From positions 1 through 36,063 of the forward strand of contig CANFXY010000011.1 of the NCBI GenBank assembly GCA_947451105.1: 36,063 nt of DNA, in the 5' to 3' direction. Source of the DNA: Bacteroidota bacterium. Lineage in GTDB: Bacteria > Bacteroidota > Bacteroidia > NS11-12g > UBA955. A program made the position numbers and the translations under genes. Below the pieces are notes generated by a model. The model saw nothing but the letters and a program-made list of their open reading frames with translations, was not told the origin of the DNA and did no database searches. Below, in pieces: positions 1 through 36,063 of the stretch; positions within the stretch are counted from its first letter, which is position 1; each line of letters begins with the position of its first letter.

Positions 1-2
1 AT

Positions 3-1112
3 TTTAATATTACCGACGATTCAAGGATTGCTGCAGCTATCCCGACCATTAAAAAGATATTAAATGATGGTGGTTCATGTATTTTAATGAGCCATTTAGG
101 CAGACCAAAAGAAGGACCTACTGAGAAATACTCTTTAAAACACATTGTTGCAAGAATTGAACAATTAAGCGGAGCTAAAGTTTTGTTTGCTGACGATTGT
201 ATTGGCGCATCTGCAATTGAATTGTCTTCTAATCTAAAAGCTGGCGAAATTCTTTTGCTTGAAAATTTACGTTTCTATAAAAACGAAGAAAAAGGGGATC
301 TTGAATTTGCTGAGAAATTATCTAAGTACGGAACCTTTTATGTAAACGATGCTTTTGGAACTGCACATAGAGCCCATGCCTCAACTGCTGTTATTGCTCA
401 GTTCTTTAGCGGTAAAAAATGTTTTGGTTATGTAATGGCCAATGAGATTGCCAATGCTGAAAAAGTGGTTAAACACCCTGAAAGACCATTCACAGCTATT
501 GTTGGTGGAGCTAAAGTTTCTGACAAATTGTTAATCATTGAAAATTTAATGGATATCGCCGACAACATCATTATAGGTGGCGGTATGGCTTATACTTTTG
601 CAAAGGCACAAGGTGGAAAAATTGGAAAGTCTTTGTGCGAAGACGACCGTATGCCATTGGCACTTGAATTAATTGAAAAAGCCAAATCAAAAGGTGTTAA
701 TTTATATTTGCCGGTAGACAGTGTAGTGGCTGATAATTTTGCCAACGATGCCAATACCAATGTATCTGACAACAACAATATTGCCGATAATTATATGGGC
801 TTGGACATTGGACCAGTAGCCAGCAAATTGTTTTGTGAAGTGATTTCCAATTCAAAAACAGTTTTATGGAATGGCCCAATGGGTGTATTTGAAATGAGCA
901 GTTTTGAAGCTGGTACCAAAGCGGTAGCGCTTGCTGTGGCTGAACAAACGAAAAATGGTGGATTCAGTTTGATTGGTGGTGGAGACAGTGCAGCTGCTAT
1001 ACACAAATTTCATTTGGCCGACCAAGTATCTTACGTTTCTACCGGTGGTGGTGCCTTGCTTGAATATTTTGAAGGCAAAGAACTTCCAGGTGTAAAAGCA
1101 ATTTTGGATTAG
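3..1112 (+). CDS. pgk: Phosphoglycerate kinase (5' truncated by window edge)
   Basis: Frame is open from the window start (FNITDDSRIAAAIPTIKKILNDGGSCILMSHLGRPKEG...). Contains SHLGRPK, NDAFGTAHRAHAST, VGGAKVSDK, WNGPMGVFE and GGGDSAAA motifs typical of PGK. Confidence 0.97.
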   Translation, partial: FNITDDSRIAAAIPTIKKILNDGGSCILMSHLGRPKEGPTEKYSLKHIVARIEQLSGAKVLFADDCIGASAIELSSNLKAGEILLLENLRFYKNEEKGDLEFAEKLSKYGTFYVNDAFGTAHRAHASTAVIAQFFSGKKCFGYVMANEIANAEKVVKHPERPFTAIVGGAKVSDKLLIIENLMDIADNIIIGGGMAYTFAKAQGGKIGKSLCEDDRMPLALELIEKAKSKGVNLYLPVDSVVADNFANDANTNVSDNNNIADNYMGLDIGPVASKLFCEVISNSKTVLWNGPMGVFEMSSFEAGTKAVALAVAEQTKNGGFSLIGGGDSAAAIHKFHLADQVSYVSTGGGALLEYFEGKELPGVKAILD

Positions 1113-1149
1113 TTTATTATTCTAATTTCTTGTAGGTTTGAAACCATAT

Positions 1150-1656
1150 ATGAGCCAATCGTCTGACATTATATTGAACCATAAGCAAATCAGTCACAAG
1201 TTGACCAGATTGGCATGGCAGGTATATGAGAACAACATGGATGAAGAAGTTGTTTGGATAGCGGGAATAGACCAAAGGGGGATGTATATCGCCAATATTA
1301 TAGCCGCAGAGTTGGCTAAAATCAGCGGGCAAAAAATACAAATCATGCAAATTCAATTGGATCCTGTTTCACTTGAGCCTAGCTACCACTCGTCGAACTC
1401 CATGGACAATCTTCAAAATGAAACCATAATTTTAGTCGACGATGTTTTAAACACCGGAAAGACTTTAATGATGGCGATGCTGCCTTTGGTTTCAAAAATG
1501 GTGCGAAAAATCCAAGTGGCTGTTTTAGCCTCAAGAAGCCATAGGATGTATCCTATACGTGCCGATTTTGTTGGCATTAGTATGGCTACCACCTTACAAG
1601 AGCATCTTAATTTCGACAACAGCAATGAAGCTGATTTGAAATTAATACTGAACTAG
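1150..1656 (+). CDS. Phosphoribosyltransferase family protein (PyrR/PRTase-like)
   Basis: PRPP-binding motif TIILVDDVLNTGKTLM. ATG at 1150 preferred over the TTG at 1138 used by the ORF track. Confidence 0.85.
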   Translation: MSQSSDIILNHKQISHKLTRLAWQVYENNMDEEVVWIAGIDQRGMYIANIIAAELAKISGQKIQIMQIQLDPVSLEPSYHSSNSMDNLQNETIILVDDVLNTGKTLMMAMLPLVSKMVRKIQVAVLASRSHRMYPIRADFVGISMATTLQEHLNFDNSNEADLKLILN

Positions 1657-1660
1657 TTTT

Positions 1661-2449
1661 TTAAAATCTATTTTCTATAATTTGCATCAGCTTGCTGTGT
1701 ATGCCTGTGTTGTCGGCTACAATTGAGCTGCCAAAAAGATAGTCGTCATGGCCATTGAAATCACACAAGCTGCCGCCAGCTTCTTTTACCAATAAGCATC
1801 CAGCTGCAACATCCCACGCATGAAGTCCATACTCGAAAAATCCTTCAAAACGGCCACAAGCCACGTAGGCTAAGTCGACCGCCGCAGAGCCCATTCTTCT
1901 CAAACCATGTGTGCTTTGCATCAAATCCTTGAGCGTGTGTATGTAGGCATCCATTTGCTCAAAGTCGTAATAAGGAAAGCCTGTAGCCATTAAACTGTTT
2001 TTCAATTCTGTTTCTTTAGATACATGAATGGCTTGACCATTGCACCAAGCACCTCCGTTTTTCCAGGCACTGAATAATTCTTTACGGCCAATTTCGTAAA
2101 CTGCTCCAACCAGTATTTCCTGACCCTCAGCCAAGGCCACACTAACTGAATAAACCGGTAGGCCATGAATAAAATTGGTGGTGCCATCCAATGGGTCAAT
2201 GATCCAATTTAATGTTTTACGCCCTACATCAGAAGTGTTTTCCTCAGTTATAAATCCTGCTTCAGGAACCAAACCGCTTAATGCGTTAACCAATAGTTTT
2301 TCAGCCTCTACATCGACATAGCTAACCAATTGGTTTAAGCCTTTGTCGCTCACTGCATCTAAGGTGAAGTTTTTCCTCTGCTCTGCAATGAAGTGGGCTG
2401 TTTCTGTGACAATAGAATTTAACGAAGCGCTTATGTGTTGTAGTTCCAT
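1661..2449 (-). CDS. suhB: Inositol monophosphatase family protein
   Basis: Contains WIIDPLDGTTNFIHGLP and WDVAAGCLLVKEAGG motifs of the IMPase family. Confidence 0.92.
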   Translation of the reverse strand: MELQHISASLNSIVTETAHFIAEQRKNFTLDAVSDKGLNQLVSYVDVEAEKLLVNALSGLVPEAGFITEENTSDVGRKTLNWIIDPLDGTTNFIHGLPVYSVSVALAEGQEILVGAVYEIGRKELFSAWKNGGAWCNGQAIHVSKETELKNSLMATGFPYYDFEQMDAYIHTLKDLMQSTHGLRRMGSAAVDLAYVACGRFEGFFEYGLHAWDVAAGCLLVKEAGGSLCDFNGHDDYLFGSSIVADNTGIHSKLMQIIENRF

Positions 2450-2453
2450 TTTG

Positions 2454-2461
2454 CAAATATA
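2454..2461 (-). promoter_or_regulatory. Bacteroidota -7 element TATATTTG upstream of IMPase gene
   Basis: Plus strand caaatata; minus strand TATATTTG lies 4 nt upstream of the ATG. Confidence 0.6.
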
Positions 2462-2533
2462 GATATTCTATGCGTTGAACTTTGACTTGAATTTCCATGA
2501 TCCCTAGCATTGGTCTGATTCATGCATTTTATT

Positions 2534-2541
2534 TACCTTTG
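2534..2541 (+). promoter_or_regulatory. Bacteroidota -7 element TACCTTTG upstream of gpmI
   Basis: TACCTTTG 4 nt upstream of ATG 2546; TTG at 2510-2512 with a 21-nt spacer as a plausible -33 element. Confidence 0.6.
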
Positions 2542-2545
2542 CCAG

Positions 2546-4072
2546 ATGCAAAATCAAAACAAAGTTTTCTTAATGATATTGGATGGTTGGGGAATTGGTA
2601 AACACGATTTTACCGATGGAATTTACAATGCAAAAACCCCATTTGTTGATTCTTTGTTTGATACAGTACCCAATACCACTCTGACAACTTTTGGAAATGC
2701 TGTTGGTTTGCCAGAAGGTCAAATGGGAAACAGTGAAGTTGGGCATATGAATATTGGTGCTGGTAGGGTAGTGTGGCAACAGTTGGCGTTAATCAATAAG
2801 AAATTTGAAGATGGTTCAGCTGCCGATGAAAAGGTAATTGCTGATTTGGCCAGCTACTGCATACAGAACAACAAACCATTGCATCTAACTGGTTTGGTAA
2901 GCGACGGTGGCGTGCACAGCAGCATGGAGCATTTGATTTCATTGTGTAAAATATTTACAGAAAAAGGCGTTCAAGAAATTTTTATCCATGCATTTACGGA
3001 TGGACGTGATACCGATCCAAACAGTGGAAAAGGATTTGTTCAATATTTAGAATCTAAGATTGAAAACAGCAATGCTAAAATAGCTTCCATAATTGGACGC
3101 TACTATGCCATGGATAGAGACAAGCGTTGGGAAAGAATTCACCTTGCTTATGATTTAATGGTGAATGGCAAGGGAAAAAGTTTCCACTCTGCAACGGAAG
3201 CTATTCAGGCAGCGTATGATGAAAATATTACCGATGAGTTTATTCAGCCTTCTGTAATTGTTGATGTTGAAAACAATGCTTTGGCAACAATTAAAGATAA
3301 TGATGCCGTGTTGTGCTTTAATTTTAGAACCGATAGAGGACGACAAATTACGCAAGCCCTAACACAAACAGATTTCCCGGATTTTGGGATGAAAAAGCTT
3401 AAGTTGTATTATGCAACCATGACGGAATACGATGCAACCTACCAAGGCGTCCACGTTGTTTTTCATTCAAGCAATGTCAACAATACCCTCGGCGAAGTAA
3501 TAAGTGCTCAGGGCAAAACCCAATTGAGGAGTGCTGAAACAGAAAAATATCCCCATGTTACTTTCTTTTTCTCAGGTGGGAGAGAAGAGCCCTTTGAAGG
3601 AGAATCAAGAATTATGGAGCCTTCTCCTAAGGTAGCGACATACGATTTGCAACCAGAAATGAGTGCTTTGCTTTTGACGGACAAAATAGAGGCTGCCGTG
3701 GCCTCAGAACAATTTGATTTTATATGTTTGAACTTCGCCAATACCGATATGGTTGGGCATACTGGTGTTTGGGAAGCAATTATAAAGGCGGCAGAAACTG
3801 TTGATGGGTGTGTGAAAAGATTGGTTGAGTTGGCCGTTTCTAAAGGCTATCAAATGTTTATCATTGCAGACCATGGCAATTCAGATGAGGCCCGCAACCC
3901 CGATGGTTCTCCAAACACTGCACATAGCATGAATCCCGTGCCTTGTTTTATCATCAGCGATAAATGCAAAACACTAAATCATAAAGGTAAATTGGCCGAC
4001 GTTGCGCCAAGTATTTTGAAAATGATGGACATTCAAATACCCGCCGAAATGGATGGTATTCCGCTGTTTTAA
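2546..4072 (+). CDS. gpmI: 2,3-bisphosphoglycerate-independent phosphoglycerate mutase
   Basis: VFLMILDGWGIG..., MGNSEVGHMNIGAGRVV, HAFTDGRDTDP, IADHGNSDEA motifs. ATG at 2546 preferred over the ORF-track start 2522. Confidence 0.97.
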   Translation: MQNQNKVFLMILDGWGIGKHDFTDGIYNAKTPFVDSLFDTVPNTTLTTFGNAVGLPEGQMGNSEVGHMNIGAGRVVWQQLALINKKFEDGSAADEKVIADLASYCIQNNKPLHLTGLVSDGGVHSSMEHLISLCKIFTEKGVQEIFIHAFTDGRDTDPNSGKGFVQYLESKIENSNAKIASIIGRYYAMDRDKRWERIHLAYDLMVNGKGKSFHSATEAIQAAYDENITDEFIQPSVIVDVENNALATIKDNDAVLCFNFRTDRGRQITQALTQTDFPDFGMKKLKLYYATMTEYDATYQGVHVVFHSSNVNNTLGEVISAQGKTQLRSAETEKYPHVTFFFSGGREEPFEGESRIMEPSPKVATYDLQPEMSALLLTDKIEAAVASEQFDFICLNFANTDMVGHTGVWEAIIKAAETVDGCVKRLVELAVSKGYQMFIIADHGNSDEARNPDGSPNTAHSMNPVPCFIISDKCKTLNHKGKLADVAPSILKMMDIQIPAEMDGIPLF

Positions 4073-4998
4073 TGGTTGATTAAGTGCTCGCTTAATTCTG
4101 CGTCCTCTTCCTCTTCATCATTGCTGTAGCGGAAATACAAGGCGCTGCTTCCTGTGTAGATAAAAGTGCTTACGATGACACCCATTATCGTTCCAAAGAT
4201 TTGGTTTACCACATAATAGGTCATTGGGTCAGAATGTTCGCGGTTCACAATTAAATGAACCAGCACACCACCTATACCAGAAGCTATACCCATAACAACT
4301 AAAGTAACTATTCCCATTAACAAAAGCATAGCAGCCCTTTTGAAGGTTATGTGGGCAAAACTAAAGCCGAAGGCTTCGCTAATGCTCATTTTCCCGTGAA
4401 CAATGGCTGCAAATCCTAAGGAAAAACGGAGTATGAAAAACAATAGGAAAAAGATGCCTATAAATCCTGCCAACACGCCCAAAATATTGATTGTTTGCAT
4501 AAGCATAACCACAACAGTCATGAAAATTACAAATGATGCGATGCTTAGGAGATAATACAAAACCATAAATCCAAGTAGGTTTAATAACTGGGGTGAAAAC
4601 GAAAGCCTAATGGCAGCGAAAATACTTCTATTGCTGTTTCTTATTTCGGAATTGTTAAGTTGGTAATAGACATTCATAGACCATATTCCGATAAACAATC
4701 CAAAAACCACCAAGGGTAAAAGGTAAATATAGTGTGGCGTTCCAAAAACACCTTCCAACAATGTGTAAGGATCTCCTCCTTTTTTTATTAATTCACCCAT
4801 CTCTTCCATTTTGGTTTGAACCCCTACAAGGTCAGAAAAATCCCATGAAAAAAGTTTTAAAATCAATGGGGTGTATACGGCTAGTGAAATTAGGCCAATG
4901 ACAATATTAAGAATTAGAAATTTTAAAAAGACGCGTTTGTATAGTGAAAGAGATCCATTAAAGACCTGATCTCTAAATTGTGCTAAATAGTATTTCAT
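4069..4998 (-). CDS. Multi-pass membrane protein of unknown function
   Basis: 309 aa ORF with several hydrophobic segments and an acidic C-terminal tail (SNDEEEEDAELSEH); no family confidently recognised. Confidence 0.75.
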   Translation of the reverse strand: MKYYLAQFRDQVFNGSLSLYKRVFLKFLILNIVIGLISLAVYTPLILKLFSWDFSDLVGVQTKMEEMGELIKKGGDPYTLLEGVFGTPHYIYLLPLVVFGLFIGIWSMNVYYQLNNSEIRNSNRSIFAAIRLSFSPQLLNLLGFMVLYYLLSIASFVIFMTVVVMLMQTINILGVLAGFIGIFFLLFFILRFSLGFAAIVHGKMSISEAFGFSFAHITFKRAAMLLLMGIVTLVVMGIASGIGGVLVHLIVNREHSDPMTYYVVNQIFGTIMGVIVSTFIYTGSSALYFRYSNDEEEEDAELSEHLINH

Positions 4999-5064
4999 GC
5001 TTCAAGTTTAGCTTATGTTTTGTGTTTAATCAAGTATTTAATATTAATTTAATAAATATTCGAT

Positions 5065-5072
5065 TATTTTTG
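5065..5072 (+). promoter_or_regulatory. -7-like element TATTTTTG upstream of glycosyltransferase
   Basis: TAnnTTTG match 8 nt upstream of ATG 5081. Confidence 0.45.
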
Positions 5073-5080
5073 CGTCCTTT

Positions 5081-5824
5081 ATGATTAAAGGGAAAAAAAT
5101 TGCAGTTGTATTACCTGCGTATAATGCAGCCGCGACCTTAGAAAAAACATATAACGAAATTCCATTTGAAATCGTTGATGAAGTGGTGTTGGTCGACGAC
5201 AATAGCCGCGATGAGACTATTGCAAAGGCAAAAGAACTTGGAATCAAACACATCATAAAGCATGAAGTGAATAGAGGGTATGGCGGAAATCAGAAGTCAT
5301 GCTACACCAAGGCCTTGAGCATAGGTGCTGATATTATTGTGATGTTGCACCCTGATTACCAATATACCCCAAAATTAATTGAAAGCATGTCTTACATGAT
5401 TGCCAACGAAGTTTATCCAGTGGCATTTGGAAGCAGAATATTGGGTAAAGGTGCTTTAAAAGGTGGTATGCCAATGTATAAGTATATTGCCAATAGACTT
5501 TTAACTTTGTTTCAGAATATCATGATGGGTCAAAAACTTTCTGAGTACCATACAGGTTACAGGGCCTTCGATAAAAAAATATTTGAAAAAATTAATATAG
5601 AAGCTAATTCGGACGATTTCATTTTTGACAATGAAATGATTGCCCAGATTTTTTATGCTGGTTTTGAAATTGGTGAGTTGACTTGTCCAACCAAATATTT
5701 TGATGAGGCAAGCAGCATTAATTTCAAAAGAAGCAGTATTTATGGACTAGGTGTTTTAAAAGTGTCTATACTTTACCGCTTAAACAAATGGGGTTTTACA
5801 AAGAGTAAAATCTTTAAAGTCTAA
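5081..5824 (+). CDS. Family 2 glycosyltransferase (dolichyl-phosphate mannose synthase-like)
   Basis: KIAVVLPAYNAAATLEKTYNEIP, VDEVVLVDDNSRDET, MLHPDYQYTP motifs of GT2. Confidence 0.92.
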   Translation: MIKGKKIAVVLPAYNAAATLEKTYNEIPFEIVDEVVLVDDNSRDETIAKAKELGIKHIIKHEVNRGYGGNQKSCYTKALSIGADIIVMLHPDYQYTPKLIESMSYMIANEVYPVAFGSRILGKGALKGGMPMYKYIANRLLTLFQNIMMGQKLSEYHTGYRAFDKKIFEKINIEANSDDFIFDNEMIAQIFYAGFEIGELTCPTKYFDEASSINFKRSSIYGLGVLKVSILYRLNKWGFTKSKIFKV

Positions 5825-5825
5825 T

Positions 5826-6848
5826 TTATTTGCAAAAATCATTTCGGTATTTTTGGGCTTCTTTATAGCCAATTTCTACCGACTTTTGCCAATCAGAGCA
5901 AGCTTCTCCCTGAAGTTTTAAATTGTTGTAGGCTATTCCTCTAAGCATAAGTAGCAGGCCCATGTTGCTGTATTCTGTGTCTAAGGCTTTGCCAAAACTT
6001 AATATTGCTTCTTGGTTTTTCCCTTCTTGCAAATAGCAAAATCCAATATTAAAATAGTATTCAGAATTGTATTTGTCTTTAGAGCTCAGGAACTGATAGT
6101 CTCTAACTGCCTCATCATAGCGTTTAAGTGAGGTGTAGGCATCTGCTCTGTTATACAAGGCCGCTTTGTTGTCGGGATATAAAAGTAAAATAACATTGTA
6201 GGCATCTATGGCTTCTGAAAAACGTTGAGCATCATAGTATATGTTTCCTTTGCACATCCAGATAGCAGTGTCATTGGCATCTGGTCTAAGACAAATGTCG
6301 AGGTCTGCAATGGCCAATTCAATAGCGTTTATTTCGGCGTATACGAGGGCCCGCGATTTTAAAGTTTCAAAATCATTGGGATGTAATTTTAAATATTCAG
6401 AGTAATAGGCGATTGCGGATTTATATTCTTGCATGTCCTCCATTAGGAGGGCGAGACTGCTTAACACCCTGTCGTCTTTAGGCACGCGACTTTGATACAA
6501 TAAAAAATCAGCTTCTGAAAAAGTGTAATTCTTTATGGCATGTTCTGCCAAGGCGCGGTTGTAATAGGCCTCATATAAGCTTGAATCTAGTCGCAAAGCC
6601 TGGTTAAAGTCAACCAAGGCAATATTGTGTTTATTGAGCAAAAGGTAGCAGGTGCCTCTTTGAAAATAGGCCTCGGCATAATTTGACCTCTGTGAAATAC
6701 AATTGTCAAATTCAATGATTGCATTTTTGTAGTTCTTCGCTTGAACAAAAGCCATGCCTTTTGACATGTTTGAATCAAGTTTGTTGCTTGCATTCAAAGC
6801 AGCAATAAAACAGAAACTTATTGGAAGAACAAAGAGTTTGATGCGCAT
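5826..6848 (-). CDS. Tetratricopeptide repeat protein with N-terminal signal peptide
   Basis: Repeated TPR units (AEAYFQRGTCYLLLNKHNIALVDFNQALRLD..., YYFNIGFCYLQEGKNQEAILSFGKAL). MRIKLFVLPISFCFIAALNA signal peptide; ORF opens at 6857. Confidence 0.85.
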   Translation of the reverse strand: MRIKLFVLPISFCFIAALNASNKLDSNMSKGMAFVQAKNYKNAIIEFDNCISQRSNYAEAYFQRGTCYLLLNKHNIALVDFNQALRLDSSLYEAYYNRALAEHAIKNYTFSEADFLLYQSRVPKDDRVLSSLALLMEDMQEYKSAIAYYSEYLKLHPNDFETLKSRALVYAEINAIELAIADLDICLRPDANDTAIWMCKGNIYYDAQRFSEAIDAYNVILLLYPDNKAALYNRADAYTSLKRYDEAVRDYQFLSSKDKYNSEYYFNIGFCYLQEGKNQEAILSFGKALDTEYSNMGLLLMLRGIAYNNLKLQGEACSDWQKSVEIGYKEAQKYRNDFCK

Positions 6849-6908
6849 ATTGAACAAAAATAAAGCATAATAATTTGAAATTTAAAAATAGATATCTACT
6901 ATTGTGGA

Positions 6909-7625
6909 ATGATGAATATTGAAGTGGTGTTAAGTCCTGCGTTGTTGCACTTGTCAGATATTAAAGATAAGAATGTTGTGGTGATAGACATATTGCGTGC
7001 AACATCTACGATCTGCACTGCAATTCACGAAGGAGCAGAAGCGGTTAAGGCGGTTAAAGACATTGAGCAAGCAAAAGGCTTAGGCTCAAAAGGCTATTTA
7101 ACAGCTGCCGAGAGAAATGGGCAAAAACTAGAAGGATTTGACATGGGAAATTCTCCATTTGAGTGCATGAATGGAAAAGTTAGAGGTCGGAAAATTGCAT
7201 TAACTACCACCAATGGAACAAAGTGTATTGAAGCCGCTGCCGCTGATGGCGCCGCTAATGTATTAAGCGGGAGCTTTTTGAATTTGGAGGCTACTGCAGA
7301 TTGGTTGACTAAAGATGGTCGCGATGTTGTTTTATTCTGTGCAGGTTGGAAAGACAGTTTTAATCTCGAAGACACACTTTATGCCGGTGCTATGGCAAAA
7401 ATCTTAGGGGAGAAAACATCTTGTGTAATTGATTGTGATGCGGCCTTTATGTCCATTGATTTATACAATATTGCGCAAGATAATCTTATGGATTATTTGA
7501 AGAAGTCATCTCATTATAAGAGATTGTCTCATCTGCACCACGATGAAGACATGGTTTATTGTTTGCAAAAGTCTATTTTTCAGACAGTTGTAGGGATTGT
7601 GGATACTGAGATGAAAAAAATGTAA
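6909..7625 (+). CDS. comB: ComB-like 2-phosphosulfolactate phosphatase
   Basis: VVIDILRATSTICTAIHEGAEAV, TTTNGTKCIEAA, LFCAGWKDSFNLEDTLYAGAM motifs of the ComB family. Start could be 6909 or 6912 (ATGATG). Confidence 0.85.
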   Translation: MMNIEVVLSPALLHLSDIKDKNVVVIDILRATSTICTAIHEGAEAVKAVKDIEQAKGLGSKGYLTAAERNGQKLEGFDMGNSPFECMNGKVRGRKIALTTTNGTKCIEAAAADGAANVLSGSFLNLEATADWLTKDGRDVVLFCAGWKDSFNLEDTLYAGAMAKILGEKTSCVIDCDAAFMSIDLYNIAQDNLMDYLKKSSHYKRLSHLHHDEDMVYCLQKSIFQTVVGIVDTEMKKM

Positions 7626-7656
7626 ACTTTTTATTAATTGAATTCTTGTTATTTCA

Positions 7657-7664
7657 TACATTTG
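7657..7664 (+). promoter_or_regulatory. -7 element TACATTTG upstream of 690-aa Omp28-like T9SS protein
   Basis: TAnnTTTG match 22 nt upstream of ATG 7687; TTG at 7638-7640. Confidence 0.55.
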
Positions 7665-7686
7665 ACCAATTAAATATATTTATTTT

Positions 7687-9759
7687 ATGAAGAAACTTAT
7701 ACTATCATTAGTTACCGTTTTGTTTTTTACCGCATTGTCAGCACAATATTATTATGTGCCATACATGAATGCTGGTCAAAATCCACGCGGTCTTAACAAA
7801 GACGCAGAATATCCAGTAGGTGGAGGTATTTCTGCAGGTTGGACAACATTATTGGCTGGAGATCAAACAACCCCAGTTTGGTCATCTAGAACAAAATTGC
7901 CGTTTACTTTTAACTTTAATGGCACAAATTATGATTCATTTTATGTTTCATCATCAGGTGTTTTAACTTTCTCTTCAGTGGTTGGTGCGGCCCCAGCATA
8001 CGCAAGTGCAGCATTGCCTGATGCAACGATCCCTAACAATTCTGCTTGTATTAGAGGTATTTTGACAACCGGTGCAAACAGCGCTTATGCCAACATCGTT
8101 ACCAAAACATTTGGCAATGCTGGAAGCCGTCAATTCTATGTAACTTTTAGTGCTTACAATGAATTGAGTTTAGGAAGCTCTGCTTACTTATGGGTTTCAA
8201 TTATGTTGGAAGAAGGTTCAAACAGCATTTATTTTGTAGACCAACGTAAATACCCTACAACAGCAACTAAAGTTGCCATGGGTGTTCAAATCAACTCAAG
8301 TTCTGCATACAGTGTTGCAGGTTCTCCAAATTTGAACTTAACTGCAACCAGCACAGCTAGTGATGCAGATAACTCATATTATAAATTTTCAAGAGGTGTT
8401 CAACCTGCTTACAATGCAGAAGGAATACTGAATACAGTTCCTGATTACTTGGCTTTGACTCAAGTTCCTTTTAACATCAAAGCCGTATTCAAAAATATCG
8501 GTACGGTTGCGATTTCATCTTGCAATATCAATTATTCAATTAACAATGGTCCTAAAGTAACCGCTCCAGCCACAGTAAGTATGGCAAGTTACGCGACTGC
8601 AACTGTGACATCAACTGCTACTTGGACGCCAACTATGGTTGGTACATACAAAGTAACAGTTTGGTTAAGCAACATCAACGGAAACGCTGATGAACAAGGT
8701 GCAAATGACAGTGCAATTAAAAATGTTATTGTTGTTCCTGATTTCGTTCAAAGAGTTGCTTTGCATGAAGTATTTACTTCTTCAACATGTGGACCATGTG
8801 TTGCCGGTAATATCAACATAGACAATAATATTTTCCCTAAATACGATCCAAGTCAATATGCGGTTATTAAATACCAAATGAGCTGGCCTGGAACTGGTGA
8901 TCCATACACCACGGCTGAGGGCAATGTTAGAAGAACATTATACGCTGTAAACTCAATTCCTAATATGCAAGTAGACGGTGGTTGGAATGGTAACGCAGGT
9001 TCATATACTGTTGCTTTGTTCGATCAATTTACGGCTAAACCAGCATTCATCAAAATTGAATCTACCCACAAAATCAACTTCAAAAAAGTAACAGTTGACG
9101 TTAAAGTTACTCCATTGTCTGATTTCAACAACCCTAACATGAAAGTGTTTGTGGCTATCTTAGAAAAGACAACAGTTAAAAACGTTAAATCAAACGGTGA
9201 AACTGAATTCCACCACGTATTGAAAAAGATGCTTCCAGATGCTAACGGTACCGCTTTAGGTGCTGTAACAAAAGGTACTGCAAAAGTATTCCCTACAATG
9301 ACTTTCACCGTTCCTGGTAACGTAAGATTGCCAATTGATGGTCAAACCGCTAACATTATCAACTTAGCAACTGAAAACAGCATTGAAGAATTACAAGACT
9401 GTGAAGTGGTTGTGTTTATCCAAGATATAGCGACTAAAGAAGTATTCCAAGCCGCAAATTCTGCAGGTACTATTTTGTCAGTTGACGATGTAAACAACGA
9501 AACTTCTGGTATCAGAGTTTACCCTAACCCAAGTGCAGCTGGTTCTACCAACTTAAGCTTTAACTTAAACAGCACTGAGCAAGTGAAAGTAAATGTTTAC
9601 AACACTTTAGGTCAAGTGGTATTAAGTATCGATGCTAAAGATTTAGTACAAGGTTCTAACAGCATCACTTTAAACACTGAGTCTTTCGCTAAAGGCGTTT
9701 ACACAGTAAAAATTGAAGGCAATGGTTTCTCTTCTATGGAGAAATTCATCATCCAATAA
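7687..9759 (+). CDS. Secreted Omp28/thioredoxin-like protein with T9SS type A sorting domain
   Basis: Signal peptide MKKLILSLVTVLFFTALSAQ; Omp28-like VALHEVFTSSTCGPC; C-terminal IRVYPNPSAAGSTNLSFNL...FAKGVYTVKIEGNGFSSMEKFIIQ. Confidence 0.88.
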   Translation: MKKLILSLVTVLFFTALSAQYYYVPYMNAGQNPRGLNKDAEYPVGGGISAGWTTLLAGDQTTPVWSSRTKLPFTFNFNGTNYDSFYVSSSGVLTFSSVVGAAPAYASAALPDATIPNNSACIRGILTTGANSAYANIVTKTFGNAGSRQFYVTFSAYNELSLGSSAYLWVSIMLEEGSNSIYFVDQRKYPTTATKVAMGVQINSSSAYSVAGSPNLNLTATSTASDADNSYYKFSRGVQPAYNAEGILNTVPDYLALTQVPFNIKAVFKNIGTVAISSCNINYSINNGPKVTAPATVSMASYATATVTSTATWTPTMVGTYKVTVWLSNINGNADEQGANDSAIKNVIVVPDFVQRVALHEVFTSSTCGPCVAGNINIDNNIFPKYDPSQYAVIKYQMSWPGTGDPYTTAEGNVRRTLYAVNSIPNMQVDGGWNGNAGSYTVALFDQFTAKPAFIKIESTHKINFKKVTVDVKVTPLSDFNNPNMKVFVAILEKTTVKNVKSNGETEFHHVLKKMLPDANGTALGAVTKGTAKVFPTMTFTVPGNVRLPIDGQTANIINLATENSIEELQDCEVVVFIQDIATKEVFQAANSAGTILSVDDVNNETSGIRVYPNPSAAGSTNLSFNLNSTEQVKVNVYNTLGQVVLSIDAKDLVQGSNSITLNTESFAKGVYTVKIEGNGFSSMEKFIIQ

Positions 9760-9776
9760 TATTTTTAAAAATAATC

Positions 9777-9806
9777 AAAAAGCCCGAAATAAAATTCGGG
9801 CTTTTT
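9777..9806 (+). terminator. Rho-independent terminator
   Basis: AAAAAGCCCGAA-ataaaa-TTCGGGCTTTTT hairpin plus T-tract directly downstream of the 690-aa gene. Confidence 0.88.
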
Positions 9807-9834
9807 GCGTTTTATGTTTTTGTATTCAATCAAC

Positions 9835-10725
9835 ATGGCTAAAATAAAAATTTCAATTATAGGAATTACAGGGTTCATGCTTTTACTAGGAGCATGTCAC
9901 AAGGATAAGACCCAATCGAACAATGACATTGTTGGGTTTCTTGCTCCAACGGCTATACAAAAGAAGGTAGCTATTCTCGAAGATTTTTCAGGAGTTGGAT
10001 GCGTGTTGTCTCCTTACGCGCATCAAATATCTAAGGCAATAAGGGATTCTAATCCCGGGAAATTTATTGTCATGGAAGTTCATGCCGGTTCTTATGCAAA
10101 TCTGACATCGGGGTGGCCTAATTTTAAGACCGCTTTTGGAAGTTTATTGGTTACCCAAGCAAAAGTCTCAACCTATCCAGCGGGCACAATGAATAGAATT
10201 CAGTGTGCGAAGTTTGGATTAATTCCAATTTCGCCAGGAGCTTATGCCCTGCCGAGAGGTGCGTGGGGAACGGCTGCAAACCAAGTTTTTAGAATGGATG
10301 CTCCGGTAAACCTTGGTGCCGAAGCTACATACGATACGAATGGTAGGGTATTAACGGTTGTCGTAGATCTATACTATACCAGTAATCAAATGGGCCAAAA
10401 TAATTTAAATGTATTATTGCTACAAGACCATTTGTTCTCTAAACAGTGCATACTTACTGGATTTGAAAAGTCAGAAATTATTATCTATGAGCAAAACAAT
10501 GTAGTAAGAGATTTTATAACAGGACAGTGGGGTGAAGTCATAACAGAAAATAAAACCCAAGGTTCTAAATTGAGGAAAATTTATAAATATAGAGTACCTG
10601 CTGATTACAATGGAATATCAGCGGAGGGAGGGGGAGCTGTAGTAATAGACAATTTAAAAGTTGTTGCCTTTGTCGCCGAAGGTCAGACAAATATTTTAAA
10701 TGCAGTTGAAGTTGATGTTCAATAA
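9835..10725 (+). CDS. Omp28-related lipoprotein
   Basis: Lipoprotein signal MAKIKISIIGITGFMLLLGAC; Omp28-like VAILEDFSGVGCVLSPYAHQISKAI. ATG at 9835 preferred over 9805, which overlaps the terminator. Confidence 0.75.
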   Translation: MAKIKISIIGITGFMLLLGACHKDKTQSNNDIVGFLAPTAIQKKVAILEDFSGVGCVLSPYAHQISKAIRDSNPGKFIVMEVHAGSYANLTSGWPNFKTAFGSLLVTQAKVSTYPAGTMNRIQCAKFGLIPISPGAYALPRGAWGTAANQVFRMDAPVNLGAEATYDTNGRVLTVVVDLYYTSNQMGQNNLNVLLLQDHLFSKQCILTGFEKSEIIIYEQNNVVRDFITGQWGEVITENKTQGSKLRKIYKYRVPADYNGISAEGGGAVVIDNLKVVAFVAEGQTNILNAVEVDVQ

Positions 10726-10753
10726 CTTATAATTTGAATTGTAAAAATTTTGT

Positions 10754-10785
10754 AAAAGTCCCGAATTTTAATTCGGGACTTTTTT
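10754..10785 (+). terminator. Rho-independent terminator
   Basis: AAAAGTCCCGAATT-tt-AATTCGGGACTTTTTT. Confidence 0.88.
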
Positions 10786-10804
10786 GTTTTAGATATTTAT
10801 TTCC

Positions 10805-10812
10805 TACATTTG
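10805..10812 (+). promoter_or_regulatory. -7 element TACATTTG upstream of third Omp28-like gene
   Basis: TAnnTTTG match 20 nt upstream of ATG 10833 and just after the preceding terminator. Confidence 0.55.
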
Positions 10813-10832
10813 CTTCAATTAAGAAATATAAA

Positions 10833-11639
10833 ATGAAAAAATTAGCCATCTTATTTACAGCTTTTGCTTTTGCATCGGTTGTATTTGTGTCTTGCAAAAA
10901 GACTACTGAAGCGCCTGCAGCAGATCAAGGTATCGTTGTAGAACAAAAAAACACATCAATTATCAATAAATTCACTGGAACCAACTGTTACTATTGCGGT
11001 GACTGGGGATGGCCAATGTTTACAGGCTTAATTGATGCCCACCACGGTGTTGATGCAGTTTGTATTGGTTCATACAGCCAAAACTCATTCGCTCAATTGT
11101 TGATTAACTCTTTCGCAACTGCAATGGACAAACGTTTACCAGTTGCTGCAGGTTACCCTACATTCTCTGCTAACTTCTACGATGCATGGACAAATGCTAC
11201 AACCTTGCAAGCAATGACTGCTAACATCGAAACTAAAATCAGCGAGCACAAAGCTGCTGCAGTAGTTGCTAACAGCGGTTTGACATACAAAGTTGTTGGA
11301 AATGACATCGTTTTCAATACTAGAACTAAATTCTTCCAAGCAGCTACAGGTGAGTACAACATCTCTGTTGTTGTTTTAGAAGATGGTGTTATCGCTAACC
11401 AAGCAGGTCCTAACGGTGGAGCTAACGCTTCTCACCACAAAGTGTTGCGTTCATCTAACGGTGACTGGGGTACTTTGGTTACCAACGGTGACGTGGCTGC
11501 AGGTACTCAATTTGACCAAACCATCACCATCACTAAAGATGCTGCTTGGAATATGGCTAACGTTGAATTCGCTACTTTACTTTGGAAAAAGAACGGAACC
11601 AAATGGGATTTCGTAAATGCTCACTTGCATAAAAACTAA
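10833..11639 (+). CDS. Omp28-related lipoprotein
   Basis: MKKLAILFTAFAFASVVFVSC lipobox; SIINKFTGTNCYYCGDWGWPMF thioredoxin-like CxxC. ATG at 10833; the ORF-track start at 10734 overlaps the upstream terminator. Confidence 0.78.
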   Translation: MKKLAILFTAFAFASVVFVSCKKTTEAPAADQGIVVEQKNTSIINKFTGTNCYYCGDWGWPMFTGLIDAHHGVDAVCIGSYSQNSFAQLLINSFATAMDKRLPVAAGYPTFSANFYDAWTNATTLQAMTANIETKISEHKAAAVVANSGLTYKVVGNDIVFNTRTKFFQAATGEYNISVVVLEDGVIANQAGPNGGANASHHKVLRSSNGDWGTLVTNGDVAAGTQFDQTITITKDAAWNMANVEFATLLWKKNGTKWDFVNAHLHKN

Positions 11640-11642
11640 TTA

Positions 11643-11692
11643 AAAGTTTTAAAACTTTAAAAAGTCCTGAATTTATTCAGGACTTTTTTTTT
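11643..11692 (+). terminator. Terminator region: 16-bp palindrome followed by hairpin and T-tract
   Basis: AAAGTTTTAAAACTTT palindrome (11643-11658), then AAAAAGTCCTGAATttATTCAGGACTTTTTTTTT. Confidence 0.85.
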
Positions 11693-11721
11693 CGCTTTTT
11701 TTTTGTTATTATTGTTTTTAA

Positions 11722-13911
11722 ATGAGGAGTTTAAGTTTAATCTTTTTTGCATTTATTTGTGCTGTCTCAAGTTATGGGCAGTCTTATTTTGCAGTTAGAA
11801 ACGATGGTGAAATTCCTCAAGGGTATTATCTAGATAAGGTGTACGATTTCGACAAAGCCATCTTGCTTAATCAACCCTCTAATCAAGTGCTGTCAGCTGA
11901 AGATCAAATTCCTTTTACCTTTTATTTTTACAACACACCGTATACAAAATTTAGAGCTTCAGACAATGGGTATATTACGTTTAATGAAAATGCAACAAGC
12001 TCCGAAGTGCCAGATACCATTTTGCCTGAAAATAGCATCGTGGCTTTCGGTAAAGATTTGAAATTGCAAAAATTACCTGCCCCTAATGAAGGGGTTGGCA
12101 CGCAGGTGTATTCTTATACCGTGGGTAAAGCGCCCAATAGAAGCCATATTATCCAATATTATGGTGCCAGTTTGGCTGGCGATTTATTGATACCGCCTAT
12201 TAACAATTCATCGATTTTCGCCTTTGCAATAGTGTTGCACGAGGGACCAGAAGGGCGCTTTGATTTGGTGTATTCTCCCTACGGGAATAGATTTTCAAAA
12301 GGCAGTATTGGCTGTTCTTCAATTGCAAATGCTTCTAAAACATTGTTTAGAGATTCGTTGGTATTCTTACCCTATCAGTTTTCTTTTAATGTAAATGATT
12401 TTATTGTTTACCAATTTCATTATGGAACCCAGTCAAAATACGATCTTGCCTTCAAAGAAATCAAAGTTGAAAAAGTATATCCATTTAATTCTGTCGTCAA
12501 TTTTAAAGGGAAAATGGCCAATTGGGGCAAGAATGCTGTTCAATCTTATACGGTAAATTATTCCATTAATGCAGGGGACACCATTTCATATTTGATAGAC
12601 CAACAAGATTTATTGCCCAATGGGGAAAGCGGTATGGTATTTAACCACCCAATTTCATGGCTTAGTGGGGCATTGGGTAGTTTAAACGAAGTTAATATTT
12701 GGCTTTCTGATCCTAACAGTGATACGGATGGTGTGGCCGCAAATAGCCACTATAACAAAACAGTTTTAAGGAATAACAATACAAATTTAGCAGATAGAAA
12801 TGTGCTCATAGAAGAGGGCACAGGCGCTTGGTGCGGTTATTGTCCGGATGCCAACTTGATTATAAACGCCGCGTGTAAACAATTTGGCAGAAGAGTGATA
12901 CCCATTTCTTATCATTTCGATGACAGTATGAGCACCGATGATGGCAATCTATTCCTTAGTCAGTACATAAACAGTTACCCAGATGCCATCATCGACCGTA
13001 AAATTTTATTGGGAAGCAATAAGACTTGGATAGATGAATTGAATTCTCGAATGAATATCAAAGCACCTGTCGAAGTGTATATTCAAAATAAAGTATTCAA
13101 TCCACAAACCAGGGTAATATCTTACCGAGTGCGCGTTAAGTTTGTCGACTATTGGTATGGTGTCTTGCGCATTGGAAGTGCCGTAACTGAGGATAAGGTT
13201 CGCGGCATGGCAAATCCATTTATTTGGAGCCAAAACAACTATTACAGCAAGAATAATCCCAGTGGGGCAGCAGGAGGAAACACGCACCCAATGTACAATG
13301 AAAGTGTTGTTATTGATGGTTATTGGCATGAACATGTTCAAAAGGCAAATCCTTCAGGTGTATGGGGAATTCCAAACTTAATGCCGCAACTAGTGGCGCC
13401 CAATTCAGAATATTTTGCAGACTTTACCTATACCTTGCCGCCCGCATCATTTGTCTCTTATTCAAGCGACTATAATTCTGAGTTTTGCAGCACCATTGAT
13501 GCAATAGGGCAAAATGAAGGCCTACATATTCCAGCCAATATCAACCTAATTGGCTTTGTTGAAGAATACGATGACAACGATGTGTTTAACCGACCTATTA
13601 TCAATGCAGCCAGTGCCCCATTGTGGGATTTGGTTTCAGTCAAACAAATGAATGTATTAGGCGAAGCACTTTCACTTTACCCTAATCCTGCAGCCGAGCA
13701 ATTCAAAGTTCAATTTAATTTAGCGTCATCCACAGAGATTGCGATAGAACTTTATTCAATGAATGGACAATTGATGCAAACCATAATACAGAATTGTTCT
13801 GAGGGGCAAAATACCATTGTTGTAAATACACAAACATACCCAAAGGGATTGTATACATTGAAAATGGTTTTAAATGACAAAGTCATTGTTAAACCGCTTG
13901 TCTTGCAATAA
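11722..13911 (+). CDS. Secreted Omp28/thioredoxin-like protein with T9SS type A sorting domain
   Basis: Signal peptide MRSLSLIFFAFICAVSSYGQ; RNVLIEEGTGAWCGYCPDANLI; C-terminal LSLYPNPAAEQFKVQFNL...YPKGLYTLKMVLNDKVIVKPLVLQ. Confidence 0.88.
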   Translation: MRSLSLIFFAFICAVSSYGQSYFAVRNDGEIPQGYYLDKVYDFDKAILLNQPSNQVLSAEDQIPFTFYFYNTPYTKFRASDNGYITFNENATSSEVPDTILPENSIVAFGKDLKLQKLPAPNEGVGTQVYSYTVGKAPNRSHIIQYYGASLAGDLLIPPINNSSIFAFAIVLHEGPEGRFDLVYSPYGNRFSKGSIGCSSIANASKTLFRDSLVFLPYQFSFNVNDFIVYQFHYGTQSKYDLAFKEIKVEKVYPFNSVVNFKGKMANWGKNAVQSYTVNYSINAGDTISYLIDQQDLLPNGESGMVFNHPISWLSGALGSLNEVNIWLSDPNSDTDGVAANSHYNKTVLRNNNTNLADRNVLIEEGTGAWCGYCPDANLIINAACKQFGRRVIPISYHFDDSMSTDDGNLFLSQYINSYPDAIIDRKILLGSNKTWIDELNSRMNIKAPVEVYIQNKVFNPQTRVISYRVRVKFVDYWYGVLRIGSAVTEDKVRGMANPFIWSQNNYYSKNNPSGAAGGNTHPMYNESVVIDGYWHEHVQKANPSGVWGIPNLMPQLVAPNSEYFADFTYTLPPASFVSYSSDYNSEFCSTIDAIGQNEGLHIPANINLIGFVEEYDDNDVFNRPIINAASAPLWDLVSVKQMNVLGEALSLYPNPAAEQFKVQFNLASSTEIAIELYSMNGQLMQTIIQNCSEGQNTIVVNTQTYPKGLYTLKMVLNDKVIVKPLVLQ

Positions 13912-13970
13912 GTTGCTATTGCTTTTGTATTTGTGTAAAATTGGTAGACAATAAACGGGTTTAAAAATCG

Positions 13971-13978
13971 TACCTTTG
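13971..13978 (+). promoter_or_regulatory. -7 element TACCTTTG upstream of purH
   Basis: TACCTTTG 7 nt upstream of ATG 13986. Confidence 0.6.
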
Positions 13979-13985
13979 CGGCGCA

Positions 13986-15515
13986 ATGCAAAGCCAATCA
14001 AAAACAATCAAATCTGCTTTAATTTCTGTCTACCACAAAGACAATCTAGAACCAATCGTAAGACAATTGGCCCAATTGGGTGTTCAAATTTATTCTACAG
14101 GTGGTACCTTAAGTTTTATTGAAAAACTAGGGTTGCCAGTCACTGCAGTTGAAGCCTACACAGGATTTCCTGAAATTTTAGATGGTCGCGTTAAAACTTT
14201 ACACCCAAATATTTTTGGTGGGATATTGGCACGCCGTGACAATCCAAAGGACATTCAAGAACTAGGGCAACACAACATCAATCTTATTGATTTGGTTATC
14301 GTTGATTTATATCCTTTTGAAGATACCGTAAAAAGCAGCAACGATGAGGCTGAAATTATCGAAAAGATAGATATTGGTGGTATTTCATTAATACGCGCTG
14401 CGGCAAAAAACTTCAACGACACATTAATCGTTTCAAATAGAAACCAGTACCAAGATTTATTAAATATTTTGCTTGAAAAAAATGGTTCTACGGATCTAAG
14501 CGACCGCAAACTATTTGCAGCGAAAGCTTTTATGAATTCCTCGCATTACGACACCGCGATTTTCAACTACTTTAACCAAGACTTGGCCTTGCCTGCATTT
14601 AAACACAGTGTTATGGATTCTAAAGCTTTGCGTTATGGAGAGAATCCACACCAATCAGGCACTTTCCACGGTGATTTAAATGAGGTTTTTGAAATATTAA
14701 ACGGCAGAGAATTGTCTTACAACAACCTAGTGGATGTTGAAGCTTCTTTGAATTTAATTGCTGAATTTTCAGAGCCTAGTTTTGCCATCATTAAGCACAC
14801 CAATTCGTGCGGACTTGCCAGCAGAGCCACTTTATTGGATGCCTACAAAGCAGCCTATGCTTGCGACACAACCTCTGCATTTGGCGGTGTATTGGCTTGT
14901 AACCGTGAAGTGGATTTAGAAACAGCCAATGAAATCAACAATTTGTTTTTCGAAGTTTTAAGCGCGCCTTCATACACCGAAGAGGCCTTAGACATTTTAA
15001 AACAAAAAAAGAATAGAATCATTATCCGTCTTAAAAAGACAGTCAACAATAAAACCATGTTCAAGAGTTTGTTAAACGGTGTGCTTGAGCAACAAGTTGA
15101 TTGGAGTTCTGAATCAGCCAATGATTTCAAAGTGGTAACAGAAAAGCAAATGACTGCAGAACAGTTAAGCGATTTGGAATTTGCTATTAAAGCGGTAAAA
15201 CACCTTAAATCTAATGGTATTGCCTTGGTAAAAAACAAACAATTAATTGGAATGGGCTGTGGTCAAACATCTAGAATAGATGCCCTTGAATCAGCGGTTA
15301 AAAAATCAAATGCTTTTGGCTTTGACACCAATGGTGCAGTGATGGCTTCTGAGGCATTTTTCCCTTTCCCAGATTGTGTCGATATTTCTCATCAAGCTGG
15401 CGTAGTTGCAATTGCGCAACCGGGTGGCAGCATAAAAGACCAAGAGAGCATTGACGCCGCAAATAGAAATGGTCAAGCCATGGTGTTGACGGGCATACGC
15501 CACTTTAAACACTAA
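13986..15515 (+). CDS. purH: Bifunctional AICAR formyltransferase / IMP cyclohydrolase
   Basis: ALISVYHKDNLEPIVRQLAQLGVQIYSTGGT, DGRVKTLHPNIFGGIL, LRYGENPHQSGTF, KHTNSCGLA, SEAFFPFPDCVD motifs. Confidence 0.97.
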   Translation: MQSQSKTIKSALISVYHKDNLEPIVRQLAQLGVQIYSTGGTLSFIEKLGLPVTAVEAYTGFPEILDGRVKTLHPNIFGGILARRDNPKDIQELGQHNINLIDLVIVDLYPFEDTVKSSNDEAEIIEKIDIGGISLIRAAAKNFNDTLIVSNRNQYQDLLNILLEKNGSTDLSDRKLFAAKAFMNSSHYDTAIFNYFNQDLALPAFKHSVMDSKALRYGENPHQSGTFHGDLNEVFEILNGRELSYNNLVDVEASLNLIAEFSEPSFAIIKHTNSCGLASRATLLDAYKAAYACDTTSAFGGVLACNREVDLETANEINNLFFEVLSAPSYTEEALDILKQKKNRIIIRLKKTVNNKTMFKSLLNGVLEQQVDWSSESANDFKVVTEKQMTAEQLSDLEFAIKAVKHLKSNGIALVKNKQLIGMGCGQTSRIDALESAVKKSNAFGFDTNGAVMASEAFFPFPDCVDISHQAGVVAIAQPGGSIKDQESIDAANRNGQAMVLTGIRHFKH

Positions 15516-15567
15516 ACTCTAAAAGGTTTTTTCTTTCTGGTTTGTATCAATCCTGTATAACGTAATT

Positions 15568-15710
15568 CCGCCCTTGATTGCAGCGGCAGCGCGCTATTTG
15601 TGTGGGCTAAGTTTTTGCAGGTGTATAGTGGCGCCCGGTAGCAAGCCAATAGACACCCAGCAAAAAAGGCCACAGAGACAGAGCCTACAGCGGAAAGCAA
15701 GTTAAGGCGG
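15568..15710. ncRNA. Candidate structured RNA or inverted-repeat element in the purH-mlaE intergenic region
   Basis: Nested complementarity: CCGCC 15568-15572/GGCGG 15706-15710; CTTG 15573-15576/CAAG 15698-15701; TGTGG 15601-15605/CCACA 15670-15674; TTTTTGC 15612-15618/GCAAAAA 15660-15666; GGTGT 15620-15624/ACACC 15653-15657; TGGC 15629-15632/GCCA 15645-15648. AGCGG half-sites on both arms (15582-15586, 15689-15693). Confidence 0.45.
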
Positions 15711-15806
15711 CATCAAACATATGTTCAGGTTAATGATGAGATGTATCATGTTTTTTTTATAATCCACATGAAATATTAAGCATTTTAAGTGCTAAATTCG
15801 CCTGTA

Positions 15807-16574
15807 ATGGCACATGTATCAGCAAAGGCTTTTTTAATCGAAGCAGGTGAAATAGCCCGTTTTGCCTCACGCTTTTTTAGTGCTTTGTTTAAGCCCAAAC
15901 AAGAGTGGAGAGAGTTGTTGAGACAGGCCTATTTTATTGGGTATAAATCATTGGGTTTGGTTGGACTTACAGCCTTTATTATGGGACTTGTGCTGACCAT
16001 ACAATCTCGCCCAACCTTGGTTGAATTTGGTGCTGAAGCTTGGTTGCCTAAAATGGTTTCTGTATCGCTTATTCGTGAAATTGTCCCCGTGATAACAGCC
16101 CTTATATGTGCTGGAAAAATTGGTTCCAGCATAGGTGCGGAACTTGGTTCAATGAAAGTAACCGAACAGATAGATGCCATGGAAGTCTCTGGTACCAATC
16201 CATTCAAATATTTAGTTGTCACCCGTGTGCTGGCCAGCAGTTTGATGATACCCGTTTTAGCCGTTATAGCAGCTGCGATATCTTTGTACGGAGCTTATCT
16301 AGGCACCAACATAAAAGGGGTGGTAAGTTGGCAGTTGTATTGGACTCAAGTATTTGAAGCCTTAACATACAGCGATGCATTGCCTGCTTTTATTAAGACC
16401 TACTTTTTCGGTTTTGCCATCGGTATCATTGGTTGCTACAAGGGGTTTAACTCCAGCAAAGGAACCGAGGGTGTTGGACAATCGGCAAACTCTGCTGTTG
16501 TTCTCTCTTCTCTAATGGTTTTTGTTATTGATTTAATTGCGGTTCAATTGGCCGATTTAATGGGTTTAACCTAA
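15807..16574 (+). CDS. mlaE: MlaE-family ABC transporter permease
   Basis: GLTAFIMGLVLTIQSRPTLVEFGAEAWLPKMVSVSLIREIVPVITALICAGKIGSSIGAELGSMKVTEQIDAMEVSGTNP is the MlaE permease signature. ATG 15807 preferred over GTG 15789. Confidence 0.93.
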   Translation: MAHVSAKAFLIEAGEIARFASRFFSALFKPKQEWRELLRQAYFIGYKSLGLVGLTAFIMGLVLTIQSRPTLVEFGAEAWLPKMVSVSLIREIVPVITALICAGKIGSSIGAELGSMKVTEQIDAMEVSGTNPFKYLVVTRVLASSLMIPVLAVIAAAISLYGAYLGTNIKGVVSWQLYWTQVFEALTYSDALPAFIKTYFFGFAIGIIGCYKGFNSSKGTEGVGQSANSAVVLSSLMVFVIDLIAVQLADLMGLT

Positions 16575-17326
16575 TGGAAATTAATCAGAAATTAAATATC
16601 GAGAATGTAATTGAGGTTAATGGCTTATGCAAGTCATTTGGGGCGAATACCGTTCTTAATAATTTTGACTTTAGACTCAAGCGTGGCGAGAATGCAGTGG
16701 TGCTCGGTAAGTCAGGTTCCGGAAAGTCTGTATTCATTAAGTGCATTATTGGTCTGCTTACTGCCGACTCTGGAAAAATAAATGTCTTAGACTACAATAT
16801 ATCTGATTTGAATTCTGATGCCTTAGATGCTTTGCGTATGCGCATGGGTTTTCTGTTTCAAAGCAATGCCTTGTATGATTCAATGACCGTGAGAGAAAAT
16901 TTGGAATTTCCACTCAGAAGGCATGGTAAAGACATGGACAACAAAGAGGTTTATGCAGCAGTTAAAGAAGCGTTAGAGAGTGTTGGATTGCCTCATACGG
17001 AGAACATGATGCCTGCTGAATTGTCTGGTGGTATGAAGAAAAGAATTGCCATTGCGCGAACGTTGATTTTGAAACCTGAAATTATTTTATACGACGAGCC
17101 CACCACGGGCTTAGATCCAATTACAGGAAGGGAGATTGACGATTTAATTGTTAAAATCCAAAGGGAATACAAAACCTCTTCTATCATCATTTCCCACGAC
17201 ATGCATTGTGTGAAAGCTGTGGCGAATAGAATTGTAATGCTGATTGATGGCAGGGCGTATATGGAAGGAGATTACAACAGTCTGTCAACCTGCAGCGACA
17301 GAAAGGTACTTGATTTTTTTGATTAA
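16574..17326 (+). CDS. mlaF: MlaF-like ABC transporter ATP-binding protein
   Basis: Walker A GKSGSGKS, signature LSGGMKKRIAIARTL, Walker B IILYDEPTTGLDP. Start overlaps the mlaE stop by 1 nt. Confidence 0.95.
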   Translation: MEINQKLNIENVIEVNGLCKSFGANTVLNNFDFRLKRGENAVVLGKSGSGKSVFIKCIIGLLTADSGKINVLDYNISDLNSDALDALRMRMGFLFQSNALYDSMTVRENLEFPLRRHGKDMDNKEVYAAVKEALESVGLPHTENMMPAELSGGMKKRIAIARTLILKPEIILYDEPTTGLDPITGREIDDLIVKIQREYKTSSIIISHDMHCVKAVANRIVMLIDGRAYMEGDYNSLSTCSDRKVLDFFD

Positions 17327-17328
17327 TT

Positions 17329-18300
17329 ATGGGAAACGATAACAGTAAAAATATTAAACTCGGCGTATTTGTTTTGCTTGGCACAGTTTTTTTAATTGTG
17401 GCCATGTATTTTATAGGGGCCAAACAAAGTCTTTTTTCATCAACCATAAAAGTAACTGCGGTCTTTCATACAGTTGATGGGCTTATGCCAGGAAACAATG
17501 TTCGTTTTGCTGGCATTGATATCGGAACGGTTGAGAAAGTAGACATTCAAAGCGATTCTTCCGTTTTGGTGACCATGTTAATAGAAGAAAGTTCTGTGAA
17601 TTATATTTATAAAAACGCAATAGCAAGTATTGGTTCTGATGGTTTAATGGGCAATAAATTAATCAACATTAATTCTGCCCACATGAAGTCTGATGTTGTG
17701 CAGGATGGCGATGTCTTGGTGTCTGTGCAGCCTATAGAGACCGAAGGTATGATGAGAACGTTGGGGCAAACCAATGACGATGTGTCTACCATAGCAAGAA
17801 ATTTGAGAATTATAACCGACAGAATCAACAATTCAAATACCTTATGGACCCTTTTAATGGATCCAAACATTAGTGAAAACTTGAAATCTGCCATCGTCAG
17901 CATTCGCAAAACGGGTGAAAAATCAGCCATAATAACAGGCGATTTGAGTGAAATTATGGCTTCCATTAAGAATGGAAAGGGTACACTTGGAGCGCTGATT
18001 ACCGATACTGTAATGTCAAACCAACTGAAGCAAACCATTGTGAAAATTCATTACATTTCAGATACGATGGCACAAATTTCCGGTGATTTGAAATTCGTTA
18101 CCGCCCATGTGAAAAAAGGAGAGGGCGCTATCGGCGCTTTGTTTATGGATACTTTGTTTGCTGCAGACTTAAAACAATCGATGTTAAACGTAAAACACAG
18201 CAGCAAAGGTTTGAACGAAAATTTGGACGCCATTAAGTCGAGTTTCTTGTTGAAAAAATACTTTAAAAAACAAGAGAAGAAAAAGGCTGTGAATCCTTAA
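17329..18300 (+). CDS. mlaD: MlaD/MCE-domain substrate-binding protein
   Basis: N-terminal TM then MCE domain (VTAVFHTVDGLMPGNNVRFAGIDIGTVEKVDI...GSDGLMGNKLINI). Begins 2 nt after mlaF. Confidence 0.92.
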   Translation: MGNDNSKNIKLGVFVLLGTVFLIVAMYFIGAKQSLFSSTIKVTAVFHTVDGLMPGNNVRFAGIDIGTVEKVDIQSDSSVLVTMLIEESSVNYIYKNAIASIGSDGLMGNKLININSAHMKSDVVQDGDVLVSVQPIETEGMMRTLGQTNDDVSTIARNLRIITDRINNSNTLWTLLMDPNISENLKSAIVSIRKTGEKSAIITGDLSEIMASIKNGKGTLGALITDTVMSNQLKQTIVKIHYISDTMAQISGDLKFVTAHVKKGEGAIGALFMDTLFAADLKQSMLNVKHSSKGLNENLDAIKSSFLLKKYFKKQEKKKAVNP

Positions 18301-18331
18301 GATTCTCAATTTCCTTTTCAAATCTTATCTA

Positions 18332-18339
18332 TATCTTTG
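18332..18339 (+). promoter_or_regulatory. -7 element TATCTTTG upstream of uvrC
   Basis: TAnnTTTG match 8 nt upstream of ATG 18348. Confidence 0.55.
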
Positions 18340-18347
18340 AGCCTTCA

Positions 18348-20147
18348 ATGGGCGATCTTCTTAACATCAAAGAAATTATTTCTAATCTACCTGAACAACC
18401 AGGGGTTTATAAGTATTTTGATGAAAAAGAGGAAATCATTTATGTTGGGAAAGCGAAAAATTTGAAGAAGCGTGTTAATTCTTATTTTGTAAAAAAACAC
18501 GACAACAACAAAACGAATGTGCTCGTTTCTAAAATTCGCAACATTCAATACACCATAGTTGATACCGAATTCGATGCGCTCTTGCTTGAAAACACATTGA
18601 TTAAAGAGCTGCAACCGCGTTACAACATCAATTTAAAAGATGACAAATCTTACCCCTTAATTAAAATTACCAAAGAGGCTTTTCCTAAAGTTTATGCGGT
18701 TAGAAATCCTGTAAAAGACGGAAGCGAATATTTTGGCCCCTATGCAAGTGGCAAAATGATGCACACCATTCTTGAATTAACCCAGAAGCTTTACCCTACA
18801 AGGAATTGCAACTTGAATTTGAATGCTAAGAATATAGCCAACGGGAATTTTAAAGTTTGTCTTGAATACCAAATTGGAAATTGTAAAGGGCCTTGTCAAG
18901 GCTTCCAATCTGAGGAGTCATACAAGCAGACGATTTCCAACATTAAGCATATTTTACGCGGAAATTTGGCGGAAGTAAAAAGGCACATCAAAACCCAAAT
19001 TGACGATGCTGTTTCCCGATTGGCCTTCGAAGAAGCCCAAGAATACAAAGAGAAGCTTTTGTCGCTGGAATCCTATCAATCCAAATCTACGGTCGTTAAC
19101 AACAGCATCAACAATGTTGATGTGTTTGGGATTGTTAGTTCAAGCAGCGCGGCTTTCATCAATTATTTAAGGGTAGTGGATGGTATGATCATACAATCCC
19201 AAAACCTAGAAATCAAAAAGAAAATTGATGAAAGTGATGAGGAGATTTTGTTGAATGCTATTGCCCAATTTAAAAACTCCAACCAATGGGAAAGCAAAGA
19301 GTTTATTGTTCCTATTCAACTTGAAATTGACTCTAAAATTCCAATGACGGTGCCAACTGCGGGCGATAGAAAGAAGTTGCTCGACTTAAGCATGAAGAAC
19401 GCATTTTATTTAAAACAAGAGCGTCAATTGGCTGCAGATAAGTTAGATCCTACCTTGAAAGTTGACCGCTTGCTAACCCAAATGCAAAAAGATTTAAGGC
19501 TTACGGCTTTGCCTCGCCACATAGAATGTTTTGACAACTCCAACATTCAAGGAACAAACCCTGTTTCTGCTTGTGTGGTGTTTAAGAACGGCCGACCAAG
19601 TAAAAGTGACTATAGACATTTTAACATCAAAACGGTTGAAGGTCCTAACGACTTTGCCAGTATGATAGAGGTACTCACCCGTCGCTATACCCGTTTGCTT
19701 CAAGAAAATTCACCCTTGCCCGATTTGGTGGTTGTGGATGGAGGGAAAGGCCAATTGAGCTCAGCCGTTGAAGCTTTCAGGGTAATGGGTATTTATGGAA
19801 AAGTGCCCGTCATAGGTATCGCAAAAAGATTGGAAGAACTGTATTATCCAAATGACTCTTTGCCTTTGTATTTGGATAAAAAATCGGAAACCTTAAAGGT
19901 CATACAGCAGATGCGCGATGAAGCCCACAGGTTCGGCATCACCCACCACAGAAATAGAAGAAGCAAAGGCTTTACCATTACCAGTTTAACGGAAATAGAT
20001 GGCGTAGGGGAGAAAACCAGCCAAATCTTATTGTCCGCTTTTAAATCGGTTAAGAAAATTAAAGAGGCCTCTGAAGAGGATTTAAGTAAAATTATTGGGG
20101 CTAAATTAGCCAAATCTGTTTTCCTGCACTTTAATGAAGACAATTGA
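18348..20147 (+). CDS. uvrC: Excinuclease ABC subunit C
   Basis: GIY-YIG region PGVYKYFDEKEEIIYVGKAKNLKKRVNSYF, HIECFDNSNIQGTNPVSACVVF, DLVVVDGGKGQLSSA and C-terminal HhH segment. Confidence 0.97.
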   Translation: MGDLLNIKEIISNLPEQPGVYKYFDEKEEIIYVGKAKNLKKRVNSYFVKKHDNNKTNVLVSKIRNIQYTIVDTEFDALLLENTLIKELQPRYNINLKDDKSYPLIKITKEAFPKVYAVRNPVKDGSEYFGPYASGKMMHTILELTQKLYPTRNCNLNLNAKNIANGNFKVCLEYQIGNCKGPCQGFQSEESYKQTISNIKHILRGNLAEVKRHIKTQIDDAVSRLAFEEAQEYKEKLLSLESYQSKSTVVNNSINNVDVFGIVSSSSAAFINYLRVVDGMIIQSQNLEIKKKIDESDEEILLNAIAQFKNSNQWESKEFIVPIQLEIDSKIPMTVPTAGDRKKLLDLSMKNAFYLKQERQLAADKLDPTLKVDRLLTQMQKDLRLTALPRHIECFDNSNIQGTNPVSACVVFKNGRPSKSDYRHFNIKTVEGPNDFASMIEVLTRRYTRLLQENSPLPDLVVVDGGKGQLSSAVEAFRVMGIYGKVPVIGIAKRLEELYYPNDSLPLYLDKKSETLKVIQQMRDEAHRFGITHHRNRRSKGFTITSLTEIDGVGEKTSQILLSAFKSVKKIKEASEEDLSKIIGAKLAKSVFLHFNEDN

Positions 20148-21381
20148 TTTTAATCTTGAGCATATAGAGGCAGTGAAAATGCGTCTTTACAACTTTGCAA
20201 ATCAATTTGATGTTTGCCATGTTTACGACAGCAATCAAAAATCTTCCGCTTGTGTGGAGGATGTTTATGAGTTTTTACTGGGGCTTGGTTCAAAGCGAAA
20301 ATATAACGGAAGCCTAAGCGATCAATTAAAAGAAGCTGAACGATCTGAGTTTTGGAAGTTCTTAGCCATTCCATATAATAAGGTTGAAGAAATTGACCAT
20401 GCCTTGGTATTTGAGCCTTTGTTGGTGTTTTCGATTGTGAAAAACAGCCACACGTTGAGGATAATAAACAATGGAATTGATGAGCAAAGCTTTAGAGATT
20501 GGGTAAGTGCTTTTGAAAATTATACTTATGAGCCGAATGTCATTAAATTAACGGCCGACTTCCAAACCATAACATCAAAAGACCTCTACGTAAAACAGGT
20601 TGAACAAATTAGAAAGGACATTTACAATGGGGTGTTTTATGAAATGAATTATTGTATAGAATTCAAGGCCTCTATGCATGCCGATAACCTCTTGCCTTGT
20701 TTTCTTGAGCTTAATTCATTGACCCAGGCACCTTTCGCGGCCTATGTAAAGCATAGCGAAATAACCATGCTTTGCAGTTCACCCGAGCGCTTTATTAAAA
20801 GGGAAGGGCAGCACTTGTTGTCACAGCCTATAAAGGGTACAAATGCGCGCTTGCACAGCGAAGAAAATATAAGACAATTAAATGCTTTGAGCACTTCTAT
20901 AAAAGAAAGAGCAGAGAATGTAATGATAGTTGATTTGGTGCGCAATGACATGGCAAAAATCTCCCAAGCAGGAACTGTAAAAGTAAAGGAACTGTGTGGA
21001 GCTTATGCCTACAAGTCGGTTAACCATTTGGTGTCGACCATAAAATCTGAATTAAATGATGGCACGAATTGCTTGGATGCATTTCAAGCCTTGTTCCCTA
21101 TGGGAAGTATGACTGGGGCGCCAAAACTTGAGGTGATGAAGCATATTTTAGACTATGAATGTCAGGAACGTGGGTTTTACAGCGGTTGCATTGGGTATAT
21201 GGATCCCAATGGCGATTTTGATTTCAATGTGTGCATTAGAACTCTAATATACCAAGCGGACAAAAAAGAAATTTCTTTTAAAGTAGGTAGTGCAATAACC
21301 TACGACTCAAGTCCAGAGCAAGAATATGATGAATGCATGATTAAAGGCAGCAGAATGTTAAGTGTCTTTAAAAAAGACTAA
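20134..21381 (+). CDS. pabB: Anthranilate/para-aminobenzoate synthase component I (chorismate-binding)
   Basis: CSSPERFIKREG, QPIKGTNAR, ERAENVMIVDLVRNDMAKISQ, FPMGSMTGAPKLEVM, GCIGYMDPNGDFDFNVCIRTL motifs. Overlaps uvrC by 14 nt. Confidence 0.9.
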   Translation: MKTIDFNLEHIEAVKMRLYNFANQFDVCHVYDSNQKSSACVEDVYEFLLGLGSKRKYNGSLSDQLKEAERSEFWKFLAIPYNKVEEIDHALVFEPLLVFSIVKNSHTLRIINNGIDEQSFRDWVSAFENYTYEPNVIKLTADFQTITSKDLYVKQVEQIRKDIYNGVFYEMNYCIEFKASMHADNLLPCFLELNSLTQAPFAAYVKHSEITMLCSSPERFIKREGQHLLSQPIKGTNARLHSEENIRQLNALSTSIKERAENVMIVDLVRNDMAKISQAGTVKVKELCGAYAYKSVNHLVSTIKSELNDGTNCLDAFQALFPMGSMTGAPKLEVMKHILDYECQERGFYSGCIGYMDPNGDFDFNVCIRTLIYQADKKEISFKVGSAITYDSSPEQEYDECMIKGSRMLSVFKKD

Positions 21382-22647
21382 TTATCTCTTGCCTTTTTTC
21401 TTCGGCTTGCCTTTTACTGGTGGGACATAGGTTTTCTTAGAGTTTTCCTCGTCTTCTTTAAGTAAAGTACGCCAATCGTTTTGGGTTTCATCGTTTGTAA
21501 AGCTGATGGTTTCCTCGTACAAACCTTTGTCAATTTTCATCACTTCAACAGGGCTACCAATATATTCTTCGATGTCTTTCAGCAAAGTCTTTTCTTCTTT
21601 GCTACAGAAGGAAACGGCTTGACCTTTTTGCACACCTCTGCCGGTACGGCCAACTCTGTGCACATAATTTTCAGGAACTTCGGGCAAATCATAGTTTACC
21701 ACATAATCAACATTTGGAATGTCTATACCACGCGAACTGACATCGGTTGCGATAAGGATGTTGTTTTTTCCCAATTTAAAGTCGTTTAACACCGACATAC
21801 GGTCAGATTGCTCCTTGTCGCCGTGAATGGTTTCAGAATGTATGCCAGCGCGTTCTAGGGCCTTGCAAACTCTTTCTGCTCTAACTTTGGTTCTTACAAA
21901 GATAATAATCTTGCTTTCCGGGAATTCATTGACCAAACGTTCCATGAAAAAACGTTTATCGTCCATCTCAATGAAGGCCACTGCATGTTCTATGTTCTTA
22001 TTGACAGGATTGTCTGGAGAAATCTGGATACGAATTGCATTTCTAACAATGCTGTAGGCTAATTTTTTAATGCGCTCATTTATAGTTGCCGAAAAGAACA
22101 AGGTTTGTCTTTCCCTTGGAATGTGGCGCATAATGTCTGTAATGTCTTTTAAGAAGCCTAAATCGAGCATGTGGTCGGCTTCATCTACCACCAAAGTTTC
22201 AAGGTTTTTCAAATCCACATAGCCTTGGTTGATTAGGTCAAACATTCTACCTGGCGTACTAATTAAGATATCGACCCCATGTTTTAATTTGAAAATTTGA
22301 TTGTCTTGATCTACACCACCATACAAACTTAACACATGAACGCCTGTACCTTTTCCAATTGCATCAAATGCTTCAGCGATTTGTATGGCCAGTTCACGGG
22401 TTGGTACCATTACCAAGCATTTTATTCCATTGTATTTAACGACTTTTTTTTGTTTGGCAATGAAGTCTAACAAAGGAATTGCAAATGCAGCCGTCTTTCC
22501 CGTTCCTGTTTGAGCAATGGCAAGTACATCTTCTCCTTTCATAATGGGACCAATGGCTTTGTATTGAATGTCCGTTGGTTTTTTAAAACCCAGACTGGCC
22601 AAATTTTCTTTGATTAAAGGGAGGAAATCGTATTGTTCAAATCTCAT
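21382..22647 (-). CDS. DEAD-box ATP-dependent RNA helicase (RhlE-like)
   Basis: AQTGTGKTAAFAIPLL, VVDEADHMLDLGF, FSATIN, HRVGRTGRG motifs; basic C-terminal tail. Confidence 0.95.
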   Translation of the reverse strand: MRFEQYDFLPLIKENLASLGFKKPTDIQYKAIGPIMKGEDVLAIAQTGTGKTAAFAIPLLDFIAKQKKVVKYNGIKCLVMVPTRELAIQIAEAFDAIGKGTGVHVLSLYGGVDQDNQIFKLKHGVDILISTPGRMFDLINQGYVDLKNLETLVVDEADHMLDLGFLKDITDIMRHIPRERQTLFFSATINERIKKLAYSIVRNAIRIQISPDNPVNKNIEHAVAFIEMDDKRFFMERLVNEFPESKIIIFVRTKVRAERVCKALERAGIHSETIHGDKEQSDRMSVLNDFKLGKNNILIATDVSSRGIDIPNVDYVVNYDLPEVPENYVHRVGRTGRGVQKGQAVSFCSKEEKTLLKDIEEYIGSPVEVMKIDKGLYEETISFTNDETQNDWRTLLKEDEENSKKTYVPPVKGKPKKKGKR

Positions 22648-22670
22648 GCTTGCTGCTGCTTATCGCTTTG

Positions 22671-22678
22671 CAAAAGTA
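22671..22678 (-). promoter_or_regulatory. -7 element TACTTTTG upstream of DEAD-box helicase
   Basis: Plus strand caaaagta; TAnnTTTG on the minus strand upstream of ATG 22647. Confidence 0.5.
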
Positions 22679-22740
22679 CTCAATAGATTCTAAAGTTTTA
22701 GTTTTCCTTTTGAAAGGGGCGCAGGAAAGTATAGCGCAAA

Positions 22741-22768
22741 AAAAATCCCGAATTGCTTCGGGATTTTT
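22741..22768 (-). terminator. Rho-independent terminator downstream of gldJ
   Basis: AAAAATCCCGAA-ttgc-TTCGGGATTTTT, 16 nt beyond the gldJ stop on the minus strand. Confidence 0.8.
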
Positions 22769-22784
22769 AAGTATTGTTTTGAGA

Positions 22785-24299
22785 TTATCTCATTTTTTTG
22801 TTTTTCTTACCGATACCACTTGAAGGTAGTACTTTGTTGCGTTTGCTGCTGTTACCAATTGGAGAACCAATTCTAATCATTGCGCAACGGAAACCGATGG
22901 TAGAAGTAGATAAGTTCTCATCTAACCATCTGCGTGTTCCTGGACTCATCCAGTATGCTCTATCGTTCCAAGAACCACCTTTGTAAACACGAGCCTTGTC
23001 ATTGATTAAAGTTGTTACACCGTATTCGTATTGTTGCTCTTCGTTGTTGTAAGTGGTAGCATCTTTGTAACCAATGTTATCAGATACTTTATAGTTTCTT
23101 CTGTTGATGTTTTGAGATTCTTTAACTGGTTCGAAAACTAAACGGCCCAATGAATCTTTCTCAGAAATTTCACCATACTCATCCAATTGTACTTGGGTGA
23201 ACACGTTACCACGGAAGGTATTGAAGTCATCCATATCTTCTAAAGATAGTGGACGGTATACGTCTTTTACCCATTCGCTAACGTTGCCAGCCATGTTGTA
23301 TAAACCGTAATCGTTAGGCCAATATGAGAAAACAGGCGTGGTGATAAAACCAGCGTCGTTCAACTGAGACGCGATACCACCTTGGTCACCCTTGTCTCTT
23401 TTGAAGTTAGCCATAATCTTACCTCTATCTTTTTCTTTACCATGCGTCATTCTAACGGTTAAGTCATTCCAAGCGTAGATTCTTTTCTCGTCGGTGTTCT
23501 CAAATTGAGAGTTACCGATAGCACCTTGGGCTGCATATTCCCACTCAGCTTCAGTTGGTAATCTGTATTCTGGTAGTAAGATACCATCTTTAACAGCTAC
23601 ATCTCTTTTGCCTTTTTTGGTTCTGTAATCTCTCATCATGCCTTTGCTTTTTTTGCGGGTAGCAGGATCGTATTGATTAGCCAAATATGATTTGGTGTTG
23701 AAGTTGTCTTGGTCAACAACACGTTTGTCTACATAAGGGTGAATTTTTTCTCTGTCAAGAATCATCTCGTTTACACGGTCAGTTCTCCAATCTGCGAAAG
23801 CAGTTGCTTGTAACCAATTTACGCCAACTACAGGATAGTCTTTGTAAGCAGGGTGACGGAAGTAATATTCTACGTATGGCTCGTTAAAGGCCAATCTGTT
23901 TCTCCAGCATAAAGTATCTGGCAAAGCTTGTTTGTATACTTCAGGGTAGGTAATGAAAACCTTTTGTAACCAGTATACATACTCACCATATTGTAAGTTG
24001 CTGATTTCAGCTTCATCCATATAGAATGAGTTAACGGTTACTTTTCTTTCTACACTGTTGTATTCATATAATACGTCTTGTTCTGATGACCCCATAACAA
24101 ATGCACCGGCAGGTACAAGGACTAATCCAGGACCAGTTTCTTGACCTTTGTATTTGTGGTTCTCAAATCCGCCCCATTTTTTGCTGTTGTAGCCAAACCC
24201 TGTGGTTTGTGAACCGCCCTTTTTACCACATGATGGAGCAAGGATCAAGGTTGCTGCTAGAACAGTCGATAAGGCAAATAAATTCTTTCTTATTTTCAT
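22785..24299 (-). CDS. gldJ: GldJ-like gliding motility/T9SS lipoprotein (SUMF1/FGE-like domain)
   Basis: Lipoprotein signal ...LILAPSCGKK; PGLVLVPAGAFVMGS, QALPDTLCWRNRLAFNE, HPAYKDYPVVGVNWLQATAFADWRTDRVNE, LPTEAEWEYAAQG, YNMAGNVSEWVKDVYRP, KGGSWNDRAYW. Matches my recollection of GldJ rather than GldK. Confidence 0.85.
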   Translation of the reverse strand: MKIRKNLFALSTVLAATLILAPSCGKKGGSQTTGFGYNSKKWGGFENHKYKGQETGPGLVLVPAGAFVMGSSEQDVLYEYNSVERKVTVNSFYMDEAEISNLQYGEYVYWLQKVFITYPEVYKQALPDTLCWRNRLAFNEPYVEYYFRHPAYKDYPVVGVNWLQATAFADWRTDRVNEMILDREKIHPYVDKRVVDQDNFNTKSYLANQYDPATRKKSKGMMRDYRTKKGKRDVAVKDGILLPEYRLPTEAEWEYAAQGAIGNSQFENTDEKRIYAWNDLTVRMTHGKEKDRGKIMANFKRDKGDQGGIASQLNDAGFITTPVFSYWPNDYGLYNMAGNVSEWVKDVYRPLSLEDMDDFNTFRGNVFTQVQLDEYGEISEKDSLGRLVFEPVKESQNINRRNYKVSDNIGYKDATTYNNEEQQYEYGVTTLINDKARVYKGGSWNDRAYWMSPGTRRWLDENLSTSTIGFRCAMIRIGSPIGNSSKRNKVLPSSGIGKKNKKMR

Positions 24300-24370
24300 T
24301 TGATCTATTGTGTGTTGGATACTATATTAACTGCAAATATGTTGTTTTATTGTTTGATTACCAAATTTTA

Positions 24371-25360
24371 TCAAAAGTCAGGACATCTCAAAGGTTTAAA
24401 TCTTAGAGGTCTGTCTCTTAAACACCAGTCAACCGTTGCGCTGATTTCGTGACTGCCTGGAGCAGCTGAACGCGCTGATGATACGGTGATGTCATAGCTG
24501 TAACCAAATTTGAATCTGTCTTTTCTGAATCCAAGCAATACCATTAAGGCATCAGAGTTGCCATAGGTTCCTAATGTTTGTCTGTACCACAAACCAGTTA
24601 CGATTGGTCCTTTGTTTACATAAAAACCAAAGTTGATTTGGGTGAAGTTTTGTTGCATCATGAACAAAGCATTTGGAGAAAAAGTAGCTTGTGAGAATTT
24701 TTTTCTATCCAAAGGAATTACCACACCAGCATGGGCCGTATATCTTCTTGGAACAATACCGTCGTTGTTGCTGTAAAATGATTGAACCGGTTGGGTGATG
24801 TTGTGCATCGCGAAACCTGCGTAGAATCTTTCAGAGTATGCCAATACACCAGCTGCGAAGTTTGGATACACCACAGACGCATCTGCTGTTGGCTCTTGAG
24901 TTGGTAATACGAACCCTTGGGTAGGATGGATTTGATCGCCAAATCTCAATTTGCTGTGGTCAATTGACTTGTTTACAAATGAAGCTTGTAAGCCACCTCT
25001 TAAAAAGAAGTATTTGTTGATAGGTAACACATATGAATATACAGCACTCATAGAAGTTGTGGTTAACAAACCAGCACCTGCTCTGTCATAAGTTGCCATT
25101 AAGCCAATACCACCACCAATTTTGTCGTAGTGTTGGTCATAACTTGCGTTGAATGAACGGAAAGTTCCTGGCAAACTAGGCCATTGGTTTCTGTAGTTGA
25201 TGGACATTCTTCCCGCAGATTGTCTGCCACAAAAAGCTGTACCTGCCATTGCTGGATTGGTATAGATTGGGGCAGCATAGAACTGCGTGAATTCTGGGTC
25301 TTGTGCGTAAGCTTGTGATGCGCAAGCAAGACCTATGATTAAACCGTAGATTTTTTTCAT
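24371..25360 (-). CDS. PorP/SprF family type IX secretion system membrane protein
   Basis: MKKIYGLIIGLACASQAYAQDPEFTQFYAAPIYTNPAMAGTAFCGRQSAGRMSINYRNQWPSLPGTFRSFNASYDQHY is the PorP/SprF N-terminal signature. ATG 25360 (or 25366) preferred over 25420. Confidence 0.93.
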   Translation of the reverse strand: MKKIYGLIIGLACASQAYAQDPEFTQFYAAPIYTNPAMAGTAFCGRQSAGRMSINYRNQWPSLPGTFRSFNASYDQHYDKIGGGIGLMATYDRAGAGLLTTTSMSAVYSYVLPINKYFFLRGGLQASFVNKSIDHSKLRFGDQIHPTQGFVLPTQEPTADASVVYPNFAAGVLAYSERFYAGFAMHNITQPVQSFYSNNDGIVPRRYTAHAGVVIPLDRKKFSQATFSPNALFMMQQNFTQINFGFYVNKGPIVTGLWYRQTLGTYGNSDALMVLLGFRKDRFKFGYSYDITVSSARSAAPGSHEISATVDWCLRDRPLRFKPLRCPDF

Positions 25361-25389
25361 ATGCATTTTGTCGTAAAACGGATTTGAAG

Positions 25390-25397
25390 CAAAGATA
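25390..25397 (-). promoter_or_regulatory. -7 element TATCTTTG upstream of porP/sprF-like gene
   Basis: Plus strand caaagata, about 30 nt upstream of the preferred start. Confidence 0.5.
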
Positions 25398-25472
25398 TTG
25401 TCATTTTTTGGTAATTTCATATTTTTTCTGCAATTTTTTTTATTCAGCCTCGTTCAAATGCCAATTAAGTCT

Positions 25473-25480
25473 TAATTTTG
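25473..25480 (+). promoter_or_regulatory. -7-like element TAATTTTG upstream of porU
   Basis: TAnnTTTG match 9 nt upstream of ATG 25490. Confidence 0.5.
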
Positions 25481-25489
25481 TTACCCAAA

Positions 25490-28400
25490 ATGTTAAAATT
25501 ATCGAACATATTCTTGTTTTTCAGCTGCTTCATACTAAACAATGTTTTTGCTCAAAACGTTGCTTCTGATTACATAAATCATATCGATTGGATGTCCTCC
25601 AACGCCAATTCAAACCCACTTAGCTACAATTTCTCAATTTCGTCACACCAATTTAATGGCGTAAAATTGCCTACAATCGCTCAAAGTTTCAAAACCAGTT
25701 CGCGCTCAAGTTTTGTTTTCTCTGACCTTAAATACGAATTGCTCGAAGGTTTCGATGGCTATAAGTCAACACAATTAAAAAACTTAAAAGGAAGTCCGGA
25801 CCCTGTAATCTGGTATTCCTACGAAGGCAATCAATTGTATTCTGGGTTTTACATTTGTCCATTCAAAGAGGATGCAGGGAGGTTTTACAAGCTAGTAGAT
25901 TATACATTTTCTATTGTTGAAGGACCTAGCATTCCTTTGCCAAGCATTCAGTCTAAAAAGCGAACAGTGAGTAATTCCGCTCTCGCTACTGGCAAATGGT
26001 TTAAATTCAGTGTTACCAAAGATGGTTTTTGCAAAATAGATGCTTCAATGCTTCAAAATGCTGGATTGGACATCAATGCCATTAACCCTAAAAACCTGAA
26101 AGTATACAGCCACCAAGGCGGAATGCTTCCTGAGGATAACAGTGCTTTTCGCTACGACGATTTACCTGAAAATTCTATCCTAGTGGTAGGGGAGAATGAT
26201 GGTGTTTTCAATGCGGGTGATTACATTCTTTTCTATGCCCAATCACCCCACAAATGGAAATACAATTCGGCCAATTCGAGTTTCGCCCACCAAACCAATA
26301 TTTACTCCGACAAAACCTATTTCTTTATTACTGCAAATGGTTCAGCAGGTAAACGTATTTCAAGTAAACCCGATGGCAGCAATTTGGTCGCTGATTCTAG
26401 TTTTAATTGGTTTAATTATTTTGAATACCACGAAGACGAAAAGGAAAACATTTGCCAACAAGGTCGAACTTTATTGGGTGAGAAATTTGACCAAACTTTA
26501 AGCTATTCTTTTAACCACAACTTGCCAAATATTTCAAGCAATTCGCCATTGCTGGTTAAATACCAAGTAGGATCTGTTTCGGCAGTGCCCAATAGCATAG
26601 TTTTAAAGGCAAATGCCAATACCACAGACATTGCGAACATGTCATCTTTGTTCACCCCCGATGCTTGTTTTGTCGAGTCTGGGCTTAGGACTATACAGGT
26701 GCCTAATGCATCTATTTTGCAATTGCAATTTTCATACAATAAACCCATTTCAAGTTCTAAGGCTTGGCTTGATTTTTATGAAATTCATTGCGCTAGAAAT
26801 TTAATTTATAGCGAGTCGTTTATGGACTTTAGAAACATCAATTCTAAGTCAAGCTCAATAGCTGAATACCGCTTGAGCAATCTGCCTAATTCTGCACAAA
26901 TATTTGATGTATCCGATCCTTTAAACCCTCAATTGCAAAATGTTTTCTCTTTAAATAGTGAATTGCTGTTCCGCGATCAGCCTCAAGGCAAAGTAAAGGA
27001 GTACGCCCTTACAGATGGCAATTATTTAAGTCCTGTTTTCGAAGAACAAGTGGCCAACCAAGATTTGCACGGTCTAGGAAATTTTCAATTTGTAATAATA
27101 TCAGCTCCCGAATTTATTGATGCCGCCAACGATTTGGCTTCTTGGCATAGAACACGCGACAACCTTGAGGTTTTAGTCGTTACTCCTCAGCAAATTTACA
27201 ATGAGTTTTCTAGCGGATCACAAGACATTTCGGCCATCCGAGATTTCTTAAAATTGGTCTATTACAAAAACACCAATCCACTTAATCAACTCCGTTATGC
27301 CATGTTTATGGGCGATGCGAGCTACGATTATAAAAACAAACTTGGTTTCAAAAGCAATTTCGTACCTGTTTATGAATCAGACGCAAAAATGAATATTCCA
27401 TTGTACGAGGACTATTATTGTTCGGATGATTTCTTTGGATATCTTGACCCCTTGGATGGTAAATGGGAAGATGAGCAAAAATTAGAAATTGCGGTTACCC
27501 GTTTACCGGTTGCCAGTGTTGCAGAGGCCAATAATATGGTTGAAAAGATAAAGCACTATAAGGACAAAGCTTCATTGGGGGCATGGCGCAATGCGGTAAC
27601 TTTAGTGGCAGATGATGCCGATGCTGAATGGGAAAAAGATTTCGTGTTAGACTTTGAATCTATTTCTAGAAACATTGACACAAGTTTTAAAAACCTCAAT
27701 GTTAGAAAAGTGTATTTAGATGCCTTTAAACAGGAAAACTTAAGTGGATCTCAACGCTATCCGGAAGCGCAAGCCGCGATTAAAAAGGAATTTGAGCAAG
27801 GCACTTTGATTTTTAATTATGTTGGGCACGGTGGCGAAGAATACCTCGCAACCGAGAAGGTAATTGATATTCCATTAATCACTTCGCTTAAGAACGCCAA
27901 CAATTTGCCTGTGTTTTTTACCGCAACTTGTGAGTTTAGCCGCTACGACGACGCCAAGCGAAAAAGTGCAGGTGAATATGTAATCAACCAACCCAATGGA
28001 GGTGCCGTTGCGATGTTTACGACCGTTAGAATCGTATATGCAGGTGCAAATGCCGAACTGACAAAATATTTTTGGTCAAATTGTGCCTACATCAAACAAA
28101 ACGGCAAATGGCCTACCTTAGGAGAAGTTTACAAAAAATTGAAAAACAGGGGTGATCAAAATTCCAACGATAGACGTTTTACCTTGTTCGCAGATCCTGC
28201 ATTGGTAATGGATTACCCTGAGCAAGTTATAAAAATTGACAGCATTAACAATGCTGGAATTAGCAGCCAATCAGATACATTGAAAGCATTAAGTAAGGTA
28301 ACTTTTGTAGGGCATGTGGAAGATGTATTCGGTGCCAAACAAACCGGTTTTAACGGCAGCATTTTCCCTATTGTTTACGACAAGCAATCAACCTTTAAAA

Positions 28401-29308
28401 CATTGAGTAATGATTTGCCAAACGAAGAAATACCGTTTAAACTATACAGCAGCGTTTTGTATAAGGGAGAGAATTCAGTTGTAAATGGTGACTACCGTTT
28501 CTCTTTTGTTGTTCCGAAAGACATTAATTACAATTATGGATTCGGGAAAATAAGTTTGTATGCTGAAAACCAAGCCACAGATGCCACCGGTCACTTCCTA
28601 GACTTTATGGTTGGAGGAACTTCCAATTCAAGTGCCCAAGATGTTAAGGGTCCGGAGATTGAATTGTTTGTGGACGATTATTCATTTGTGAGTGGTGGTT
28701 TAACCGACAACAGTCCCTTGTTGCTTGCGCGCGTGTTTGATGAAAATGGCATAAATACTTCAGGGATAGGTATCGGCCGTGACATCATAGCCATTATAGA
28801 CAAGGGAACCGCCCAAGAAAAACGCTTTGTTTTGAACAGCTTTTATTCGGCCAAACTTAATTCATATACCACAGGTGATATCCGTTACCAACTGGATGGA
28901 CTCGCCGACGGAAAGCATACTTACACCCTGAAGGTGTGGGATGTTTACAACAATTCCAGCGAAGCCACCATTGATTTTGTGATTAAAAACAATGCGCAAT
29001 TCAGCATACAACACGTATACAATTATCCCAATCCATTTAATAATAATACCAGTTTCTTGTTCGATCACAACCGCGCGGGAGCAAATTTACACGTTGTCAT
29101 TACGGTAATGACCATCAGTGGAAAGGTGATGAAAACCATAGATGAAACCTTTAACAATGCAGAGGCCCACATCAGCGATATACATTGGAATGGGCGCGAT
29201 GAATATGACGATAAACCAGCAAAAGGGGTTTACATCTACCGCATTGTTGTAACGACTGATGATGGACAAAAAGCCGAAAAAGTAGAAAAATTAGTTATTT
29301 TAAACTAA
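25490..29308 (+). CDS. porU: PorU, T9SS C-terminal signal peptidase / sortase
   Basis: C25/gingipain-like NYVGHGGEEYLATEKVI...LPVFFTATCEFSRYDD (His and Cys retained); ~1270 aa; C-terminal FlgD-Ig-like WNGRDEYDDKPAKGVYIYRI; adjacent to porV. Confidence 0.93.
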   Translation: MLKLSNIFLFFSCFILNNVFAQNVASDYINHIDWMSSNANSNPLSYNFSISSHQFNGVKLPTIAQSFKTSSRSSFVFSDLKYELLEGFDGYKSTQLKNLKGSPDPVIWYSYEGNQLYSGFYICPFKEDAGRFYKLVDYTFSIVEGPSIPLPSIQSKKRTVSNSALATGKWFKFSVTKDGFCKIDASMLQNAGLDINAINPKNLKVYSHQGGMLPEDNSAFRYDDLPENSILVVGENDGVFNAGDYILFYAQSPHKWKYNSANSSFAHQTNIYSDKTYFFITANGSAGKRISSKPDGSNLVADSSFNWFNYFEYHEDEKENICQQGRTLLGEKFDQTLSYSFNHNLPNISSNSPLLVKYQVGSVSAVPNSIVLKANANTTDIANMSSLFTPDACFVESGLRTIQVPNASILQLQFSYNKPISSSKAWLDFYEIHCARNLIYSESFMDFRNINSKSSSIAEYRLSNLPNSAQIFDVSDPLNPQLQNVFSLNSELLFRDQPQGKVKEYALTDGNYLSPVFEEQVANQDLHGLGNFQFVIISAPEFIDAANDLASWHRTRDNLEVLVVTPQQIYNEFSSGSQDISAIRDFLKLVYYKNTNPLNQLRYAMFMGDASYDYKNKLGFKSNFVPVYESDAKMNIPLYEDYYCSDDFFGYLDPLDGKWEDEQKLEIAVTRLPVASVAEANNMVEKIKHYKDKASLGAWRNAVTLVADDADAEWEKDFVLDFESISRNIDTSFKNLNVRKVYLDAFKQENLSGSQRYPEAQAAIKKEFEQGTLIFNYVGHGGEEYLATEKVIDIPLITSLKNANNLPVFFTATCEFSRYDDAKRKSAGEYVINQPNGGAVAMFTTVRIVYAGANAELTKYFWSNCAYIKQNGKWPTLGEVYKKLKNRGDQNSNDRRFTLFADPALVMDYPEQVIKIDSINNAGISSQSDTLKALSKVTFVGHVEDVFGAKQTGFNGSIFPIVYDKQSTFKTLSNDLPNEEIPFKLYSSVLYKGENSVVNGDYRFSFVVPKDINYNYGFGKISLYAENQATDATGHFLDFMVGGTSNSSAQDVKGPEIELFVDDYSFVSGGLTDNSPLLLARVFDENGINTSGIGIGRDIIAIIDKGTAQEKRFVLNSFYSAKLNSYTTGDIRYQLDGLADGKHTYTLKVWDVYNNSSEATIDFVIKNNAQFSIQHVYNYPNPFNNNTSFLFDHNRAGANLHVVITVMTISGKVMKTIDETFNNAEAHISDIHWNGRDEYDDKPAKGVYIYRIVVTTDDGQKAEKVEKLVILN

Positions 29309-29327
29309 AAAATATTCGAAAGAATGA

Positions 29328-29335
29328 TATATTTG
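29328..29335 (+). promoter_or_regulatory. -7 element TATATTTG upstream of porV
   Basis: TAnnTTTG match about 43 nt upstream of ATG 29379. Confidence 0.5.
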
Positions 29336-29378
29336 CCCACTATTGATTAGAAAATTACGCAAATAATTTTAATTGTTA

Positions 29379-30641
29379 ATGTCTATTTTAAACATCCGAA
29401 AAATTGGTTTCGTAGCCAGTTCGCTTACTTTTATGTTATGTGTAACTCAAGCAGGAGCACAAACAACAACACCAATTAGCAGAAGCATGTTAGCTGGTCA
29501 ACAAAACGTTATAACCACTGCTGTTCCTTTCTTAACGATTACACCAGATAGCCGCCGCGCGGGTATGGGTGATGCAGGTGTAGCAAGTTCTGCAGACGCA
29601 AATTCTGTTTTTTGGAACGCAGCTTCTTTGGCTTTTGCGGATAAAAAATCTGGTGCTGCAATTTCTTATGCGCCATGGTTGCGCGCCTTAGTTCCCGGAA
29701 TTTCATACAACTATCTAGCAGGATATACCAAAATTAGAAGCAACCAACGTTCCGTTATTGGTGGTTCATTCCGTTTCTTTACTTTCGGTGAAATTAACTT
29801 TACCGACGATATCGGTAATCCTCTAGGAACTTTCAAGCCATCTGAATACGCAGTTGATATTTGCTATGCAACCCAGTTGAGTAAACATTGGGCCATTGGG
29901 ACAACTTTGAAATATATTAACTCCAACTTGGCAGGTACCCGTCCGCTTAACGGCATCACACCTAAAGTCGGTAGAAGTGGAGCTGGTGATATCTCTGCCT
30001 TGTACAAAGGTTCATTGAAAGCTAAAATCAAAGGTGAAAAGAAAGACATACGCTATTCTGTGGGTATTAACTTGCAAAACCTAGGTGCTAAAATTACCTA
30101 CTCTGATAAAACCAATAAAGAATACATCCCTGCAAACTTAAAAATTGGAACATCTTGGTCATATGACATCGACCAATACAATTCAATTACAGGTATGTTT
30201 GACTTAAATAAACTAATGGTTCCAACCCCTGGAATTACTGTTTTACAAGATTATACCGGTCTTAAAGACTCTTTTGTTCTTGGAACGGAAGAACGTATTT
30301 TTGAGAGAAATAGAAGCGATGATCCTGTGATTTCAGCAGCAATCAAATCATTTGCAGATGCGCCAGGCGGACTAAAAGAAGAATTAAAAGAATACAACGT
30401 TTCTCTAGGATTAGAGTATATTTATGCCAAACAGTTTTTCTTAAGAGCTGGTTACTTCAATGAGGCTAAAACCAAAGGAAACAGAAAGTATGCAACTTTC
30501 GGTTTTGGTATACGTTACAAGGTGTTTGGCCTAGATGCCGCTTACTTAGTGCCATTTGTTCAAAGACACCCGTTGCAAAATCAATTGCGTTTTACCCTGA
30601 TCTTTGATTTGGATGCCGCTCTTGAAGAGAATAAAAAATAA
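29379..30641 (+). CDS. porV: PorV, T9SS outer membrane shuttle/anchor protein
   Basis: AVPFLTITPDSRRAGMGDAGVASSADANSVFWNAASLAF is the PorV signature; C-terminal VPFVQRHPLQNQLRFTLIFDL. Confidence 0.95.
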   Translation: MSILNIRKIGFVASSLTFMLCVTQAGAQTTTPISRSMLAGQQNVITTAVPFLTITPDSRRAGMGDAGVASSADANSVFWNAASLAFADKKSGAAISYAPWLRALVPGISYNYLAGYTKIRSNQRSVIGGSFRFFTFGEINFTDDIGNPLGTFKPSEYAVDICYATQLSKHWAIGTTLKYINSNLAGTRPLNGITPKVGRSGAGDISALYKGSLKAKIKGEKKDIRYSVGINLQNLGAKITYSDKTNKEYIPANLKIGTSWSYDIDQYNSITGMFDLNKLMVPTPGITVLQDYTGLKDSFVLGTEERIFERNRSDDPVISAAIKSFADAPGGLKEELKEYNVSLGLEYIYAKQFFLRAGYFNEAKTKGNRKYATFGFGIRYKVFGLDAAYLVPFVQRHPLQNQLRFTLIFDLDAALEENKK

Positions 30642-30644
30642 TCT

Positions 30645-31286
30645 TTAGTTGTTTAAGAAAGGATTTGAAGCTGATTCAAATTCAATTGTCGTGCTAGGGC
30701 CGTGACCGCTGTATACTGTGGTATTGCCCGGCAAGGTTAACAGTTTTGTTTTGATTGAATTGATCAAGGTGTCGTAATCGCCTCCAGGTAAATCGGTTCT
30801 GCCAATGCTGTTTCTAAACAATACATCGCCTGAGATTACAAAGTTCTGTTTGGCACTATAAAAACTTAAGCTGCCAGGAGAATGTCCTGGTGTAAATAGT
30901 ATTTTAAGTTTGTCTTCGCCCAAAACAATGCTGTCATTTTCTGTTAAATACTCGGTGATTGGTACCGATGGGTTGTAATTCAAACCGTATAGAGTTGCAG
31001 AGGTGGTACCCATATCTAATACTTGTTTTTCTAAGGCGTGTGCTTGTAGGCTTAAGCCATACTTCTCAGCGCAATAGGTGTTGCCCATGATGTGGTCGAT
31101 GTGGCAATGGGTGTTGATTAGCAAGACAGGCTTTAGTTTAGACGCCGCAAGATAACCTTCCAATTCTTGCTCTTCTGACGATTGGTACATACCTGGATCA
31201 AAGATGATGCATTCGCCTTGTTCATTAGACAAAACATAGGTATTCTCACTGAACGGTCCGAAGGTAAAAGACATGACTTGTAACAT
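30645..31286 (-). CDS. MBL-fold metallohydrolase (glyoxalase II-like)
   Basis: NTHCHIDHIMGN metal-binding motif, FTPGHSPGSLSFY, VISGDVLFRNSIGRTDLPGGD, TVYSGHGPSTTI. Confidence 0.93.
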   Translation of the reverse strand: MLQVMSFTFGPFSENTYVLSNEQGECIIFDPGMYQSSEEQELEGYLAASKLKPVLLINTHCHIDHIMGNTYCAEKYGLSLQAHALEKQVLDMGTTSATLYGLNYNPSVPITEYLTENDSIVLGEDKLKILFTPGHSPGSLSFYSAKQNFVISGDVLFRNSIGRTDLPGGDYDTLINSIKTKLLTLPGNTTVYSGHGPSTTIEFESASNPFLNN

Positions 31287-31409
31287 GGTGCAAAGGTTAT
31301 TTTTTTTGATTAAAAAATCTATTTAATTGGAAATTAATGGGATTCGAATTATCAACAGAATCGATCGCATGATTTTACTTAGGGTTTTAAAAATACAAGA
31401 TTCTTTACT

Positions 31410-31417
31410 TAATTTTG
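31410..31417 (+). promoter_or_regulatory. -7-like element TAATTTTG upstream of desaturase
   Basis: TAnnTTTG match 13 nt upstream of ATG 31431. Confidence 0.45.
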
Positions 31418-31430
31418 TCCCAATTAAATT

Positions 31431-32519
31431 ATGCCACAAATATCATTTGCTAGCAACAATAGACAGTTTCACATTGAACTTAACGAACGCGTAAAGCAGT
31501 ATTTCAAAGAGAAAAACATGAGCCAAAGGGGCAATGCCAAATTGTTTTTCAAAGCAATCTTTATGTATGCTGTTGTGCTTTCATGTTATACCGTTTTGGT
31601 GTTTATTCAGCCAGAGTCTGCTTTGTTGAATATCGCTTTGCTTACTGTTTTTGGAACCTTTCTGGCATTCATTGGGTTTAACGTCATGCACGATTCTTGC
31701 CACGGTGCGTTTTCAAACAACAGCAATGTCAATGATGTGTTTGGATACAGCATGAATTTTTTAGGTGCTGAATGCCGTTTTTGGAAAGTAAAACACAATG
31801 TTCTTCACCATACTTACACAAATGTTGATGGCGTTGACGATGATATCTTCAAACCACCATTCTTGCGTATGTCACCTAATCAAGCCTACTTGCCATTGCA
31901 CAAATACCAAAGTTGGTATATGTTGTTCTTATATGGTATTTCTACTATGTTTTGGGTGTTTTGGATGGACTCGGTGAAGTATTTTACCGATAAGGTGCAC
32001 ACAACGGATCTGCCTAAAAAGAAATTGGCAGACCATGTTAGCTTTTGGGCAACCAAATTGTTTTACATTGGTTTCTACATCGTTACACCACTCGTGTTTT
32101 TAGGTTTTAGTAAATTTATCTTCGGTTTCTTCTTTTTTAATTTTGTAATGGGCATCGTTATGTCGGTTGTATTTCAATTGGCCCACGTGGTTGAGGGCGT
32201 TGATTATGCCAATGCCCAAGAAACAGGCGTGTTAGCAATCGATGAAGATTGGGCCATTTTTCAAATGAAAACGACTTTTGACTTTTGTCCGGATAATAAA
32301 TTTTTAACCTGGTCTTTGGGTGGATTGAACTTTCAAGTGGAACACCACTTGTTTCCTAAAGTAAGCCACGTTCATTATCCTGCCATTAGAAAAATTGTGA
32401 TTGAACTGGCGAACAAATATGGCATCCAGCACAATGAGTTTCCTTCATTTTGGATTGCGCTTAAGTCGCATTTCAGAATGATGCATTCATTGGGTAAGCC
32501 CAATGCAATAGCTGCTTAA
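31431..32519 (+). CDS. Fatty acid (acyl-CoA) desaturase
   Basis: Histidine boxes HDSCHGAF, HNVLHHTYTN and FQVEHHLFPKVSHVHYP, with TM segments between. Confidence 0.95.
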   Translation: MPQISFASNNRQFHIELNERVKQYFKEKNMSQRGNAKLFFKAIFMYAVVLSCYTVLVFIQPESALLNIALLTVFGTFLAFIGFNVMHDSCHGAFSNNSNVNDVFGYSMNFLGAECRFWKVKHNVLHHTYTNVDGVDDDIFKPPFLRMSPNQAYLPLHKYQSWYMLFLYGISTMFWVFWMDSVKYFTDKVHTTDLPKKKLADHVSFWATKLFYIGFYIVTPLVFLGFSKFIFGFFFFNFVMGIVMSVVFQLAHVVEGVDYANAQETGVLAIDEDWAIFQMKTTFDFCPDNKFLTWSLGGLNFQVEHHLFPKVSHVHYPAIRKIVIELANKYGIQHNEFPSFWIALKSHFRMMHSLGKPNAIAA

Positions 32520-32884
32520 GCTTCTTTGTTTATCGTGTAGGCATCCCTTAAAAGACTTGCTAAGTGTTCGTCTTTTGGAAGGTCTTGCATAGAAGAGATT
32601 TTTCCAATGTTTCCCATGGCTGTTTTATTGTCCATTTGTAAAATCCCGTATGGATCTTTAAGTTCTTTTGCCTTCCAAAACCCCATCACCATATGCTTTT
32701 TAAAAGAAGCGATGTGGCAAAGTATTTTGCCATGGCTCATAAAGAATGGCATGTTCCATTTTATGGTTTCTTCAACACCAGGACAGGTGGAATGTATTAA
32801 TTGCCTTAAGTGCTTTAAGGGCTCTTGAGCAAATGCTTCTGCCTTTGAAATGTAAACGTCTATTCGTGGGTCTAATTTGCCCAT
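32516..32884 (-). CDS. DUF1801/YdhG-like domain protein
   Basis: 122 aa; VEETIKWNMPFFMSHGKILCHIASFKKHMVMGFWKAKEL is typical of the DUF1801/YdeI-like fold. Confidence 0.75.
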   Translation of the reverse strand: MGKLDPRIDVYISKAEAFAQEPLKHLRQLIHSTCPGVEETIKWNMPFFMSHGKILCHIASFKKHMVMGFWKAKELKDPYGILQMDNKTAMGNIGKISSMQDLPKDEHLASLLRDAYTINKEA

Positions 32885-32895
32885 AGGCCTAGCGC

Positions 32896-35238
32896 TTAGT
32901 GTACCACTTGGAATTTAGAAGTGTAACTGCTTTGGTCGTTTAGTTGGAAGCTGATGATGTAAAATCCAGAATCCAAGCTGTTCACATTTAAAACAGAAAT
33001 TTGTCCATTTGCTGACAGTTCACAGTTGATTTCTTGACCCAAACTGTTGTATAGTTTTACCACATGTATATCTTCAATTGCTAAGTCAAATTCAATTTGA
33101 GTTGAAGCAGGATTTGGATAAGCATTGATGCTTTTTACATTGTAATTGTGTAGGGATGTTTTATGTCTGTAGGCAAAGTTGTTTTTCAAGTATAATATAC
33201 CGCCTCTATTGGTGGAAACGATTAGTTCAGGTACAGAATCTCCATTAAAATCGCCCAAACAAGGGGAGATGTAATTGCCTAAATCTGTTTTGTAAAATTT
33301 GCTTCCTTGAAAAGCCTTCTGAAAATAGAAAGAGTCTGTTTGTTTGAATGTTGATGTTGGTTTGTTCCCATCAATCGCATACATTCTCAAAGTTCCAAGT
33401 GAGTTTCCAACGATGATGTCCAAGGTATCGTTACCGTCCAAATCCATAATCACCGGTTTTGAATAAACGTTTTTCTCATAAACAGGGTAGTAACCTATAA
33501 TTGCAAATGTATCGTCATATACATACTGAAACCCTATGGAGTCTATTGGTTTCATGTTTCCAAATTTGTTGGTGACAATAGAAAAACTTGGCTGGGTAAG
33601 GGTGCCTGAGTTTTTGTAGTATGAAAGCATGCTGTCGCTGCGGCCAATGACCAAGTCTTTTAGTCCATCGCGGTTTATGTCTGCAACCGCTGGCGCACTA
33701 AATCCACCTACATCAATGGTGAAGCCGGGGTAGCTGGTGTTTGAAAAGGAGAAACTTGGACTGAGGGTGTTGGCGCTTGCCGAATTGTTTTTATAAAACA
33801 ATATTTCACCTTTATCATTTCCCAAGACCAAATCTAATTTTCCATCATTGTCCATATCGGCAATGGCAGGAGCTATTTTGTTGATCTTGTCTTTGAATAG
33901 ATTGCCGAAGTTGGTATTTACAAGTTTGAATTTCGCTTGCTTTGAGGTACCAATGTTTTCATACAAATAAATTCTGTCGCCTGTGTCTTTGCTGACAAAT
34001 GCATCGGCATTGGTTGCTGCGATACAATCCAAATCACCATCCTTGTCCCAGTCGGCGCAGGCCCAATTGCTTTTGTTGCCGTTGTCAAGAATGTCATCGG
34101 TAAATAAAGGCTCTTGTTGCGCCCAAGTAGGAGACTTGTCTGTATTGGTGTTTTTAAACCAACGTATTTGTTTGGTTTCCTCAATTATGTATTGGGTGCT
34201 AACGGAGTTTGGCGCGTAAATCAAATCGCGCTTTCCATCGTTGTTTACGTCCATGAAATATGCGGCAGGGTATATTGAAACACTTGCGCGGTTATTGGCG
34301 CTTACGTAATTCGTGTCGTACATATAAAACGAATCGTATTTGTTTAAATTGGCAGGCTTGGCATTATACAACATGGTCATATGGCTACAGCCTTCATTGC
34401 CTATCAATAAATCGATGTCATTGTCGTTGTTGGCGTCAAACAAGGTGATTGAAGATCCATTGGTGTGGCGCTTTCCATATAGCCTGTAATCACTGTTTTT
34501 GGAACAGGTGTTTAAAATATAGTTGTTGCAATTGTTGTCGTTGAAGTAACCCCAACAAAGATCGGTATGGTAAAAACGCATTGAATCTGGCGGAAGATTT
34601 TCTTCCACTTGATAATTCATGTACAGGTAAATGGCGCCACCAATATTGGAATAACTCATGATGTCAAGGTCGCCGTCAAAGTCAATGTCATAAATACCAG
34701 GTAAATGTATTGAGGGTGTTGACAAGGCATTGTATTCGATAAAAGAACCTGTAGGGCTCATGTTTCGGTATTTAAGCGGTGGTATTTCTATGAATTCTGG
34801 ACGTCCACTAACGGTAAATGAAATGTTTTTGTAGACCATGTAACCTTGAGGGCCATTGGTGAAAATGTCTTCGTATCCATCGTTGTTGTAATCGCGAAGC
34901 AACATCCAACCGAGTGCTTTGATTTTAGGAAAGTATGCGGCATATCGGTTGTCTAGGGTGTATTTTGCCTCACCTGTGCCACCAACATTGATATAGGTTG
35001 AAATGCTGCCATCTAATTTATCGTAAATGATAATGTCTTTTTTGCCATCGCCATTAACATCGCAGGGACTGAATTGAGGACAGTGGTAACCACCTGACAT
35101 TGCGTATTTAAGGGCTTGATTAGCACTGTTTACTATTTGCAAGCTATCGGATAGATAATATTGCAGTTTTTTTGTTTGGGCAAAGCTAGATGCCCCACAA
35201 ATAAATAGAAATAAAAAACAAGCACTCAATCTTTTCAT
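32896..35238 (-). CDS. Secreted FG-GAP/VCBS-repeat protein with T9SS type A sorting domain
   Basis: Signal peptide MKRLSACFLFLFICGASSFAQ; repeated Ca-binding-like motifs (DVNGDGKKD, DYNNDGYED, DIDFDGDLD, DWDKDGDLD, DMDNDGKLD, DINRDGLKD); C-terminal INAYPNPASTQIEFDL...SLDSGFYIISF. Confidence 0.88.
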   Translation of the reverse strand: MKRLSACFLFLFICGASSFAQTKKLQYYLSDSLQIVNSANQALKYAMSGGYHCPQFSPCDVNGDGKKDIIIYDKLDGSISTYINVGGTGEAKYTLDNRYAAYFPKIKALGWMLLRDYNNDGYEDIFTNGPQGYMVYKNISFTVSGRPEFIEIPPLKYRNMSPTGSFIEYNALSTPSIHLPGIYDIDFDGDLDIMSYSNIGGAIYLYMNYQVEENLPPDSMRFYHTDLCWGYFNDNNCNNYILNTCSKNSDYRLYGKRHTNGSSITLFDANNDNDIDLLIGNEGCSHMTMLYNAKPANLNKYDSFYMYDTNYVSANNRASVSIYPAAYFMDVNNDGKRDLIYAPNSVSTQYIIEETKQIRWFKNTNTDKSPTWAQQEPLFTDDILDNGNKSNWACADWDKDGDLDCIAATNADAFVSKDTGDRIYLYENIGTSKQAKFKLVNTNFGNLFKDKINKIAPAIADMDNDGKLDLVLGNDKGEILFYKNNSASANTLSPSFSFSNTSYPGFTIDVGGFSAPAVADINRDGLKDLVIGRSDSMLSYYKNSGTLTQPSFSIVTNKFGNMKPIDSIGFQYVYDDTFAIIGYYPVYEKNVYSKPVIMDLDGNDTLDIIVGNSLGTLRMYAIDGNKPTSTFKQTDSFYFQKAFQGSKFYKTDLGNYISPCLGDFNGDSVPELIVSTNRGGILYLKNNFAYRHKTSLHNYNVKSINAYPNPASTQIEFDLAIEDIHVVKLYNSLGQEINCELSANGQISVLNVNSLDSGFYIISFQLNDQSSYTSKFQVVH

Positions 35239-35243
35239 ACATT

Positions 35244-35251
35244 CAAATATA
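35244..35251 (-). promoter_or_regulatory. -7 element TATATTTG upstream of FG-GAP protein
   Basis: Plus strand caaatata; 5 nt upstream of ATG at 35238. Confidence 0.55.
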
Positions 35252-35303
35252 ATCAATAAGACACAATTTAGAATAAAACGCTGCATTTAAATTTTCAAAA
35301 ACC

Positions 35304-35311
35304 TATTTTTG
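35304..35311 (+). promoter_or_regulatory. -7-like element TATTTTTG upstream of murF
   Basis: TAnnTTTG match 12 nt upstream of ATG 35324. Confidence 0.45.
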
Positions 35312-35323
35312 TGGAATAACATT

Positions 35324-36063
35324 ATGCAAATTTCAGACATCTATCAAATCTACCTAAGCAGCGGCATGAACGTTTCTACCGATACGCGCAATCTTGGCAA
35401 TGGGGAAATGTTTTTCGCTCTGAAGGGAGATAATTTCAATGGGAATTTATTTGCAGAAAAAGCCTTGCAGAATGGAGCATCTTATGCGGTAGTGGATGAA
35501 GGTGAATTTGAGAATCCCAGAATCATTATGGTTGAAGATGTGCTTACATGTTTGCAAGACATGGCGAAATTGCATAGGCAAACACTTAAAACAAGGGTGC
35601 TGGGAATAGGGGGAAGCAATGGGAAAACCAGCACCAAAGAATTGGTGGTATCTGTTCTGTCTACCGAATACAATGTGCATTATACGCATGGCAATTTGAA
35701 CAACCATATTGGATTGCCTTTAACGCTGCTACAATTGCGCAATGAGCATCAAATTGCAGTCATTGAAATGGGCGCTAATAAAGCAGGCGATATACAAGAG
35801 TTATGCGGTGTAGCTGAACCAGAATTGGCTTTAGTTACCAATATTGGTAAAGAGCATCTACTAGGTTTTGGCGATATTCAAGGTGTAGCTAAGGCAGAAG
35901 GCGAACTTTTTGACTATATTTCTGACAACGGAGGATTCGCTTTTGTGAACTCTGATGATGCGTTTTTAAAGGAGATGGGAGCAGGGGTAAGCAATAAAGT
36001 TGAATATGGAATGAATGGGTCTAAGCTGCTTAACTTATCCATTGTTCCAGATATTCGATTCCA
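35324..36063 (+). CDS. murF: UDP-N-acetylmuramoyl-tripeptide--D-alanyl-D-alanine ligase (3' truncated)
   Basis: Open to the window end. MQISDIYQIYLSSGMNVSTDTRNLGNGEMFFALKGDNFNGNLFAEKAL, GGSNGKTSTKELV, HGNLNNHIGLPLTLL, EMGANKAGDIQELC. Missing from the ORF track because there is no stop. Confidence 0.95.
   Translation, partial: MQISDIYQIYLSSGMNVSTDTRNLGNGEMFFALKGDNFNGNLFAEKALQNGASYAVVDEGEFENPRIIMVEDVLTCLQDMAKLHRQTLKTRVLGIGGSNGKTSTKELVVSVLSTEYNVHYTHGNLNNHIGLPLTLLQLRNEHQIAVIEMGANKAGDIQELCGVAEPELALVTNIGKEHLLGFGDIQGVAKAEGELFDYISDNGGFAFVNSDDAFLKEMGAGVSNKVEYGMNGSKLLNLSIVPDIRF

Follow-up and report, generated by a model that had tools for sequence, protein, structure and literature searches.

A long-armed Flavo-1-type hairpin element between purH and mlaE in a Bacteroidota bacterium

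The purH-mlaE locus and the fold of the element

The window analysed here is a 36,063-nt stretch of DNA from a Bacteroidota bacterium. The intergenic region between its purH and mlaE genes contains an element that starts 52 nt behind purH (Table 1). An earlier note, made from the sequence alone, had described a hairpin of ~143 nt at this place, and both the coordinates and the helices that it gave, including the CCGCC/GGCGG outer helix, were found to be right, as was the presence of an AGCGG half-site in each arm. The element is confirmed as a real single nested imperfect hairpin. Folding of the 143 nt as RNA yielded -53.4 kcal/mol (z -2.5) and folding as DNA yielded -32.8 (z -4.9), and none of 200 shuffled sequences folded as well in either case. 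The opposite strand also folds, with a z of -3.7. The fold check proposed in the earlier note, on positions 15560-15715, gave a z of only -2.07 with 5 of 200 shuffles as good, the flanks being included. Its G+C content of 55%, compared with 29% and 24% in the intergenic flanks, agrees with the enrichment noted before, and no T-tract follows the hairpin on the + strand, also as noted.

Table 1 Features of the purH-mlaE region, with positions in the window.
Feature	Position	Strand	Basis
purH, upstream gene (context)	13986..15515	+	PF01808, PF02142
Long Flavo-1-type hairpin element, 143 nt	15568..15710	+	DNA-fold z -4.9; R1 model match 147 bits; covariation in 75 copies
Left basal module CCGCCCTTGATTGCAGCGGCAGC, with conserved A.G-mismatch positions	15568..15590	+	Family alignment
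Left AGCGG half-site	15582..15586	+	Sequence; conserved in alignment
ATAG/ATAG internal loop with TGGC/GCCA helix between	15625..15652	+	Present in the purH-mlaE copy, not conserved in relatives
Apical loop region GGCGCCCGGTAGCAAGCC, conserved across long copies	15630..15647	+	Alignments
Right basal module GCCTACAGCGGAAAGCAAGTTAAGGCGG region, partner of the left module	15684..15710	+	Family alignment
Right AGCGG half-site	15689..15693	+	Sequence; conserved in alignment
mlaE, downstream gene (context)	15789..16574	+	PF02405

The symmetric ATAG/ATAG loop that the earlier note described does sit at 15625-15628 / 15649-15652. However, it is not conserved, the nearest relative having ATAG/ATAT, and it was dropped as a key feature of the element. 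The features conserved instead are the basal A.G-mismatch module and the apical loop, the latter not singled out in the note.

Copies of the element and their conserved structure

A BLAST search of the element's own genome (G000) detected no second copy. The same purH-mlaE site in the nearest relative (G010) carries a copy with 89% identity, and a second relative (G008) has a 76% copy at another site. The left end of the element was used as a search pattern and revealed further copies, with three pattern matches (L086, L088 and L090) not confirmed as elements and left out of the analysis. A covariance model, R1, was built from six copies. Searching the own genome with R1 resulted in 19 matches, 18 of them at E<=1e-6 (5e-7 or better) and the weakest at E 0.007; this genome is a draft of 196 contigs with a completeness of 86%, and thus the 18-19 copies are a minimum. 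The copy-number check suggested in the earlier note therefore came out positive with the covariance model, though BLAST had yielded a single copy. Because the arms diverge in sequence, BLAST is nearly blind to the family, both for the copy count and for the search of relatives. BLAST of plasmid and phage collections, a weak test for this hairpin family, gave no match.

Among relatives, R1 matched 14 places in G008, 10 in G010, 15 in G013 and a few in three more congeners, whereas ten of the seventeen genus genomes had no R1 match. Other genera of the same order also have a few copies. Of 393 genomes sampled across the phylum, 29 had matches, most of them from the genus labelled g29, probably Flavobacterium to judge from the named genomes. 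Each of seven named Flavobacterium genomes contained 4-19 matches, long and short. Many copies in G000, G008, G010 and G013 lie a few hundred bases or less from contig ends, a position that repeats would take if they interrupt the assembly.

Alignment of 75 copies placed 86.5% of cells in pairs, compared with 58.8% for shuffled and 29-40% for slid alignments; the alignment was fitted to the covariance model and its numbers lean towards that model, with the slid controls far below. The corresponding score is 0.662 against 0.183. The covariation sought in the earlier note is present, with compensatory changes on both sides in 40 of the 42 pairs. The CTGCC/GGCAG-type ends covary as well (83% of cells paired in the 75 copies), such that terminal inverted repeats, a criterion for MITEs, are present. 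The sequence of the arms diverges among long copies, whereas the basal module, the apical loop GGCGnnCGGCAGnAAGCC and the opposed purines are kept. The fixed mismatches are A10.G130 (53 of 75 copies), G13.A127 (70), A15.G125 (63) and G18.A122 (71). An A.G mismatch on one strand is a T.C mismatch on the other, and therefore selection appears to have acted on one folded strand. The length is 143-145 nt in 44 of the 75 copies, with a second group at 149-151 nt, and a model-independent pattern search gave a module spacing of 116-120 nt in 23 of 23 pairs. The long copies of Flavobacterium share a common apex, RGCGACCnGCnGGAAGCY.

No Rfam family matched at its gathering score when the Rfam check proposed in the earlier note was made, but Flavo-1 (RF01705) fits the ends of the element. 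The purH-mlaE copy scores 22.7 bits and the best long copy 39.7 bits against a cut-off of 42, and the match covers the base only, with a long insert where the arm extends. The long form and Flavo-1 have the same basal module, GCCC.GAT.G.AGCGG ... AGCGGAnAGC.GGA with A.G mismatches, and both occur in Bacteroidota in many dispersed copies; the AGCGG half-site pairs that the note had also placed in other Bacteroidota elements are the core of Flavo-1. In contrast, the Rfam model has 76 positions without a conserved apex, whereas the long form has 143 nt and a conserved apical loop. The long form is therefore a relative of Flavo-1 rather than a member by Rfam's own threshold, and the purH-mlaE element is a long-armed, apex-bearing Flavo-1 subtype outside the description of the Rfam model. 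Short forms of roughly 66-100 nt with the same base pass the Flavo-1 cut-off in the same genus and genome (for example, G000:C178 at 49.1 bits), and both length classes are present in Flavobacterium genomes. Nine closed or near-closed genomes have 6 to 111 Flavo-1 matches each above the cut-off. The genus also contains another Flavo-1-core subtype (L096-L104, L110, L113 and L123), which has an outer helix and a second hairpin in the layout GCGTnAGGGATAGnAGCGG..arm..AGCGnATAGCCCG[second hairpin]..ACGCCC. A variant of ~250 nt at L092 (G010:C53) has the same ends and an additional hairpin inside.

Orientation, base pairing and insertion sites

Copies between codirectional genes are oriented sense in 11 and antisense in 15 cases in the genus set, where a further 14 lie between convergent and 11 between divergent genes; these gene calls were heuristic, and some are wrong in the G+C-rich G013. 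The corresponding numbers in Flavobacterium are 32 sense and 38 antisense, for totals of 43 and 53. Nearly all pairs are of the Watson-Crick type. G.U pairs account for 3.2% of cells in the long copies (A.C, 2.4%) and for 1.6% (29 cells) in 110 short copies (A.C, 0.3%, 5 cells), compared with 9.5% in ten control tRNAs (A.C, 0%). Depending on the comparison, the Fisher p value for the scarcity of G.U ranges from 0.002 to 6e-9; with a small tRNA control and copies related to one another, it is a pointer to DNA and not a proof. In F. psychrophilum, Flavo-1 matches are oriented sense or antisense without a rule and many are outside transcribed regions (PMC9723704). These three observations, the gene-blind orientation, the scarcity of G.U and the F. 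psychrophilum data, favour DNA, and the evolution of the element most likely resembles that of a folding DNA repeat more than that of an RNA gene.

The strand of the element was also compared with the replication axis. Four Flavobacterium genomes showed a bias of 84:41, with origin and terminus inferred from sparse GC skew, and a raw 20-kb local skew test on the same genomes gave 47:63, which is not significant. The genus set leans weakly the opposite way (48:27), and because of this opposition the replication-strand bias was dropped as support.

The sets of copies differ between close relatives, with some sites in common. The purH-mlaE site is occupied in G010 as well, and in the remaining congeners no purH turned up next to the mlaE homologues. 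In G008 a copy lies between a substrate-binding-protein gene and rpsF, a divergent pair separated by 562 nt, compared with ~150-260 nt in five relatives with the same pair. This difference fits an insertion; gene coordinates were compared, and the difference exceeds the length of the element. Reading of the flanks by eye revealed no evident target-site duplication. The left flanks in G000, G008 and G010 contain ACGA 12 times versus 1.9 expected, orthologous sites being counted too, and the right flanks have none; the motif may reflect a preference for certain targets or belong to the element outside its modelled part. An autonomous element with the same ends was sought as distant unpaired module pairs, which were absent from 1.6 Mb of Flavobacterium windows. 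At two genus loci (L192 and L201) the left and right modules are 1.2 and 2.1 kb apart, with no partner at the normal distance. Other dispersed repeats occur around copies (L003:1640-1850, L094, L184 and L167), namely CCCTATCCCCTAAACCCTAGCCCC patches and a CCAGAGnCTCC-type repeat.

Y1 transposases were considered as candidate mobilisers. The draft assemblies of G008 (14 copies of the element) and G010 (10 copies) yielded no Y1 transposase gene, and of the 25 Y1 loci in the genus a single one, in G013, carries a copy. The three RAYT-type Y1 genes of the element's own genome are flanked by palindromes other than the element. A mobilising role of Y1 transposases is thus not supported. The palindromes of the RAYT-type genes L289, L293 and L294 (G000:C68, C102 and C34) are GTTGTTGG../CCAACAAC and TGTTGGTG..CACCAACA. 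At L278 (G013:C43:1-852) two inverted long elements flank an IS200-like Y1 gene with their left ends towards it, the second of these elements being cut by the contig end and matching at only E 0.13. The start of a RAYT-type gene at L223 (G009:C144:1198-2000) is separated by 131 nt from the left end of a long element.

Interpretation of the element

Long imperfect palindromic intergenic repeats without a known transposase include ERIC and the enterobacterial repeat unit RU-1 (127 bp). The element resembles these in size and type, by description and not by sequence, and they belong to another phylum. Integron attC sites are imperfect palindromes recognised as folded single-stranded DNA; unlike them, neither the ends of the purH-mlaE copy nor the consensus, read directly, have RYYYAAC/GTTRRRY boxes, and no cassette-array layout was seen at the element. 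The REP, BIME and REPIN sequences associated with RAYT (TnpA_REP) are likewise dispersed intergenic imperfect palindromes without genes. REP elements are 21-65 nt long, have a GT[AG]G foot and adjoin a cognate tnpA_REP gene (PMC6006769), whereas the long element has 143 nt and no consistent Y1 link. No consistent GT[AG]G foot was seen at copies in flanks read by eye, uncounted.

On balance, the purH-mlaE element is probably one copy of a palindromic DNA repeat that is dispersed and non-autonomous, a Flavo-1 subtype with long arms, a conserved apex and an almost constant length. This reading builds on what was observed: many scattered copies, covarying pairs with fixed mismatches and apex, a direction blind to genes, patchy copy sets and the site shared with G010. 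The hairpin would function as DNA, either single-stranded or in cruciform shape; a putative enzyme or binding protein encoded elsewhere would recognise its apex and mismatched base, and the repeat would spread through the folded form. At the purH-mlaE site the copy is probably an insertion of long standing that has no particular role for either gene. Against the DNA-repeat reading, no mobilising enzyme was found among the Y1 loci, no target-site duplication stood out, G.U exceeds A.C in the short copies, and functional RNAs also have such purine mismatches. Of the options raised in the earlier note, whose interpretation as a whole is partly supported, the evidence speaks most for the small non-autonomous palindromic repeat, the element being dispersed, patchy, conserved in structure and blind to genes in its orientation.

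The note's option of a cis- or trans-acting RNA accords with the filing of the family in Rfam. The hairpin would then be transcribed and work as a structured RNA, either a trans-acting sRNA or an RNA-level element, as strong conservation of structure on one strand with A.G mismatches and the excess of G.U over A.C in short copies would suit; Weinberg et al. graded Flavo-1 as probably RNA (PMC2864571). We nonetheless consider an RNA unlikely, given an orientation random to genes, the scarcity of G.U, 111 or more copies in one genome, and the F. psychrophilum transcriptome, with its matches in either orientation and often outside transcribed regions. Mismatches, apex and length fixed over great distances, together with the strand bias along the replication axis in Flavobacterium, would also suit a putative site for a chromosome-organising or DNA-processing protein, similar to a BIME or gyrase site, kept by selection and not mainly by its own spread. 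Such a site is absent from ten of the seventeen genus genomes and so is not essential, its copy number varies, and its strand bias is not seen in the genus set; we regard this explanation as improbable.

A REP-like repeat of an IS200-type or RAYT Y1 transposase, cut and moved as single-stranded DNA, is suggested by the G013 gene between two inverted elements, by the G009 gene 131 nt from a copy and by the 'atypical secondary structures' that flank Bacteroidetes RAYT subclass 2.6 (PMC6006769). The two drafts in which no Y1 gene was found, the single copy-bearing Y1 locus among 25 and the different palindromes of the genome's own RAYT-type genes make it very doubtful. Strong hairpins can protect the 3' ends of transcripts, and the position of the element close behind purH would suit an element with a local role in the purH transcript, regulatory or at its 3' end, acting in stability or partial termination. 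This explanation is barely credible, since other copies occupy every gene arrangement, which contradicts the 3'-UTR option of the earlier note as a general function, and since the + strand has no T-tract.

For the family as a whole, we tentatively propose to regard Flavo-1 as a folding DNA element. It would be an ancient class of Bacteroidota palindromic repeats selected for their structure, with a short form and a long one that bears the apex, and a putative enzyme would recognise it as mismatched single-stranded or cruciform DNA. A survey places Flavo-1 among the most abundant 'small RNAs' (PMC9029176). The family is annotated wherever the Rfam model matches, and such annotations would mislead if the DNA-repeat reading is true; the long form falls below the Rfam cut-off and is hence left unannotated. 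The fixed mismatches and apex lead to a definite prediction, that of a structure-specific DNA-binding or DNA-cutting protein.
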